In this document: piece by piece, positions 1 to 64,000 of the stretch
Layout: each line of letters starts with the position of its first letter
Numbering within the stretch: the first letter of the stretch is position 1
Assembly: GCA_029210625.1 (NCBI GenBank)
Contig: JARGFU010000003.1
Location: 124,001-188,000, forward strand
Direction of reading: 5' to 3'
Origin: Deltaproteobacteria bacterium
GTDB taxonomy: Bacteria; Myxococcota; Myxococcia; SLRQ01
Length of the DNA stretch: 64,000 nucleotides
The notes under the pieces: generated by a model
What the model saw: only the letters and a program-made list of their open reading frames with translations
What the model was told of the DNA's origin: nothing
The model's database searches: none
Made by a program: the position numbers and the translations under genes

Positions 1-1792
1 GCTCGAAGCTCAGGGTCGTGCCGTCCGCCGCCGCCAGGATCCGCCAGACGTCGCCCATCGGGTTGTTCAGGTAGTTGCTCCTCCCGCCGAGGTAGGTGCT
101 GCCCCAGTTGGCGAAGGGGAAGAGCTGCTGCTCGAGGTGGTCGCAGGCCTGCTGGTCGAAGGGCACGAAGTGGCAGTCGGCGCCGCCGTAGACGGCCACC
201 GGCTGGGTCGACTCGATGAGGGAGCCCGAGAGATCGGACTGCGGGAAGTTGAGGTGGTCCCGCCCGCTCAGGGGGTTGGTCGAGCGCACCTCGGTGCCGA
301 AGGCCCGGGAGGCCAGCTGCATCACCTCGAACTGCTGCAGGTCGAAGACCACCGTGTCGCCGGGATCGGACTCGGGGAGCCCGCCGCCGGCGGCGATCGC
401 GCCGCTCAGGCGCACCGTGACGGCGGTCGTCCCCGGCTGGGTCGCCACGATGGAGACCACCGCTGGCAGGTCGATGGTGAAGGGCGGCCGGGGGAAGTCC
501 GGGATCTCCATCTGGATGTGGGGCGCGGCCATCGCCAGGTAGCGCGAGGCCGGCGTGTCGGCGGGGTCGCCGAAGACGTGGGTGGGCAGCAGGAGGGAGG
601 CGTCGTTGGAGTAGGAGTAGAGGTTGCCCCGGATGTGGTTCGAGAGGGGGTTGAACTGGTAGGCGGTGACCGGCACCGAGCTGATCAGCTGGTAGGCGAT
701 GGCGCCGCTCAGGGTCCGGGAGGTGCCCGTGGTGTTGTCGTAGGCGTCCAGGCCGTTCCAGGGCAGGTAGAGGGTCGCGAGCTGACCCCCGGCGACGGTG
801 GCGGTGGCCACCGGCGTCAGGTTGCCCGCCTCGAAGACCGAGACCTGGGCGGTGGTGCCGATATTCGGGTTGGAGACGACGACGGCGTACTCGGCCTGGA
901 ATTCCGGGTCCATGCCGGAGCTCGAGATGATGGTCGGCCAGTACTCGCAGCCGATGTAGTTGTTGATCGAGGCGGCGGCCTGGCAGAGGTCCACGCACTG
1001 GTCGAGGATGCAGGTGGCGCCGCTCGCCGCGCAGGCCTCCTGGATGGTGAACCCGTCGCCGGTCGAGTTGCAGAGCACCAGGTTGTCCCCCTGGCAGCTC
1101 AGGGTGTCGGGGTTGCAGCTGGTGATCACGCACTCCCCGACCGTGGGGTCGCAGAAGCCGTTGGTGCAGACCGTGGGGACCCAGGCGGTGCCGGTGCTGT
1201 TGCAGACCTGCTGGGTGCTGCCGTCCACGCACTCGGTGACGTAGGGGGTGCAGGCCAGGCAGACGCCGCCGCTGCAGGTGCCGCCGGTGGCCGCGCAGTC
1301 CACGTCGGTGGTGCCCGAGCCGTCGGGCAGGCAGGTCTGGGCGACCTCGCCGTTGCAGGAGGTCGCGCCCGGCGCGCAGGCGACGCAGGCCGAGTCCAGG
1401 CAGATGGGGGTCTGGGGGTCGCAGGGGGCGCGCTCCCAGGAGAGCTCGTCCGCCGCGCAGGTCTCCACGGTCTGGGTTCCGTCGAGGGCGCAGCGCACCT
1501 CGGCCGCCGTGCAGATCGGGGGCAGGGGGTCGCAGCGGCCGGTCAGCAGGTTGCAGGACTCGGTGGTCGCGCAGGTGGTGTCGTCCACACAGGGATCCTG
1601 GCAGGCGCCGGCCACGCAGATCTGCGGGTCACACTCCGAGTCCGCGAGGCAGCCCGCGCCGCCGTCCCCCCCGCCACCGTCGACGGAGGCGTCGGGCGTC
1701 CCGCCGTCGGCCGTGCCGGTCGGCTCCTTCGGGCAACCGGAGAGGGTGAGCAGACACACCAGACCCAGACACGACAGCAGTTTCATCCCCAT
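1..1792 (-). CDS. IgGFc-binding-type Cys-rich surface lipoprotein (3' end cut by window)
   Basis: Translating the minus strand from the ATG at 1792 gives an open frame to the window edge, so the C-terminus is missing. The protein starts with a lipoprotein signal peptide (basic MGMK, hydrophobic run, lipobox LSGC), then a Gly/Asp/Pro linker. About 250 residues of closely spaced cysteines in short EGF-like or Dickkopf-like units follow (repeated CxxG...CxxG and TC..G..C patterns). After the Cys region comes a beta-rich part that resembles the IgGFc-binding N-terminal domain family of myxobacterial surface proteins (GCEYWPT near its start, VVVSNPN, YQFNPLS). The start at 1792 is favoured over the in-frame ATG at 1786 because a TAGGGT box ends 6 nt before it. 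It probably sits on the outer membrane. The ligand is unknown, and the IgGFc name reflects homology only. Confidence 0.8.
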   Translation of the reverse strand, partial: MGMKLLSCLGLVCLLTLSGCPKEPTGTADGGTPDASVDGGGGDGGAGCLADSECDPQICVAGACQDPCVDDTTCATTESCNLLTGRCDPLPPICTAAEVRCALDGTQTVETCAADELSWERAPCDPQTPICLDSACVACAPGATSCNGEVAQTCLPDGSGTTDVDCAATGGTCSGGVCLACTPYVTECVDGSTQQVCNSTGTAWVPTVCTNGFCDPTVGECVITSCNPDTLSCQGDNLVLCNSTGDGFTIQEACAASGATCILDQCVDLCQAAASINNYIGCEYWPTIISSSGMDPEFQAEYAVVVSNPNIGTTAQVSVFEAGNLTPVATATVAGGQLATLYLPWNGLDAYDNTTGTSRTLSGAIAYQLISSVPVTAYQFNPLSNHIRGNLYSYSNDASLLLPTHVFGDPADTPASRYLAMAAPHIQMEIPDFPRPPFTIDLPAVVSIVATQPGTTAVTVRLSGAIAAGGGLPESDPGDTVVFDLQQFEVMQLASRAFGTEVRSTNPLSGRDHLNFPQSDLSGSLIESTQPVAVYGGADCHFVPFDQQACDHLEQQLFPFANWGSTYLGGRSNYLNNPMGDVWRILAAADGTTLSFE

Positions 1793-1798
1793 CCCGGT

Positions 1799-1804
1799 AC
1801 CCTA
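1799..1804 (-). promoter_or_regulatory. -10 box (TAGGGT) for a probable leaderless start
   Basis: TAGGGT on the minus strand ends 6 nt before the ATG at 1792, leaving no room for a 5' leader. No Shine-Dalgarno is visible. Confidence 0.4.
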
Positions 1805-1817
1805 TCAAATCGCCGAT

Positions 1818-1845
1818 GGCTGAAAGCTGATAGCTGACAGCTGAC
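1818..1845. repeat. Heptanucleotide tandem repeat, AGCTGAN x4
   Basis: Four consecutive 7-bp units (GGCTGAA, AGCTGAT, AGCTGAC, AGCTGAC) followed by a degenerate fifth lie in the gap between two minus-strand genes. The period of 7 is direct and unrelated to codons. It lies just upstream of the lipoprotein promoter and just beyond the terminator hairpin of the upstream gene. Confidence 0.75.
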
Positions 1846-1861
1846 AGCAGGAAACGAGCAA

Positions 1862-1890
1862 CGGCCGCCCCGGAACCTCCGGAGCGGCCG
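1862..1890 (-). terminator. Strong hairpin terminator after the barrel-protein gene
   Basis: CGGCCGC-C-CCGGA, a 3-nt loop, then TCCGG-A-GCGGCCG forms a near-perfect 12-13 bp stem 30 nt after the stop codon of the 1920-3110 gene. On the minus strand it is followed by TTGCTCGTTTCC, a moderately T-rich tail. This fits a Rho-independent terminator. Confidence 0.65.
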
Positions 1891-1919
1891 CAGAAGCCGT
1901 GAACGGCGCAGAACGCCGA

Positions 1920-3110
<1,191 letters not shown>

Positions 3111-3177
3111 GGGGATCTCCTCCTCCCAAAGGGGTGCGGCCGAATACCACGCCCGCACCGATCCTTTAATAGGAAGT

Positions 3178-3192
3178 GGAACGATCCGTTCC
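3178..3192. promoter_or_regulatory. Short palindrome in a divergent promoter region
   Basis: GGAACG-ATC-CGTTCC, a perfect 6-bp inverted repeat with a 3-nt spacer, lies between the divergent genes at 3110 (minus) and 3247 (plus). It could be an operator for either gene. No binding protein can be named. Confidence 0.3.
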
Positions 3193-3232
3193 CGGGCCGG
3201 GGAGGGCGGGTGCGGCCCGGAATTCGCGGTGT

Positions 3233-3238
3233 TATCGT
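3233..3238 (+). promoter_or_regulatory. -10 box (TATCGT) before a radical SAM gene
   Basis: TATCGT ends 8 nt before the ATG at 3247 and no Shine-Dalgarno is seen, so the transcript may be leaderless. Confidence 0.35.
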
Positions 3239-3246
3239 ACGCCGCG

Positions 3247-4263
3247 ATGAGCGGTGGGTCCCCGATCGAGGAGCGGATGGCGGCGCAGGACCGGCGGGTC
3301 CACGTCAACATCGGCCCCACCTGCAACAACAACTGCATCTTCTGCATGGAGGAGGATCGGGACCTGCGCCGGGAGGTGAACTCCGCCCTGGGGAGCGATC
3401 GCGTGCGCGTCATCCTCGAGGCCGGCCGGGGCGCCGAGGAGGTCTGCTTCACCAGCGGGGAGCCCACCCTGGTCCGGGACCTGCCCCGCTTCCTCCACTG
3501 GGCGCGGCAGCTCGGCTACCCCCGGCGCTCGCTGATGACCAACGGCCGCCGCCTGGCCTCGCCCCGCTACCTGGAGCTGCTGCTCTCCGCGGGCCTGAAC
3601 TTCGTCTACGTCTCGATCCACGGGCACGAGGCGCGCCTCCATGACGCCCTGACCCGGGCGCCGGGCTCCTTCGAGCAGACAGTGGCGGGCCTCGAGAACC
3701 TCCACCGCCGGCGCGGCGACTCGGCGCTCACCGTCCACACCAGCACGGTCGTCAACCGGCGGAACCTGCCCCACCTGGCGGCGATCTACGCCTTCCTGCG
3801 GGAGCGGGGCGTCGATCAGGTCGTCTTCAACGTGATGCAGGCCACCGGCCGCGGTGACACCTTCTTCGATCAGCTCTTCCCGCCCTACGCCGAGATCGCC
3901 TCCGCCTTCGCCACCTTCCTCGCGGGCTGCGAGGAGAGCCCGGAGGCCTACCTGGTCGACATCCCGCTCTGCGCCACCGAGGGGCTCCCCGACCGCAACC
4001 GGGGCTACGTCGAGGCCTACGTGCACTACGAGGCCCACGACCCGCAGCGGGCCCTGGACCCCGCGGCCAGCCGCGCCGCCGGGCGCTCGGGTGCCCCGGC
4101 GGAGGGCCTCCTGGAGGTCGCCCGGGCCGACCTCGACGCGGTGGCGCGCGAGAAGCGCGAGGCCTGCGGCCGGTGCCGCCACGACGGTCGCTGCGAGGGG
4201 GTCTGGAAGAGCTACCTCGCCCGCCACGGCTGGGCAGGCCTCGAGCCCGTGGGGCCGGCATGA
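3247..4263 (+). CDS. Radical SAM protein with C-terminal Cys cluster (338 aa)
   Basis: A radical S-adenosylmethionine enzyme of unknown substrate. The [4Fe-4S] motif CNNNCIFC is at residues 26-33 (C26, C30, C33), very near the N-terminus. The SAM-contact motif SGEPT follows about 40 residues later, and a TIM-barrel pattern with an NGRRL segment comes next. The C-terminus has C307, C310 and C316 (CGRCRHDGRC), suggesting an auxiliary cluster like a short SPASM region. The frame is open further upstream, but the ATG at 3247 is chosen because it directly precedes the conserved domain and follows a good -10 box. Its stop overlaps the next start (ATGA), so the two are translationally coupled. It resembles the second radical SAM half of the downstream protein. 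Confidence 0.85.
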   Translation: MSGGSPIEERMAAQDRRVHVNIGPTCNNNCIFCMEEDRDLRREVNSALGSDRVRVILEAGRGAEEVCFTSGEPTLVRDLPRFLHWARQLGYPRRSLMTNGRRLASPRYLELLLSAGLNFVYVSIHGHEARLHDALTRAPGSFEQTVAGLENLHRRRGDSALTVHTSTVVNRRNLPHLAAIYAFLRERGVDQVVFNVMQATGRGDTFFDQLFPPYAEIASAFATFLAGCEESPEAYLVDIPLCATEGLPDRNRGYVEAYVHYEAHDPQRALDPAASRAAGRSGAPAEGLLEVARADLDAVAREKREACGRCRHDGRCEGVWKSYLARHGWAGLEPVGPA

Positions 4264-6554
4264 GCGTGCTCCTCCTCCAGCCTCCGCTCTCGATCCACCG
4301 CGACTTCGTCGACTACCCCTACCACTGCGACCTCGGGGTGGTTCAGGCCCACGCGGTGCTCGCCGCGGAGGGGCTGGAGGCCCGGGTGGTGGACGCCTTC
4401 GCCCTGCCCGGCAGCGGGCTGAAGGAGCGGGCCGACGGGCGCCTGCTCCTGGGCGCGAGCTTCGAGGGGACCCTCGCCGCCGTACGCGCCCACGAGCCCC
4501 GGCTCCTGGTCGTGGCCTTCTCGCCCTTCCACCGTCCGCCGCAGCGGGAGCCCCTCCTCGGCTCCCTCCTCGGCGCCCTGCGAGAGCTGCACCCCGAGCT
4601 GCCCTTCCTCCTCGCCGACCTCTACCAGAGCGGGCAGCATCACCTGGCGGTCGAGGGGGAGGCCGTGCTCGAGGCCTACCCCGAGGTGGACGGCTACCTG
4701 CTCCACGAGGCCGAGGGCCGCCTGCCCGCCCTGTGCCGGGAGCTCCTCGCCTCCGGGCGCCCCACGCGGCGGCGGGCCGAGAGCGGGGGAGAGCACGCCG
4801 GCTACGCGCGGCTGCCGCCGCCGTCCTGGGATGAGGTGGACCTCGAGGCCCGGGACGCCTTCCTGGAGCGGGTGGTCGTCGCCCTCGGGCGGGGGAGCTG
4901 GGCCTTCCCGGTCGATGGACGGACCCTGCCGGCCCTGAGCAGCCGGGGCTGCCCCTACCGCTGCGTCCACTGCTCCTCGAACCCGGGGCGGGAGCCCGGC
5001 TCGAAGAAGACCCAGCGCCGCCTCGCCCCCGAGGTGCTCGAGGCGCACCTCGAGGCCCTGGTGAAGACGCACGGCGCCACCCGGATCGACCTGCTGGACG
5101 AGATGGTGAACTTCGAGCCGGAGCACTTCGAGCGGGTGCTCGGGAAGCTCGGCGAGCTGGGGGTCGCCTACGACTTCCCCAACGGGATGCGGGCCGACTG
5201 GGTGCAGCCCGCGCACCTCGACGCCATGCGGGGGCGGATCGCGACCTTCTCGGTCTCGGCCGAGAGCGGCGCCCAGCGGGTGGTGGACGAGGTCGTCCAG
5301 AAGGCGCTGGACCTCGGGCGCCTGGAGGAGACCGTGCGGGAGGCCCGGGCCCGCGGGCTGCGCACCCTGGTGCACTTCATGATCGGCCTGCCGGGAGAGA
5401 CGAAGGCCGAGATCAACCAGACCCTCGACTTCGCCCTCCACCTCCACGACGCCTACGGGGTCGAGCCCGCGGTGCAGTTCGCCACGCCCCTGCCGGGGAC
5501 CGCGCTCGCCGCCCGCGCGGGCGCCGGCGAGGAGGTCGCCGACTACACGCCCCTCTTCCAGCATCAGGCCAGCACGGCGACCGGGGACTTCGACCGCGAG
5601 GAGCTCGAGCGCTTCCGCTGGACCTTCGAGCAGCGCCTGCGGGCGGGGCAGGGGCCCCAGAAGGTGATCGTGAACGTCACCTACCGCTGCAACAACCACT
5701 GCCACTTCTGTGCGGTGGGCACCCGCAGCCAGCTCGACGGCAACTTCGACCGCCAGCGGGAGCTCCTCGTGCGCTACCACGCGCAGGGGGTGCGCCTGCT
5801 CGATCTCGACGGCGGCGAGCCGACCCTCTACCCGAAGCTCCTGCCCCTCATCGCCTTCGCCCGGCGCCTGGGCTACGAGCGGATCAACGTCACCACGAAC
5901 GGCCGGATGTGCTCCTACGAGGCCTTCGCCCGCAAGCTGGTGACGAGCGGCCTCTCCTCGGTCCTCTTCTCCCTCCACGGGTCGAGCGCCGAGATCCACG
6001 GCGCCCAGACCGGCGTGCCCGAGTCCTTCGCGCAGACCTGCCAGGGCATCCGCAACTGCGTGGCCGCCGCGCCGCCCGGAGTGGAGCTGGGGCTCAACGT
6101 CACCCTCACCCGGGGCAACACCGCCGACCTGCCCGACCTCGCCGCGCTCGCCCACGACCTGGGGTTGCGCTGGATGAACGTCCAGTTCCTCACCCCCTTC
6201 GGCCGGGCCACCGAGGACGCCAGCCCCGACCTGGAGGAGGCGGCGCGCGTCACGATGGAGGTCATCGACGCCTGGCAGGACCGGATGAAGCTGCAGGTGA
6301 TCAACCTGCCCTTCTGCTTCATGCCGGGCTACGAGCGCTTCCTGGTCGGTGATCTCCTCAAGCTCGAGCGGCACATGCTCTTCGTGAACAACGAGGACGT
6401 GAACCTCTACGACTACCTGCGCGAGCAGCGGCACCACGAGGCGCAGTGCGAGGGCTGTCCGCACCGCTGCTTCTGCGGCGGCTTCTACCGCCTCGAGGAC
6501 ACGCCCGAGGCGCCCTGGGAGATCACGCCCGCCGAGGTGGACGCGCCGGTCTAG
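4260..6554 (+). CDS. Tandem double radical SAM protein with B12-binding-like N-terminus (764 aa)
   Basis: One chain carrying two radical SAM domains. Residues 1-220 resemble a cobalamin-binding-type Rossmann region (LLLQPPLS start, then V-rich strands) seen in B12-binding radical SAM enzymes, although the classic DxHxxG is not evident. Domain 1 has CPYRCVHC (C231, C235, C238) and an NGMRADW barrel segment with FSVSAESG. Domain 2 has CNNHCHFC (C477, C481, C484), DGGEPT and TTNGRM. The C-terminus has C730, C733, C737 and C739 (CEGCPHRCFC), an auxiliary-cluster-like set. The gene overlaps the preceding radical SAM gene by ATGA. Two complete radical SAM modules in one polypeptide plus a third next door suggests sequential chemistry on one substrate. 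The substrate is not identifiable from neighbours. Confidence 0.85.
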   Translation: MSVLLLQPPLSIHRDFVDYPYHCDLGVVQAHAVLAAEGLEARVVDAFALPGSGLKERADGRLLLGASFEGTLAAVRAHEPRLLVVAFSPFHRPPQREPLLGSLLGALRELHPELPFLLADLYQSGQHHLAVEGEAVLEAYPEVDGYLLHEAEGRLPALCRELLASGRPTRRRAESGGEHAGYARLPPPSWDEVDLEARDAFLERVVVALGRGSWAFPVDGRTLPALSSRGCPYRCVHCSSNPGREPGSKKTQRRLAPEVLEAHLEALVKTHGATRIDLLDEMVNFEPEHFERVLGKLGELGVAYDFPNGMRADWVQPAHLDAMRGRIATFSVSAESGAQRVVDEVVQKALDLGRLEETVREARARGLRTLVHFMIGLPGETKAEINQTLDFALHLHDAYGVEPAVQFATPLPGTALAARAGAGEEVADYTPLFQHQASTATGDFDREELERFRWTFEQRLRAGQGPQKVIVNVTYRCNNHCHFCAVGTRSQLDGNFDRQRELLVRYHAQGVRLLDLDGGEPTLYPKLLPLIAFARRLGYERINVTTNGRMCSYEAFARKLVTSGLSSVLFSLHGSSAEIHGAQTGVPESFAQTCQGIRNCVAAAPPGVELGLNVTLTRGNTADLPDLAALAHDLGLRWMNVQFLTPFGRATEDASPDLEEAARVTMEVIDAWQDRMKLQVINLPFCFMPGYERFLVGDLLKLERHMLFVNNEDVNLYDYLREQRHHEAQCEGCPHRCFCGGFYRLEDTPEAPWEITPAEVDAPV

Positions 6555-6571
6555 CCTCGAGGCGGATCGTG

Positions 6572-6577
6572 TAGGCT
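6572..6577 (+). promoter_or_regulatory. -10 box (TAGGCT) before the metalloprotease gene
   Basis: TAGGCT ends 9 nt before the GTG at 6587 and there is no Shine-Dalgarno, consistent with a leaderless or near-leaderless transcript starting inside the 32-bp gap. Confidence 0.35.
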
Positions 6578-6586
6578 GGGCGGCGA

Positions 6587-8935
6587 GTGTTCGACGGATC
6601 CGCAGCTCGCCCGGGCCTCTCGCCCCGGCGCCTCCTGCCGTTGGCCCTGGCCCTCGGCGCCGCCCTCGGCGCCGCCCTCGCCGCGCCCGCGACCGCCCGG
6701 GCCTGGACGGCCTTCGTCGAGTGCGGGCCCCTCGACGGGCACTGGCCGGCGCTGCCGGTCACCTACCGCCTCCACCAGAGCGGCTCGGCGGACCTCTCCT
6801 TCTCGACCGTCGAGGCGGGGGCCGCCGCCGCCTTCGCCGAGTGGGGCCGGCCTTGCTGCAGCGCCTGGTCGGTGAGCTACGGAGGAACCACCCCCTTCCG
6901 GGCGGACTCCTCCTCCTCCCAGCACATCTTCTCCTGGGAGGAGAGCAGCTGGCCGGCGGGCTTCGGGGACGTCAACGGGACGATCGGCATCACGCTGATC
7001 TCCTACGACGCCAGCTGCCAGTTCTCCGACGGAGACATCCTCTACAACGGCGTGGGCTTCGCCTGGGTGGACGGCCAGCCCTCCGGCGGCAACCAGGTGG
7101 ACTACCAGAGCATCGCCGCCCACGAGCAGGGCCACTTCCTGGGCCTGGGGCACACGCCGGACGGGACGGCGACGATGTACCCGGTCTACGACAACGGCAC
7201 CGCCCAGCGCTCCCTCGCCGCCGACGACGAGGCCGGGGTCTGCACCCTCTACTCGCAGTCCTGCGGAGAGCTCGACTGCGCCAACGGCCTCGACGACGAC
7301 GGGGACGGCGACACCGACTGCGTCGACGGTGACTGCGACGGCGTGGCCTGCGATGGGGCCGGGCGCCTCTGCGCCGGCGCCCTCTGCACCTGCCCGGGGG
7401 GGAGCAGCGAGGGCAGCTGCGTCGATGGGCTCGACGAGGACTGCGATGGCCTGACCGACTGCGCGGACCCGGACTGCGACGGCGCAGCCTGTGGCCCGGG
7501 CGCGACCTGCGCCGGCGGTCAGTGCTTCTGTCCGGGCGGCGAGGTTCCGGAGCAGAGCTGCGGCGACGCCCTCGACAACGACTGCGACGGCCTGACCGAC
7601 TGCGCGGACGCCGACTGCCCCACGGGGACCGCCTGCGGGAGCGCGGGAGAGGTCTGCGCCGCCGGGTTCTGCGGCTGCCCGGAGGCCAGCGAGTCGAGCT
7701 GTTCCGACGGGGTCGACAACGACTGCGACGGGCTGACCGACTGCGCGGACGCCGCCTGCCCCGACGGGGCCTCCTGCGGCGCCGCCGGTCGCGTCTGCGG
7801 CGGCGGCGCCTGTGGCTGCCCGGGCGGCGCCACGAGCGAGGCCTCCTGCACCGACGGCCTCGACGAGGACTGCGACGGGGCGACCGACTGCGCCGATCCG
7901 GACTGCAGCGGTCAGAGCTGCGGGGCCTCCGGGCGCCAGTGCGCGGGCGGCCTCTGCGTCTGCCCCGGCGGCGCGAGCTTCGAGTCGTCCTGCGGGGACG
8001 GCGTCGACGAGGACTGCGACGGGGCGACGGACTGCGCCGACATCGACTGCAACGCCTCGTCCTGTGACGCCGACGGCCGGATCTGCCGGGGCCTCGCCTG
8101 TGCCTGCCCCGGGGGCGAGGCGAGCGAGGCGAGCTGCGGGGACGGGAGCGACAACGACTGCGACGGTCTGGCCGACTGCGCGGACGCCGACTGCGCCGGG
8201 CGAGGCTGCGGCGCCGAGGGGCAGGTCTGCGAGGGTGGGGTGTGCGCCTGCCCGGGCAGCTCCGGCTACGAGGCCTCCTGCGGCGACGGCCGGGACGACG
8301 ACTGCGACGGCGCGACCGACTGCGCCGACGTCGACTGCAACGCCTCGGCTTGCGGAGCGAACGGCCTGATCTGCCGGACGCTGATCTGTCTGTGCCCCGG
8401 CGGTGAGGCCAGCGAGGTGAGCTGCGACGACGGGGGTGACAACGACTGCGACGGCCTCTTCGACTGTGACGATCCGGACTGCGCCGCGAGCGCGGCCTGC
8501 CAGGTGAGCGACGGCGGGGTGGACGCGGGCAGCGACGCGGGGACCGACGCGGGCAGCGACGCCGGGACGGACGCCGGCAGTGACGCCGGGACCGACGCCG
8601 GGACGGACGCCGGCAGCGACGCCGGCAGCGACGCCGGGACGGACGCCGGCAGTGACGCCGGGACCGACGCCGGGACGGACGCCGGCAGCGATGCCGGAAC
8701 CGACGCCGGAACCGATGCAGGGTTCGACGCGGGCAGCGACGCTGGCAGCGATGCCGGGGCCGACGCCGGCCAGGACGCGGGAAGCGATGCGGGTGAGGAC
8801 GAAGGCGAGGGCGAGGGCTGCCAGTGTGGCCAGGGGAGGGGGTCGGTCTTCGGCTCGTGGCTGGTCCTGCCCCTCCTCCTCCTCGCCCGGCGGCGCCGGG
8901 GACCAGCCCGCGAGGCGCCAGGAGGAGAGGCATGA
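6587..8935 (+). CDS. Matrixin-like zinc metalloprotease with MopE-like Asp/Cys repeats and MYXO-CTERM-like tail (782 aa)
   Basis: A secreted protease. After a signal peptide (residues about 1-38) comes a catalytic domain with the zinc motif HEQGHFLGLGH (H179, H183, H189), the HExxHxxGxxH signature of metzincins/matrixins. Residues 231-638 hold nine units of about 47 residues, each with a core like DNDCDGLTDC and four to six further cysteines. These resemble the MopE-type putative metal-binding repeats of myxobacterial surface proteins. A linker of 23 DAG[ST]-type tetrapeptides (about 646-736) follows, then a MYXO-CTERM-like tail (CQC, Gly-rich, hydrophobic LVLPLLLL, RRRR). I infer surface anchoring after tail processing. 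GTG is the start, and the stop overlaps the next ATG. Confidence 0.85.
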   Translation: MFDGSAARPGLSPRRLLPLALALGAALGAALAAPATARAWTAFVECGPLDGHWPALPVTYRLHQSGSADLSFSTVEAGAAAAFAEWGRPCCSAWSVSYGGTTPFRADSSSSQHIFSWEESSWPAGFGDVNGTIGITLISYDASCQFSDGDILYNGVGFAWVDGQPSGGNQVDYQSIAAHEQGHFLGLGHTPDGTATMYPVYDNGTAQRSLAADDEAGVCTLYSQSCGELDCANGLDDDGDGDTDCVDGDCDGVACDGAGRLCAGALCTCPGGSSEGSCVDGLDEDCDGLTDCADPDCDGAACGPGATCAGGQCFCPGGEVPEQSCGDALDNDCDGLTDCADADCPTGTACGSAGEVCAAGFCGCPEASESSCSDGVDNDCDGLTDCADAACPDGASCGAAGRVCGGGACGCPGGATSEASCTDGLDEDCDGATDCADPDCSGQSCGASGRQCAGGLCVCPGGASFESSCGDGVDEDCDGATDCADIDCNASSCDADGRICRGLACACPGGEASEASCGDGSDNDCDGLADCADADCAGRGCGAEGQVCEGGVCACPGSSGYEASCGDGRDDDCDGATDCADVDCNASACGANGLICRTLICLCPGGEASEVSCDDGGDNDCDGLFDCDDPDCAASAACQVSDGGVDAGSDAGTDAGSDAGTDAGSDAGTDAGTDAGSDAGSDAGTDAGSDAGTDAGTDAGSDAGTDAGTDAGFDAGSDAGSDAGADAGQDAGSDAGEDEGEGEGCQCGQGRGSVFGSWLVLPLLLLARRRRGPAREAPGGEA
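7277..8500 (+). repeat. Nine in-frame repeats of about 141-144 bp (Asp/Cys repeat units)
   Basis: Each unit encodes a C-x-DG-x-D-[NE]-DCDG-x-[TA]DCAD core followed by a CPG-containing Cys segment. The nucleotide units are diverged enough that this is an old protein repeat rather than a recent DNA expansion. Confidence 0.85.
8522..8793 (+). repeat. 12-bp coding minisatellite (DAGS/DAGT repeat)
   Basis: Twenty-three tandem DAG-plus-one-residue units use a few near-identical 12-bp words (for example GACGCCGGGACG). This DNA is likely prone to length change. It encodes a flexible acidic linker before the anchoring tail. Confidence 0.85.
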
Positions 8936-9714
8936 GTGAGGCGAGCGGCGGTGAGGCCCGGTGTGCGGCGCACGACGCGCAGGCGGTCGGGGTCTGCACC
9001 CGCTGCGGATCCTTCGTCTGCCCCGACTGTCGCTCCCTCGCCGGGGGCGGCGGCGGCCGCTGCCCGGCCTGCAAGGTCGTGCCGAAGACCTCGAGCCTGG
9101 CGGTGGTCGGGGTGGTCCTCTCGGCGATCCCCTGCGCCTTCATCTGGCTCGTGGGGGGCGGCCTCTCCATCGCGGCCTACTTCCGGATCAAGAACGACCC
9201 GGACGCGCTGACCGGCAAGGGGGTCGCCGTGGCCGGCATGATCCTGGCCGGGATCTGGACCGCCGTGATGGGGGTGGGGGTCGTCGCCGCCATCGCGATC
9301 CCCAACTTCGTGAAGTACCAGGGCAAGTCGAAGCAGGCCGAGGCGAAGACCGAGCTCACCCGCCTGCGGGATCTGCAGGAGGCCCACCGGCAGAGTCAGG
9401 GGACCTACGCCGGGGACCTGCAGAGCCTGGGCTTCGAGGCCCCCGCCGGGGCGAGGTATGCCTACTTCCTGGGGGAGGGTGCCCCGGCCGGCGTGCCCCA
9501 CCTCTACCTGCCCCCGGGCCTGGTGACGGGCGCGGACCAGGAGGGGTGGGTGGCCGTGGCGGTGGGCGAGGTCGACTCGGATCTGGTCCTCGACGTCTGG
9601 CAGATCGACGAGCAGGGCGACCTGGTGAACCTGCAGGACGACCTCGCCTTCAGCGACCCCTACCAGGTCGAGGCGGGTTGGGCCCTGGGCACCACGCCGG
9701 GTGACCCGGAGTAG
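8932..9714 (+). CDS. Zinc-ribbon/DUF4190-like membrane protein fused to a pilin-like domain (260 aa)
   Basis: The N-terminal 45 residues hold a B-box-like set of Cys/His (RCAAH, VCTRC, VCPDC, RCPACK). Two hydrophobic segments follow with an intervening FRIKNDPDALTGKG, which is the DUF4190-like pattern. The second segment runs into GVVAAIAIPNFVKYQGKSK, then an EAKTEL helix and a small domain with ARYAYFLGE. From there on it strongly resembles deltaproteobacterial type IV pilins and pilin-like proteins. The canonical prepilin-peptidase site (G followed by FTLIE) is absent, so it is probably a membrane protein rather than an assembled pilin. The start at 8932 overlaps the previous stop (ATGA) and follows GGAGGAGAGG. 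Role unknown. Confidence 0.75.
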   Translation: MSEASGGEARCAAHDAQAVGVCTRCGSFVCPDCRSLAGGGGGRCPACKVVPKTSSLAVVGVVLSAIPCAFIWLVGGGLSIAAYFRIKNDPDALTGKGVAVAGMILAGIWTAVMGVGVVAAIAIPNFVKYQGKSKQAEAKTELTRLRDLQEAHRQSQGTYAGDLQSLGFEAPAGARYAYFLGEGAPAGVPHLYLPPGLVTGADQEGWVAVAVGEVDSDLVLDVWQIDEQGDLVNLQDDLAFSDPYQVEAGWALGTTPGDPE

Positions 9715-9721
9715 GGTGGCG

Positions 9722-9751
9722 TTGTCGCAGGGTGCCCCTGGCGACTACGAT
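9722..9751 (+). promoter_or_regulatory. Promoter TTGTCG-18-TACGAT for the lipoprotein gene
   Basis: A -35-like TTGTCG (9722-9727) and a -10 TACGAT (9746-9751) are separated by 18 nt. The -10 ends 8 nt before the GTG at 9760, which predicts a leaderless message. Confidence 0.4.
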
Positions 9752-9759
9752 CGAAGCGC

Positions 9760-11079
9760 GTGATCTCTCACCCCCGGAGTCTCTCCATGCGCGCGCTCCG
9801 CCTCGTCCTGGCCGCTCTCTCGATCCACCTTGTCGTGGCCTGCGGCGAGAGCGTCCCCCCCCTTCGTCCCGACGGTGGGGACGGGGGCAGCGCCGATGGC
9901 GGGGAGGGGGACGGTGGGGTCCCCCCGCCGGCCTGGCCGCAGGCGCTGGCGACGCTGCCGGGGGCCAGCGAGCCCACCCTGACCCGGGCCCCCGACGGCA
10001 CCCTGACTCTAACTTTCGTGCGCGATGGGAAGCTCTGGCTGCAGCGGCCCGCCCTTGGTGGGACGCCGGTGGAGCTCGGCGCGGCCAGCGGGTTCCAGCT
10101 GGAGGTCTTCGCCGCCACGCACCCGACCGAGGACCGGCTCTTCGTCGTCTGGGGGGACGGACACGCGGTGATCGTCACCGACGGCATCCCCGAGGGGCCC
10201 GCCTTCCGGCCCTTCTTGAATCAATTCGGCAACGGCGCCTCGCCGCGGGGCGCCGGCTGGCTCCGGCACCGGCCGGTGGTCTTCGGCCAGACGGGCGAGA
10301 CCTGGGTCGGATCGGAGGTCTACCCCGCGGAGGGCTTCGCCTTCGCCGTCCCCATCGACTTCCCCCAGTACCTCCCCCTGCCGGAGCCACACCCGGAGGG
10401 AGTGCTCGACCCCTTCTGGAACGGTTACCACTACTACGAGGAGGCCTTCCTCCCTCACGACCTGGGGAACGGTGAGCTGCTGGTCTTCTTTCCGCACGCG
10501 CGCAACACGGCCGCCGATCCCACCGGCTCGCCCACCCTCGCGCGCTGGCGGTACCTCCACCCGGACACCAGCCAGACCGCCGCCAGGAGCTTCTATCTGG
10601 TGGGGACGGGCGGTGAGTTCGAGCTCCCCGAGCCGGGCGCGGCCTGGATCCAGCTCTGGAAGCTCGATGGAGATCGCTGGGCCCTGACCTGGGGCTCGAG
10701 CACCACGAGCCTGGTCTTCGACGTGCACATCGCGCCGGTGACCCTCGACGAGAACGGCGCTCCGGTGCTCGGCAGCACCTACTACAACGTCTCCTCGACG
10801 CCGGGCATGACCCAGAACTCGGACCACGCCATCGTCCGGCCAGTGGGGGACGGCCGGGTCTGGCTGGCCTGGCGCGAGACCGGCTATGGGCCGCGGGCGG
10901 CGCTGCTGGACGCCCAGCTGCGACCCACCGCGATCTACGCGCCTGCGGTGGACTTCCCCTGCAACCTGTCCTCCTCCATGGGGGCGCAGGTCGACGCGGA
11001 CGGGGCTCTCCACCTCGTCGCCGGGCTCCTCCCGGCTGATCAGCTCGAGGTGCGCTACTGGCGCCTCGAGCTGCCCTGA
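9760..11079 (+). CDS. Lipoprotein of unknown function, propeller-like (439 aa)
   Basis: A secreted lipoprotein with lipobox LVVAC and a Gly/Asp-rich linker after the cysteine. The rest is beta-strand-rich with regularly spaced segments (RDGKLWLQRP, EDRLFVVWGDG, RVWLAWRETG, GALHLVAGL) that look like blades of a beta-propeller. No catalytic motif is recognised. GTG 9760 fits the promoter spacing. The in-frame ATG at 9787 (430 aa) gives a more compact signal peptide and is a real alternative. The RHS gene begins 35 bp downstream and may be co-transcribed. Confidence 0.7.
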   Translation: MISHPRSLSMRALRLVLAALSIHLVVACGESVPPLRPDGGDGGSADGGEGDGGVPPPAWPQALATLPGASEPTLTRAPDGTLTLTFVRDGKLWLQRPALGGTPVELGAASGFQLEVFAATHPTEDRLFVVWGDGHAVIVTDGIPEGPAFRPFLNQFGNGASPRGAGWLRHRPVVFGQTGETWVGSEVYPAEGFAFAVPIDFPQYLPLPEPHPEGVLDPFWNGYHYYEEAFLPHDLGNGELLVFFPHARNTAADPTGSPTLARWRYLHPDTSQTAARSFYLVGTGGEFELPEPGAAWIQLWKLDGDRWALTWGSSTTSLVFDVHIAPVTLDENGAPVLGSTYYNVSSTPGMTQNSDHAIVRPVGDGRVWLAWRETGYGPRAALLDAQLRPTAIYAPAVDFPCNLSSSMGAQVDADGALHLVAGLLPADQLEVRYWRLELP

Positions 11080-11114
11080 GCCTCCACCTCGATCCTTCGT
11101 CACCCGGGACTCCC

Positions 11115-14100
11115 ATGCGCTCCTCCTGCCTGGCTCATTCCACCTCGCTGCTGGCGCTCGTCGCCCTGACCCTGCTCTCCGCCTGCCGGGGCTGTGGCCC
11201 CGACACGCCGCCGCCCCCCGATGGCGGCGTCACCCCGCCCCTGGGGCCGGTCTCGGTGCAGGGCCGGATCGTGACCCTCGAAGAGGCCCCCTTTGCGGGT
11301 GCCGAGGTGAGCCTGGCGGGCGCGCGCGCGACCACCGACGACGCGGGTTTCTTCTGGCTCCACACGGATCCGGCCGGCCGGCAGGTGCTGGTCGTCAGCG
11401 CCGCCGGCCACCTCCCGGCAGAGCGGGCCGTGGACACCGGCGCGGGTCCCCGGGTGAACGCCGGCACGATCCAGCTGATGCCGGTCGCGGCCTCGGAGGC
11501 CATCGACGGCGCGGTCGGGGGGAGCCTGTCCGCCGGCCCGATGCAGGTCGAGATCCCGGCCGGGGCCTTCACGGGGCAGGTGCGGGTCGAGCTCGCGCTC
11601 GTGCCGGTCGATGATCCCCTCCTGGAGGCCCTTCGGCTCCCCGCGCGGATCCCGACTCCGCCCCGCCGCCCGATCGCGCCCCTCTTCGCCTTCGTCCTCG
11701 AGGCCTCCGGTCAGCAGCCCGCCGCGCCGCTGACGGTCAGCGTCACCCCCGACGTGAGCCTGCCGCCGGATCTTCGGGTCCCCGTGGGCCGCTTCGATCG
11801 CAGCCTGGCGGTCTGGGTGGACGCGGCGCTGGGGACGGTGGCCGGCGACGGCGTGGTCCGCTTCTCGATCGATCACCTCTCCACCTTCGCTGCGGCGCTG
11901 CCGGCGGTGCCCACCGACCCGACCCCCACCCCCGACCTGGACACGCTCTCCCGGACGCCGCCGGTCTTCCCCCCGGGGGAGCCCCGGGTCGAGCCCACCT
12001 CCGGGGCCCTGCAGGTCGGGGTGCCGCTGCCGCCCCTCCTCCGGCGCGGCAGGGAGATCGGGCTGACCCTCTTCCACGACAGCCGCACCGTGCTGCCGGC
12101 CCTCGAGGTCACGACCCAGGTGCCGCTGGCCGCCCCCGGAGAGATCGTCCTGGTGGAGGCCGCGGCCGCGGTGGGCGACGTCCACATCGAGGCCGTCGCC
12201 ACCAGCGAGGTGAGTGAGGTTCGGCCCGCCACCGTCACCGCGCTGCTCGAGGCGCCGTCGATCGCCGAGGAGAGCGCCATCGCGGAGGGCGCCGGCACCC
12301 TGGAGACCGGCCCCCATCCGGTGGTCGTCGAGGTCGCCACCCTGGAGCCCGCCGCCCTCCACGCCTCCGCCAGCGAGAGCTTCGCGACCCCGGAGCTCGG
12401 GCCGGTGGTCGAGGACGCCGGTGGCGCGCCGGTCACCGCCCCCGCGCCGGTCGCGGTGCGGAACCTGACCACCCAGCCGGTGGCCGTGGACGACCGTGGG
12501 GAGAGCCCCTTCGGGCCGGGGTGGCACCTGCGCGGCCTGACCCGCCTGATCCAGCCGACCTGCGACCCCCTGACGCGGACCCTGGCCGGCGGCTTCGAAC
12601 GGCCCGCGAGCGTCTTCGGGGATTCGGGCACCCTCTTCCTGAAGAGGGTGGAGCAGGCCCTGATCGATGCCGGAGTCGAGCCGGAGCGCCTGGCCACGCC
12701 GCCGCACCTCGCCTTCTCCGGCGGGGCGCTCCACGTCGCGGTGCACCCGGCGGCCGGGCTCCCGGGGGCGAGCGTCTGGCGGCTGCGCGACGACGGCAGC
12801 GCGGAGCTCTTCGCAGGTGGCGGGGCGGATCCCGGCGGCCCTCCCGCCTGCGAGGGCGCCGCCACCGAGCTCCACTTCCGGGCGCTCACCGGACTCGCCC
12901 CCGGACCCGGGGAGGATGGAGTGCTCCTCGCCACCGACGACTGCGTCCTGCACGTGAGCGCCGCTGGAGGGGTGACCCGGCTGGCGGGGCGCCCTCCCAT
13001 CGGTGGGGCCACCCCGGGGCCCGGGGTGTCCGTGGACCAGGTGGACTTCGTCCAGGAGATCGCCACCTTCCACTCCGGCGCCGACGGAACGGTCTGGGTG
13101 GTGGAGAGTTACCTCGACGGTCCCTTCATCGTCCGGGATCGCGTCCTCCAACCCCTGCGCATGCGCAGCAACGGCCCCCAGTCGCCTGCCTACGCCATCG
13201 ATGCGCAGGGCGTGCTGGTCTACCGGCACCACACCGACCCCTGCGTCTACCGCCACGTGGACGGGCTCTCCGATCCCGAGCTCTTTCCCCGCTGCCGGGA
13301 GGGCTACCCCTCCGAGCGGCTCGACGGAGCGGTGGAGGAGGCCACCGTCGGCTCGGTGGAGGACCTGAGCTTCGACGCCGTGGGGAACCTCTGGTTCATC
13401 GACGGCACCTTCCAGGCCGTCCGCCGCCTCGACCCCGCCGGGCAGGTGATCACGGTGGCGGGGGGAGAGGTCGGCGCGCTGGCCGGGGAGGGGGGCACCG
13501 CCGAGCAGGCCGTCCTCGGCCCCCTCTTCTCTCTCACCGCCGGGGCCGCCGGCGAGCTCGCGGTGGCCGGCGCCGGGCCGGTGCTGCATCTCGTGCCGAT
13601 CGGCGACGAGACCCTCACCGAGCTCGCCTCCGGTGACGGCTCGGTCCTGATCGCCGAGAGCGATGGCACCCACACCCGCCGCCTGCCCGACGGGCAGGTG
13701 GAGCGCTACGACGAGCAGGGGCTGCTCCGCAGCCGAGGCCTGCCGGGGGAGCCGCAGCTGGAGTATCGCTACGAGGCCTGGAACGCGCCTTCCGAGGAGG
13801 AGCGGTGTGGTCATCCGCCGGCACCACCGAGGCTCACCGAGATCGTGCTCTCGGGTGAGACCCTCTTCTCCTTCAGCTACGGTGGTGGACGCCTCGAGCG
13901 GATCCGGGATGCGGCCGGTCGCGAGACCGTCCTGGGCCTCGCCGACGGCCGGCCGGCGAGCATCCTCCCGGTCGAGGGCGCCCACGCCTTCACCTACGAC
14001 ACCGACGGCCGCATCGCCACGCACACCCGGCCCGGTCCCTCCGGGACCCTGAGCCGCTGGAGCTACACCTACGTGGACGGGCGGCTGGTCGCGGCAGAGG

Positions 14101-16727
14101 TGCCGGGCCGCGGCACCCTCACCTGGTCGCCGGCCAAGGCCGAGAGCACCGTGCTGCCCGACGCGCTCTCGCCGGCGGGGGTCGCCCGGCAGGTCGATGC
14201 TCCACCTGCGGTCGGAACCCTGCCCACCGCGCGCGGCGGGGAGGCGCAGATCGCCCTGCGGCCCGGCGCCCTCGACGTCGCGGACGACGAGGGCAACGAG
14301 ACCGAGCTCGAGCTAGACCCCCTGGGGCGGGTAACCCGGAGGCGGCTGCCCGATGGCAGCGACTTCTCGCTGGTGCGCGACGCCGCCGGGCGAGTCGTCG
14401 AGATCCACGACCGGACGACCGACGAGCGGTGGCGCTTCGATCACGATCCTGTGACCGGGTGGCTGCGGTCCCGGACCGATCCGGCCGGCCGGGTCGTCAC
14501 CTTCCTGCACGACTCCGAGGGACGGATCGTGGGGCGGCAAGATCCCGGGTCCGCCACCACCAGCATCGAGCCGGTGACCAGTGGGGCTGCTGCCGGCCTG
14601 CCGGCCCGGGTGGTCGATCCCATCGGCCGCGAGACGCGCATCGAGTACGACCTCCAGGGCAACGCCACGCGCTTCGTGCTGCCCGGCGGCGAGGAGACCC
14701 TGGTCGAGCGCGACGCCGTCGGTCGGGCCACCCGGGTCGTGCGTGCCGACGGCGTGGTCGAGCAGAGCGTCTACGATCCCTTCGGTGGTCTGCTGGAGCA
14801 GAGCTGGGGAGAGGCGCCGGCCATCCTCTCCACGCGCTACGTACGCCGGATCGCCGGTGGCTGGGAGGAGGTCGGCTCGCGGCTGCCCGCCTCCGCCCTG
14901 GTGTCGGCCACCGACCCCGCGGGGCGCGTCTGGAGCTGGACGCGCGACGCCTCCTTCATGCCGGAGCTCCTGGTCACGCCGGTCGAGGGGGAGACCCGCC
15001 AGCGCTTCGACGCTGAGGGCCGCCGCACCGGGCGGACCCTCGCCGACGGCTCGGTCGAGAGCTTCACCTACGACGCCGCCGGACGCCTGGAGAGCCGCAG
15101 CTGGAGCGGCCCGGCTCAGGGCGCCTCTCTCTCTCTGACCTACGACGCGCTCGGGCGCGTCGAGCAGCTGACCGACCCGCTCCTCACCGAACACCGCACC
15201 TTCGCCCCCGGAGTGGGGTGGACCTCGGTCTCCATCGTCCCGGGCACGACCCTCGGCGCGGCCTCCGGCTTCATCCTGCGCCGGACGCGGGTGAGCGCCT
15301 CCGTCGAGCGGCAGGAGCTCGGTCCGACGATCTACACCCTCCACCGGGGCTTCGACGACCGGACCGAGCGCGTCGAGCTGGAGTGGCCCGCCGTGCCGGG
15401 CTCGACCCGCGACGTGCTCGTCTACACCTGGGATCCGAGCCGGACCCTGATCCGGATCGATCGCGGGAACGGGGTCTCCACCGTCCGGACCCTCGACGCT
15501 GCGGGTCGCGTCTCCCGGCAGGAGGAGATCGGCCCCGGGGGCACCACGACCCATGACTACAGCTACGACGCCGCAGGTCGGCCCTCGAGCCGCACCGTCG
15601 CAGGGGTCACCCGCGCCTACGGCTACGACGCCCTCGGCCGCCTCGCGAGCTGCTCGGACACTGGAGAGCTCTACGGGTACGACGCCGCGGGCGCGCGGGC
15701 CTCGGACGCCAGCGGGAGCTACCTGCGCGATGCGGCGGGCCGGCTGCAGAGCACCGCCACGGCCACCTTCGGCTACGACCTGCTCGGCCGGCGGACCTTC
15801 GACGAGCCCCTCTCGGCCCCGGCGCAGCGCAGGCTCTACCGCTGGGGAGAGGGGGGTCGCCTGAGCGAGGTGCTGCAGGGCGCGACCGGCGCCGAGGTCT
15901 CGCTCGCGCGCTACGCTCACGACGGCACCGGCCGGCGGGTCTGGGAGGCGGAGGCCACGGGGGAGTGGCGCTTCGGCTACCTGCCCGACACCGACCGCCC
16001 GGTGCGGATCCTCGACCCCGCCGGGGTCGAGTGGCACCTCGTTCATGCCCTCTCCGAGGGCGCCTTCACCCTGGCGGTGGGGGACGAGGGCTCCGAGCGC
16101 TACGTCCACACCGACCCCTTCGGGAGGGTCATCGGCCTCTCCGACGAGGCAGGCACCTTCGAGTGGATCGACGAGGACTGCTTCGGCCGCCGCCTCTCGG
16201 CCCCCGGCCTGTCGGGGCCGCCGGTGGGGCTCCACGGTCAGCTCCACGACCCGGCCACCGGCCTCCTGGCCTCCGGGGCCCGCTTCTACGACCCGGCCCT
16301 CGGCGAGTTCCTCTCCCCCGATCCGGCGGGGCTCGAGGGCGGGAGCGATCCCTTCGGCTACGCCGGCGGTAACCCGGTGATCCAGGCCGATCCGGGGGGG
16401 CGGCTCTTCTTCGTGGTCGGCGGGGCGCTGCTGGCGGGTGCGCTCATCTTCAACGAGATCAAGAACTTCGCCGAGTCCGAGTCGGTGAAGAAGACCAAGC
16501 GCTCGTACCAGCAGATGACCAACCTCGAGGACGACGACGCCCTCGAGGAAGCCGAGCAGGGCCACAAGAACCTCCACCAGGCCTCCGACGAGGGCGGAGA
16601 GACCGCCATCCGCTGCACCAAGCGGGCGGTCGAGGCGATCACCGATCCGGTGAACGACGCCGACAGCTTCAAGGACGCCTTGCAGGACGCCGCCGGAGAG
16701 CTCTTCTCCGACGACCCGGACAGCTGA
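11115..16727 (+). CDS. RHS/YD-repeat lipoprotein with RHS core (1870 aa)
   Basis: A giant cell-surface protein. It starts with a lipoprotein signal (lipobox LLSAC) and a carboxypeptidase-regulatory-like beta-sandwich with GRIVTLEEAPFAGAEV. A long beta-rich middle includes an NHL-like stretch with repeated VTRLAG/VITVAGGEVG phrases. About 700 residues of YD repeats then follow (YDTDGRI, YDAAGRLE, YDALGRV, YDAAGRPS). The RHS-associated core is present (LHDPATGLLASGARFYDP, FLSPDPAGLEGGSDPFGYAGGNP). The last roughly 105 residues after the core differ in style: a hydrophobic segment (VVGGALLAGALIF) then a charged helical tail. In RHS toxins this is where the variable effector lies, but no toxin family is recognised and there is no adjacent immunity-like gene. 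Confidence 0.9.
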   Translation: MRSSCLAHSTSLLALVALTLLSACRGCGPDTPPPPDGGVTPPLGPVSVQGRIVTLEEAPFAGAEVSLAGARATTDDAGFFWLHTDPAGRQVLVVSAAGHLPAERAVDTGAGPRVNAGTIQLMPVAASEAIDGAVGGSLSAGPMQVEIPAGAFTGQVRVELALVPVDDPLLEALRLPARIPTPPRRPIAPLFAFVLEASGQQPAAPLTVSVTPDVSLPPDLRVPVGRFDRSLAVWVDAALGTVAGDGVVRFSIDHLSTFAAALPAVPTDPTPTPDLDTLSRTPPVFPPGEPRVEPTSGALQVGVPLPPLLRRGREIGLTLFHDSRTVLPALEVTTQVPLAAPGEIVLVEAAAAVGDVHIEAVATSEVSEVRPATVTALLEAPSIAEESAIAEGAGTLETGPHPVVVEVATLEPAALHASASESFATPELGPVVEDAGGAPVTAPAPVAVRNLTTQPVAVDDRGESPFGPGWHLRGLTRLIQPTCDPLTRTLAGGFERPASVFGDSGTLFLKRVEQALIDAGVEPERLATPPHLAFSGGALHVAVHPAAGLPGASVWRLRDDGSAELFAGGGADPGGPPACEGAATELHFRALTGLAPGPGEDGVLLATDDCVLHVSAAGGVTRLAGRPPIGGATPGPGVSVDQVDFVQEIATFHSGADGTVWVVESYLDGPFIVRDRVLQPLRMRSNGPQSPAYAIDAQGVLVYRHHTDPCVYRHVDGLSDPELFPRCREGYPSERLDGAVEEATVGSVEDLSFDAVGNLWFIDGTFQAVRRLDPAGQVITVAGGEVGALAGEGGTAEQAVLGPLFSLTAGAAGELAVAGAGPVLHLVPIGDETLTELASGDGSVLIAESDGTHTRRLPDGQVERYDEQGLLRSRGLPGEPQLEYRYEAWNAPSEEERCGHPPAPPRLTEIVLSGETLFSFSYGGGRLERIRDAAGRETVLGLADGRPASILPVEGAHAFTYDTDGRIATHTRPGPSGTLSRWSYTYVDGRLVAAEVPGRGTLTWSPAKAESTVLPDALSPAGVARQVDAPPAVGTLPTARGGEAQIALRPGALDVADDEGNETELELDPLGRVTRRRLPDGSDFSLVRDAAGRVVEIHDRTTDERWRFDHDPVTGWLRSRTDPAGRVVTFLHDSEGRIVGRQDPGSATTSIEPVTSGAAAGLPARVVDPIGRETRIEYDLQGNATRFVLPGGEETLVERDAVGRATRVVRADGVVEQSVYDPFGGLLEQSWGEAPAILSTRYVRRIAGGWEEVGSRLPASALVSATDPAGRVWSWTRDASFMPELLVTPVEGETRQRFDAEGRRTGRTLADGSVESFTYDAAGRLESRSWSGPAQGASLSLTYDALGRVEQLTDPLLTEHRTFAPGVGWTSVSIVPGTTLGAASGFILRRTRVSASVERQELGPTIYTLHRGFDDRTERVELEWPAVPGSTRDVLVYTWDPSRTLIRIDRGNGVSTVRTLDAAGRVSRQEEIGPGGTTTHDYSYDAAGRPSSRTVAGVTRAYGYDALGRLASCSDTGELYGYDAAGARASDASGSYLRDAAGRLQSTATATFGYDLLGRRTFDEPLSAPAQRRLYRWGEGGRLSEVLQGATGAEVSLARYAHDGTGRRVWEAEATGEWRFGYLPDTDRPVRILDPAGVEWHLVHALSEGAFTLAVGDEGSERYVHTDPFGRVIGLSDEAGTFEWIDEDCFGRRLSAPGLSGPPVGLHGQLHDPATGLLASGARFYDPALGEFLSPDPAGLEGGSDPFGYAGGNPVIQADPGGRLFFVVGGALLAGALIFNEIKNFAESESVKKTKRSYQQMTNLEDDDALEEAEQGHKNLHQASDEGGETAIRCTKRAVEAITDPVNDADSFKDALQDAAGELFSDDPDS

Positions 16728-16731
16728 ACCC

Positions 16732-18390
16732 CTAGGAGCCGAGACGGGACGCCGGCGTCCTCCGGCGAGCGAGCAGCCCGAGGCCGAGGAGCAGGAGGCC
16801 GAGGCCCGGCGTGCCGCGACCCTCGCTGCTGCAGTCGCAGCCGGGCGCCTCGGGGTTGATGGCGTCGCCGCCGTCCGCGGTGCCGCCGTCGGCCGTCCCG
16901 CCACCATCGGCGATGCCTCCCCCGTCCTCCGTGCCGGCGTCGGGCGTGCCGCCGTCGGTGGCGGGCGGGTCGCAGTCCGAGGCGCAGTACTCGTAGGCGC
17001 CGAGGTCGGGGTTGCCGTCGTCGGGGCGGTGGGCGCTGCCGAGGTGCTTCAGGTACTGCCGCAGCGGAGCGTGGTCGGGGAGGGTGGCGGCGGGCAGGAG
17101 CCCGCCAGCGTCGAGGACCTCCGCCGTCGAGGTGAGGGTGAAGTCCTGGCCGGCGAGATCCACGAAGCCCGGCTCGCCGGCGCTGCCGAGGCCCGTGCCA
17201 TCGTCGGTGATGCTGCCGTTGAAGGGGCTGTGGCTCTCGGTCCAGCCCGCGCTCATCCAGTTGTGGGAGAGGGTGAGGCTCCCCTCCGAGGAGAGCATCG
17301 CCAGGCGCGAGCCGCCGGCGGCGGCCCAGACGATGTTGTTCACGGCCTGCGCGTTCTCCTCGTTGGTGGAGAGGCGCAGCAGGGTGGTGTTCCCGCTGCG
17401 GGTCGAGATCACCGTGTTGTGGTGGAGGTAGAGGGTGCCCTTCCGGTAGTCGGCGACGGTGCCCGAGTCGCCGCCGTAGTGGATGATCTGGCTGTTGCCC
17501 GCGCCGTCCGGTTCGATGAGGACGTTGCCGTAGACGAAGGTCTCCCGGTAGCGGGGATCGTTCACCACGCTGGGGTCGTCCTCGCCGTCGACCAGATCCA
17601 GCTGACGGTTCCCCGACTCGATCCAGTTGTAGCGGACCACCAGGCCCGCGGAGCGGTCCTTCAGGTTGTTGCCGCCGGCGCCGTCCCGCAGCGGGCCGTA
17701 GTGGTTGTACTGGAAGGTGATCCCGATCGCCGCGGTGTAGCTGTTGTGCTCGTAGATGCTGCCGACGATGCCGTTGTCGAAGATGTGGTTGCCCTCGACG
17801 AGGATGTCCTGGGTCTGCCCCTGGTTCACCCCGATGAAGAGGCCGTTGCCCGAGTCGGTCAGCACGTTGTCGCGGATCACGAGGTGCTGGGCCTTCTCGA
17901 CGTAGAAGGCAGCGGCGTTCGAGGCGTAGGCCTCGGTGGCGCCCTGGTCGTTGGTGAAGGAGTAGGCCGGCCGGACGGAGGTGAGGTGCAGCCCCTCGAC
18001 GACGAGGTGGGAGGGCAGGGAGTCCGGGGGGCTGTTGGAGCCGCCGACCTTGATGAGGCCCCTCGGCTCGTTCCAGAAGTTCAGGGCGGGGGGGGTGGTC
18101 GCGTTCTCCCCGCTGATCACCGGCCGCTCGCCGCCCGGGCCGCGCACCCCCCGGATCACGATCGGCCGCTCCGCCGTGCCGCTGCGGCCCAGGACGATCT
18201 TCTCCCGGTAGGGATCGGCCTGCCAGTGGATCTCCACCAGGTCGCCGGGCTCCAGGGACTCCCAGGGCACCTCGGCCAGGGTCGCGAGGGGCTGCCCCGG
18301 TCCCACCGAGTAGGTGGCGGCGCCGGCGAGGCCGGGCGCGGCGCAGAGGGCGAGGAACGAAGCGGCGGCGATCGTGGTCCGGACTCTCAT
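16732..18390 (-). CDS. Secreted right-handed beta-helix protein with MYXO-CTERM-like tail (552 aa)
   Basis: A signal peptide (ending LAGAATYS) is followed by ATYSVGPGQPLATLAEVPW, the usual opening of pectate-lyase-like beta-helix proteins. Parallel beta-helix rungs follow (HLVVEGLHL, HLVIRDNVLTDSGNGLFIG, DILVEGNHIFDNG, LVVRYNWIESGN, TLYLHHNTV). A Thr/Asp/Gly linker leads to a C-terminal sorting-like tail with the CDC motif, a hydrophobic GLGLLLLGLGLL and ARRR. It may bind or cleave a polysaccharide, but no catalytic set can be assigned. It converges with the RHS gene with only 4 bp between stop codons. Confidence 0.85.
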   Translation of the reverse strand: MRVRTTIAAASFLALCAAPGLAGAATYSVGPGQPLATLAEVPWESLEPGDLVEIHWQADPYREKIVLGRSGTAERPIVIRGVRGPGGERPVISGENATTPPALNFWNEPRGLIKVGGSNSPPDSLPSHLVVEGLHLTSVRPAYSFTNDQGATEAYASNAAAFYVEKAQHLVIRDNVLTDSGNGLFIGVNQGQTQDILVEGNHIFDNGIVGSIYEHNSYTAAIGITFQYNHYGPLRDGAGGNNLKDRSAGLVVRYNWIESGNRQLDLVDGEDDPSVVNDPRYRETFVYGNVLIEPDGAGNSQIIHYGGDSGTVADYRKGTLYLHHNTVISTRSGNTTLLRLSTNEENAQAVNNIVWAAAGGSRLAMLSSEGSLTLSHNWMSAGWTESHSPFNGSITDDGTGLGSAGEPGFVDLAGQDFTLTSTAEVLDAGGLLPAATLPDHAPLRQYLKHLGSAHRPDDGNPDLGAYEYCASDCDPPATDGGTPDAGTEDGGGIADGGGTADGGTADGGDAINPEAPGCDCSSEGRGTPGLGLLLLGLGLLARRRTPASRLGS

Positions 18391-18398
18391 CGAGAGGA

Positions 18399-18425
18399 AT
18401 CGTACCCGCTTTGGGTGGTTGTCAG
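18399..18425 (-). promoter_or_regulatory. Promoter CTGACA-15-TACGAT, probable leaderless start
   Basis: On the minus strand, CTGACA and TACGAT are 15 nt apart. The -10 ends 8 nt before the ATG at 18390, and no Shine-Dalgarno is visible. Confidence 0.4.
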
Positions 18426-18455
18426 GATCGCGGTGGCACCGGAAGGAGGAAGCGC

Positions 18456-19463
18456 ATGAGCGGCGGCAAGATGTTCGGAGTGACGATGGGGGTGCTGCTC
18501 GGGCTGCTCTCGATCGCCTCGGCCTGCGCCTGGGCGACGATGATCCGGATGCCGGGAGAGGGGAGGCCCGAGGCGCTGCCCGAGCCCGAGCCCGCCGCGG
18601 TGGAGCGCCTGGTCGGGGCGGTGCGGCACCTGGCTGGTACCCTCGGGGAGCGAAACCTCGGCGATCACCCGGAGGCCCTCGCCGGGGCCCGGGACTGGAT
18701 CCGGGCGGAGTTGGAGGCCGCGGGGCTCGAGGTCACCCTGGAGCACGTGCCGCCCTTCGACGAGGACGTCGGCAACCTGATCGTGGAGCTCCCCGGAGAG
18801 CGCAGTGAGGTCGTCCTGGTCGGCGCCCACTACGACAGCGTGCTGGGGACCCCCGGCGCCGACGACAACGCCTCGGGGGTGGCGGCCCTGCTGGAGCTGG
18901 CCCGGCGCTTCGCCCGCAGGCACGCCGAGGACAGGCCCGCCCGGACCCTGCGCCTGGTGGCCTGGGTGAACGAGGAGCCGCCCTACTTCAAGGAGCCGAC
19001 CATGGGCTCGCTGGTGAACGCCCGGAACGCCGCCGGGCGCGGTGACCCCCTGCTGGCCGCGCTCTCCCTCGAGTCGATCGGCTACTTCGACCCCGGGAAG
19101 GGGAGCCAGCGCTACCCCTTCCCCCTCTCTCTCTTCTACCCCTCGCGCGGGGACTTCCTGGCCTTCGTCGGCGACCGGGACTCCGAGGCGCTGGTGCGCC
19201 GCTGCGTGAAGGTCTTCCGGGAGCGGGGGACCCTGCCCTCCGAGGGGGCCGCCCTGCCGGGCGAGATGCCGGGGGTCTCCTGGTCCGACCACTGGTCCTA
19301 CTGGCAGACCGGGGTGCCGGCGGTGATGGTCACCGGCACCGCGCCCTTCCGGGATCCGCACTACCACGAACCCACCGACACCCCCGACAGGATCGACGGC
19401 CGGCGCCTGGCCCTGGCGGTGGACGGCCTGGAGGCGGTGCTCGAGGACCTGCTGGAGAACTAA
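18456..19463 (+). CDS. M28-family zinc aminopeptidase, membrane-associated (335 aa)
   Basis: A metallopeptidase that should remove N-terminal residues outside the cytoplasm. The N-terminus has a hydrophobic anchor or signal (residues 9-29) with ASAC, a weak lipobox. The M28 co-catalytic zinc ligands are visible: AHYDS (H125), ADDNASG (D136/D137), NEEPP (E173/E174) and a late DPHYH (H302). An excellent Shine-Dalgarno (AAGGAGGA, 18443-18450) sets the start. The TAA stop is the first three bases of the inverted-repeat element at 19461-19624. Substrate unknown. Confidence 0.88.
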   Translation: MSGGKMFGVTMGVLLGLLSIASACAWATMIRMPGEGRPEALPEPEPAAVERLVGAVRHLAGTLGERNLGDHPEALAGARDWIRAELEAAGLEVTLEHVPPFDEDVGNLIVELPGERSEVVLVGAHYDSVLGTPGADDNASGVAALLELARRFARRHAEDRPARTLRLVAWVNEEPPYFKEPTMGSLVNARNAAGRGDPLLAALSLESIGYFDPGKGSQRYPFPLSLFYPSRGDFLAFVGDRDSEALVRRCVKVFRERGTLPSEGAALPGEMPGVSWSDHWSYWQTGVPAVMVTGTAPFRDPHYHEPTDTPDRIDGRRLALAVDGLEAVLEDLLEN

Positions 19464-19624
19464 ACCAGAGATCATGATTCCCGAACAGCGGATGGCGCCG
19501 CGGACGTGCCCGGATGCAAGGAAGGGTGAGGGAGCCTAGCCTTAGCTAGGTGACCGAGGCCTGACGCCGCAGGCGGGTGCGGCCTGCAAGCCAGGCGTGA
19601 TCGGGAATCGTGATTTCTGGTTTA
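19461..19624. repeat. 164-bp element with 24-bp terminal inverted repeats, filling a convergent gene junction
   Basis: Arm 1 (19461-19484, starting TAAACCAGAGATCATGATTC) and arm 2 (19601-19624) are reverse complements over 24 bp with two mismatches. The TAA at each outer end is the stop codon of the flanking gene: the M28 peptidase on the plus strand and the glycosyltransferase on the minus strand. The interior (about 116 bp) has further self-complementary parts, such as CCTAGCCTTAGCTAGG and GCAGGC...GCCTGC, so the whole can fold into a branched hairpin. It may be a palindromic MITE- or REP-like repeat, a bidirectional terminator, or a structured RNA. No ORF lies inside. Confidence 0.8.
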
Positions 19625-20827
19625 TGCGGACCGATCGAACCAGCCCCGCGCGTCGCGCTCGCGCTGGTAGGCGAGGAAGTCCGCGGTGGGGTGGAAGGTG
19701 TCGCGCCACTGCAGGCCACCCCGCCGCCAGCCGAGGATCGTCCCTTGGAGGCTGGCCCAGACGAAGATCGCGGCCCCCACCGGCCAGAGCAGCCCGGGCC
19801 AGGGGGGCTGGGCGTTGCGGTGGAGGAGGCCCATCGAGAGGAGGGTGACCGCGGCCTGCGTGGCGCCGCCGAGGGCCGCGAGGGCGGGCCTCCCGGTGGC
19901 CAGCGCGATCCCCGTGAGGAGGAGGGGAGAGAACCAGAGGGCGAGGGCGCCGAGGGTGGCCGCGAGGCCCTGGGCCAGGCTGAAGTTGGCGGAGACCGCC
20001 CAGGCGTTCTTCTCCGCGCCGCGGACGAAGGCGGCGGCGCTCCGGTAGATCGCGACCCGCACCGCGCCCGCGCCGTCCACGATGGTGCTCTTCGCCCCGG
20101 CGGCCTTCAGCAGCCGGCCGAGCATCAGATCGTCGGCGACCTCCATCCGCAGGGCCTTGAGGCCGGGCGAGCGCTCGAGGGCCGCGCGCCGCACGAGGGT
20201 GAAGGCGCCCACGCCCACCCCGTGCGGGTGCGCCGGATCCTCCACCGCCCGCGGCCGCATGCCGGGGTAGAGGAGCTGGAGGAAGCAGGCGTAGATCGTG
20301 CCGAGCACCCAGGAGCGGGCCTCGAAGGTGGGCAGCGCGGAGAGGACCTCCCAGCCCTCGCGCTCGCAGGCGGCGACCGCTCGCCGCAGGGTCTCCGGGC
20401 TCACGACCACGTCGGCGTCCGAGAAGAGGAGGTAGTCGGTGCCCGCGGCCTCGGCGCCGAGGCGCAGGGCGTTGAGCTTCCCCAGCCAGCCGGGGGGCAG
20501 CTCGCGGTTGTGGATCACCTGCAGGCGCTCGTCCTCGGCGGCCAGCGCCCGGGCGATCTCGCCGGTGCGGTCGCGGCTTCGATCGTCCACCAGGATCACG
20601 CGCAGGGCGGGGTAGTCGCTGGCGAGGCGGGCGCGAAGCGCCTCCTCCAGGCCGGCCTCCTCGTCGCGGGCGGCGCAGATCACCGTGAGGCCCGGGAGCG
20701 CGGCCTCCGGCGGGGGCAGGGGCAGCTCGACGAGCCGCCGCGTCTGACGGGCGGTGCGCAGGGTCGCCGCCGCCACGCCCCACCAGGCCAGGCAGACCAG
20801 CGCCAGACAGACGAGGAGCACGCTCAC
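19622..20827 (-). CDS. Family 2 glycosyltransferase, HpnB-like (401 aa)
   Basis: A membrane-bound GT2 enzyme that transfers a sugar from a nucleotide donor. An N-terminal TM segment (residues 3-22) is followed by the GT-A fold: LTVICAARDEEAGL, VILVDDRSRDRTGEIA, the metal-binding SDAD and an ADDLMLG acceptor-side motif. Three or more C-terminal TM helices finish the protein. The layout and VIHN...PPGWLGKLNAL resemble the hopanoid-associated glycosyltransferase HpnB, but no other hopanoid gene is in the window. GTG start; a TAGGCT box ends 7 nt before it. Confidence 0.85.
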   Translation of the reverse strand: MSVLLVCLALVCLAWWGVAAATLRTARQTRRLVELPLPPPEAALPGLTVICAARDEEAGLEEALRARLASDYPALRVILVDDRSRDRTGEIARALAAEDERLQVIHNRELPPGWLGKLNALRLGAEAAGTDYLLFSDADVVVSPETLRRAVAACEREGWEVLSALPTFEARSWVLGTIYACFLQLLYPGMRPRAVEDPAHPHGVGVGAFTLVRRAALERSPGLKALRMEVADDLMLGRLLKAAGAKSTIVDGAGAVRVAIYRSAAAFVRGAEKNAWAVSANFSLAQGLAATLGALALWFSPLLLTGIALATGRPALAALGGATQAAVTLLSMGLLHRNAQPPWPGLLWPVGAAIFVWASLQGTILGWRRGGLQWRDTFHPTADFLAYQRERDARGWFDRSA

Positions 20828-20834
20828 GGCTCCG

Positions 20835-20840
20835 AGCCTA
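20835..20840 (-). promoter_or_regulatory. -10 box (TAGGCT) before the glycosyltransferase
   Basis: TAGGCT on the minus strand ends 7 nt before the GTG start at 20827, another leaderless arrangement. Confidence 0.4.
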
Positions 20841-20885
20841 TCCCAGGTGCTCGCCGGAGCCCTCCGCTTCCGGGAGGGGGCGCGG

Positions 20886-20891
20886 TAGACT
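20886..20891 (+). promoter_or_regulatory. -10 box (TAGACT) of the six-gene radical SAM operon
   Basis: TAGACT lies 25 nt before the ATG at 20917, giving a leader of about 18 nt that contains the Shine-Dalgarno GGGAGGG. No convincing -35 is seen. Confidence 0.4.
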
Positions 20892-20916
20892 GCCGCACCA
20901 ACTCGGGAGGGAAACG

Positions 20917-21669
20917 ATGCCGACGCTGCTGCGCCCGCTCTCCATCGTGGTGCTCACCCTCGCCGCGGCCTGGCCACGCGCCGGGGCGGCCTCGACGCCG
21001 GGCTACGTCCCGCGCCTCGCGCTGCCCACCCTCGAGGCGCCCGCAGCGCCGGTGCGTTTGCGCCTGCTGGCCGAGGAGCGCTACGACGTCGCGAAGCTGA
21101 ACGACGGCACGGTGCTGGTGGGCAAGATCATCCGGGAGAACGAGGTGGGGGTGGTCTTCCGGACGGCCGACGGGAAGACCCGCCTCATCAAGTACGAGGA
21201 GCTGGCCGACCTGCAGTCGACGAAGCCGGCGGCGGCCTCGCCCGGGCCGCCCGCCCACGCCACCCCCGGGGTGCCCCCGCCGCACGCGGCAGGGAGGGGG
21301 AGCCTGACGCCCCAGCAGGCGGAGCGGCGCCGGATGCTGGCGGCGGAGCGGGACGGGCTGGTCGAGCAGCGGGCGAAGATCAGCCTCCTGCCCTCGACCC
21401 TCGGGCTCATCGGCGGCCTCGCCCTCATCGCCGTCTCCCCCCTGCTGGTGAACAACTCGACCGAGCTGACGGCGCTCATCGTCTGCGGCGGGCTCATCGC
21501 CGGCCTCGGCGCCCTCGGCCTGATCTTCAAGGTCATCGGCCGCAGCCAGCTGGACCGGCAGATCCGGGAGAAGAACCGGGAGATCCAGAAGCTCTACCCC
21601 GAGACCACCCGGGTCCCCGCGCCCCTTCCCGTCGGCGGCTTCGAGCTCGCCCTCGTCGCCAACTTCTAG
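20917..21669 (+). CDS. Membrane protein with signal peptide and small beta domain (250 aa), first gene of operon
   Basis: Unknown function. A signal peptide (to about residue 25) is followed by a small beta domain with KLNDGTVLVGKIIRENEVG and VVFRTADGKTRLI, a barrel-like motif common in envelope proteins. Next come a Pro/Ala linker, a short coiled-coil-like segment (ERRRMLAAERDGLVEQRAK), two adjacent TM helices (about 160-205) and a charged tail (RQIREKNREIQKLY). GGGAGGG precedes the ATG. The next gene starts 10 bp after the stop, so this is probably the first gene of the operon containing the radical SAM pair. Confidence 0.75.
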   Translation: MPTLLRPLSIVVLTLAAAWPRAGAASTPGYVPRLALPTLEAPAAPVRLRLLAEERYDVAKLNDGTVLVGKIIRENEVGVVFRTADGKTRLIKYEELADLQSTKPAAASPGPPAHATPGVPPPHAAGRGSLTPQQAERRRMLAAERDGLVEQRAKISLLPSTLGLIGGLALIAVSPLLVNNSTELTALIVCGGLIAGLGALGLIFKVIGRSQLDRQIREKNREIQKLYPETTRVPAPLPVGGFELALVANF

Positions 21670-21679
21670 GAGGCTCTCG

Positions 21680-22015
21680 ATGAAAGGTGTGGTGTACGGA
21701 CTCGCGGGTTTGCTGGGGCTCCTGGGCCTCGTCTTCATCGCCGGCGCCCAGGGGCTGGTCGCCCGCTACGTCCTCGGCGCGGTCCTCCTGGTCGCCGGCC
21801 TCACCCTGGTCGCGGTGATGCGGCTGCGGCCGAGCCAGACGACGATCACCCAGAAGATCGACCTCTCGGGGGACGTCGCGGTCGAGCGCCTGGTCTGCCA
21901 GCAGTGTGCGGGGATGCTGGACGCCTCCTCGGTGCGGGTGGAGGCCGGCGCCATCTTCGTGGCCTGCCCCTACTGCAAGGCGGCCTATCAGATCGAGGAA
22001 GCCCCGAAGTGGTAG
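21680..22015 (+). CDS. Small two-TM protein with C-terminal zinc ribbon (111 aa)
   Basis: Two TM helices (about 5-24 and 29-47) are followed by a short spacer and a probable zinc ribbon, C73xxC76...C96xxC99 (LVCQQC and ACPYCKAAY). AGGAGG sits well before the ATG. Its stop overlaps the GTG start of the radical SAM gene. By position it is part of the modification operon. It might be an accessory or redox/metal-handling protein, but nothing in the sequence proves this. Confidence 0.8.
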   Translation: MKGVVYGLAGLLGLLGLVFIAGAQGLVARYVLGAVLLVAGLTLVAVMRLRPSQTTITQKIDLSGDVAVERLVCQQCAGMLDASSVRVEAGAIFVACPYCKAAYQIEEAPKW

Positions 22016-23508
22016 GCGCGGGCCTGGCCCTGGCGGGCCGCCGCCTGCGAGAGGACCTCGCCGGCTTCGGACGGGCGCTCGGGCTCGGCCGCGCCGCGCC
22101 CCCGCCCCGGCTCCGCGTCTACCGACGGGAGCGCCACGGCGGCCACACCACGCTCCACCTTCGGCGGCAGTCGGGGGGTGGGGCGCTCCTCTTCGTCGAC
22201 GCGATGGAGGTGATCCACCTCTCGCCCACCGCCGCGCACCTCGCCTCCCTCGTCCTCGAGGAGGTGCCCGAGGCGGCGGCCCTCGCCGAGCTGCGCCGGA
22301 GCTGGCGGGGCGCGCCCGGGGCGCGGCTCCGGGACGATCTCCACGCCATGCGGGCGCGCCTCGAGCAGCTCTCCGATCCGCGGACGGCCTGCCGCACCTG
22401 CGATCTTCCCGCCGAGCGGCTGCCGGTCTTCGGCCAGCGGGGAGACGCCCCCTACAAGGCGGACCTGGCGCTCACCTACGCCTGCAACAACGGCTGCCCC
22501 CACTGCTACAACGACCCCGCGCACTTCGATCGGCCGCCGCTCTCCGCGGCCCGGTGGTGCGAGCTCGTGGATCGACTGGCCGAGGTGGGCGTGCCTCACC
22601 TGATCCTGACGGGCGGCGAGGCGACCCTGCACCCGGGGCTGGTGGAGATCGTCGCCCACGCCCACCACCGGGGGCTGCTGGTGGGGCTGAACACCAACGG
22701 CCGCCGCCTGGGGAGCGGCGCGGCCGGCCGCGCCCTGGCCCGGGAGCTGGCGGCCGCGGGGCTCGACCACGTGCAGGTCACCCTCGAGAGCCACCGGCCC
22801 GAGGTCCACGACGCGATGGTGGGCGCGCGGGCCTTCGAGCAGACCGTGGCCGGGGTGGAGGCGGCCCTGGCGGCCGGGCTCTCCGTGCTCACCAACACCA
22901 CGCTCACCCGGGCGAACGCGCGAGAGCTCCCCGAGACCCTCGACTTCCTCGCCGGGCTGGGGCTCCAGGCCGTGGCCCTCAACGCGATCATCCACGCCGG
23001 GGGAGGCAGCGCGAACCCCGACGCCCTCCCGGCCGGGGCGCTCGCGCCGATCCTGGTCGAGGCCCGGGAGCGCAGCCGCGGCCTGGGCCTGCGCCTGCTC
23101 TGGTACACGGTGACCGACTACTGCGAGCTCTCCCCGGTGGAGCTCGAGCTCGGGCCGAAGCGCTGCAACGCCGGCGAGTACTCGGTCTGCCTCGAGCCCG
23201 ACGGCGAGGTCCTGCCCTGCCAGAGCTACCCGGCCTCGGCGGGCAACCTGCTGCACACCGAGTGGGAGACGATCTGGGAGAGCGAGCTCTTCCGCTCCTT
23301 CCGCGAGCGTGAGCTCGACCCCGGGCGCCTGCCCGAGAAGTGCCGCGGCTGCCCCGACCTCTCCCTCTGCGGGGGGGGCTGCCGGCTGGAGCACGAGGCG
23401 CGGTCGCGGGGAGAGACGAGCGAGGCCTGCGCGGGCTGTGGTGGACGATCGAGCGGGGCGAGCGCGCTGGTGCAGCTCGCGGCGCCAGGAGGTGGACGAT
23501 GGGGATGA
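22009..23508 (+). CDS. PqqD-like/radical SAM/SPASM peptide-modifying enzyme (499 aa)
   Basis: A probable RiPP-type maturase. Residues about 35-125 look like a PqqD-type recognition element (ALLFVDAMEVIHLSPTAAH). The radical SAM core has CNNGCPHC (C159, C163, C166), ILTGGEAT (GGE 202-204), NTNGRRL and QVTLESH. The C-terminus has a full seven-cysteine SPASM pattern: RCNAGEYSVCLEPDG...LPC, then CRGCPDLSLCGGGC, then CAGC, which binds auxiliary [4Fe-4S] clusters. Such enzymes form thioether or carbon-carbon links on peptides bound through the recognition element. The GTG start at 22009 follows GAGGAA by 8 nt and overlaps the upstream stop. The likely substrate is the Cys-tailed protein two genes downstream. 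Confidence 0.9.
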   Translation: MVGAGLALAGRRLREDLAGFGRALGLGRAAPPPRLRVYRRERHGGHTTLHLRRQSGGGALLFVDAMEVIHLSPTAAHLASLVLEEVPEAAALAELRRSWRGAPGARLRDDLHAMRARLEQLSDPRTACRTCDLPAERLPVFGQRGDAPYKADLALTYACNNGCPHCYNDPAHFDRPPLSAARWCELVDRLAEVGVPHLILTGGEATLHPGLVEIVAHAHHRGLLVGLNTNGRRLGSGAAGRALARELAAAGLDHVQVTLESHRPEVHDAMVGARAFEQTVAGVEAALAAGLSVLTNTTLTRANARELPETLDFLAGLGLQAVALNAIIHAGGGSANPDALPAGALAPILVEARERSRGLGLRLLWYTVTDYCELSPVELELGPKRCNAGEYSVCLEPDGEVLPCQSYPASAGNLLHTEWETIWESELFRSFRERELDPGRLPEKCRGCPDLSLCGGGCRLEHEARSRGETSEACAGCGGRSSGASALVQLAAPGGGRWG

Positions 23509-24758
23509 AGTGGATGCAGCGGCTCCTCTGGCCGACGGTCTCGGGCGGGACCCCCGAGCCGGGGCTCTACCACTACCGGGAGGAGCGGGACGGGCGGGTC
23601 CGCCGCTACCACCTGCGGATCGACGCCGACGGCGCGGGCGTCCTCACCGTCGATGCCCGGGGTCTCTGCCGCCTCTCGCCGGTCGGCGTGATGATGGCGC
23701 AGGGGCTCCTCGGCGGTGAGGCCCCCGCGAGCCTGGGGGCCCGCGTCGCGCGCGCCTTCCGGGGGAGGAGCGTCGATGCCATCCACGACGATCTGCGCGA
23801 CCTCCAGGCCACGCTGAAGCGGCTCTCCCTGGGCCGGGCCGGCGCCGTGCGCGATCTCGACGGGATCGGCGCGAGCCCCTTCGCCCGCTCCCTCTCCGCG
23901 CCCCTCTGCGCCGACGTCGAGGTCGGCACGCTCCAGGCGGGCCGGGCGGTGGTCGATCGCCTGCGGGCGATCGGCGTCCCCCAGGTGGTCTGGGTGCTCG
24001 GCGACGAGCCCGCCCCCGAGCACCTGCCCGAGCTGGTGGAGCGGGCGGAGGATCAGGGGCTGATCTGCGGCCTGCGGACCCGGGCGAGCGCGCTGCCCCT
24101 GGCCCTCCTCGAGCGGGCGATCGAGGCCGGCCTCGACCACCTCGATCTGCTCTTCCTGCCCGAGGCCGAGCTGCACGCGGCCTGGCTGGGGGAGGGGGAC
24201 CGGGAGGCCGCCGGGCGGAACCTGGCCCTCGCCCGCGAGGCCGAGATCGGCGCGCCGGCCGTGGTCGCGCTGCGCCCCGGCGAGGACGAGCCGGCCGCGG
24301 CCATCGAGGCTCTCCGGAGCTTCGGCTTCCGCCAGGCGGCCTTCCACGCCCTCCTCGACCCCGAAGGGGAGGCCGGGCGCGCGCTGCCCCAGCTGGCGGT
24401 CGACCTCGAGGAGGCCCTCACCGCCGCGGGCTTCCCCGGCCAGTGGGGCCCCCCCCACGCGGTCCCCGCCGCGGCCCACCCGAAGGCGGCCCGCCGGGGC
24501 CCCCGGACCGTGGGGGAGGTGACGGTGCGGGTCCTCGCGGGGGGTGAGATCCTGCCACCCACCGGGGCGCCGAACCCCGTGGGCAACCTGCTCGGGGAGA
24601 GCTGGGCGCGGCTCTGGCAGGCCCCGGCCTTCACCCCCTGGCGAGAGGCCAGCGAGGCCCCCGAGCGCTGCCCCACCTGCCCCGGCCTGGAGATCTGCGA
24701 GGGCGGCTGCCCCGCGGAAGCCGGGAGCTGGGCCAGCAGCGGGGAGGTGAGGTCATGA
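23499..24758 (+). CDS. Degenerate radical SAM paralogue with PqqD-like N-terminus and partial SPASM (419 aa)
   Basis: A pseudo-enzyme partner. The N-terminus repeats the PqqD-like pattern (VLTVDARGLCRLSPVG, then a helical RSVDAIHDDLRDL). Where the active paralogue has CNNGCPHC this protein has a shortened SLSAPLCADVEVG with a single Cys, so it cannot hold the SAM-binding cluster. The barrel is still recognisable: VVWVLGDEPAPEHLPEL (G168-E170) aligns with LILTGGEATLHPGL. The C-terminal cluster site is kept as C391, C394, C400 and C404 (CX2CX5CX3C). AGGAGG lies 5 nt before the ATG at 23499; the ATG at 23505 is an alternative. The gene overlaps both neighbours. I infer a heteromeric complex with the 22009 enzyme, with this subunit binding or presenting the substrate. 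Confidence 0.85.
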   Translation: MGMKWMQRLLWPTVSGGTPEPGLYHYREERDGRVRRYHLRIDADGAGVLTVDARGLCRLSPVGVMMAQGLLGGEAPASLGARVARAFRGRSVDAIHDDLRDLQATLKRLSLGRAGAVRDLDGIGASPFARSLSAPLCADVEVGTLQAGRAVVDRLRAIGVPQVVWVLGDEPAPEHLPELVERAEDQGLICGLRTRASALPLALLERAIEAGLDHLDLLFLPEAELHAAWLGEGDREAAGRNLALAREAEIGAPAVVALRPGEDEPAAAIEALRSFGFRQAAFHALLDPEGEAGRALPQLAVDLEEALTAAGFPGQWGPPHAVPAAAHPKAARRGPRTVGEVTVRVLAGGEILPPTGAPNPVGNLLGESWARLWQAPAFTPWREASEAPERCPTCPGLEICEGGCPAEAGSWASSGEVRS

Positions 24759-26551
24759 GGCGCCTCCTCCTCCTGCTGGTGCTCCTCTCCCTGGCGCGGC
24801 CGACGGCGGCCGAGGCCCTCTACGCCTTCGAGGTGAACTCGGTCGAGTTCCAGGCGACGGTCCTGCCCGACGGCGACGTGCGCCTGCGCTACGACATCGT
24901 GTTCACCAACCTGCCTCATGCGGAGGCCATCGACGTCGTGGACGTGGGGATGCCCAAGCCGGGCTACTCCATCGGCTCGATGATCGGGTGGCTCGACAGC
25001 AACGCCCTTCACGACATCCGGCCCTCGACCTATGTCGATCCCGGCGTGGAGGTGCACCTCGGATACTGGGCGATCCCGCCGGGCGCCACCCGCACCTTCT
25101 CCTTCGAGGCCTCGGTCACCGACCTGGTCTTCTCGGACACCACCGACGACGAGCTGGCCTCCTTCCAGATCACGCCGACCTGGTTCGGTGATCAGTTCGT
25201 CACCGGGACCACCGATCTGAAGATCGCCGTCCACCTCCCCGAGGGGGTCGACCCCGAGCGGGTGCTCCACCAGGGGGTGCCCTTCCAGGCCCGGGCGCTC
25301 TTCCAGGACCACGCCGTCGCGACCTGGCACTTCCCGGCCACCCGCTTCACCGGCCCCCACAAGGTCGGCCTCTCCTTCCCCCGGGACGTCATGGAGCCGG
25401 GCGCCGTCATCGAGATGACCCTCTGGGATCTCTTCTGGCTCTGGTGGGTGGGCAACGAGACGGTGCGCGGGGTGATCGGCGTGGTCCTCGCCATCCTCCT
25501 CCTCGTCTTCTTCCTGCGCTTCACCGGCATGACCGGCTGGACGGTGATCGTCATCGCCCTGGGCCTCGGGACCCTCTTCTACGTGACCCGTCCGGGCTTC
25601 GCCCTGGCGATGGTCTTCGTCGTGCCGCTGCTCTGCTTCCTGATGGAGCGGGCGCTGCGCAAGAAGCGGCGCGACTACCTGCCCCCGATCGTCAGCGTGG
25701 AGGGAGGGGGCATCAAGCGGGGCCTCACCGCCCCGGAGGCCGCCGCGCTCCTCGAGGTGCCGCCGGGCAAGGTGCTCACCCTGGTGGTCTTCGGTCTGCT
25801 CAAGAAGAAGATCATCAGTCAGCTCCGGGCGGATCCCCTCAAGGTCGAGGTCGAGGGGCCCTACAAGCGCGACCCGAAGAAGCGCCGGGCCGCGGCCGCC
25901 AAGGCCGGGGTCGTCCTCCACACCTACGAGCACGCCTTCCTCGACGCCATGCAGGAGGGGGACGGACAGGACCTCAAGGAGATCTCCTTCGGGCCGGCGA
26001 TGAAGGAGCTCTTCCAGCACGTGGCCGACCGGGTCTCCGGCTTCGACGTGAAGGAGACGAAGGCCTACTACCAGTACATCGTGAGCAAGGCATGGGCCCA
26101 GGCTCAGGGTCTGGGCGAGATCGAACAGCGCACCGCCGCGGTGGACCGTGACCTCGAGTGGCTGCTCCTCGATCCCGACTACGACGGTCACTTCGGGCAC
26201 TGGCACCACCACGGCTACCACTACCGCCCGGTCTGGGCCCGCAGCGGGGGCCTCGGGGATCTGGCCGGGGCCGCGGCCTCCGGGGGCGGCGATCACGTCC
26301 CCAGCGTCTCGGACATCACCGGCTCCTTCTCGGGCTGGGCCGAGGGGCTGGCGAGCGACGTGGCCTCCGCCGTCCTCCCCGGCGAGAGCGGGGGAGGGGG
26401 CTTCGTCGACCTCTCCGGGATCGACCGCACCACGGGCGACATCTTCGAGGCCCTGGCCGAGTCGGGCGGCAGCGGCGGAGGCGGAGGGGGTGGCGGCTGC
26501 GCCTGCGCGGGCTGCGCCTGCGCCTGCGCCTGCGCCGGAGGGGGGCGTTGA
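24755..26551 (+). CDS. DUF2207/TIGR04222-like membrane protein with Gly run and six-Cys tail, candidate modified substrate (598 aa)
   Basis: A signal peptide (MRRLLLLLVLLSL to about residue 22) precedes an extracytoplasmic beta domain (25-230, DUF2207-like: YAFEVNSVEFQATVLPDGDV). Three TM helices follow (about 237-256, 262-277, 281-301), then RKKRR, which fixes the rest in the cytoplasm. The cytoplasmic part has a winged-helix-like segment (TAPEAAALLEVP...VVFGLLKKKII) and a helical region. The C-terminus is eight consecutive Gly (574-581), then C582, C584, C587, C589, C591 and C593 separated by Ala or Ala-Gly, ending GGGR. ATGA overlaps upstream and TTGA overlaps downstream. From memory, TIGR04222-type proteins often have Gly/Cys-rich tails. 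The tail fits a radical SAM substrate; metal binding is the alternative. Confidence 0.85.
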   Translation: MRRLLLLLVLLSLARPTAAEALYAFEVNSVEFQATVLPDGDVRLRYDIVFTNLPHAEAIDVVDVGMPKPGYSIGSMIGWLDSNALHDIRPSTYVDPGVEVHLGYWAIPPGATRTFSFEASVTDLVFSDTTDDELASFQITPTWFGDQFVTGTTDLKIAVHLPEGVDPERVLHQGVPFQARALFQDHAVATWHFPATRFTGPHKVGLSFPRDVMEPGAVIEMTLWDLFWLWWVGNETVRGVIGVVLAILLLVFFLRFTGMTGWTVIVIALGLGTLFYVTRPGFALAMVFVVPLLCFLMERALRKKRRDYLPPIVSVEGGGIKRGLTAPEAAALLEVPPGKVLTLVVFGLLKKKIISQLRADPLKVEVEGPYKRDPKKRRAAAAKAGVVLHTYEHAFLDAMQEGDGQDLKEISFGPAMKELFQHVADRVSGFDVKETKAYYQYIVSKAWAQAQGLGEIEQRTAAVDRDLEWLLLDPDYDGHFGHWHHHGYHYRPVWARSGGLGDLAGAAASGGGDHVPSVSDITGSFSGWAEGLASDVASAVLPGESGGGGFVDLSGIDRTTGDIFEALAESGGSGGGGGGGGCACAGCACACACAGGGR

Positions 26552-27270
26552 GCGAGGCCGGCGGCGACCACCCCTCGCGGCCGGAGGCCGAGCTGCAGGC
26601 CCACCTGGCCGACGCCCTCTATGGCCTGCGCAGCCGGGCCCTGCGGCGGCTCTCGCTGCCCACCCTGGGGCCGGTCCTCGATCTGGGCTGCGGCCGGGGG
26701 CGGGTCAGCGCCGAGCTGCGGCGCCGCTGCCGGGGGCCGGTCGTCGCCCTCGATCTCGACGCCGGGATGGCGCGGGAGGCCGGGGCGCCCTCGGTGGTGG
26801 GGCGGGCCGAGGCGCTGCCCTTCACCGACGGCCGCTTCGCCCTGGTCTTCGCGCAGCTCGCCTTCCTCTGGTTCGAGGATCTCGAGGCGGCGCTCGACGA
26901 GGTGAGGCGGGTGCTGCGCCCCGGCGGGGTGCTCGTCGCCCTGGAGCCGGACTACCCCGGCCTGATCGAGAGCCCCCCCGAGCTGGGCCTGCGGGAGCTC
27001 TGGGTGGCGGCCCTGGAGCGCGCCGGCGGCCGACCGGCGGCCGGGCGGGAGCTGCACGCCGCCCTGGCGCGGCGCGGGGCCCGGATCGAGGTCGATCTCC
27101 TGGGCGGACCGGGGCAGGATCTCGAGGCCGGCCTGCGCCTCCTCGAGGGGCTCCGCCTGCGGGGCGAGGAGGAGGACCGCCTGCGGGCGGCGCGCGCCCA
27201 CCCCCTGGTGGCGGCCGGGCGGGCGATGGTGCACCTGCCCTTCCTCGCCCTGAGCGCCCACCTCGACTGA
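26548..27270 (+). CDS. Class I SAM-dependent methyltransferase (240 aa), last gene of operon
   Basis: Motif I is clear (VLDLGCGRGRV, residues 43-53). It is followed by VVALDLDAGM (acidic end of beta 2), GRAEALPF, LVFAQLAFLWFEDLEAAL and VLRPGGVLVALEPD, the Methyltransf_11-type order. The frame stays open well upstream, but TTG at 26548 is chosen: it overlaps the previous stop (TTGA), GGAGGGG lies just before it, and the methyltransferase fold begins soon after. Tight coupling to the Cys-tail gene suggests it acts in the same pathway, possibly on the tail or a released product. Its target is not known. Confidence 0.85.
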   Translation: MSEAGGDHPSRPEAELQAHLADALYGLRSRALRRLSLPTLGPVLDLGCGRGRVSAELRRRCRGPVVALDLDAGMAREAGAPSVVGRAEALPFTDGRFALVFAQLAFLWFEDLEAALDEVRRVLRPGGVLVALEPDYPGLIESPPELGLRELWVAALERAGGRPAAGRELHAALARRGARIEVDLLGGPGQDLEAGLRLLEGLRLRGEEEDRLRAARAHPLVAAGRAMVHLPFLALSAHLD

Positions 27271-27333
27271 AGCGGCGGGCGCCTCTTCGGGGTCGCCGTT
27301 GCGCGGGTGAGCCCCTCGTGGCAAGAGGGGCCG

Positions 27334-29193
27334 ATGGCCCAGGGCGAGCGCAGACGATTCCGGATCCCCGTCGACATGGGGGACATCGTCGAGCGCTTCA
27401 ACCTGGCCCGGACCTGGCATTGGTTCGGCATGGCGGGCCTCGTCGGCGTCGCCGGCGGGCTGGCGGCGCTGCTCTTCCACTGGCTGGCCGAGAAGGGGAC
27501 GCTCCTCTTCTGGGGCTTCCTCATCGGCTGGGCGCCCACCGGACCCGGTGGCGAGCCCTTGCCCTTCAGCACCCCCGGCGCCGAGCCGAGGGAGCTGATG
27601 CTGGTGGTGGTGCCGGCGGTGGGCGCGCTGCTCTCGGCGCTGCTGGTCTATCGCCTCGCTCCGGAGGCGGCCGGCTCGGGGACCAACCAGGCGATCATCG
27701 CCTACCACCAGCACCGCGGGCAGATGCGGCGACGGGTCTCCTGGGTGAAGATGCTCGCCTCGGTGCTGACCGTCGCCTCCGGCGGCTCCGCCGGCCGCGA
27801 GGGTCCCATCGCTCAGATCGGCGGCAGCCTCGGCAGCCTGGTCGGGCGGGTCTTCTCGCTCTCCGAGCGGGACCGCCGGATCCTCGTGATGGCCGGCGTG
27901 GCGGCCGGCATCGGCGCCATCTTCCGCGCCCCCCTGGCCGGCGCGCTCTTCGCCGCCGAGGTCCTCTACAGCGAGCCCGACATCGAGTCCGAGGTGGTCA
28001 TCCCCGCGCTGATCTCCTCGATCGTCTCCTACTCGATCTACTGCTCGGTCCACGGCTTCGGCCACCTCTTCACCGGCACCCAGGACTTCGCCTTCGAGGA
28101 GCCGCTGGCGCTGATGCCCTACCTGGTCCTCGGCTTCGTCGTGGCCTTCGGCGCCGTCGCCTTCGTGGTGGTCTTCGAGACGACGACCCGGATCTTCACC
28201 CGCCTCTCGATCCCCCTCTTCCTCAAGCCCGTCATCGGCGCGGCCCTCACCGGTGCTCTGGGCCTCCTGCTCTGGAAGGTGACCGGGGACCTCGACGCCC
28301 TCGGCGTGATGGGCTCGGGCTACGGCCTGCTGCAGCGGGCGATGAGCAGCTCGGGGGTCATCGGTCCCTCGATGGCGGTGCTGGCGCTGGTGGCGGTGGG
28401 TAAGATCGTCACCACCTCGATGACCGTGGGCTCGGGCGGCTCGGGCGGCGTCTTCGGTCCCTCGGTGGTCATCGGCGGCGCCCTCGGAGCGCTGGTCGGG
28501 ACCTTCTTCCACGCCGTGTGGCCGGACGTGGTGCCCGAGATCGGTCCCTTCGCGATCGTGGGCATGGTGGGCTTCTTCGCCGGGGCCGCCAACACCCCGA
28601 TCTCCACCCTGCTGATGGTGGGGGATCTGACCGGGAACTACTCCCTGCTGATCCCCTCGATGCTGGTCGTCTCGATCGCGCTCTTCATCGGCCACCGCTG
28701 GACCATCTACCCCGATCAGGTGCGCACCCGGGCGGACTCTCCCGCCCACCGGGGCGAGTTCATGATGGACGTGCTCGCCGATCTGAAGGTGAGCGAGGTC
28801 TACGATCCCGGGCGCGAGGTCCACACGGTCCACCCCGAGACGCGGCTGAAGCCGATCATGGACCTCGTGGTGGGCACCCACCAGCAGTACTTCCCGGTGG
28901 TGATGAACGAGGACCGGCTGGTGGGCATCTTCTCCCTGAACGACCTGCGGGAGGTCCTCTACGAGGAGGGGCTGGCCGAGCTCGTGGTGGCGCAGGACAT
29001 CGCCACCAACCAGGTGCTGACGGTCTGCCCGGACGACTCGCTGAGTCGCGCGCTCCAGCTCCTGACGGTGAAGAACATCGACGAGCTCCCGGTCATCGCG
29101 GACGAGGAGAGCTCGAAGCTGCTCGGGGTGCTCTCGCGCCGCGACATCATCGCGGCCTACCACCGGCGCCTGGCCGAGATGGAGAAGCGCTAG
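27334..29193 (+). CDS. ClC-family chloride channel/antiporter with two CBS domains, copy 1 (619 aa)
   Basis: An anion transporter of the ClC family. It has the usual many-helix membrane domain with GSGT (G114-S115-G116, replacing GSGIP), GREGP (G154-P158, gating glutamate E156) and GGVFGPS (the GxFxP motif). The conserved helix APLAGALFAAEVLYSEPDIE contains an acidic residue in the internal proton-glutamate region. The C-terminus has two CBS repeats (about residues 485-615), ending with RRDIIAAYHRRL, which usually bind nucleotides. Retention of the gating glutamate suggests H+/Cl- exchange. The ATG at 27334 is preferred; a GTG at 27307 is in frame. A close tandem copy begins 22 bp downstream. 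Confidence 0.9.
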   Translation: MAQGERRRFRIPVDMGDIVERFNLARTWHWFGMAGLVGVAGGLAALLFHWLAEKGTLLFWGFLIGWAPTGPGGEPLPFSTPGAEPRELMLVVVPAVGALLSALLVYRLAPEAAGSGTNQAIIAYHQHRGQMRRRVSWVKMLASVLTVASGGSAGREGPIAQIGGSLGSLVGRVFSLSERDRRILVMAGVAAGIGAIFRAPLAGALFAAEVLYSEPDIESEVVIPALISSIVSYSIYCSVHGFGHLFTGTQDFAFEEPLALMPYLVLGFVVAFGAVAFVVVFETTTRIFTRLSIPLFLKPVIGAALTGALGLLLWKVTGDLDALGVMGSGYGLLQRAMSSSGVIGPSMAVLALVAVGKIVTTSMTVGSGGSGGVFGPSVVIGGALGALVGTFFHAVWPDVVPEIGPFAIVGMVGFFAGAANTPISTLLMVGDLTGNYSLLIPSMLVVSIALFIGHRWTIYPDQVRTRADSPAHRGEFMMDVLADLKVSEVYDPGREVHTVHPETRLKPIMDLVVGTHQQYFPVVMNEDRLVGIFSLNDLREVLYEEGLAELVVAQDIATNQVLTVCPDDSLSRALQLLTVKNIDELPVIADEESSKLLGVLSRRDIIAAYHRRLAEMEKR

Positions 29194-29215
29194 GGGCGCG
29201 AGGAGCACCACGGTC

Positions 29216-31105
29216 GTGAAGCAGGAGCCAGAAGTACGCGGATCCGGGGAGCTCCGGGGGAGGGCCGGGCTCGGCCGCTTCCACGTCCCCCGGGACCTCG
29301 GCGGCTTCATGGAGCGCTTCAACCTCCTCCGGATCTGGCACTGGTTCGGGCTCGCCGGCCTGATCGGCGTCGTCGCCGGGCTGGGCGCGCTCCTCTTCCA
29401 GTGGATCACCGAGTACGGCCTGCTCCTCTTCTGGGGGCTGATCGTCGGCTACGTCCCGGCGGGACCCGGGGGCGAGCACCTCCCGCTCACCACGCCGGGC
29501 GCCGAGCCGAGGGCGTGGGCGCTGGTCGTGGTGCCGGCCCTCGGGGCGCTCTGCTCGGCCTTCTTCGTCTACCGCTACGCGCCGGAGGCCGAGGGGCACG
29601 GGACCGACCGGGCCATCCACGCCTACCACCAGCAGCGGGGCCGCGTCCGGGCCGTGACCCCCTGGGTGAAGCTGATCGCCTCGGCCTTCACCCTCGCCTC
29701 CGGCGGGAGCGCCGGGCGCGAGGGGCCGATCGCGCAGATCGGCAGCGGCTTCGGCTCCTGGCTGGGCACGACCCTCGGGCTCTCGGATCGCGATCGCCGC
29801 ATCCTGCTGATGGCGGGCATGGCCGCGGGGGTCGGGGCCATCTTCCGGGCGCCCCTCGCCGGTGCGCTCTTCGCCACCGAGGTGCTCTATAGCGAGCCGG
29901 ACATCGAGTTCGAGGTCGTGATTCCCGCGCTCATCTCCTCGATCGTCTCCTACAGCATCTTCTGCTCCGTCCACGGCTTCGGGCACCTCTTCTCCGGCAC
30001 CCAGGGCTTCGCCTTCTCCGAGCCTGCGGCGCTCCTGCCCTACGGCGTGCTCGGCATCGTGGTCGCGCTCGGCTCCATCGCCTACGTGATCTTCTTCGAC
30101 GGCACGACCCGGGTCTTCTCCCGCCTCTCCCTGCCCCGGATGAGCCGGCCGGTGCTGGGCGCCGCGCTCGCCGGCGCGCTCGGCCTGATCCTCTGGAAGA
30201 GCACGGGGCAGCTGGAGAGCCTCGCGGTCCTCGGCTCGGGCTACGGGCTCCTCCAGCAGGCGGTGGCGGCCGAGGGCGTGCTCGGGGTCTCGCTCGGCCT
30301 GGTGCTGCTGGTGGCGCTGGGGAAGATCGTGACGACATCCCTGACCATCGGCTCCGGGGGCTCCGGGGGCGTCTTCGGTCCCTCGATGGTGATCGGGGGC
30401 CTGCTCGGCGCCGTGGTGGGCGGGCTCTTCCACCAGTGGTGGCCGGAGGTGGTCCCCGAGATCGGCCCCTTCACCATCGTCGGCATGGCGGGCTTCTTCG
30501 CCGGGGTCGCCAACACACCCATCTCGACCCTCCTCATGGTCGGCGACATGACGGGGAACTACTCCCTGCTGATCCCCTCCATGCTGGTGGTCTCCATCGC
30601 GCTCTTCCTCGGGCACCGCTGGACGATCTACCCGGAGCAGGTGCGCACCCGGGCGGACTCCCCCGCGCACCGGGGTGAGTTCTTGATGGACGTGCTCGGG
30701 GATCTACAGGTGGGGCAGGTCTACGATCCGGAGCGGGAGCTGCACACCTTGCGGTCCGACACCCCCCTGCAGGCCATCATGGATCTGGTGGTGGGCACCC
30801 ACCAGCAGTTCTTCCCGGTAGTGCGGGGCGAGAAGGAGCTGGTCGGCATCGTCTCCCTCGAGGACCTCCGGGAGGTCTTCTACGAGGAGGGCCTCGCCGG
30901 GCTGGTGGTCGCCCAGGACATCGCCACCCCCTGTGCGCTGACGGTCACTCCGGACGACACCCTCGGACGGGCCCTGCAGATCCTGACCGTGCAGGACGTC
31001 GAGGAGCTGCCGGTCGTCGCCGACGTGGACTCCCGGAAGCTCCTGGGCCTCATCACCCGGCGAGACATCATCGCGGCCTACCACCGGCGGCTCGCCAGGC
31101 TCTGA
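29216..31105 (+). CDS. ClC-family chloride channel/antiporter with two CBS domains, copy 2 (629 aa)
   Basis: A tandem paralogue of the preceding gene, with most blocks identical or conservatively changed along the full length. The gating motif GREGP is kept (E169) and GGVFGPS is kept. The selectivity-filter segment reads GHGT, with His128 where copy 1 has Ser115 and classical ClC proteins have the central Ser of GSGIP. The two CBS repeats and the RRDIIAAYHRRL ending are retained. GTG start. The change at the filter may alter ion preference or gating. Two hairpins at 31120-31174 follow. Confidence 0.9.
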   Translation: MKQEPEVRGSGELRGRAGLGRFHVPRDLGGFMERFNLLRIWHWFGLAGLIGVVAGLGALLFQWITEYGLLLFWGLIVGYVPAGPGGEHLPLTTPGAEPRAWALVVVPALGALCSAFFVYRYAPEAEGHGTDRAIHAYHQQRGRVRAVTPWVKLIASAFTLASGGSAGREGPIAQIGSGFGSWLGTTLGLSDRDRRILLMAGMAAGVGAIFRAPLAGALFATEVLYSEPDIEFEVVIPALISSIVSYSIFCSVHGFGHLFSGTQGFAFSEPAALLPYGVLGIVVALGSIAYVIFFDGTTRVFSRLSLPRMSRPVLGAALAGALGLILWKSTGQLESLAVLGSGYGLLQQAVAAEGVLGVSLGLVLLVALGKIVTTSLTIGSGGSGGVFGPSMVIGGLLGAVVGGLFHQWWPEVVPEIGPFTIVGMAGFFAGVANTPISTLLMVGDMTGNYSLLIPSMLVVSIALFLGHRWTIYPEQVRTRADSPAHRGEFLMDVLGDLQVGQVYDPERELHTLRSDTPLQAIMDLVVGTHQQFFPVVRGEKELVGIVSLEDLREVFYEEGLAGLVVAQDIATPCALTVTPDDTLGRALQILTVQDVEELPVVADVDSRKLLGLITRRDIIAAYHRRLARL

Positions 31106-31119
31106 GCCGCATCCTGCTC

Positions 31120-31174
31120 CCGGGACGAGAGGTCCCGGATCCGGGATGGCCCCCGGCCGGCCAGGAGCCGGGGA
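31120..31174 (+). terminator. Two tandem hairpins after the ClC pair
   Basis: CCGGGAC-gagag-GTCCCGG (31120-31138) and CCCCGGC...GCCGGGG (about 31152-31174) form two GC-rich stems directly after the second ClC gene. No long T-tract follows, so they may act as a Rho-assisted terminator or mRNA end. Confidence 0.45.
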
Positions 31175-31221
31175 GATGAAGAATTAGAGCTCTCCTGGGC
31201 CCGGGGCGCCGATTGGTTGTC

Positions 31222-31237
31222 TGGCACCCTCCTTGCT
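31222..31237 (+). promoter_or_regulatory. Sigma-54 (-24/-12) promoter for the chemoreceptor gene
   Basis: TGGCAC-CCTCC-TTGCT matches the RpoN consensus (TGGCACG-N4-TTGCW) except for one position. The GG and GC pairs are exactly 12 nt apart. The predicted start near 31248 leaves a leader of about 25 nt that contains the Shine-Dalgarno GGAGGAT before the ATG at 31273. Confidence 0.75.
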
Positions 31238-31272
31238 CCATACTCCCCGGGGTCACTCCGGGAGGATCAGGC

Positions 31273-32857
31273 ATGAAGTGGCGGCTGCGCAGGAAGATCA
31301 ACCTCGCCTTCGGGATCATCGTGCTGGTGCTGGTGGTGATGATCGGGATGGTCCTGGACGTCCTCGCCCAGGCCCGGGAGAACTCCGCGGTGCGGGACGC
31401 GGCCCTGGCGGTCGCCGACGAGGCCACCCGGGCGCGGGAGCTCTTAGTCCAGATCCCTCGCGACGCCCGGGCCTTCTTCGACGCCGACGCCGCGGGTGAC
31501 GCGGGGAGCGGGGCGCTCCGCCAGCGGGTCGTGGAGGGCCTGGAGGCCTTCACCTGGGCGATGCCGGCGCTGGAGGCCGCCATCGACGAGGTGCAGGACC
31601 CCGTGGTCCGGGACGGGCTGCGGGCGAGCGCCGATCAGGCCAAGGCGGAGGCGGCCCGCTATGCTGGCGCCTTCGAGCGCGCGGCCGAGGACGGGGAGGG
31701 GCGGTTGGAGCACCTGGAGAGGCTCGCCCGGAGCCTGGAGGCCACCGAGGAGGCGATCGTCATCGTGCGGGAGAGCGCCCGCGCGCAGATCCAGGAGATC
31801 AAGACCGCCGAGGTCGCGCTCCGAAAGAGCATCCAGATCCGGATGTCGATCACCTTCGCCCTCCTCATCGGCTTCGCGGTCGTCGTCGCCCGGCGCTTCT
31901 CGTCGGTCCTGCTGGGCGCCGTGGACCAGCTGATCGAAGGCACGCGGCGCGTGAAGGAGGGAGATCTCTCCAGGCCGGTGGAGGTGAACACCACCGACGA
32001 GCTGGCCGACCTCGCCGCCGCCTTCAACGAGATGACCGGCTCCCTCCGGGACATCTCCGTCCAGGTCAACGAGGCCGCCTCCGCGCTGGGGAGCACCGTC
32101 GCCGAGATGAGCGAGAGCGTCGCGGCGCAGGCCAGCTCCCTGGAGCAGCAGGCCGCCTCGGTCTCCGAGACGGTCGCGACGGTCGAGGAGATCACCCGCA
32201 CCGCCACCCAGCTCGCTCGAGGTCTCCGACCACGGGCAGGAGGCGGTGCGGCGCGGGGTCGAGGGGATGTTCAGCGTCCGCGCCCAGGTCGAGGAGATCG
32301 CCACCACCATCCTCGACCTCTCGGAGAAGACCCAGCAGATCTCCTCCATCATCGCCACCGTGGACGACTTCGCCGAGCAGTCGAGCCTCCTCGCGCTGAA
32401 CGCCAGCATCGAGGCGGCGCGGGCCGGCGAGGAGGGCAAGGCCTTCTCGGTGGTCGCCGGCGAGGTGAAGAACCTGGCCGAACAGTCCCGGCAGGCCACC
32501 GAGCGGGTGCGGGCCATCCTCTCGGAGATCCAGCAGGCCACCCACACGGCGGTGATGGTGACCGAGGAAGGCAGCAAGCGGGTCGAGACCGGCGTCGAGC
32601 TCATCCAGGCCGCGGGCGAGATCGTGAAGGATCTCGCCCGCACCATCCAGGCCTCGGCCGACTCGGCGCGGCAGATCTCCGCGGCCGCGCGGCAGCAGGC
32701 GGGCGGGGTCTCGCAGATCAACGCGGCGATGGACATCATCGACGAGTACGCCCGGCAGAGCCTCTACTCGGTCCGCCACACCGAGACCGCCTCTCGCATG
32801 GTCTCGACGATCACGGGACAGCTGCGGGCGGCCACCGAGCGCTACCGCCTCGATTAG
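31273..32857 (+). pseudogene. Methyl-accepting chemotaxis protein, frame broken near 32211-32225
   Basis: Frame 1 encodes TM1 (residues about 9-32), a helical sensor domain of roughly 150 residues, TM2 (MSITFALLIGFAVVVA), a HAMP domain (VKEGDLSRPVEV...DELADLAAAFNEM) and the start of the signalling coiled coil up to [10 protein letters not shown]. The reading then has to move to the +1 frame, where [13 protein letters not shown] continues through the conserved tip ([34 protein letters not shown]) to the stop at 32857. The alignment suggests loss of about 20 nt (2 mod 3) around repeated GCTC, so this is a deletion, or an assembly error in a GC-rich repeat. Apart from this the gene looks intact and has a sigma-54 promoter. 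Confidence 0.8.
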
Positions 32858-32875
32858 CGATTGGCTGTCATCGGG

Positions 32876-32881
32876 TAGACT
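32876..32881 (+). promoter_or_regulatory. -10 box (TAGACT) before the M1-like peptidase
   Basis: TAGACT ends 7 nt before the ATG at 32889 and only 31 bp separate it from the previous stop. This suggests a separate leaderless promoter. Confidence 0.4.
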
Positions 32882-32888
32882 CGAGGGG

Positions 32889-34208
32889 ATGCGTCGCCCG
32901 CTCCTCCTCGCGCTCTCCCTCGTCCTGCTCCTCTCCGCCTGCTCGGCGCCCTCCGCGGCCCCCGACGGCGGAGCGGACGGCGGCGCCGACGGCGGCCCGA
33001 GCGGTCCCCCTCCGAGCAACTGGGAGCGGAGCCTGCTCTCGGCGGATCTCTCCTTCGATCTGGCGGCGCACTCGGCCACGGCCGCGCTCACCTTCGCGCC
33101 CCACGACACGCCCTCCGCCTCCCTGCGGGTGGGGGATCTCGTCCTCGAGCGGGTGCTCGCCGGCGGCGTGGAGGCGGTCCACGAGCGGCGGGGGGACGAG
33201 CTGGCCCTGCGCATCGCCGACGAGGGCGAGCCGGTGGTGGTCGAGATCGACTACCGCTTCACCGAGCACACCGACCTCGACGGGCTGCTGCCCACCGGCG
33301 TCACCCTGACCTGGCCCACGCACTGCGGCAACCTCTTCCCCTGCCGGCCCGATCCCTCCGAGGGCGCGACCTACACCCTGGACGTCCAGGGTCTGCCAGC
33401 GGGGGAGGTCGCCATCCACCCGGCCCGGATCGACCTGCCCGCGCCGGCCTACATGGTGGCCTTCGCCGTCGGCGACTACACCTACCGCTCCCTCGGTACG
33501 AGCGCGGCCGGGACCGAGGTGGGCCTCCACTTCCTCCCGGGGGGCGAGGCCACCGCCACCCGCGGCACGGCGAACCTGCTGGCCTACGTCGACACCTACG
33601 AGGCGCTCCTGGGGCGCTACCCCTTCGGTGACCGTCTCGCCGCGGTGGAGGTGAGCTGGACCGTGCCCGCCGCCGGCGGGATCGAGCACCACCCCTTCTT
33701 CCACGTGAGCACCCAGGGGATGGGCTCCAACGAGGTGCACGCCCACGAGGCGGCCCACGGCTGGTTCGGAGACGGCGTCCGCATCGCCTGCTGGGAGGAC
33801 CTGGTGCTCTCCGAGGGCACCACCCAGTACCTCGCCTGGCGGGCCATCGAGGCCGTCGATGGCCCGGGGACCGCGGACTCGCTGCGGGCGATCATGGAGC
33901 GGCGCCTCGCCAGCGCGGTGAACACCGCGGACACCGAGGCCTACCCCGACACCTGCGGCGTCATCGACCTCCTCGACCACCCCCTCTGGTCGCGGATCCC
34001 CTACGAGAAGGGGGCCTTCTTCTTCGACGAGGTCGACGATCGCATCGGCCGGCCGGCGCTGGACGCGGCGCTCGCGCGCTTCGTCTCCGAGAACCTGGGG
34101 CGCGCCGCCCACATGTCGGATCTCATCGCCACCATCGAGGCGGAGGCCGGCCAGCCGATCGACGACCTGGTCGACCGCTGGCTGCGCTCGCTCGGGGTGC
34201 CGCCCTAG
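32889..34208 (+). CDS. M1-family (gluzincin) aminopeptidase-like lipoprotein (439 aa)
   Basis: A secreted zinc peptidase with lipobox LLSAC followed by an Asp/Gly linker. After an N-terminal beta domain (LTWPTHCGNLFPCRP region) comes the catalytic part with GGIEHH, a variant of the M1 GxMEN exopeptidase motif. The zinc motif HEAAH (H286, E287, H290) and the third ligand E309 exactly 18 residues after the last His complete it. The GIEH variant suggests altered N-terminal recognition compared with classical aminopeptidase N. Shorter than full M1 enzymes (no large C-terminal helical domain). It converges with the FHA gene, 6 bp between stops. Confidence 0.87.
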   Translation: MRRPLLLALSLVLLLSACSAPSAAPDGGADGGADGGPSGPPPSNWERSLLSADLSFDLAAHSATAALTFAPHDTPSASLRVGDLVLERVLAGGVEAVHERRGDELALRIADEGEPVVVEIDYRFTEHTDLDGLLPTGVTLTWPTHCGNLFPCRPDPSEGATYTLDVQGLPAGEVAIHPARIDLPAPAYMVAFAVGDYTYRSLGTSAAGTEVGLHFLPGGEATATRGTANLLAYVDTYEALLGRYPFGDRLAAVEVSWTVPAAGGIEHHPFFHVSTQGMGSNEVHAHEAAHGWFGDGVRIACWEDLVLSEGTTQYLAWRAIEAVDGPGTADSLRAIMERRLASAVNTADTEAYPDTCGVIDLLDHPLWSRIPYEKGAFFFDEVDDRIGRPALDAALARFVSENLGRAAHMSDLIATIEAEAGQPIDDLVDRWLRSLGVPP

Positions 34209-34214
34209 AAGATC

Positions 34215-34646
34215 CTACTGGGGCAGCTTGAAGAGGAGCTGGGTCTCACCGATGGAGAAGACGTCCCCGTCGGAGAGGGTGTGCTGGGAGATGCGCTCGC
34301 CGGCCACGTAGGTGCCGTTGGTGGAGTCCATGTCGTAGAGCACGAAGCTACCGCCCTGGTGGGCGATGGCAGCGTGGTGGCGGGAGGCCTTGCCGTCCCG
34401 CACGACGATGTCGGCCACGTTGGGGACCCGGCCGAGCATCATCAGCGGCTTGGTGATGACGAAGACCTCCTCGTTCTCGTCCGGGTTGTCGTCGATGATC
34501 TCGACCCAGGGGCGCGCGCCGGTGGGGAGCGGATCGACCCTCCCCGGACCTCCCCCCATCTCGGGGGCGCCGTCGATCTTCGAGATGTCGATCATCCGGG
34601 TGGAGTCGGCCATGCCGCCCAGATCGTCGTCCCAGTCGTTTCCCAT
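34215..34646 (-). CDS. FHA-domain phosphothreonine-binding protein (143 aa)
   Basis: A small cytoplasmic protein. The first 45 residues are disordered and acidic, containing STRMIDISKI, where a Thr could be phosphorylated. The FHA domain follows (about 48-143) with the expected markers: MMLGR, SRHHA and STNGTYV. Such proteins read out Ser/Thr kinase signalling, which is abundant in myxobacteria. No kinase is nearby. A TAGCCT box ends 6 nt before the ATG. Confidence 0.9.
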   Translation of the reverse strand: MGNDWDDDLGGMADSTRMIDISKIDGAPEMGGGPGRVDPLPTGARPWVEIIDDNPDENEEVFVITKPLMMLGRVPNVADIVVRDGKASRHHAAIAHQGGSFVLYDMDSTNGTYVAGERISQHTLSDGDVFSIGETQLLFKLPQ

Positions 34647-34652
34647 GCCGGC

Positions 34653-34658
34653 AGGCTA
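34653..34658 (-). promoter_or_regulatory. -10 box (TAGCCT) for the FHA gene
   Basis: TAGCCT on the minus strand ends 6 nt before the ATG at 34646, and no Shine-Dalgarno is present. Confidence 0.4.
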
Positions 34659-34726
34659 GCAAAAAAGCGGCGCCGCGGATCGCCCCGGAAGACCGGGATC
34701 CACTTACGAGGGAGGGTGCCAGTCGG

Positions 34727-34732
34727 TATGCT
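34727..34732 (+). promoter_or_regulatory. -10 box (TATGCT) for the ceramidase-like gene
   Basis: TATGCT ends 7 nt before the GTG at 34740. An in-frame ATG (34728) lies inside the box itself and would not be transcribed if this promoter is used. Confidence 0.35.
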
Positions 34733-34739
34733 GCCCGGC

Positions 34740-37145
34740 GTGAACCACCGACACCATCGCTCGCTCTCGTCCCTCTCCCTGCTCCTCTTCCTGGGCGCCC
34801 TGGCCTGTGGTCCCAAGGGTGGGGGAGGGGGCGGGGAGCCGGTGGTCCTCGAGCCCGGGCCGCTGCAGGCAGCCGCCGTGGTGCGGGTGCTGGACCTCCC
34901 GGTCGGGCAGCCCACCTCCGGCTACATGCAGTCCGAGGCCCTGGGAGGACAGCACCCCCTGGACGACCCGGGCAGCGCCTTCGCCGAGGCCTTCCCCGCG
35001 ACCCGCGGCCTGCAGTCGGCGCCGACGGCGCGGGTCGTGCTCCTCGACAACGGCCACACCCACCTCGCCATCGTCCGCCTGGACATGATCTACATCAACT
35101 GGGAGCTCACCGAGCGGGTCCAGCGCCTGGCCCGGGAGCAGCTCGGCCTGGACCTCGAGGGCAAGCTGCTCCTCAACGCCACCCACACCCACGCCGCCGG
35201 CTGCCGGCTCTCCCAGCAGAGCCTGGAGGCGCCGCTGGTGAACACCCGCCCCGAGGGGGAGCGGCACGCCTGGGCCCACGGCGGCGACACCTACTCCGAG
35301 GAGGCCATGCGCCGGGTGGCCGGCAACATCGTCGACGCCCTCGGCGCCGCCCGCGACGCCCTCCAGCCGGCCGCCATCGGCCACGCCTTCGGCGAGAACC
35401 TCACCGCGGCCCGGGACCGGCGCTGCGAGAACGACTTCCTCTACGGCGCGGGCGACCACGACACCCGGGTGAGCGTCATCCGGATCGACGCGGCCGACTC
35501 CGGCGACCCCATCGCCGTGCTCTTCCAGCACCCCATGCACGGCACCATCTACGGCGCCGAGAGCCGCAACCTCTCGGTCGACGCCCCCGGGCACGCCGAG
35601 TATGCGGTGGAGGAGGGCTTCGACCGGCCGGTGGTGGCGGTCTACCTGCAGGGCGCGGCGGGGGACGTCTCGCCCGCCGGCGACGTCCGCGGCCACTCGG
35701 ACTCGCAGGCCATGGCCCGGGTGGGGTGGGATCTGGCCCGGACGGTGCTCGAGCTGCACCCGACCATCGAGACCCGCACCGAGATCGTCCTCGACTCCCT
35801 CGAGCGCCGGGTGGCCACCACCTACGACGATCTGGGCTACGTCGGAGACGAGTTCCTCTACGACGGCGGGATGCTCTGCAACACGATCTACGGCTACTGC
35901 GGCCAGGAGGAGGGCATCCTCAAGGACGACGTCTGGTGCGTGGCGCCGGCGATCGAGGGCAAGGGCAAGTACGCCACCTGGATGGCCGCGGCCCGGATCG
36001 GGGATCTGCACCTGATCACCCTCCCGGGCGAGCCCCTCACCGAGGTGGGGCGCCGGATGCTCGCCAACGCCGCCGAGGAGGGGGCCACCGACACCCTGCT
36101 GCTCGGCTACGCCATGGACCACGACGGCTACATCCTGACCGAGGACGACTGGCTGGCCGGGGGCTACGAGACGACCATCACCCTCTGGGGCTGGCGCCAC
36201 GGGGACTACCTCCTGGCCCAGGGACGGGACCTGCTCCACGAGCTGCGCTTCGGCGAGGCCCTCGATCTGCGGCCGGTGACTCCCCCGGTCTTCCGGCCCG
36301 TGGACGACCCGCCCTACGCGCCCACGGCGTCCACCCTCGCGCCGGCGGTGGCGGTGGACGTGCCGGCCACCCTCGGCCGCATGACCGAGGTGCGCTTCGC
36401 CTTCCACGGCGGCGACCCGGCCCTGGGGCACCCCGAGGTGCTCCTCGAGCGCCAGGCGGGCGGCGGCTTCGAGCCGGTCCTCACCGGCGGCTGGCGCAAG
36501 GTCTCCTCCCTGACCGCCGGCAGCATCCCCCTGATCTACACGCCCACGCCCACCCCCAAGGAGGCCCCCGACGCCGCGAGCCGCGAGCACCTCTGGGAGG
36601 CCGTCTGGGCCTCGGGGCCCGCGCTCCCCGCGGGCGACTACCGCCTGCGGGTCCTCGGGCGCCACCAGCTGGGCGGCGGCGCGGAGCCCTACGAGCTGAT
36701 CAGCCAGACGATGACCGTGGAGCCCTCCCGGACCCTGGAGGTGGACCTCGAGGTGCGGGCGGGCTCCACCCTCTGGGCGACCCTGCGCTACCCCTCCAAC
36801 GCGCCGATGGGCTCCGGGCTGCGCGGCAGTGAGGACTGGCAGATCGGCGGCTTCCCGATGATCTCCCCCCACTGGGCGCCGCCCTTCCTCCCGGTCACCG
36901 AGGGCGGGCAGTCCGCGGCGCCGGCCACCGTCGCGGCCACCGGCACCTCGCCCCTGCCCCTGAACCTCGTCTTCGATCCGAGCCCCGAGCCCTCCGGCCG
37001 CAGCTACGGCCCGGGGGAGGGCCCCGGCTTCTCGGCCCTCCTGCCGCCGGGGACCGGCTGGGAGCTCACCCTGCCAGCGGGCGCGCTCACCGACGCCCAC
37101 GGCAACACCCACGCCGCGATCTCGGTCAGCCTGAGCGCGCCCTGA
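34740..37145 (+). CDS. Neutral/alkaline ceramidase-family lipoprotein (801 aa)
   Basis: Homologue of the neutral ceramidases, which cleave the amide bond of ceramides. Markers are the zinc-site motifs NATHTHAAG and QHPMHGT, and GAAGDVSP with S311 matching the catalytic serine of the Pseudomonas enzyme. The C-terminal immunoglobulin-like part is also present (PRTLEVDLEV region). An N-terminal lipoprotein signal (MNHRHHRS, lipobox LGALAC) and a Gly linker place it outside the cytoplasm. GTG 34740 was preferred for promoter spacing and signal shape; ATG 34728 adds four residues and has GGAGGG 11 nt upstream. Its stop abuts that of the CotH gene with no gap (TGATCA). Confidence 0.88.
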   Translation: MNHRHHRSLSSLSLLLFLGALACGPKGGGGGGEPVVLEPGPLQAAAVVRVLDLPVGQPTSGYMQSEALGGQHPLDDPGSAFAEAFPATRGLQSAPTARVVLLDNGHTHLAIVRLDMIYINWELTERVQRLAREQLGLDLEGKLLLNATHTHAAGCRLSQQSLEAPLVNTRPEGERHAWAHGGDTYSEEAMRRVAGNIVDALGAARDALQPAAIGHAFGENLTAARDRRCENDFLYGAGDHDTRVSVIRIDAADSGDPIAVLFQHPMHGTIYGAESRNLSVDAPGHAEYAVEEGFDRPVVAVYLQGAAGDVSPAGDVRGHSDSQAMARVGWDLARTVLELHPTIETRTEIVLDSLERRVATTYDDLGYVGDEFLYDGGMLCNTIYGYCGQEEGILKDDVWCVAPAIEGKGKYATWMAAARIGDLHLITLPGEPLTEVGRRMLANAAEEGATDTLLLGYAMDHDGYILTEDDWLAGGYETTITLWGWRHGDYLLAQGRDLLHELRFGEALDLRPVTPPVFRPVDDPPYAPTASTLAPAVAVDVPATLGRMTEVRFAFHGGDPALGHPEVLLERQAGGGFEPVLTGGWRKVSSLTAGSIPLIYTPTPTPKEAPDAASREHLWEAVWASGPALPAGDYRLRVLGRHQLGGGAEPYELISQTMTVEPSRTLEVDLEVRAGSTLWATLRYPSNAPMGSGLRGSEDWQIGGFPMISPHWAPPFLPVTEGGQSAAPATVAATGTSPLPLNLVFDPSPEPSGRSYGPGEGPGFSALLPPGTGWELTLPAGALTDAHGNTHAAISVSLSAP

Positions 37146-38555
37146 TCAGGGGGCCAGCGCCGCCTCGACCGCGGCCCGCCGCGCGGCGAGGTGGGGGAGG
37201 ATCCCGAGGCTGCCCTCGACCGAGTCGCCGAAGACGCCCGGGGTCGGAGGGAGGGTGGAGAAGGGCGGGGTCTCCGTGCTCTCGGGGCCGACCACGTAGG
37301 GCGCGATGAGCTCGTGGTAGGCCTGCGCCAGGGGCGTGACGGTGGCCTCGGCCAGGGGGCCGTCGACGAGCGCCCGGAGGTGCTCCTGGTAGCGGGCGCG
37401 GTAGACGGGATCGTCGAGGAGGCGCCGGATCAGGGGCCACTCGCTGCCGATCTCGTCGAGGAGCACCGAGTCGGCGTTCGTCGCCATCGGGGAGTCCCGG
37501 TGCTTGAGGGCCTCGTTCAGATCCCAGGGGATCCACACGATCCGGCCGCCCTGCGAGGGATCGCCGTAGAGGTAGTAGTTGTGGGTCATCCAGCCGTAGG
37601 TGTCCCAGTTCTCCAGGACCTGGTTGGCGGCCAGCCAGAGGAGGAAGCCCTCGACGTCGAAGGCCGCCTCCAGGTTCGCCCGCCAGGTGGCGGCGTCCGT
37701 GGTGGCGGCGTTCAGCGCGGCGATGGCGGCCTCCACGTCGGCGGTGTCGCCCGAGGTCTCGTTGGTCTTCTTCTCGAAGGCCGCGGCGTCGAAGCGGGTC
37801 CAGTGGGCGGCGTCTCCCTCGGGCTTGTAGAGGTTGCCGGTGTCGTCGGCGAACTGGCTTCCGAGCACCTCGTCGGCGGGGTCATCGATCATCGTGTAGA
37901 GGCCGGCGAAGACCGGCCCCTCACCGAGATCGAAGTAGACCCGCACGAAGGCGCCCCGGGCGGCGGGGACGCCCGCCGAGCGGAAGAGGTCGGCCGCCAG
38001 CTTGTCGCGCATCAGGGACTCGTCGGCGAAGCCGTTGCTGAAGGTCATCTTCTTGAAGCCGAAGAAGCGCTGGTTCACGGTCTCCGGCGTGTCGTCGCTG
38101 AACTTGTCGAAGTTCAGCCGGAAGGCCTTCTTGTCCACGCCCCGCTCGTAGGCGAAGCGCAGGGAGGAGTTGCCCTTGTAGCGCATGCCCACCCGCTCCC
38201 AGCGCAGCCCCTCGTACTCGAGGTCCACCTCGACCCAGGCCGGGTCCGCGGTGCTCCCCCCCGGAGGCGGGCGCGTCGAGAGGAGCTGATCCAGGTCGTC
38301 CTGCATCGCCTGCCAGGTCTCGGCGCCGATGATCAGATCGAGGCGCCGCACGGCCGTGTCGTCGAAGAGGAGGTCGTAGTCGGGGGCCTCGCCCTTGCAG
38401 TGGCTGGCCACTGTCCAGTGCGCGGGGCGCTCGAGGTCGGCGGGATCGGCGGCGCAGAGCCCGCTCCCGCCGCCTCCCGCGCCGCTCGCCGTGCAGCCTC
38501 CGAGGGGCAGGAGGGGGAGGAGGAGGGCGGCGAGGAGGGGTGGACGCAATCTCAT
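37146..38555 (-). CDS. CotH-family kinase-like lipoprotein (469 aa)
   Basis: Resembles the CotH proteins, an atypical protein-kinase fold first known from spore coats and widespread as secreted proteins. Segments typical of the family are visible: VGMRYKGNSSL, KKAFRLNFDKF, KMTFSNGFADESLMRDKLAADLFR, YKPEGD and WIPWDLNEAL. A lipoprotein signal (lipobox LGGC) and a Gly/Ser linker precede the domain. ATG 38555 is used; a GTG at 38570 in frame would add five residues. Whether it phosphorylates a secreted partner is not visible from sequence. Confidence 0.85.
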   Translation of the reverse strand: MRLRPPLLAALLLPLLPLGGCTASGAGGGGSGLCAADPADLERPAHWTVASHCKGEAPDYDLLFDDTAVRRLDLIIGAETWQAMQDDLDQLLSTRPPPGGSTADPAWVEVDLEYEGLRWERVGMRYKGNSSLRFAYERGVDKKAFRLNFDKFSDDTPETVNQRFFGFKKMTFSNGFADESLMRDKLAADLFRSAGVPAARGAFVRVYFDLGEGPVFAGLYTMIDDPADEVLGSQFADDTGNLYKPEGDAAHWTRFDAAAFEKKTNETSGDTADVEAAIAALNAATTDAATWRANLEAAFDVEGFLLWLAANQVLENWDTYGWMTHNYYLYGDPSQGGRIVWIPWDLNEALKHRDSPMATNADSVLLDEIGSEWPLIRRLLDDPVYRARYQEHLRALVDGPLAEATVTPLAQAYHELIAPYVVGPESTETPPFSTLPPTPGVFGDSVEGSLGILPHLAARRAAVEAALAP

Positions 38556-38601
38556 GAAGGGCGAGGACACCTGGGCTGGAGGGAAGTAAAGCGCGCCGGG
38601 A

Positions 38602-39261
38602 TCACTCCTCGGGGGGCAGCTCCATGTCGCCCTCCCCGGAGGTGTCGGCCAGGTCCTTGTAGCGCCCGATGGCGTCGAGGTGGACGACCTTGCCGCCCTC
38701 GCTCCAGAGGAGGAGGCGGTGGGCGCCGCTGCCGACCACCGTCACCGGGCGGCCGGCGATCTCGTGGGGGACCATCTTGTAGAAGACCGTGCGCTCCTGC
38801 TCGTCCGCCGGGCGGGGCCGCGTCTGCTCACGGGCCTTCTTCAGCGCCTCGAGGAGCTTCTTGCCGCGCAGCAGCTTCGGCAGATCGGTGTCGCCCACCA
38901 GGCGGCCGGGGAGCCTCGCCTCGCCCTCGCCGTCCGGCAGGACGAAGGTCACCTTCTTCCCCAGGTTCGGGGCGTCCTGCCGGGCGATGGTCCAGGCGGC
39001 CGGACCGAGCATCAGCGCCTCGCCCAGGTAGGGCAGGGCGTCGTTGGGGCGGCCGGCGATGACGGCGTCGAGGAGGGTCCGGCAGCGCGCCTCCTCGTCG
39101 GCGTCCGGCACCACCACCCCGGGGCCCACGGGGAGCGCGGAGGCCGCCGGCCGGGGTGGCGGCAGAGGAGCGGGCTCGGGGGCCTGACCCCCCGCGCAGC
39201 CCGTCAGCAGGAGCGCGCCCAGCAGCTTCAGCCCCGAGGTCCACCCGTACGCGTTGCCCAT
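38602..39261 (-). CDS. Lipoprotein of unknown function downstream of the T2SS operon (219 aa)
   Basis: A lipoprotein signal (lipobox LLTGC) is followed by a Pro/Ala-rich linker and a compact domain with no recognisable family (CRTLLDAVIAGRPNDALPYLGEAL, VVGSGAHRLLLWSEGGKVVHLDAIGRYKDL). It lies 33 bp after gspN on the same strand and could be co-transcribed. A CCCCGAAAGGGG mini-hairpin and AAGGGGA precede the ATG, so it may also have its own start. Confidence 0.7.
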   Translation of the reverse strand: MGNAYGWTSGLKLLGALLLTGCAGGQAPEPAPLPPPRPAASALPVGPGVVVPDADEEARCRTLLDAVIAGRPNDALPYLGEALMLGPAAWTIARQDAPNLGKKVTFVLPDGEGEARLPGRLVGDTDLPKLLRGKKLLEALKKAREQTRPRPADEQERTVFYKMVPHEIAGRPVTVVGSGAHRLLLWSEGGKVVHLDAIGRYKDLADTSGEGDMELPPEE

Positions 39262-39294
39262 CCTGGAGATCCCCTTTCGGGGAAGCAGGATAGC

Positions 39295-40248
39295 TCAGCG
39301 CTTCTTGCGCGGGGGGGTGCGCCCCTCGCGGTGGGGCGCGAAGTTCGGCCGCCCGAGGGGGCCGGAGAGGTCGTAGGCGTAGTAGTCGTCCTTGTCCTTC
39401 GCGCCCTCGAGCATGGCCTTCGCCAGCCCGGCGAGGGTCGCGTTGGCCTTCCAGAAGGCGTCGGTGGGCTTGAAGCGCAGCTGGAGATCGCCACGGGAGG
39501 TCGCCAGCAGGGGGCGCAGCTCGATGCTGCCCGCGATCTCGGCGGCGAGATCCTTGCCGTCGATCTCCAGGGGCGGCACGAAGTCGAGCTTGCCCTTCTC
39601 GGCGGTGACGTTGAGCTCGAAGGTGCCCAGGTCCATGCCAGGCACGGTGAAGCCCTTGATCATCCCGCCGCCGAACTGGGCGCCGGCGATCTCGAGGCGA
39701 CCCCCGCCGTCGAGAGCGGTGGGGAGGTTCTGTGGCAGGACGAGGTCGAGCTCGCCGCTCACGTTGCCGGCGAAGCCCAGCCCCACCTTGTCCCAGACCG
39801 AGCCGAGCTCGCCCAGGGCGAGGCTCTGGATGGCGAGGACGGCGTTGATCCGGTTCTCGTCGAGGAGGGAGACGTCCCCCTCGATGGCGCCCTTGCCCTC
39901 ACCGAGGGCGATGGCCACGGCGGCGGTGGGGCTCCCGAAGAGGCTGGCGAGGGGCTTGAGCCGCACCCTCACCTGCTCGAGGGTCAGGACGAAGTCCTCC
40001 TTGCCCGGCTTGGTGGCGGGGAAGGTGAGGGTCACGGACTCGGCGGAGAGGCCGGTGATCCAGTAGGGGGCGAGGGAGTCGACCTCCACCCGGGCGCCGA
40101 TGGCCTCCTCGGCGGAGGCGAGCACCCGGTCACCGATCACCTCGTAGGGGAAGGAGTAGTAGAGGGTCACGCCGAAGGCGAGGAGGAAGACGAGCCCGTA
40201 GCCCAGGGTCTTCTTCAGCCAGCGGCCCACGGTCCGGACGGCGCTCAC
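39295..40248 (-). CDS. gspN: Type II secretion protein GspN (317 aa)
   Basis: Last gene of the T2SS operon. It has a single N-terminal TM helix (about 15-32) and an AsmA-like periplasmic beta domain built of repeated amphipathic strands (VRVRLKPLASLFG, GAIEGDVSLLDE, GRLEIAGAQFGGG). This is the GspN type found in deltaproteobacteria. It is longer than the enterobacterial protein and ends in a basic RKKR tail. It begins 1 bp after the gspM stop, so it is translationally coupled. Its exact role in the inner-membrane platform is unclear. Confidence 0.85.
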   Translation of the reverse strand: MSAVRTVGRWLKKTLGYGLVFLLAFGVTLYYSFPYEVIGDRVLASAEEAIGARVEVDSLAPYWITGLSAESVTLTFPATKPGKEDFVLTLEQVRVRLKPLASLFGSPTAAVAIALGEGKGAIEGDVSLLDENRINAVLAIQSLALGELGSVWDKVGLGFAGNVSGELDLVLPQNLPTALDGGGRLEIAGAQFGGGMIKGFTVPGMDLGTFELNVTAEKGKLDFVPPLEIDGKDLAAEIAGSIELRPLLATSRGDLQLRFKPTDAFWKANATLAGLAKAMLEGAKDKDDYYAYDLSGPLGRPNFAPHREGRTPPRKKR

Positions 40249-40249
40249 G

Positions 40250-40807
40250 CTACTTCCCCTCCAGCGTGTAGGACGCGAGGGTGAAGGTCGCGTCGACCTT
40301 CTCCTTCTCGTTGAACTTCTTGCGCAGCCGCAGCTTGCTCACCTTCACCACCCCCTTGGTGCGGGCCAGGCCGTTGAGGATGGCCGAGAGCTTGTCGATG
40401 GGCAGGGGCTCGAGGCTGACGTCCACGGCGGTCTCGGTGATGCCCTCCTTGGTGGCGGGCCGCCGGGGGGTCATCTTGGCGATCGAGACCCCCTGGCCGC
40501 GGGCGAGCTCCTCCATCACCGAGACCAGGGAGACGTTCCCGGCGCCGCGAAGCTTCGACTCCAGGCGGCGGCGGCCGGCCTCGGCCTCCCGGTAGCCCGA
40601 GGAGAACTGCAGGACCTGGGCGAGCCCCTCCTGCTTGACCGAGATCCGGGACTCGGCCTCGGCCAGGGAGCCGCGGACGCTCACCACCCCGAGGGTGACG
40701 AGGAGGAGGACGAGGGCGCCGCAGGCGCCGCCGAGGAGGGCCTGCTCGCGCGGCGAGAGCCGCGAGGCCGCCATCCGCACCTGATCGATCATGCTTCCTG
40801 CCGCCAT
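40250..40807 (-). CDS. gspM: Type II secretion protein GspM (185 aa)
   Basis: Inner-membrane platform protein that pairs with GspL. It has a short cytoplasmic start, one TM helix (ALLGGACGALVLLLVTLGVV), a coiled-coil segment (AEAESRISVKQEGLAQVL) and a ferredoxin-like periplasmic domain (VDVSLEPLPIDKLSAILNGLA). ATG 40807 overlaps the gspL stop by one base (TGATG); an upstream in-frame ATG at 40819 is less likely. Confidence 0.85.
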   Translation of the reverse strand: MAAGSMIDQVRMAASRLSPREQALLGGACGALVLLLVTLGVVSVRGSLAEAESRISVKQEGLAQVLQFSSGYREAEAGRRRLESKLRGAGNVSLVSVMEELARGQGVSIAKMTPRRPATKEGITETAVDVSLEPLPIDKLSAILNGLARTKGVVKVSKLRLRKKFNEKEKVDATFTLASYTLEGK

Positions 40808-42414
40808 CAGCCCATGCATCCTTCGGTGAGTGCCGCGTCCACGTTGAACTCGATCCGGTCCGACTTCTTGGCCTGCCGGGTCTGCCCCTGGGAGACCTCG
40901 GTGAAGCAGGCGTAGCCCTCGAGGGCCTCGACCACCTTCGAGACCTTGTCGAAGGAGTCGGCCTCGCCGGCCAGGCGGACCTTGTTGGTCCCGATGTCCA
41001 GCTCCGTCAGGTCGATGCCCTCCACCTTTCGCAGCCGCTCGGTCACCTCCACCAGCACCTCACCGGCCGCGACCTCGGGGACCGAGCCGCCGCCGACCTG
41101 CGAGCCCTTCAGGCGGGAGATGGCGTCGTCGGGGTTGGTGTAGCACTCCCCGAGGACCTTCTCGGTGAGGGTGCAGAGGGCGTCGTCCACCTGGGCCTCC
41201 CGGGCCGCGAGGGTGGCGAAGCTCGCGTAGATGTTCAGGCCCACCAGGCCGAGCACCACCACCGCGAGCATCGTCAGCTTGCCGATGCTGTCCTTGAGGT
41301 AGGAGAGGTCGCCCTTGAAGTGGAACTCGCCGGTCCGCAGGTTCACCTGCCGGCTGCCGCCGGCCTGGAGGGCGAGGGACATGGCGAGGCCTGCGCCGGG
41401 ATCGCCTCGCAGGTCGGGGTTCACCTCGACGGTGCTGCCCTCGATGGGGAAGGGGTCGAGGAGCACCACCTCGCAGGCCAGCTCGCGGGCGAGGTGCCGG
41501 GCCAGCCCCGGGAGGCGGGCGGTGCCGCCGCAGAGGTGGATCCGGAAGATCTTCTGGTGGCTGCGGGCCCGGTGGGCGAAGAAGGCCTGCCGGACGTTGC
41601 GGACCAGGGGCGCGAGGCCGGCCTGGAGGTGGGCCGAGAGGCGGGCCGCCTCCTCGTCGCCGGGCGCGACCAGCAGCGAGCCGTGGAGCAGCTTCAGCGC
41701 CTCGGCCTCGTCCCGATCGATGCCCTCGCCCTTGGCGAGCGCCCGGGTGAGGGCGTCGCCCCCGAGGGGGAAGCTCTGGGCCGCCCGGACCTCGCCGGCG
41801 CCCTCGAAGATGAGGAGCTCGGTCGAGCCGGCGCCGATGTCGAGGACCGCCTCGGTGGTGGCCTCGGGATCGAGGGTGGGCTCCCGGGGCCCGAGCACGC
41901 CGCTGGCGAAGAGGCTGTGATAGGCCAGGCCCGAGTGGGTCACCACCCGGGGGTCGAGGCCGGCCTCGGCGAGGACCTCGAGGATCTCCCGGAGGAAGTC
42001 CTTGCGCACCACCGTGACCAGCACCAGGGTGCCCTCCTCGCCCTGGCCGATGATCTGGTGATCGAAGACCACCTCGTCGAGGCCGAAGGGGAGCTGGTCC
42101 TCCAGCTCGAAGGGGAGGGTCTGCTCGATCCGCCGCTGGTCGGAGAAGGGGAGCTCCAGGAGGTGGGTGCTCGTATGCCGCCCGGGCAGCACCGCGTGGA
42201 TGGCGTCGGCCTTGAGGCCGCCGGTCTCCTCCCGCATCCGCTCCAGCGCCTCGGCCAGGCGCTTCGGGTAGCTGAGCTTCGCCTCGCCCTCGCCCTCGGG
42301 CGCGAGGACCGTGCTCCGGTAATCGCGCACCGCGCTCTGGCGGAAGGTGCTCTCCAGCCACACGCCCTTGAGGGAGTGAGTGCCGAGGTCGAGTCCGAGG
42401 ATCCGTCTTGCCAC
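40807..42414 (-). CDS. gspL: Type II secretion protein GspL, PilM-like actin fold (535 aa)
   Basis: A platform protein linking the GspE ATPase to GspM. The cytoplasmic part (1-370) is an actin-like domain with intact PilM-type phosphate motifs (ILGLDLGTHSLKG, LDIGAGSTELLI, CGGTARLPGL) and so resembles PilM more than classical GspL. A TM helix (LAVVVLGLVGLNIYASF) and a PilN-like periplasmic domain follow. It looks like a PilM-PilN fusion. The GTG start at 42414 follows AGGAGAAG, 1 bp after the gspK stop. Confidence 0.88.
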   Translation of the reverse strand: MARRILGLDLGTHSLKGVWLESTFRQSAVRDYRSTVLAPEGEGEAKLSYPKRLAEALERMREETGGLKADAIHAVLPGRHTSTHLLELPFSDQRRIEQTLPFELEDQLPFGLDEVVFDHQIIGQGEEGTLVLVTVVRKDFLREILEVLAEAGLDPRVVTHSGLAYHSLFASGVLGPREPTLDPEATTEAVLDIGAGSTELLIFEGAGEVRAAQSFPLGGDALTRALAKGEGIDRDEAEALKLLHGSLLVAPGDEEAARLSAHLQAGLAPLVRNVRQAFFAHRARSHQKIFRIHLCGGTARLPGLARHLARELACEVVLLDPFPIEGSTVEVNPDLRGDPGAGLAMSLALQAGGSRQVNLRTGEFHFKGDLSYLKDSIGKLTMLAVVVLGLVGLNIYASFATLAAREAQVDDALCTLTEKVLGECYTNPDDAISRLKGSQVGGGSVPEVAAGEVLVEVTERLRKVEGIDLTELDIGTNKVRLAGEADSFDKVSKVVEALEGYACFTEVSQGQTRQAKKSDRIEFNVDAALTEGCMG

Positions 42415-42415
42415 G

Positions 42416-43726
42416 CTACTTCTCCTGCCAGTGGACGAGCCGCCCCATGGGGTGGCTGCCGTCCATGCGCACCACGGCGATGAAGGTGCGGGTGACGTCA
42501 CCCACCTCGCCGGTCGCCTCGATGGTGAAGGTCTTGGACGAGGCCCCGAAGATCGCGTTGGGGCCGGTCCAGATGTAGGGGTTCACCGCCACGCCCACGC
42601 CCTCGAGCAGGGACCGGAAGGTCTGGGGCTGCAGGCCCACCCAGGGCATGGCGGCACGTGAGAGCTGGATCTGCTCCCAGAGGTTGGTCATCAGGATCGG
42701 GTCCTGGCACTGCTGGACCCCCAGGAGGGGGTCCTCGGAGGCGATGACCAGCTTCATGCACAGATCGAGGGGGTTCTTCGGCGTGACGTTCAGCTTCGCG
42801 TTCTTGTCGGTGTAGACCGTCAGCCGGTCACCGAAGGCCGCCATGAAGTCGTCGTCGACGCCGGCGATCTGGTAGAGCTCCTCGTAGCTGTCGAGGGGCG
42901 CGTTCTTCGGCTCGTAGGGGGGGTCGTACTTCGAGTAGAGGTAGCCCTCGTCGCCCGCACCCTCGGCCATCTCCGGCCCCTGGGCGCCCATGATCAGGTT
43001 GCTCTGCATCTGATCGGCGTCGATGTAGTCGCGCAGGGCCACCACCAGGTCCGGGCGGGTCAGCTTCACCCCGTGCCGGTTCTCCTCGTCGAAGAGGAAG
43101 TCGTAGCGGGGGTCCTGGATCAGGCTCATCAGCTGGAGGAGCGCCGCCTTCGACTGCGAGCCCAGGGCGTCGAGCTGGTTGATGTTGATCCGCCCCTCCT
43201 CGTCGTTGATCTCGGCCCGGCAGCCGCCGTCGAAGTCACCGAAGGAGGCCTTGGGCATCCCGTCGGGGTCGAGCACGTCCGAGGGATCCGGCGGCTTGCC
43301 GGCCATCTGCACCAGCATCTGCACCATCCCGCAGTCGATGGGGATCAGCTCCCAGAGCCGGATGCCCAGGCCGCCGCTCTGGCCCTGCTGGGCGGTGGGA
43401 TCGGCCGCCGGGGTCGCCCCCCCGCCCGCCATCCCGATCAGCTCGGAGAGGCCGGGGATCTGCTGGGAGTCGAGCTGGGTCTGGAAGGAGAGGATCAGCC
43501 GGGAGAGGTCGACGGCGGAGCGGGCCAGGTACTCGGCCCGCAGGGCGTCCCGGGCGTTCGCCGCCAGGTGCATGCTCACTCGCTCGCGGTAGGTGAACTC
43601 CACCGCCACCGCGGTCAGCACGGCGATGACGGCGGTCACCATGATCAGGGCGACCCCGCGCTCGGAGGCGCGCAGGCCTGCCCCACGGGCGGCCTTCTTG
43701 CGCTTCCTGGGGGTGGGGGTGGCCAT
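42416..43726 (-). CDS. gspK: Minor pseudopilin GspK (436 aa)
   Basis: Largest pseudopilin, which caps the T2SS pseudopilus. A basic leader (RKRKKAARG...) leads to ERG/VALIMVTAVIAVL, the prepilin-peptidase site. As usual for GspK, the conserved Glu at +5 is missing. The globular part includes the typical DEEGRININQLD and helix-hairpin-helix-like LDSYEELYQIAGV. ATG 43726 is used; GTG 43735 overlaps the gspJ stop as GTGA and is an alternative. Confidence 0.88.
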   Translation of the reverse strand: MATPTPRKRKKAARGAGLRASERGVALIMVTAVIAVLTAVAVEFTYRERVSMHLAANARDALRAEYLARSAVDLSRLILSFQTQLDSQQIPGLSELIGMAGGGATPAADPTAQQGQSGGLGIRLWELIPIDCGMVQMLVQMAGKPPDPSDVLDPDGMPKASFGDFDGGCRAEINDEEGRININQLDALGSQSKAALLQLMSLIQDPRYDFLFDEENRHGVKLTRPDLVVALRDYIDADQMQSNLIMGAQGPEMAEGAGDEGYLYSKYDPPYEPKNAPLDSYEELYQIAGVDDDFMAAFGDRLTVYTDKNAKLNVTPKNPLDLCMKLVIASEDPLLGVQQCQDPILMTNLWEQIQLSRAAMPWVGLQPQTFRSLLEGVGVAVNPYIWTGPNAIFGASSKTFTIEATGEVGDVTRTFIAVVRMDGSHPMGRLVHWQEK

Positions 43727-43731
43727 GGTCG

Positions 43732-44418
43732 TCACCAGGTGAGGGGCTGGGTCAGCTGGACCCGGGCCTGGGTGGTGAAGGTCTGGTCGACCCCGTCCGG
43801 GTCGGTGACCTTGAGGGTGATGCGGATGCGGGAGGGGATGCGGTCGTGCTGGTCGGTGTCCCGGGTGCTCCAGCGCTCCTCCCAGTCCTCGTCGTCGGGG
43901 TTCCACCACTCGACGTCGAAGGCCGTGACGCCCTCGAGGAGGAGGTGGGTCTCGCCGCCGCGATCCCAGTCCGCGTCGATGAGGGTCTTCTTGCGCCGGT
44001 AGAGGCCGGTGACCCCCTCGTCGTCGTGGTCGAGGAAGTACTCGAGGATGGCCTGGTCGCTGACCTTCTCGTCGGCGTAGAGGCGGGTGTTGGCGAAGGC
44101 GGTGAAGGAGAGGCGATCCGAGTCGCCGCCGTCCTCGATGACGAAGAAGGTGGGGCGCCCCTCGGGGTCGTCCGCGCGGTAGCGCTCCTTGTCGTAGTTG
44201 TCCGAGATGAAGGCCAGGGAGACCTCGCGGGCGACGCGGGACGTGGCCAGGCGGACGTTGTGCCAGTAGGCGTCCCGCTCCTCGATGTCGGCGGTGACCG
44301 TGAGCAGGCGCCCGAAGGAGGCCCAGATCAGCACCGAGATGATCGAGATGATGGCCATGGCCATCATCACCTCGATGAGGGTGAAGCCCCGGGGCGGGCG
44401 CTGGACGACGGTCCTCAT
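43732..44418 (-). CDS. gspJ: Minor pseudopilin GspJ (228 aa)
   Basis: Pseudopilin with cleavage site RG/FTLIEVMMAMAIISII followed by the long helix (RLATSRVAREVSLAF) and a beta-rich head with WWNPDDEDW. It forms the tip complex with GspI and GspK. The ATG overlaps the gspI stop (ATGA). Confidence 0.88.
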   Translation of the reverse strand: MRTVVQRPPRGFTLIEVMMAMAIISIISVLIWASFGRLLTVTADIEERDAYWHNVRLATSRVAREVSLAFISDNYDKERYRADDPEGRPTFFVIEDGGDSDRLSFTAFANTRLYADEKVSDQAILEYFLDHDDEGVTGLYRRKKTLIDADWDRGGETHLLLEGVTAFDVEWWNPDDEDWEERWSTRDTDQHDRIPSRIRITLKVTDPDGVDQTFTTQARVQLTQPLTW

Positions 44419-45158
44419 GGGCCGCCCACCTTCCGGACGGGGCCGCCCGAGGCGCCCTGGATGGGGGGGATGCGGGGGATCATCCTGTTGGGGTTCACGC
44501 CCGGCATGTTGGGGAGGTTGCTCAGCCGCTTGCGGGCATCCTCGAGGGCCTTGGTGGCCCGGGACTGCTGGAGGTCGTTGGCGCCGCCCGGCGCGCCGCG
44601 ATCGCCGACCTTGATCACGTGGGTGACGACGGTGAGGTCGGAGGGGCCGGTGATGTCGGTCCAGCTCACCGTCAGCCGCACCTCGCGGACGCTCTCCTCG
44701 ATGGTGGTCTGGAGGGTCTGGATCTGGCCGGTGATCATCCCCTGAATGCCGCCGCCCAGAGAGGAGAGGAGGCCGCCCTCCGCGCCGCCGCCGCTGCCCT
44801 CGTCCGGGGAGATGCCGAGGGCCTGGCTGAAGAGGCCCTCGATCATCGTGGCGTCGAACTCCAGCTCGGGCTTCACGACCACGGCCTTCCACTCGAAGCG
44901 CTCGTAGCCCTCCTCCTTGAAGTCGCCGTGCAGGGTCTCGTCGAAGTCCGAGAGATCCTCGGCGTAGATCCGCTCCTCGACGTCCACCATCTTCGAGCGG
45001 GCCAGGAGGGTGGCCATGCTCACGAACTTGGCGTGGTTGTGCATCCGCACCGCGCCGGAGTGGAGGTTGAGGATGGCCACCAGGCTGATGGAGAGGATGG
45101 CCAGGGAGACCATCACCTCCAGGAGGCTGAAGCCCTGCTGGGTGCCGGGCCTAGACAT
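44415..45158 (-). CDS. gspI: Minor pseudopilin GspI with extended C-terminus (247 aa)
   Basis: Pseudopilin with site QG/FSLLEVMVSLAILSI. It is about twice the length of enterobacterial GspI: an insert rich in Gly/Ser (DEGSGGGAEGGLLSSLGGG) and a Pro-rich tail (MPGVNPNRMIPRIPPIQG) are added. The start at 45158 overlaps the gspH stop by 8 bp. Confidence 0.87.
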   Translation of the reverse strand: MSRPGTQQGFSLLEVMVSLAILSISLVAILNLHSGAVRMHNHAKFVSMATLLARSKMVDVEERIYAEDLSDFDETLHGDFKEEGYERFEWKAVVVKPELEFDATMIEGLFSQALGISPDEGSGGGAEGGLLSSLGGGIQGMITGQIQTLQTTIEESVREVRLTVSWTDITGPSDLTVVTHVIKVGDRGAPGGANDLQQSRATKALEDARKRLSNLPNMPGVNPNRMIPRIPPIQGASGGPVRKVGGP

Positions 45159-45822
45159 CCGGCACCTCGAGGTTCTCGGCGAACACCTTCACCCGCCCGG
45201 TGAGGGGCTGCACGGTGAGGGTGTAGAAGTTCTCCCGGGAGTCCTGGATCCAGATGTAGGCGGCCTGGGTCTCGCCGAGGGGCAGGAAGTAGAGGTAGGC
45301 CTCGCCGACGGTGACCACGTCCCGCAGCTGGGGCGTCCAGAAGCCGGCCAGCCGGACCCCCGGGGGCAGGGTCCGGTCCTGGAGCTCTCGGCCGGCGAAG
45401 GCCTGCCAGGCGGCCCGGGCCTTGACCCGCCGCTCGAGCTCCTCCTCCTCCCGGACGTAGCTGTCGTCCGCGAAGGGGTCCTCGTCCTCCTGGACGAGGG
45501 CTCCCTCGTCCACGTCCTGGATCTCGGGCGAGATCCGGGCGGCGTCGAGGGTGCACTCGATGCGGTAGCTGCCGTTGTGCTCGACCGACTCCGGCATGAC
45601 GAAGACGAGGCGGCAGGTCTGCCCCCGCATCGCCGCCTCGTCGTAGATCATCCGGATGGCGCCGGCGAGCCGGCCCGCCTCCTCCTTCACCCGCACTCCG
45701 AGGACGCTCTCCATCGCCGGGACGACGAGGGCGAAGAGGCCCGCCACGATCAGCAAGCCCACCAGGAGCTCGATCAGGGTCAGGCCCCTCGGCGGGGCTG
45801 AGGTGGGAGGGGACCGCCTCAT
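45151..45822 (-). CDS. gspH: Minor pseudopilin GspH (223 aa)
   Basis: Pseudopilin with site RG/LTLIELLVGLLIVAGLF. An acidic segment (DEGALVQEDEDPFADD) interrupts the head domain. It begins just after gspG (3 bp between). Confidence 0.85.
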   Translation of the reverse strand: MRRSPPTSAPPRGLTLIELLVGLLIVAGLFALVVPAMESVLGVRVKEEAGRLAGAIRMIYDEAAMRGQTCRLVFVMPESVEHNGSYRIECTLDAARISPEIQDVDEGALVQEDEDPFADDSYVREEEELERRVKARAAWQAFAGRELQDRTLPPGVRLAGFWTPQLRDVVTVGEAYLYFLPLGETQAAYIWIQDSRENFYTLTVQPLTGRVKVFAENLEVPDV

Positions 45823-45825
45823 GCG

Positions 45826-46269
45826 CTACTCGCCTTCCCCCTCGCCGAACTGCCCGAGGAAGAGGTCGGCGTTCTCACCGGTGCCCCCGGGCTGGCCGTC
45901 GGCGCCGTAGGAGCCGATGTCCGGACCGTCGGGGTTCTTCACGCCCGGGAAGCGGTAGACGTAGGGCCGCTTCCAGGGATCGGTGGGCGCCTTGGAGAGC
46001 ATCTTCTCGCTCACCAGCGCGGCGATGCCCTCGTCGCTGCCGGGGTAGCGGGAGTGCTTGTTGTAGTAGAGGTCCGAGGCGTTCTTGATCGTCTGGATCT
46101 CGATCTTGGCCTGGGAGACCTGCGCGCTCTTCAGCTGGGGGATGACCGCCACCGCGACCGCCGCGGCCACCATCCCCAGGATGGTGATCACGATCATGAT
46201 CTCGATGAGGGTCATGCCGCGGGCGCTGGCCCGGGCGACCTTGCGAAGCCTCTCTTGGTTACTGGACAT
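45826..46269 (-). CDS. gspG: Major pseudopilin GspG (147 aa)
   Basis: Main subunit of the pseudopilus that pushes substrates through the secretin. Leader SSNQERLRKVARASARG, cleavage before MTLIEIMIVITILGM (Glu at +5 present). The C-terminal calcium-binding loop typical of GspG is visible (DPWKRPYVY, SYGADGQPGGTGENADL). ATG 46269 follows AAGGAG at about 9-10 nt and overlaps the end of the small upstream gene. Confidence 0.92.
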   Translation of the reverse strand: MSSNQERLRKVARASARGMTLIEIMIVITILGMVAAAVAVAVIPQLKSAQVSQAKIEIQTIKNASDLYYNKHSRYPGSDEGIAALVSEKMLSKAPTDPWKRPYVYRFPGVKNPDGPDIGSYGADGQPGGTGENADLFLGQFGEGEGE

Positions 46270-46462
46270 CGAGCTTTGCTCCTTGGATCGAGGAGACGGG
46301 CTCGGAGAAGAGAGCGCCGTCGCCGGTGCGGGTCGTGTTTCGAGTGGAGAGGGTGGTGCCCACCAGGGCAACGCAGAAGGCGAGGAGCGCGGCGAGGATC
46401 ACGCCGCGGACCGCCGTGTCGAGGAGGCCATCGCCTCGGGTCAGCTCCAGAAATCGAGCCAT
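46259..46462 (-). CDS. Small single-TM protein between gspF and gspG (67 aa)
   Basis: Starts 2 nt after the gspF stop and runs 11 bp into gspG, so it fits the operon exactly. It has a short cytoplasmic start (MARFLELTRGDGLLDTAVRG), one TM helix (VILAALLAFCVALVGTTL) and a roughly 28-residue tail. It resembles the N-terminal layout of GspC-like platform proteins but carries no known domain. Coding is supported by spacing and the TM pattern, not by homology. Confidence 0.6.
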   Translation of the reverse strand: MARFLELTRGDGLLDTAVRGVILAALLAFCVALVGTTLSTRNTTRTGDGALFSEPVSSIQGAKLDVQ

Positions 46463-46464
46463 GG

Positions 46465-47706
46465 TCACCCCTGGATCATCGTGTTGAGCTGGAGGATGGG
46501 CATGAGGATCGAGAAGACGATGAAGGCCACCACCACGCCCATGGCGACGATCATCAGCGGCTCGAGGAGGCTGGTCAGGCCCGTGATGCGGGACTCGACC
46601 TGGCTCTCGTAGGCCGCGGCGACGTTCAACAGCATCTCCTCGAGCTGCCCGGATTTCTCGCCGATCGAGACCATGTGGTAGACGAGCGGCGGGAACTGAC
46701 CGGAGCGCTTCAGGGGCGAGGCGATCGCGTCGCCCTCCTGGATGGCCTCCCTCGCCTCGTCGATCACCTCGGCCAGCACCTGGTTGTTCACCACGTTCCG
46801 GACGATCTGCAGGGCCGAGAGGATGGGGACGCCCGAGGAGAGGAGGGTGGAGAGGGTCCGCGAGAAGCGGGCCATGGCCACCATCCGGTTGAGGTCCCCG
46901 AAGAGGGGCGCGGCGAGCTTCCAGCCCGCCCAGGCGCGGGTGCCCGACTCGGTCCGGGTCCAGGCCCGGAAGAGGACCACGAAGAGGACCCCCAGGATGC
47001 CGATGAGCCACCACCACTCGCGGGTGAGGTCGGCGGTCCAGATCAGGGCCCGGGTGGTGAAGGGCAGGGTCGCGCCAATGTCCTCGAACATCCGGGTGAC
47101 CTTCGGCACGACCACGGCCATGAGGATGGCCAGGATGATCAGGCCGATGATGATCATCACCAGCGGGTAGGTCAGCGCGCTGACGATCTTCTGGCGCAGG
47201 CGGGCCTGGCCCTCGGTGAAGTCGGCGAGGCGCACCAGCACGACGTCCAGCGCGCCGGAGGACTCACCGGCGGCGACCATGTTCACGTAGATCTTGGAGA
47301 AGATCCGCGGGTGGTCGGCCAGGGCGTCCGCCATGGTGGCGCCCTCGTTCACCCGCTGCTTCACCAGGCCCACGACCCGCTCCAGGGCCGGGTGATCGAC
47401 CTGATCCTGGAGGGCGGTGAGGGCCTCGATCAGCGGCACGCCGGCGCCCACCAGGGTGGCCAGCTGCCGGGTCATGATGGCGATGTCCTGGGTGCCCGCG
47501 GTCTGGCGAGAGCGGCCCAGGCGCACCTCCTTGGAGAGGGCCTCCTTGGCGCCGCCACCGCCCTTGTCCTTCTCCTGCTGGTAGGAGGTGACGAAGACGC
47601 CGTCGCGCTTCAGCGCGGTGCGCAGGCCCCGGGGCGAGTCCGCGTTGCGGATGCCCTTCACCTGCTTCCCGGCGGCCGTCAGGCCCGTGTACTCGTAGAC
47701 CGGCAT
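46465..47706 (-). CDS. gspF: Type II secretion platform protein GspF (413 aa)
   Basis: Polytopic inner-membrane protein at the centre of the platform. Two GspF domains are seen (TRQLATLVGAGVPLIEALTAL and FSRTLSTLLSSGVPILSALQI), each followed by membrane helices, including LVMIIIGLIILAILM and a final LEPLMIVAMGVVVAFIVFSI. It begins 13 bp after gspE. Confidence 0.93.
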   Translation of the reverse strand: MPVYEYTGLTAAGKQVKGIRNADSPRGLRTALKRDGVFVTSYQQEKDKGGGGAKEALSKEVRLGRSRQTAGTQDIAIMTRQLATLVGAGVPLIEALTALQDQVDHPALERVVGLVKQRVNEGATMADALADHPRIFSKIYVNMVAAGESSGALDVVLVRLADFTEGQARLRQKIVSALTYPLVMIIIGLIILAILMAVVVPKVTRMFEDIGATLPFTTRALIWTADLTREWWWLIGILGVLFVVLFRAWTRTESGTRAWAGWKLAAPLFGDLNRMVAMARFSRTLSTLLSSGVPILSALQIVRNVVNNQVLAEVIDEAREAIQEGDAIASPLKRSGQFPPLVYHMVSIGEKSGQLEEMLLNVAAAYESQVESRITGLTSLLEPLMIVAMGVVVAFIVFSILMPILQLNTMIQG

Positions 47707-47719
47707 CGCCCGTGTGCCT

Positions 47720-49512
<1,793 letters not shown>

Positions 49513-49513
<1 letters not shown>

Positions 49514-52068
49514 CAGGAGGCCGGGGTGCTCGGGGGAGTGGTGCTGGCCGTGGCCTCGGGGCTCACGTCGGGGAGGGTGGGGAGGACCTCATCCTCGGAG
49601 GAGCCCTCCTCGTCCTGTGCGCCCTCGTCGTCGAGCGGCGCCTCGGGCGCCGCGCTGACCTCGGTCGCCTCGGGGGCGGGGGCCGGCGTAGCCTTCTCGG
49701 GCTCGATCACCCTCACGCCGCGGCCGGGGCCCCCGTTCTCCGGCGCGAGCGCCTCCTCGTCCACGGTCTGGATGAGGTGGCCGAGCGGGCCCTGGCGGCG
49801 GCTGAAGTCGATGCTGGCCTCGTAGCCGCCACCGACGTCGTAGAACTGCTGAACGAACTCCTCTCGCTCCGCGAGCTTCTCCTGGAAGATGCGCTGGAAG
49901 TCGTGCGGCCCGTTGATGATGTAGGGCGTGAGGAAGAGCAGGAGGTTGGTCTTCAGCTTCTTCGTCTCGTTGCTGCGGAAGAGCCAGCCGAGGATGGGGA
50001 TGTCGCCGAAGAAGGGCACCTTGTTCACGGTGCGGATGGTGCGCTCCTGGATCAGGCCGCCGATGACCACGGTCTGGCCGTTCTTGGCCACGATGGTGGT
50101 CTTGGCGGTGCGCCGCGCGGTGGTCGGACCCAGCTGCGGATCGTTGGAGGCGATCTCCTCGGTCTGCTCCTCGATGGCGAGGCGGACGAAGTCGCTCTCG
50201 TTGATCTGCGGGGTGAGCTTCAGCTTCAGCTCGACGTTCTGCCGCTGGATGGGAGCGTAGAAGGAGGAGAGCCCGCCGAGGCCGCCCGCCAGGGAGGAGA
50301 GGGCCGGGCTGATGTTGGTCTGGGTGTTCGCCCCGCCGAGGTTGCCGAGCATGCTGGAGACGCCGCTGGGGGCGAAGCCGGACTGGAAGGGCACGTTCTG
50401 GCCCACGGTGATCTCGGCCTCCTCGTTGTCGGAGGTGAGGATGTGCGGCGTGGAGAGGACGTTGACCTGGCTGTCCTTCTGGAGGGCCTGGAGGACGACC
50501 CCGAAGGAGGGGATCGCCACGCCGAGCTCCTCGGTGCCGGGGATGCTCGGCCCCTGGATGCCGGCCATGAAGCCGCCGAGGGAGAGGAGCGAGGCCAGGG
50601 AGAAGGAGTTGGTGCCCGCGAACTGGGTGCCGAGCACCACCGGGGCCACGTCACCGCTGCTGACCTCGGGGGCCGCGCCGGTGTGGAAGTTCATGCCGAA
50701 CTCGTTGGTGGTGTCGAGGCTGACCTCCATGATCACCGCCTCGACGAAGACCTGGCGGCGGGGGATGTCGAGCTTGTCGATGACCTTCTTCAGGTTCTTG
50801 TAGTCGCCGTAGCTGGCGACGATCACCAGCGAGTTGGTGGACTTGTCGGCGCTGATCTGCACCTCGCCCGAGAAGAGCTCGGCGCTGCTCATCCCCGGCA
50901 CCGAGCCGTCGCTGGTGCGGGGAACGTTCCGGGGCCGGCCGGGGCGGCCGGTGCCGGCGCCCGAGCTGCCCGAGGTGAGGTTCGCCAGGGTGGAGGCGAG
51001 ATCCTCCGCGTTGGCGTTCTCGAGGTAGTGGACGTGCACCTGCCCCTCGGCCTCGGTGGGCACGTCGAGCTCGGCGATGATCTCCTGGATGCGGCCGAAG
51101 GACTTGTCGTCCGCCACCAGGATCAGCTTGTTGGTCCGCTCGTCGGCGACGGCCCGGGTGATGCTCACCGCCAGCTCGCCCTCACCGTCGGCCGACCGCC
51201 CCTTGGCGGGGCGGGGGGGCGCGGTGCGGCGGGCGGCCGGGTTGTTGCTGTTGGTGTTGACGTCGAAGATCTCGCCCAGCTTCGTCGCGATGTCCGCGGC
51301 TGTCGCGTAGTTGATCTGGATGATGCGGATCTTCCCGCTGCCGCCGGCCTGATCGATCTGCTCGATGATCCTCTGCATCCGGTGCAGGTTCAGGCCGGTG
51401 TCGGTGACGATGAGCAGGTCCGGCGGGACCTGCTGCACGTCGCCGTCCCGGGAGCCGAGCTGCTTGATCAGCCCGCTGATCTGGTCGGCCTCGGTGTGCT
51501 GGAGGCGGAAGAGCATCGTGACGATCTGCTCGTTGAAGGGGATGTAGCCGTCGGGCTCGACCACCGTCGGGATGTTGGTGCGGGGAGCGTCCTTCTTGGG
51601 CAGGATCTTCAGGAACTTCTTGCCCACCGGATAGACGGCCAGGTTGTTGGCCTCGAGGGCGGCGAGGAAGGCCGCGTAGACCTCGTCGGCGTTCACCTTC
51701 GACTGGGAGATGATGGTGATCTTCCCGCGCAGGTTGTCCGGCAGGATGAAGTTCTTCCCGGTGTAGTTCGAGATGGTCTTCACCACCTCGACGATGTCGG
51801 TCTTGTCGAAGGTGAGGCTGTAGCGGACGTTCTTGTTCTTGAAGCCCTGCTGGCGCCGGGAGGCGTCCTCGTCGGTCGCCCGGGCCTCGGGGGCCTCTTC
51901 CTGCTTGGGGATGGTCTTGAGGGCCCGCCCGCCGAGGGGGTTGGTGACCGCCGGCCGCGCGGGCCGGATCGGCGAGGGCGGCTGGGGCTGGGCGAGAGAG
52001 CTCGCCGGCAGGAGGGCCGCCACGAGGAGGGCCAGGACCGGGACGAAGAGGGGGTGGGGTCGGTGCAT
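49513..52068 (-). CDS. gspD: Secretin GspD (851 aa)
   Basis: Outer-membrane pore of the T2SS. Signal peptide, N0 domain (VRYSLTFDKTDIVEVVKTIS), N1-N3 repeats (for example VHYLENANAEDLASTL) and the secretin core (VPFFGDIPILGWLFRS, NLLLFLTPYII). The C-terminus adds about 100 residues of Pro/Ala/Glu-rich low-complexity sequence. No GspS pilotin was recognised nearby. Confidence 0.95.
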
Positions 52069-52077
52069 GATTTCTCG

Positions 52078-52998
52078 CTACTCGATGCTGTAGGACTTCT
52101 TCACGGTGCGGCCGCGGCGCTCCAGCTCCACGGTCACGTCCCGGGCGTCCTTGAGCTTCTGGTAGACCTCGAGGGCCTTGTCCGGGCTGTTGATGTCGTA
52201 GCCGTTGATCTTCTTGATCACGTCGCCGTTCTGGATGCCGATCTTGGCGTAGAGCGAGCCCGGCCGGATGCTGAAGAGCTTGAAGCCCTGGGCCACGCCG
52301 TTCTTGAAGGCGGGGACGATGCGGGCCTGGGTGGCGATGGTGTTCAGGTTGGAGAGGGTCTTCTCGATCTCCTCCTGGGCCACCACGTACTCGTTCTCGG
52401 CGACCTTCCGGATGCCGTCGCCGATCTCGCCTTCCTTCTCTTCTTCCTTGTCGGCGGAGGCGGGGGTGACGGCGGCCACCGCGCCGCCGGCGGTGGCGCC
52501 GGGCTTGGCCTCGCCGTCCATCTCCAGGTACTCGGTGCGCCCCCGGTTGTTGAGCAGCACCCGCCGCTCCTCGACCTTCACCACGGTGGCCGCTCCCTGG
52601 AGGAGGTCACCGATGCCGTAGACCGAGGTCTCCCGGGAGTTGTTGTCGGTGATCACCGCGGCCGAGTAGTCCTCCGGATCGGCGACGATCGTGGCGACCA
52701 GGGTCGCGTTGATGGTGGTGGGGACCTCGTCACCGGGGGTGGTCTCGGGCTCGACCTCGGCGGGGGCCGCCTCGGGGTCGGGCACGGTCATCCCGAAGAT
52801 GGCCGCCAGGGCCTTCGGGTCGACCGTGCTGCGCACGTTGGTCAGGGCCGGCCGGGCCGTCTTGCTCGGCTCGGCGCTCGGGGGCTGTGCCAGGCGCGCC
52901 GCCGCGACCGCCGAGACGGTGCGCGCCGACATCACCCCGGCGATGGCCACCACCACCAGGTTCAGGGTCCAGAGATACCTTTGAAAGAAGACCTGCAT
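52078..52998 (-). CDS. gspC: Type II secretion protein GspC (306 aa)
   Basis: Links the inner-membrane platform to the secretin. An N-terminal TM helix (WTLNLVVVAIAGVMSA), a homology region (INATLVATIVADPEDYSAAVI...YGIGDLL), a linker and a C-terminal PDZ domain (FSIRPGSLYAKIGIQNGDVIKKINGYDI) are all visible. The start at 52998 is chosen because the TM helix begins right after it, although the frame is open further upstream. First gene of the gsp operon. Confidence 0.92.
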   Translation of the reverse strand: MQVFFQRYLWTLNLVVVAIAGVMSARTVSAVAAARLAQPPSAEPSKTARPALTNVRSTVDPKALAAIFGMTVPDPEAAPAEVEPETTPGDEVPTTINATLVATIVADPEDYSAAVITDNNSRETSVYGIGDLLQGAATVVKVEERRVLLNNRGRTEYLEMDGEAKPGATAGGAVAAVTPASADKEEEKEGEIGDGIRKVAENEYVVAQEEIEKTLSNLNTIATQARIVPAFKNGVAQGFKLFSIRPGSLYAKIGIQNGDVIKKINGYDINSPDKALEVYQKLKDARDVTVELERRGRTVKKSYSIE

Positions 52999-53011
52999 CC
53001 GCCAGGGGTTC

Positions 53012-53028
53012 GAGCAAGGCTCATGCCA
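53012..53028 (-). promoter_or_regulatory. Sigma-54-like sequence upstream of gspC
   Basis: On the minus strand TGGCATGAGCCTTGCTC matches the -24/-12 consensus with correct 12-nt spacing. The predicted start is only about 4 nt before the gspC ATG, which is unusual, so this could be coincidence. Confidence 0.4.
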
Positions 53029-53122
53029 CGGCTCGAAAACGCCCGATGGAGCCGGATTCTGGCCCCAGGAGGCCTCTCGGGACCTCCGGGGCGCCCCGGC
53101 GCGTGGCCGGGGTGACAATGTG

Positions 53123-54292
53123 TCAGCCGCCCACTCCCGGGTCGCTGGCCTCTGACATTCTGTCCCGCCGCATCTTGGCCCTCTGGGTCAGGATCATGCG
53201 CAGGTAGGTCGCGGAGATGATCTCGGCGACCCGCTCGAGCTCCTCCCGGGCCTCGTAGGCCAGCGGCGCCTCGGGGCCGCCGTCGAGGTAGAGGAGGTTC
53301 ACCACCCGTCCCTGCACGATCACCGGGAGGAGGAGGAGCTCCCGCGGGCGGGCTCTGCCGAGGGCGGCGAAGAAGGTCTGCTCGATGGCCCCGCCCGGGG
53401 CGGAGCCCTGGTAGCCGGCCTCCATCTGGACGACGTCCCGGAAGACGCTCTCGTTCTCGAGGGAGAAGGAGAGGGCCTCCACCCGGGCCATCCGCTCACC
53501 CCCGCTCAGGGCCACCCACCCCTCGGCCTCGTTCCGGCGCAGGACCAGGGCCGCGAAGCCGTGGGCGTGGCGGCGGGCCCAGACCTCCAGGGCGTTGCCC
53601 AGCTCGCTGCGCTCGGTGGCGTTGATCATGGTCGCCAGCAGCTCGTCCTCGGTGCGTTGATCGAGGGGCAGCCGGGCCCAGGGGACCACCGGGGTCCGCG
53701 GCGCAGAGGGGGCGGGCGCCTCGGGGGCCCGCATGGTGAAGTCGCCGCCGATGTGGGCGTTGCGGGCGCCGAAGAGCTCGGCGCGCTCGTCCGGCGAGGC
53801 GCCGGGGGGGGTGCCGGCGCGGCCGCTGGCGTCCGGGTGGGTCCAGGAGAGGCGCTCGGGCTTCTTCAGGTCGTAGTGGCGTTGGGCGTAGTCCCAGAAC
53901 ATGGCCTCGGGGACCACCTTCAGGATCAGCCGCCGGCGGGTGCGCTGCTCGACCACCTCCCGGGCGGTGACGTCGCCGGGATCCACCATCGCCACCTCGA
54001 CGTTCCGCCCCAGCACCGCCAGGCAGATGACCTGATGGTGGGCGGCGAAGTCGCGGCTGAAGTCGCCGAAGAGGTGGGGGTCGGCCCGGGAGAGGCTCTC
54101 GCGGTCCACCACCGGCAGGCCGTGGTGTTCGGAGAGGAAGGTGGCCAGGTCCTCCTCCCGGAGGTGTCCGAGGGCGACCAGCACCGAGCCGAGGCGGCCT
54201 CCGGTCGTGATCTGGACGTCGAGGGCCTCCTCGAGCGCCGCGGAGTCGATCCTTCCCGCGCGGATCAGGGCTGTGCCGAGGCGTTCCTCCAT
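53123..54292 (-). CDS. GspE-N-terminal (MshEN) plus GAF-like protein, no ATPase domain (389 aa)
   Basis: Residues 1-150 match the GspE/PilB N-terminal domain (LGTALIRAGRIDSAALEEAL, LGSVLVALGHLREEDLATFL). This domain can bind cyclic-di-GMP in MshE. No Walker motif follows. Instead there is a Pro-rich linker and a GAF-like fold (WARRHAHGFAALVLRRNEAEGWVAL, LPVIVQGRVVNLLYLDGG). Located 124 bp upstream of gspC on the same strand, it may regulate or dock to the secretion platform. ATG 54292 was used; GTG 54298 is in frame. Confidence 0.8.
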   Translation of the reverse strand: MEERLGTALIRAGRIDSAALEEALDVQITTGGRLGSVLVALGHLREEDLATFLSEHHGLPVVDRESLSRADPHLFGDFSRDFAAHHQVICLAVLGRNVEVAMVDPGDVTAREVVEQRTRRRLILKVVPEAMFWDYAQRHYDLKKPERLSWTHPDASGRAGTPPGASPDERAELFGARNAHIGGDFTMRAPEAPAPSAPRTPVVPWARLPLDQRTEDELLATMINATERSELGNALEVWARRHAHGFAALVLRRNEAEGWVALSGGERMARVEALSFSLENESVFRDVVQMEAGYQGSAPGGAIEQTFFAALGRARPRELLLLPVIVQGRVVNLLYLDGGPEAPLAYEAREELERVAEIISATYLRMILTQRAKMRRDRMSEASDPGVGG

Positions 54293-54335
54293 CTCCACCC
54301 ACGCTGCCAGGAAGAGGGGGGAAAGGAAAGGGAGG

Positions 54336-54980
54336 TCAGCGGGCGAGGAGGAGGGCCAGCCCGGCGCCGACCCCCACCGCGGCCAGGAGGGCCAGGATCC
54401 CCCCGACCAGCTTCCAGGGGAACTCGCTGCGGGGGGCGGGCTCCTCGCGGGGCGGGAGCGCGGCGACCTCCTGCGACACCTCGAAGAGGCGGCGGAGCTC
54501 GGCCCGCATCTCGGGCTCGAGGGCCTTCACCTCGGTGGCCGGCGTGCCGTGCTCGATGAGGTAGGCGTTGGCCAGCCGCCGCAGGCTCTGGGTGTAGTAG
54601 TCGGGATCGGGGGCGACCCGCAGGATGCGGCTGGCCTGGAGCAGGATGAGGGGGTCGACCTCCTTCTTGGAGTCGCCGTAGCTCACCTGCTGGGAGGCCG
54701 GCGCGGAGGGGCTGTCGAAGAGGTTCACCACGCCGGTGGAGAGGCCGTCGCGCTCGTCCCAGGAGACCGCCTTGCCCAGGAAGACCAGCTCTTGCCGGGC
54801 GAGCTGCCGGTCGGGGCCCACGAAGGAGAAGAGGTCGGTCTTCATCGGGCCGTGGTGCCAGATGGTGCGGAAGCCCCGCTCGTCGGGGGACTCGTCGGCG
54901 CTCTTGACCCTCCGCAGCCCCTTGCCGATCTGCTCGAGGAGCTCGGCCTTGGGCAGGACGATGTGGGGGTCGGTCTTCAT
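54336..54980 (-). CDS. Tail-anchored protein of unknown function (214 aa)
   Basis: A soluble domain without recognised family (GFRTIWHHGPMKTDLFSFVG, PDPDYYTQSLRRLANAYL) ends in a single C-terminal TM helix (LVGGILALLAAVGVGAGLALLL) with only two residues after it, so it is probably tail-anchored in the inner membrane facing the cytoplasm. It overlaps the TPR gene stop by 4 bp. Confidence 0.75.
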   Translation of the reverse strand: MKTDPHIVLPKAELLEQIGKGLRRVKSADESPDERGFRTIWHHGPMKTDLFSFVGPDRQLARQELVFLGKAVSWDERDGLSTGVVNLFDSPSAPASQQVSYGDSKKEVDPLILLQASRILRVAPDPDYYTQSLRRLANAYLIEHGTPATEVKALEPEMRAELRRLFEVSQEVAALPPREEPAPRSEFPWKLVGGILALLAAVGVGAGLALLLAR

Positions 54981-55810
54981 CCGCCCCCCTCCAGCAGCGC
55001 CCGGAACTCGGGGCGGTCCCGCAGGGACTCGAAGGCGGGGTCGTCCAGGAACTCCAGGGGGAGCTCGCGCTCCCCCGGATCCCGGTAGGCGCGCTGCAGG
55101 GAGAGGAGGGCGGCCTCCGTGTTCCCCTCCAGGGCGGCGAGGAGGGCGTCGATCAGGGCCAGGTCCGGGCCCGCCCCGCCGACCTCCTCGGCCCGGCGCA
55201 GGGCGTCCCGGGCGGGGCTCTGCAGGCGCTGGGTCGCGTAGGCCCGGGCCAGGTCCAGCCAGAGCTCCGGGGCCTCGGGCTCGAGCTCGAGGGCGCGCCG
55301 CAGCAGGCCGATGGCCTCCTTGACCTCGTCCTGCTCGATCATCAGAGCCGCGAGCTCCTGCAGCGCCTCGATGTCGTCGGGATCCCGGGAGAGGGTCTCC
55401 TCGAGGTGGTGGCGGGCCAGGTGGTGGCGGCCGAGGTCGGCGTGGAGCAGCCCCAGGGTGAGGTGGGCGTCGGGCGCCAGGTCCTCGTCCTGAGCCGCGG
55501 CCTCCAGGGACTCGATGGCCAGCTGCGGACCGAAGTGGTGGAGGAGGTTGCCCAGGTTCAGGCGCAGCGCCGGGTCGTCGGGGGAGCGCAGGTGGGCCTC
55601 GAGCTGGGCGTGGAGGGCGCCGGGGAGGTCCTGGATCTCGGCGAGGGACGCGGCCAGGGCGTCCCAGCTCTCCACCCGGTCCGGGTCGAGCTCCACCGCC
55701 TCCCGGAAGCACTTGGCGGCCTCCTGGCTCCACCCGCGGCTGGACAGACGCATCCCGCGGGCGTGCGCCGATCTCGCCCGGCGCGGGCCGCTCTCACCCT
55801 CGTTAGACAT
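54977..55810 (-). CDS. TPR-repeat protein (277 aa)
   Basis: Consecutive tetratricopeptide units (SQEAAKCFREAVELDPDR, DPALRLNLGNLLHHFG, DAHLTLGLLHADLGRHH, EALQELAALMIEQDEVKEAIGLLRRALELEPE, ELWLDLARAYATQRL) give a soluble scaffold. There is no signal peptide. AGGAG precedes the ATG. It is coupled to the tail-anchored protein, so the two may form a complex near the T2SS. Confidence 0.87.
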   Translation of the reverse strand: MSNEGESGPRRARSAHARGMRLSSRGWSQEAAKCFREAVELDPDRVESWDALAASLAEIQDLPGALHAQLEAHLRSPDDPALRLNLGNLLHHFGPQLAIESLEAAAQDEDLAPDAHLTLGLLHADLGRHHLARHHLEETLSRDPDDIEALQELAALMIEQDEVKEAIGLLRRALELEPEAPELWLDLARAYATQRLQSPARDALRRAEEVGGAGPDLALIDALLAALEGNTEAALLSLQRAYRDPGERELPLEFLDDPAFESLRDRPEFRALLEGGG

Positions 55811-55867
55811 GGCTCCTGGCTCGGTCCTACCTCGACGGTAGCACGCGGGATCCGGGGCGCCTCTTTT

Positions 55868-56698
55868 TTACCCGGACGCGTTCAGGGCCGGCCGCCGCGC
55901 CTGGAAGACCACCTCGTCCTCCAGCCGGATGGCGCAGAGGGTGCCTCCCCAGACGCAGCCTCCGTCGAGGGACCAGAGCTCGGGGCGCAGGCGCAGGCCG
56001 AGGGAGGCCCAGTGCCCGTGCGCCAGGGGGGCGCTCGCGCTGGCCCTTCCTCTGGCCGCGTACCAGGGGGTGAGGTCGGGGGGGGCGTCCTCCGGGGCCT
56101 CGGTGCAGCCGGGGGCGAGGGCTCCCCGGCGGTCGAGGTAGCGCAGGGCCACGAAGGCGTCGAGGGCCAGGCGGTCGCGCGCGTCCTCGCCGAGGCTGGC
56201 CGCCTCCCGCCAGGGCGGGGTGGGGCGCTCGCCCTCCCCCCGGGGACCCACCAGCGCCTCGAGCTCACCCCCGCGCAGGCGGGCCCCGAGGCGCGCGGCC
56301 AGGGCGCCGGCCTCCTCGAGGCTCCACTCGGGGAGCAGGCCGGCGTGGATCAGGGTCCGGCCGTCGAGGTGGAGCAGGAGGGGGCGCCGCCGCAGCCAGG
56401 CGAGGTAGTCCTCCGCCTCGGGCGCGGCGAGGAGCGCGCCGAAGGTGTCGCTGTTCTTGGCGCGCCGCAGCCCCGCCGCGGTGGAGAGGAGGTGGAGGTC
56501 ATGGTTGCCCAGGACCGCCTCGACCCGGTCGGCGTGAGCGAGGACGAAGCGGGCAGCCTCGAGATCCTGGCCCCCGCGGTTGAGCAGATCACCGGTGAAG
56601 ATCAGGCGATCCCGCGCGGGATCCCAGCCGATCTGCTCGAGGAGCGCCTCGAGGGCGTCGTAGCAGCCCTGCAGGTCACCGATGAGGAAGGAGGCCAT
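55868..56698 (-). CDS. apaH: Symmetrical bis(5'-nucleosyl)-tetraphosphatase, ApaH-like (276 aa)
   Basis: Metallophosphoesterase that splits Ap4A into two ADP. The family motifs are in order: IGDLQGCYDAL, FTGDLLNRG, VLGNHDLHLL, TLIHAGLLPEW and a late AHGHW. The length is normal for ApaH. Ap4A accumulates under stress, so it is housekeeping or stress-related rather than secretion-related. A 57-bp gap separates it from the TPR gene. Confidence 0.92.
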   Translation of the reverse strand: MASFLIGDLQGCYDALEALLEQIGWDPARDRLIFTGDLLNRGGQDLEAARFVLAHADRVEAVLGNHDLHLLSTAAGLRRAKNSDTFGALLAAPEAEDYLAWLRRRPLLLHLDGRTLIHAGLLPEWSLEEAGALAARLGARLRGGELEALVGPRGEGERPTPPWREAASLGEDARDRLALDAFVALRYLDRRGALAPGCTEAPEDAPPDLTPWYAARGRASASAPLAHGHWASLGLRLRPELWSLDGGCVWGGTLCAIRLEDEVVFQARRPALNASG

Positions 56699-56755
56699 AC
56701 CTACCTACACCTACATCTGGGGCGCAAAAAAAGAGGAAAAGCGACCGGGGGGCGC

Positions 56756-56785
56756 TTGACTCGATGATATTCAATAGCGTACATT
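56756..56785 (+). promoter_or_regulatory. Promoter TTGACT-18-TACATT for the MerR-type gene
   Basis: TTGACT (56756-56761) and TACATT (56780-56785) are 18 nt apart, in an AT-rich stretch unlike the rest of the window. Confidence 0.5.
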
Positions 56786-56851
56786 GCCGATACGACACTC
56801 GATGTAGCTAACTCAATAGATGATATTCACTGGATTCAAGATCACTCGATG
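56759..56851 (+). repeat. Direct repeats in the MerR-gene promoter (ACTCGATG x3, GATGATATTCA x2)
   Basis: ACTCGATG occurs at 56759-56766, 56797-56804 and 56844-56851. The last includes the start codon. The 11-bp GATGATATTCA occurs at 56763-56773 and 56819-56829. Their positions over the -35, downstream of the -10 and at the start codon suggest operators, perhaps for autoregulation. Confidence 0.6.
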
Positions 56852-57373
56852 AGCATGAACCTCCTCACGCCGGACGAGATCCGGGAGATCGAGTCGGCCT
56901 TCGCCGATGGCATCTCTTCGAAGGAGGTCATCGATATCTTCCTCTCCCGTGAGGTCCGCCTCTCCGAGGCGACCTTCCGACGCTACGTGCAGCTGGGCCT
57001 CCTGCCCGGCTGCCTGCGGAGGGTGGGACAGAAGGGAAAGCACAAGGGATCGCGCGGTGTCTACCCGGTCACGGTGGTGCGCCGGGTGAACCTGCTCAAG
57101 AAGATGATGAGCGAGGGCATGACCCTCGAGGAGATCCAGGACTCCTTCGTGGCCTTCCGGAACGACCTCGACGCCTTGCAGGAGGCGATCGACACCGTCT
57201 TCCGGGAGTTCTCCTCGAAGCTGGAGGCGCGCGACCTGCTCCCCGAGCGGCGCAAGACCCTCCACCAGGAGTTCAGGGAGACCCGGCGCACGGCGACGGC
57301 CCTGGTGCGCCGGCTGGAGCGGATCGGCTCGGCCATCGCGGCCTCACCCACCTCGATGGAAGCGAGCCCCTAG
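56849..57373 (+). CDS. MerR-family-like transcriptional regulator (174 aa)
   Basis: A DNA-binding protein with an N-terminal winged-helix segment ([29 protein letters not shown] and a [20 protein letters not shown] second helix-turn-helix), as in MerR regulators. A coiled-coil dimerisation helix ([29 protein letters not shown]) follows. There is no obvious effector domain and no metal-binding cysteine array. The arrangement resembles minimal MerR-like regulators of myxobacteria. The start overlaps one of the ACTCGATG repeats. It lies just upstream of the sigma-region-4-like gene. Confidence 0.8.
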
Positions 57374-57475
57374 AGATTTCGAATCGTGGCGAAGGCAGCG
57401 CGCCGTATGCAGGCGGGGACGGCGCGCTCGGATGATGACGGTAGCGGCCCCGCAAAGGCCTTGAGGAGAGAAGAG

Positions 57476-57955
57476 ATGAACGGGACCGGCGAGGAACGAG
57501 ATCCCATCGACGAGGAGAGCATCCTGGGCGAGCGGCAGGGCCGGAAGGGCCGGCGGCGCTCGAGGACGATGTCGCGCAAGGAGATTGCGCGGGACATGCG
57601 GCGCGAACGTGCCAGAGGCCTCGATCCCGAGCTCCTCGAGATCATGAGCAACGCGGAGGACATGCGGCCGCGCTCGCGCTCGGATTGCCTCGAGGCCGAG
57701 CGGCCCTGCATGTGGGTCTCGTGCAAGTACCACCTCTGGCTCGACGTGAACCCGGAGACGGGCTCGATCAAGCTCAACTTCCCGGACGTCGAGATCTGGG
57801 AGATGGAGGAGACCTGCGCCCTGGATGTCGCCGACAAGGGGGGGATCACCCTCGAGGAGGTCGGGGAGATCATGAACCTGACCCGCGAACGGATCCGCCA
57901 GGTGGAGATGTGCGGCCTGGAGAAGATCCGCGAGGCGACGGATCCGGACGACTAG
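57476..57955 (+). CDS. Sigma-70-region-4-like DNA-binding protein (159 aa)
   Basis: A small protein whose C-terminus (about 125-155, [22 protein letters not shown]) is the helix-turn-helix of sigma region 4, the -35-recognising part. Regions 1-3 are missing, so it is not a complete sigma factor. Four cysteines at 71, 78, 83 and 114 around [16 protein letters not shown] may form a metal or Fe-S site. GAGGAG sits 7 nt before the ATG at 57476; a GTG at 57386 is in frame but has a poor context. It may work as an anti- or co-regulator of RNA polymerase. A hairpin follows. Confidence 0.8.
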
Positions 57956-57962
57956 CCTGATC

Positions 57963-57983
57963 CCGGGCGGTTGAGCCGCCCGG
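57963..57983 (+). terminator. GC-rich hairpin after the sigma-like gene
   Basis: CCGGGCGG-TTGAG-CCGCCCGG forms a perfect 8-bp stem 8 nt after the stop. A second imperfect stem (CTGGCCC...GGGCCAG) follows. There is no T-tract. Confidence 0.45.
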
Positions 57984-58040
57984 CTGGCCCCACCGGTGGG
58001 AGGGCCGGGCCAGGGTCCGCCGCCCCTGGACGTTCGAGGT

Positions 58041-58069
58041 TTGACCATCGCTGCCGGCACGGCTACCTG
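58041..58069 (+). promoter_or_regulatory. Promoter TTGACC-17-TACCTG for purH
   Basis: A near-consensus -35 (TTGACC), ideal 17-nt spacer and TACCTG. The -10 ends 8 nt before the ATG at 58078, which implies a leaderless or nearly leaderless purH message. Confidence 0.6.
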
Positions 58070-58077
58070 TGCCGCTC

Positions 58078-59658
58078 ATGGCCAACCGTCGAGCGCTCCT
58101 CTCGCTGAGTGACAAGTCCGGCCTCGCAGCCTTCGCCCGTCGTCTCGCGGAGCTGGACTTCGAGCTCGTCTCCACCGGCGGCACCGCCGGTCTCCTCGAG
58201 TCCGAGGGCATCCCCGTCACGCGGGTGTCCGAGGTCACCGGCGCGCCGGAGATCCTGGGCGGCAGGGTGAAGACCCTCCACCCGACGATCCACGGCGGCA
58301 TCCTGGGCCGGCCCGACCTCGACTCGGATCGCGCCGACATGGAGGCGAACGGCATCGCGCCCTTCGAGCTCGTCGCCGTGAACCTCTACCCCTTCCGCGA
58401 GACCATCGCGAAGGAGGGGGTCACCCTCGCCGAGGCCATCGAGAAGATCGACATCGGCGGCCCGACGATGGTCCGGGCGGCCGCGAAGAACCATGCCCAC
58501 CTCCTGGTGGTCGTGGACCCCGCCGACTACGACCGGGTCGCCGAGGCCCTGGCGAGCGGCGAGGCCAGCCGGGAGCTGCGCTACGAGCTGGCGGCGAAGG
58601 CCTTCGCCCACACCGCCGCCTACGACGCCGCCATCTGCAACTACCTCACCGCGCGGGAGGGCCCCGAGGCGGAGAGCCAGCGCTTCCCCGCGACCCTCGC
58701 GGAGACCTGGGAGAAGGTGCAGGACCTGCGCTACGGCGAGAACCCGCACCAGTCCGCGGCCTTCTACGCCCGGCCCGGCGTCGCCGGCGAGCCGGTGGTG
58801 GCGGCCGCCGAGCAGCTCCACGGCAAGGCGCTCTCCTACAACAACCTCCTCGACGCCGACGCCGCCCTGGAGGTGGTCAAGGAGTTCGAGGAGCCCTGCG
58901 CGGTGGTGGTGAAGCACCTCAACCCCTGCGGCGTGGCCATCGGCCCGGACCAGGACTTCTCGAAGACCTACCTCGACGCCAGGGCCTGCGATCCCATCAG
59001 CGCCTTCGGCGGGGTGGTGGCCCTCAACCGCGAGGTGGACGCGGCCACCGCCGAGGCCCTCGCCGAGACCTTCCTCGAGATCATCATCGCGCCGGCCTTC
59101 TCCGAGGAGGCCCGGGCGCGCCTGAGCCGGAAGAAGGACCTTCGCCTCCTGGCCCTCCCGGGCCTGGCGGGCGGGAGCTTCCCCCGCGGCGGCACCGAGC
59201 TGCGGGCGGTGGGCGGCGGCGTGCTCGTGCAGGACCGCAACGTGCGCACCTTCGATCCGGCGAAGGGCGCCCTGGGCTTCGAGGTGGTCACCGAGCGGGC
59301 GCCGACCGAGTCGGAGATCGTGGCCCTGCGCTTCGCCTGGCGCTGCTGCAAGCATGTGAAGAGCAACGCCATCGTCTACGCCTCCGACCGGCAGCTGGTC
59401 GGGGTGGGGGCCGGGCAGATGAGCCGGCTGGACAGCGCGAAGATCGCGGCCTCGCGGGCGGCCCTCTCCCTCGAGGGCTGCGTCGCCGCCTCCGACGCCT
59501 TCTTCCCCTTCCGGGACGGCCTCGACACCTGCGCCGAGGCGGGCGCCACCGCGGTGATCCAGCCCGGCGGCTCCAAGAAGGATCAGGAGGTCATCGACGC
59601 CGCCAACGAGCGGGGCCTGGCCATGGTCTTCACCGGGACCCGGCACTTCCGGCACTGA
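58078..59658 (+). CDS. purH: Bifunctional AICAR transformylase/IMP cyclohydrolase PurH (526 aa)
   Basis: Catalyses the last two steps of IMP synthesis: formylation of AICAR and ring closure of FAICAR. The N-terminal MGS-type cyclohydrolase domain ([49 protein letters not shown]) and the C-terminal transformylase domain ([51 protein letters not shown]) are complete. The length is normal. Start at 58078 after a good promoter; a GTG at 58069 would overlap the -10 box. Confidence 0.96.
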
Positions 59659-59680
59659 ACCGGCCAGAAACGGGTTCGAC

Positions 59681-59697
59681 GGGCTCGTTGCCCTTTT
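59681..59697 (+). terminator. Weak terminator after purH
   Basis: GGGC-TCGTT-GCCC followed by TTTT, 23 nt after the purH stop. The stem is short, so confidence is low. Confidence 0.35.
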
Positions 59698-59721
59698 CGG
59701 GTGTCCAGGACCGCTCTGGGA

Positions 59722-59727
59722 TAGAGT
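59722..59727 (+). promoter_or_regulatory. -10 box (TAGAGT) before the zinc-finger/TPR gene
   Basis: TAGAGT ends 6 nt before the GTG at 59734. No Shine-Dalgarno is visible. Confidence 0.4.
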
Positions 59728-59733
59728 GGCGCC

Positions 59734-62331
59734 GTGCGCGTCGATTGCTTCCAATGTGGTGCGGCCTACATGATCCCCGACCAGGCGGTCGGGCCGGGTG
59801 GGGCGCGGGTCGAGTGTCCGAAGTGCGGTCATCAGGAGACCGTCCGACCGGGTGGGGCAGCTCCGGGCGCCCCCGCCGCGGCCCCGCCGGCCGCCGGACC
59901 GGCGTCGGCGGCGAGCACGGCCCCGGAGGACATCTTCGACTTCGGCGGTGGCGCTCCTGCTTCGCCCGCGGCGGAGCCCGGAGGGGCGCTGTCCTTCGAG
60001 GGCGACGACGACCCCTTCGCCTCCCTCGATCTGGGCGGGACGCCCGCCGCGCCGGCGCCCGCTCCGGCTCCGGCCGCGCCGCCCCCTGACGCCGGCCTGG
60101 CCCTGGGGGCCGTGGCCCTCAAGAGCGCTCGCCCCGACGAGCTGGCCGCGAACACCCCGAAGGGCTACCGGATCAAGAAGCACGACGGCTCGATCTGGGG
60201 CCCCTACGAGTTCGAAGAGCTCAAGGAGATGGCCGCCACCGGCTCGCTGGCGCCGGGCGATCAGATCGCCAAGGACGCCGACGAGTTCCGGCTCATCTCG
60301 CAGTACCCGGAGTGCGCGCCGCTGCTGCAGACCGCCGCCTCCAACTTCAAGGTCCGCACGGCCGCGGCCTCCTTCCAGCAGCCGAAGCGCCAGATCCCCT
60401 GGGTCATCATCGGTGTCCTGGGGCTCATCGCCCTCGGCGTCGCCGGGGTGATGGTGCAGGCCTACAGCCCCGGCGCCCTCGGCGGGGTGGGGCGGCTCTT
60501 CGAGCCCGTGGCCAAGTTCATCGTCGAGCGGCCGCCGCCGCTCCCGCCGAACCCGGTGGAGGACGATCTGGCGAACTTCCGGCTCGAGGTCGTGGACGCC
60601 GGCGGCGGCGCGACCCAGAACCTGGACGCCGCGCGCAAGCACATGGCCGTCGACACCCTCACCGGCTACGGTGAGGCCGACGCCGACCTGAAGCGGGCCC
60701 TCCTCGCGCAGCCCGACAGCGTCGAGGCGCTCTCCCGGCTGGTCCTCAATACGGCCTACCTCTCGCACTGGCATCCGGACGCGGCCAAGCTCACCCGCCT
60801 GGTGGCCTACGCCCGCTTCCTCGAGGCGGCCGCGCCGCAGGAGCCCATCGCGCTGATGGCCCGGGCCTCGGCCCTCCTGATGGAGGGGCCGGGCTCGGCG
60901 CCTCAGGCCCGCCGCCTGGCGGATCAGGCCTCGAGCCTGCAGCCCGAGAGCGTGGAGGCGAAGCTGCTGGCCGCCCGCGCGACCAACCTCATCGATCACA
61001 CCCGGGCCGTGGCGCTGCTCCAGGAGCTCTCGGAGCACGCCGACAAGTTCCCCCGGATCGAGACCGAGCTCGGGCTGGTCTGCGAGGAGTCCGGCGACTT
61101 CCAGTGCGCCGAGAAGGCCTTCCGGGCCCGGCTGAAGCGCACCCCCGGCCACGAGGAGGCCGCGGGATCCCTGGCCCGCCTCTACCTCGGGGTGGGCGAG
61201 CACGCGAAGGCGCGGGAGGTCTACGAGGCCATCCTCGCCGAGGACACCGACCGGGTGGACCTCGAGCTGCGCCTGGCCGTGATGCGGTACCAGGTCGAGG
61301 GAGACGTCCGCCGCGCGACCCGCGAGCTGGACCTCATCCTGAAGAAGCGCATGGACTTCGCCGACGCGAAGACCACCCTGCTGGTGAAGACCCACCGGGC
61401 GACCCTCCACCGCCTCGCGGGGCAGTACGCCAAGGCGAGCGAGCTCCTCTCCGAGGTCATCGCCGAGTCCCAGTACGACGGCCCGGCGAACTACCAGGCC
61501 GCCCTCATCGCCCTGGAGAAGGGTGAGGTGGCCGTGGCCGCGGACCACCTCGCCTCGGCCTCGGGCGCGATCCCCGACCGGGCGAGCCTCAACACCCTCA
61601 AGGCCCTGGTCGCCAACGCGCGAAAGGATCACGAGGACGCCCTCACGCTCGCCCGGCGCGCCGCCGACGAGAGCCCGGGCGATCTCGGGCGGGCCCTGCT
61701 GGCCACCGCGATGCTGGCGCCGGCGGGCAAGCCTCGCCAGGCCTTCACCCGGATCACCGGGCTGCTCTCGATCGACCCCATCGAGGCCTCCGGGCCGGGC
61801 GACATCACCAACTTCTACGACGAGCGCCTGCTCTACGCGGCGGTGCAGGAGGGCTTCGAGGCCCTCATCGAGCGGGAGCCGCTGCAGGGGCTCTCCCACG
61901 CCGGGATGGGCATCTCCCTCTACCTCTCGGGCGACCGCAAGACGGCGAAGAAGGCCCTCGAGAAGGCCATCGAGCTCGACGAGCAGAACCTCCCCGCCCA
62001 CGTCTACCTGGGCATGCTGGCCTGGGACGCCGGCGACTTCGCGGGCGCCCAGAAGGCCTTCCTCCGGGCCCGGGCCTCGGATCGGCTCTCGCCGATGCCG
62101 CTCTACCTCCTCGGGCGGACCGAGGAGATGCGCAAGCGTCCCGGCGAGGCGCGCAAGCACTACGCCGCCGCGAAGCGGATCGACCCCACCTTCCACTCGG
62201 TGAAGATCCGCGAGGCGATCCTCGATCACGGCGACGGGAAGAAGGAGGAGGCGGTGAGGGCGCTGCGGGAGGTGATGATCACCAACCCCAGCTCCTGGTC
62301 GGCGCGCTCGGCGCTCTACCACCTGCAATAG
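59734..62331 (+). CDS. MJ0042-type zinc finger, GYF-like and TPR membrane protein (865 aa)
   Basis: The N-terminus is an MJ0042-type zinc ribbon (VDCFQCGAAY...VECPKCGHQ). A Pro/Ala linker follows, then a GYF_2-like domain (YRIKKHDGSIWGPYEFEELKEM), one TM helix (IPWVIIGVLGLIALGVAGVMV, about 224-244) and some 600 residues of TPR-like repeats outside (for example HEEAAGSLARLYLGVGEHAKAREVYEAIL, LPAHVYLGMLAWDAGDFAGAQKAF). This domain order is common in myxobacteria. Its cytoplasmic zinc/GYF part and extracytoplasmic TPR part suggest an envelope-complex scaffold. GTG start. Purine genes flank it but a metabolic link is unlikely. Confidence 0.87.
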   Translation: MRVDCFQCGAAYMIPDQAVGPGGARVECPKCGHQETVRPGGAAPGAPAAAPPAAGPASAASTAPEDIFDFGGGAPASPAAEPGGALSFEGDDDPFASLDLGGTPAAPAPAPAPAAPPPDAGLALGAVALKSARPDELAANTPKGYRIKKHDGSIWGPYEFEELKEMAATGSLAPGDQIAKDADEFRLISQYPECAPLLQTAASNFKVRTAAASFQQPKRQIPWVIIGVLGLIALGVAGVMVQAYSPGALGGVGRLFEPVAKFIVERPPPLPPNPVEDDLANFRLEVVDAGGGATQNLDAARKHMAVDTLTGYGEADADLKRALLAQPDSVEALSRLVLNTAYLSHWHPDAAKLTRLVAYARFLEAAAPQEPIALMARASALLMEGPGSAPQARRLADQASSLQPESVEAKLLAARATNLIDHTRAVALLQELSEHADKFPRIETELGLVCEESGDFQCAEKAFRARLKRTPGHEEAAGSLARLYLGVGEHAKAREVYEAILAEDTDRVDLELRLAVMRYQVEGDVRRATRELDLILKKRMDFADAKTTLLVKTHRATLHRLAGQYAKASELLSEVIAESQYDGPANYQAALIALEKGEVAVAADHLASASGAIPDRASLNTLKALVANARKDHEDALTLARRAADESPGDLGRALLATAMLAPAGKPRQAFTRITGLLSIDPIEASGPGDITNFYDERLLYAAVQEGFEALIEREPLQGLSHAGMGISLYLSGDRKTAKKALEKAIELDEQNLPAHVYLGMLAWDAGDFAGAQKAFLRARASDRLSPMPLYLLGRTEEMRKRPGEARKHYAAAKRIDPTFHSVKIREAILDHGDGKKEEAVRALREVMITNPSSWSARSALYHLQ

Positions 62332-62361
62332 GGCCAGATCCCGCCTCTTTCGAGGCTCGCT

Positions 62362-62389
62362 TTGCCCAGGGCATCGGCCCTGGTAGAAG
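62362..62389 (+). promoter_or_regulatory. Promoter TTGCCC-16-TAGAAG for purD
   Basis: TTGCCC (62362-62367), a 16-nt spacer and TAGAAG (62384-62389) ending 6 nt before the ATG of purD. Confidence 0.4.
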
Positions 62390-62395
62390 CCGCCC

Positions 62396-63679
62396 ATGCG
62401 AATCCTGGTGGTTGGCCAAGGGGGTCGGGAGCACGCCCTTTCGTGGCGCCTCTCCCGGCCGGAAGAGGACGACGCCGAGCGGGTGGTGATCTGCGCGCCG
62501 GGGAGCGCCGGGATCGCCCAGGACGTGGAGGTCGTCCCGGTGCCGGTGGACGACCTCGCGGGCCTCGAGGCCCTGGCCCTCGAGCGGGAGATCGACCTGG
62601 TGGTCATCGGCCCGGAGCAGCCCCTGGCGGACGGCCTCGCCGACCGCCTGCGCGCGCGCGGCCTCGCGGTCCTCGGCCCCGACGCCGCCGCGGCCCGGCT
62701 GGAGTCGAGCAAGGCCTTCGCCAAGGAGATCATGGACGAGGCCGGGGTGCCCACGGCCGCCTGGGCCGCCTTCGACGACGCGGCCGAGGCGAAGGCCTTC
62801 GCCGCCCGCTTCGAGGGCAGGGTCGCGGTGAAGGCCGACGGCCTCGCCGCGGGCAAGGGCGTCATCCTGGCCCACGACCTCGCCGAGGCCGGGGCCGCGG
62901 TCGACGCCCTGATGCTCGAGGGTCAGGTGGGTGAGGCCGGTGAGCGGGTGGTGGTCGAGGAATTGCTGATCGGCGAGGAGAAGAGCGCCATCGCCCTCTG
63001 CGACGGCAGCCGGGTGCTGATGCTGGCCGCCTCCGAGGATCACAAGGCGGTGCACGAGGGCGACACCGGCCCGAACACCGGCGGCATGGGGGCCTTCTCC
63101 CCGGTCGAGGGCCTCGACGCCGAGGGGCTGGAGCGAGTGCGCCTCGAGGTGATGCAGCCGATGCTGGAGGTGCTGGCCCGGCGCGGCGCCCCCTTCCGCG
63201 GCGTGCTCTACGCGGGCCTGATGCTCACGGCGGACGGCCCGAAGGTGCTCGAGTTCAACGTGCGCTTCGGCGACCCCGAGACCCAGCCCCTGATGCGCCG
63301 GGTGAAGGGGCCCCTGGCTCCGGCCTTCCTGGCCGCGGCGCAGGGTGATCTCTCGGGGATCGAGCTCGCCTGGCGGGAGGAGACCGCCTGCTGCGTGGTC
63401 CTCTGCAGCGAGGGCTACCCGGGCAGCTACCCCAAGGGGCGGGCCATCACCGGCCTCGAGGGCGTGCCCGAGGACGTGAAGGTCTTCCACGCCGGCACCC
63501 GCTCCGAGGAGGGGGTCTGGCAGACCGCCGGGGGCCGGGTCCTCGGCGTCACCGCCCTCGGGGCGACGATCCGCGAGGCGCGCCGGCGCGCCTATTCCGC
63601 CATCGAGGGCGTGGCCTTCGTGGGTATGCACTTTCGCCGGGACATCGGCGACCGCAAGGGAGAGGAGAGCGAGTCATGA
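62396..63679 (+). CDS. purD: Phosphoribosylamine-glycine ligase PurD (427 aa)
   Basis: Second step of de novo purine synthesis: ATP-dependent joining of glycine to phosphoribosylamine. ATP-grasp enzyme with ILVVGQGGREHAL at the N-terminus, VVIGPEQPLADGLAD, VAVKADGLAAGKGV, SEDHKAVHEGDTGPNTGGMGAFSP and LEFNVRFGDPETQ, all family signatures. Normal length. Coupled to purE by ATGA. Confidence 0.96.
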   Translation: MRILVVGQGGREHALSWRLSRPEEDDAERVVICAPGSAGIAQDVEVVPVPVDDLAGLEALALEREIDLVVIGPEQPLADGLADRLRARGLAVLGPDAAAARLESSKAFAKEIMDEAGVPTAAWAAFDDAAEAKAFAARFEGRVAVKADGLAAGKGVILAHDLAEAGAAVDALMLEGQVGEAGERVVVEELLIGEEKSAIALCDGSRVLMLAASEDHKAVHEGDTGPNTGGMGAFSPVEGLDAEGLERVRLEVMQPMLEVLARRGAPFRGVLYAGLMLTADGPKVLEFNVRFGDPETQPLMRRVKGPLAPAFLAAAQGDLSGIELAWREETACCVVLCSEGYPGSYPKGRAITGLEGVPEDVKVFHAGTRSEEGVWQTAGGRVLGVTALGATIREARRRAYSAIEGVAFVGMHFRRDIGDRKGEESES

Positions 63680-64000
63680 GCGCGCAGGTCCTGCTGCTGA
63701 TGGGTTCGAAGAACGACTGGAAGGTCGTGAAGAAGGCCCGGGACGTCCTGGAAGAGCTCGGGGTCGAGGCCGAGGCCCACGTCTCCTCCGCCCACCGCTC
63801 GCCCGCTCGGACCCTGGAGCTCATCGCCGCCGCCGAGGCGGGGGGGGCCAAGGTCATCATCTGCGCCGCGGGCCTGGCCGCGCACCTGGCCGGGGTGACG
63901 GCGGCCCACACCCTCCTGCCGGTGGTCGCCATCCCCATCGGCGGCGGCAGCCTCGGAGGCCTCGACGCGCTCCTCTCCACCGTGCAGATGCCCCCGGGCA
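63676..64000 (+). CDS. purE: N5-carboxyaminoimidazole ribonucleotide mutase PurE (3' end cut by window)
   Basis: Catalyses rearrangement of N5-CAIR to CAIR. The visible part has LLLMGSKNDWKVV (the MGSxSDW motif with Lys-Asn), EAHVSSAHRSPARTLEL, an AAGLAAHLAGVTAAHT glycine-rich loop and STVQMPPG, all PurE signatures. The start overlaps the purD stop. The gene runs off the end of the window. Confidence 0.95.
   Translation, partial: MSAQVLLLMGSKNDWKVVKKARDVLEELGVEAEAHVSSAHRSPARTLELIAAAEAGGAKVIICAAGLAAHLAGVTAAHTLLPVVAIPIGGGSLGGLDALLSTVQMPPG

Follow-up and report, generated by a model that had tools for sequence, protein, structure and literature searches.

Within the window, a 64,000-nucleotide stretch of a Myxococcota genome, a run of closely packed genes encodes a radical SAM enzyme, an apparently inactive paralogue of it, and a membrane protein that ends in glycines and cysteines. 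This arrangement raises the question of what the two radical SAM proteins act on, and whether the unusual terminus of their membrane-bound neighbor is their target.

Gene content of the locus

An earlier note on this DNA had described six open reading frames, and all of them were reproduced with the same boundaries (Table 1) and the same junctions, in which a gap of 10 bp is followed by overlaps of 7, 10, 4, and 4 bp. Its reading as a six-gene operon held for the run of reading frames but failed for a conserved six-gene system. About 80 related loci all lack a homologue of the first gene, whose product combines TM helices with a charged middle part; thus, the conserved system comprises five genes. 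The first gene probably lies outside this system, as the 10-bp gap would be the sole ground for including it. Homologues of TM2 (50–56% identity) lie directly upstream of the radical SAM gene in relatives. The last gene was confirmed as a methyltransferase by a Methyltransf_11 match (4.5e-21).

Table 1 Features of the locus, numbered by position in the window
Feature	Position	Strand	Basis
First gene, membrane protein, 250 aa	20917–21669	+	10-bp gap to TM2; no homologue near related operons
TM2, 111 aa, two-TM hairpin and CxxC...CxxC zinc-ribbon-like domain, C-terminal EEAPKW	21680–22015	+	Translation; homologues in relatives
Active radical SAM/SPASM enzyme with N-terminal PqqD-like recognition element	22009–23508	+	CX3CX2C and SPASM; alignment; PqqD in members
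Inactive radical SAM paralogue: RRE, TIM barrel, partial SPASM CX2CX5CX3C	23499–24758	+	Homologues without CX3CX2C; AF2 model
Tail carrier: signal peptide, beta domain, three TM helices, cytoplasmic domain, Gly linker, Cys-Ala tail	24755–26551	+	Translation; 66-member alignment; AF2 model; fold search
Tail CACAGCACACACAGGGR, presumed modified segment	26498–26548	+	82/82 readable complete homologues fit the pattern; codon wobble free
Class I SAM-dependent methyltransferase	26548–27270	+	Methyltransf_11 match; downstream homologues in related loci

The active enzyme and its inactive partner

The radical SAM protein contains the motif CNNGCPHC (CX3CX2C) and a SPASM domain (Pfam Radical_SAM, 4.8e-26; SPASM, 3.1e-11). 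The full set of SPASM cysteines accompanies the CX3CX2C motif, as in RRE–SPASM maturases, and the cluster cysteines are invariant in an alignment of 46 members. Its closest relatives of solved structure are SkfB (a sactisynthase), PqqE, and SuiB. The PqqD-like element that the earlier note had read in the radical SAM enzyme was recovered by Pfam among members of both families, in 12 of the 46 radical SAM enzymes and 27 of 56 inactive partners.

The product of the fourth gene lacks CX3CX2C, as the earlier note had recognized, and matches PqqE and SPASM only weakly. The motif is missing from all 64 of its homologues. The AF2 model of the partner (pTM 0.88) nevertheless matches SuiB and SkfB over about its full length. 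Scanning the genome contigs with a single inactive-partner sequence gave no match.

The carrier and its Cys-Ala terminus

The translated carrier is, as described previously, a three-TM protein ending in eight glycines and six cysteines (GGGGGGGGCACAGCACACACAGGGR); it is 598 aa long. Conserved helices (carrier residues about 518–570) precede the Gly linker. Complete homologues span 500–650 aa and carry the Cys block at their tail. A small precursor peptide with leader and core, of the kind that defines sactipeptides and ranthipeptides, was not found at the locus, where the Cys block is the end of a large membrane protein.

Carrier loci were retrieved with two N-terminal motifs, so that the tail was not selected for. 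All 82 readable complete tail proteins end in (CA)1-4-G-(CA)3-4-GGGR-stop, with 5–7 tail cysteines. The last 15 residues have a mean identity of 98%, as against 32–60% in all other regions of the carrier, while the codons of the tail are free at the wobble position and use all six Arg codons. The pattern CACACAGGG occurs a single time per carrier gene in 37/37 genomes (reversed control, 0), and genomes hold only one carrier gene or a pair. Within the window the tail pattern occurs once, and it appeared in 0/100 shuffles.

A fold search likened the beta domain of the carrier to M1 aminopeptidase and ribophorin I. Positively charged residues are concentrated after TM3 (4.4, vs about 0.1 in the other loops), and by the positive-inside rule the Cys-Ala tail is therefore predicted to face the cytoplasm, in agreement with the orientation proposed earlier. 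The tail protein is not named by any model in Pfam or NCBIfam, nor is it encoded by any plasmid record. A literature search, which barely covered subscription papers and preprints, returned no description of the protein or of such a system.

Co-occurrence across genomes

The block of TM2/zinc-ribbon protein, radical SAM enzyme, inactive partner, tail protein, and methyltransferase recurs in Chloroflexota, Planctomycetota, Armatimonadota, Myxococcota, and other phyla, and these five families are the only ones that recur in the neighborhoods. The co-occurrence that the earlier note had proposed to look for across Myxococcota thus extends far beyond that phylum. That note had also named the finding that would count against it, namely, tail proteins occurring regularly without radical SAM genes, and the opposite was observed. 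In one Chloroflexota class (249 genomes), 30 genomes had the tail protein and 34 the radical SAM enzyme, including all 30 (Fisher 1e-34); in two unbiased samples, the two occurred together in 30/30 and 3/3 genomes. The inactive partner lies directly upstream of the tail gene at 59 of 71 loci, and the radical SAM gene is on the same sequence piece as the tail gene in 37/48 cases. Even among 26 genomes picked mostly because this enzyme was missing beside the tail gene, 22 encode it elsewhere; the four tail-bearing genomes without a match are all metagenome-assembled and may be incomplete. The evolutionary distances of tail protein, radical SAM enzyme, and inactive partner correlate at 0.86–0.91, a figure confounded by shared ancestry. 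In a fourth Myxococcota genome with a related radical SAM gene (G018, E 2e-66), no tail gene could be recognized close by, and we left this genome out of consideration.

Neither a protease nor an exporter of the RiPP type is a recurring neighbor at related loci. Thus, the system is not a classical RiPP pathway.

Relation to known and sister systems

The closest published analogue is a group of TIGR04222 membrane proteins with Gly/Cys tails, which adjoin MNIO (DUF692) enzymes (PMC12452194). Both systems join a polytopic membrane protein with a low-complexity C-terminal Gly/Cys tail to an adjacent oxidative peptide-modifying enzyme. They differ in the enzyme, as the window has a radical SAM/SPASM protein and an inactive partner in place of the MNIO, and an MNIO gene adjacent to the carrier is not among the families recurring across related loci. 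They differ also in the tail: that of the window family is an invariant CA repeat predicted to be cytoplasmic, whereas TIGR04222 tails are predicted to be periplasmic and vary, more than a quarter of them having no Cys (PMC12452194).

The same genome contains two analogous systems with other Cys-repeat tails. In one of them, system B, the carrier is homologous to the window family (hhalign 99.7%); its Cys-repeat tail, likewise invariant, is a different one, and it is paired with a radical SAM enzyme of its own. The TIGR04222 model matched 12 of 16 system B carriers (best 6.3e-10) but 0/66 window-family carriers at E 0.05, and a two-sequence TIGR04222 alignment gave no significant profile match to the tail family. 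The link to TIGR04222 drawn in the earlier note therefore fails for the window protein itself and is carried by its system B homologues. In systems A and A-prime, the inactive partners form separate clades (support 98/98). Their tree suggested a convergent origin, which we dropped, as the AU test did not reject a single one (p 0.065).

Sactisynthases and other RRE–SPASM RiPP maturases (SkfB, SuiB, and CteB; PqqE) share the RRE–radical SAM–SPASM order and a Cys-rich target. Here, however, the presumed substrate is the tail of a membrane protein of about 600 aa, the small precursor, protease, and exporter are absent, and the enzyme gene is usually accompanied by that of a dead paralogue.

GeoRSP (TIGR04303/TIGR04304) and the halo pseudo-SAM system (TIGR04347) are, judging from their NCBIfam names, SPASM pairs in which one member lacks the radical SAM motif. 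The scores of the window proteins fall well short of the curated cut-offs (for TIGR04303 and TIGR04304, 92 of 400 bits and 11.3 of 300 bits), and these systems are not known to include a CA-tail protein. DUF2207 (PF09972) proteins are laid out like the carrier, with an outside beta domain, TM segments, a cytoplasmic domain, and a Gly-rich end; they are not known to follow a Cys tail rule or to have a radical SAM partner. PF09972 matched one of 66 tail carriers, marginally and in isolation (E 0.0081; not the window's protein), and had no match in the genome or phylum sample.

Discussion

The near-invariant Cys-Ala tail, paired with a radical SAM enzyme and its inactive twin, points to an undescribed modification of the tail. 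We consider it quite probable that the locus serves a single membrane protein, as a system dedicated to its post-translational maturation. The tail is very likely the substrate, and what modifies it is most likely the radical SAM enzyme, with help from the RRE-bearing partner that is catalytically dead.

We infer the following order of maturation events. The carrier would sit in the inner membrane such that the beta domain lies outside and the C-terminal domain and tail reach into the cytoplasm. There, the active enzyme and its dead homologue, both equipped with PqqD-like recognition elements, would work on the tail together; the role of the dead partner is most likely to hold the carrier or to position the active enzyme, and the latter would modify the alternating Cys-Ala repeat. 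By analogy with sactisynthases, the likeliest chemistry may be thioether cross-linking of Cys sulfur to a neighboring backbone or Ala carbon. The small zinc-ribbon membrane protein might anchor the enzymes to the membrane, and the role of the methyltransferase might be to add a group or cap one. Once modified, the tail could stay on the carrier as a metal- or redox-active element instead of being released as a peptide.

Release is what the best-surviving alternative, in our view an improbable one, would entail: the tail would be a C-terminal sorting or cleavage signal, as in -CTERM families, and the modified peptide a RiPP with a membrane-protein leader. The short, invariant, Arg-ended terminus would suit such a signal, and the Gly linker ahead of the Cys block resembles a leader/core boundary. 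The neighborhoods, however, have no recurring protease or exporter, the tail is predicted to be cytoplasmic, and a genome has one carrier or a pair, whereas sorting signals mark many proteins.

We give somewhat less credence to an unmodified, metallothionein-like metal-binding tail, with the radical SAM enzyme targeting something else, such as a small molecule or a different site on the carrier. CxC repeats can bind soft metals, the variable Cys number would fit, and the operon includes a zinc-ribbon protein. Metal binding alone leaves unexplained, however, why the Ala spacers are invariant and why a central Gly and a terminal GGGR are present, as well as the strict pairing with a PqqD-bearing, peptide-type SPASM enzyme; moreover, in homologous system B the tail repeat changes completely along with the radical SAM enzyme.

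Equally unlikely, we think, is that the main modification is methylation rather than cross-linking, a step that the radical SAM enzyme would prepare and in which the methyltransferase would act on Cys, the C-terminus, or Arg. A methyltransferase homologue lies within 3.2 kb downstream of the tail gene at 42 of 60 loci with enough sequence, and one occurs also in the A-prime subfamily. Against this, no other of the five families is conserved as loosely as the methyltransferase, and its score for the nearest curated model (DVU_1556) is far under the cut-off. A chance neighborhood of unrelated genes, favored only by the non-conserved first gene, is ruled out for practical purposes by gene order and co-occurrence conserved over several phyla.

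A near-invariant Cys-Ala terminus of 15 residues, on membrane proteins of several phyla that are otherwise 40–50% identical and have their own radical SAM enzyme, marks a specific chemistry for which we found no assignment in the literature. That one genome holds sister systems as well suggests that carrier, tail, and enzyme are the modules of one class. Tentatively, then, the locus may represent a widespread, undescribed pathway in which an active/dead radical SAM pair turns a cytoplasmic Cys-Ala repeat into a new protein-derived cofactor, one of a larger class in which homologous carriers differ in their Cys-repeat tails (CACA, CHSAC) and are each served by a separate radical SAM enzyme. If so, it would offer a clear active/inactive radical SAM pair with a directly testable substrate, and radical SAM peptide chemistry would reach beyond natural products that are released, to segments that remain permanently in membrane proteins.

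A conserved five-gene set

The six open reading frames (ORFs) of the earlier note were found with the positions, gap and overlaps that it had given. The third encodes a radical SAM/SPASM protein (rSAM) carrying CNNGCPHC. The fourth, which the note took for a paralogue without the CX3CX2C motif, indeed lacks it and resembles PqqE/SPASM proteins only weakly. The product of the fifth, the tail protein or carrier, ends in GGGGGGGGCACAGCACACACAGGGR and matched nothing above cut-off in Pfam or NCBIfam; the sixth encodes a class I methyltransferase.

In a first sample of the window's phylum, the tail protein was present in 3 of 193 genomes, whose loci had the order TM2 (the second ORF)–rSAM–inactive rSAM–tail–methyltransferase, split between contigs in one case. 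Scanning GTDB-representative contigs with a four-tail-protein alignment and two N-terminal motifs returned 79 loci, among which this order was found again: 38 in Chloroflexota, 18 recorded as Armatimonadota (including Zipacnadia), 10 in Planctomycetota, 4 in Myxococcota, one each in Sumerlaeota, Acidobacteriota and Fermentibacterota, and 6 unplaced. When ORFs were clustered all against all, no families other than these five recurred as partners. The conserved system is five genes; the first gene of the six-gene operon proposed earlier did not recur among related loci. At loci with enough flank, the tail gene was preceded by the inactive-partner gene at no more than 1 kb in 59 of 71 and followed by the methyltransferase gene at no more than 3.2 kb in 42 of 60; the rSAM gene stood on the same piece as the tail gene in 37 of 48.

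The co-occurrence check suggested in the earlier note bore out the association. In one Chloroflexota class, the tail protein was found in 30 and rSAM in 34 of 249 genomes, with all 30 in common (Fisher, 1e-34); rSAM members there had E < 1e-170, the next values starting only at 1e-99. In the window's phylum, rSAM at E < 1e-100 was confined to exactly the three tail-protein genomes. Among 26 genomes picked mostly because the tail gene had no neighbouring rSAM gene or a contig end had removed it, 22 encoded rSAM elsewhere. Pairwise distances of tail protein, rSAM and inactive partner correlated at 0.86–0.91, a value confounded by shared ancestry.

The carrier and its Cys-Ala tail

In the AF2 model of the carrier (pLDDT 84.7), a signal helix leads into an M1-aminopeptidase/ribophorin-type beta domain, followed by three transmembrane (TM) helices, a helical domain and a disordered Gly linker with the tail. 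K/R after TM3 was 4.4, compared with about 0.1 in the two loops between the helices, and this positive charge indicates that the helical domain and tail should be cytoplasmic, where radical SAM enzymes are able to act.

The C-terminus reads (CA)1-4 G (CA)3-4 GGGR-stop in all 82 tail proteins that are complete and readable; two further rows, one with a masked N stretch and one with a frame change near the end, stand outside this count. Mean identity was 98% in the last 15 residues versus 32–60% in other parts of the carrier. Codon choice in the tail is free, with both Cys codons, every Ala and Gly codon and each of the six Arg codons in use, so the constraint acts on the protein. In 37 genomes, the CACACAGGG pattern occurred essentially once per carrier gene, and the reversed control gave 0 matches. 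Tandem carrier pairs, the first copy being shorter, occur at eight loci (L028, L038, L041, L047, L065, L078, L082 and L083), with a complete CA tail on both members wherever readable.

The active enzyme and its inactive partner

CX3CX2C was present in 48 of 48 full-length rSAMs and absent from 64 of 64 inactive partners. The SPASM Cys residues are invariant or nearly so across the rSAM family; the sole Cys set kept by the inactive partner, CX2CX5CX3C, is nearly invariant. Pfam PqqD matched 12 of 46 rSAM and 27 of 56 inactive-partner proteins. By sequence, the nearest relatives of rSAM are SkfB, PqqE and SuiB, and the AF2 model of the inactive partner (pTM 0.88) matched SuiB and SkfB over nearly its full length.

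Sister systems

Within the window's family (system A), a subfamily, A-prime (L087–L093 and several Anaerolineae), has the tail (CA)4 G (CA)3 GGGR. Three of its loci (L087, L088 and L092) have their own, differently placed degenerate rSAM, which retains 1–2 Cys and groups apart from the main inactive-partner clade, a possible second origin of the inactive partner, although an AU test does not reject a single one (p 0.065).

Related systems elsewhere in the window's own genome
System	Position in locus	Strand	Contig position
System B, CHSAC tail	L014:3430-8691		C6, about 208.4-213.7 kb
Third system, TIGR04222 protein with (GGC)n tail	L164:5190-7130	minus	C1, about 59-61 kb

System B runs from a TIGR04222-related membrane carrier with CHSACHSAC repeats through rSAM/SPASM and a zinc-ribbon coiled coil to a two-TM zinc-ribbon protein. 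It is widespread in Anaerolineae, where its tail is almost invariant and 29 genomes have both carrier and rSAM, one further genome having the carrier alone and another rSAM alone. Its carriers matched TIGR04222 in 12 of 16 cases and are homologous to those of system A (hhalign 99.7%, E 5e-27). In the Anaerolineae sample of 249, A and B occupy 30 genomes each and never the same one; both are present in two Anaerolineae outside that sample (G199 and G217) and in the window's genome. The TIGR04222 gene of the third system lies directly upstream of an rSAM/SPASM gene; its reading frame contains an in-frame TAG. Locus L165, from a different genome of the same class, has a TIGR04222 protein adjoining a gene that, judged by eye, appears to be DUF692/MNIO. 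Taken together, homologous carriers seem to pair with differing tails and differing oxidative enzymes.

Discussion

We consider it very probable that the tail is the substrate of rSAM, and we lean towards a recognition or scaffold role for the inactive partner. As to chemistry, our best single guess, a tentative one, is thioether formation; the relative SkfB is a sactisynthase that forms thioethers between Cys sulfur and alpha-carbons (PMC6231123). With 5 to 7 Cys per tail, the variable count would be easier to reconcile with a modification repeated locally than with a metal site that needs a set number of ligands. Our guess that the tail stays on the protein and serves as a metal- or redox-active element is a weak one.

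The nearest published case is the pairing of TIGR04222 with MNIO; the article on it (PMC12452194) reports many TIGR04222 clusters without MNIO genes, and a term search showed that its text does not name an rSAM partner for these clusters. No model in NCBIfam 20.0 or Pfam matched the window family above cut-off, and the literature searched held no description of it. We see in it a novel form of radical SAM/SPASM peptide maturation, whose probable substrate is, unusually, a membrane protein and which regularly includes an inactive partner.
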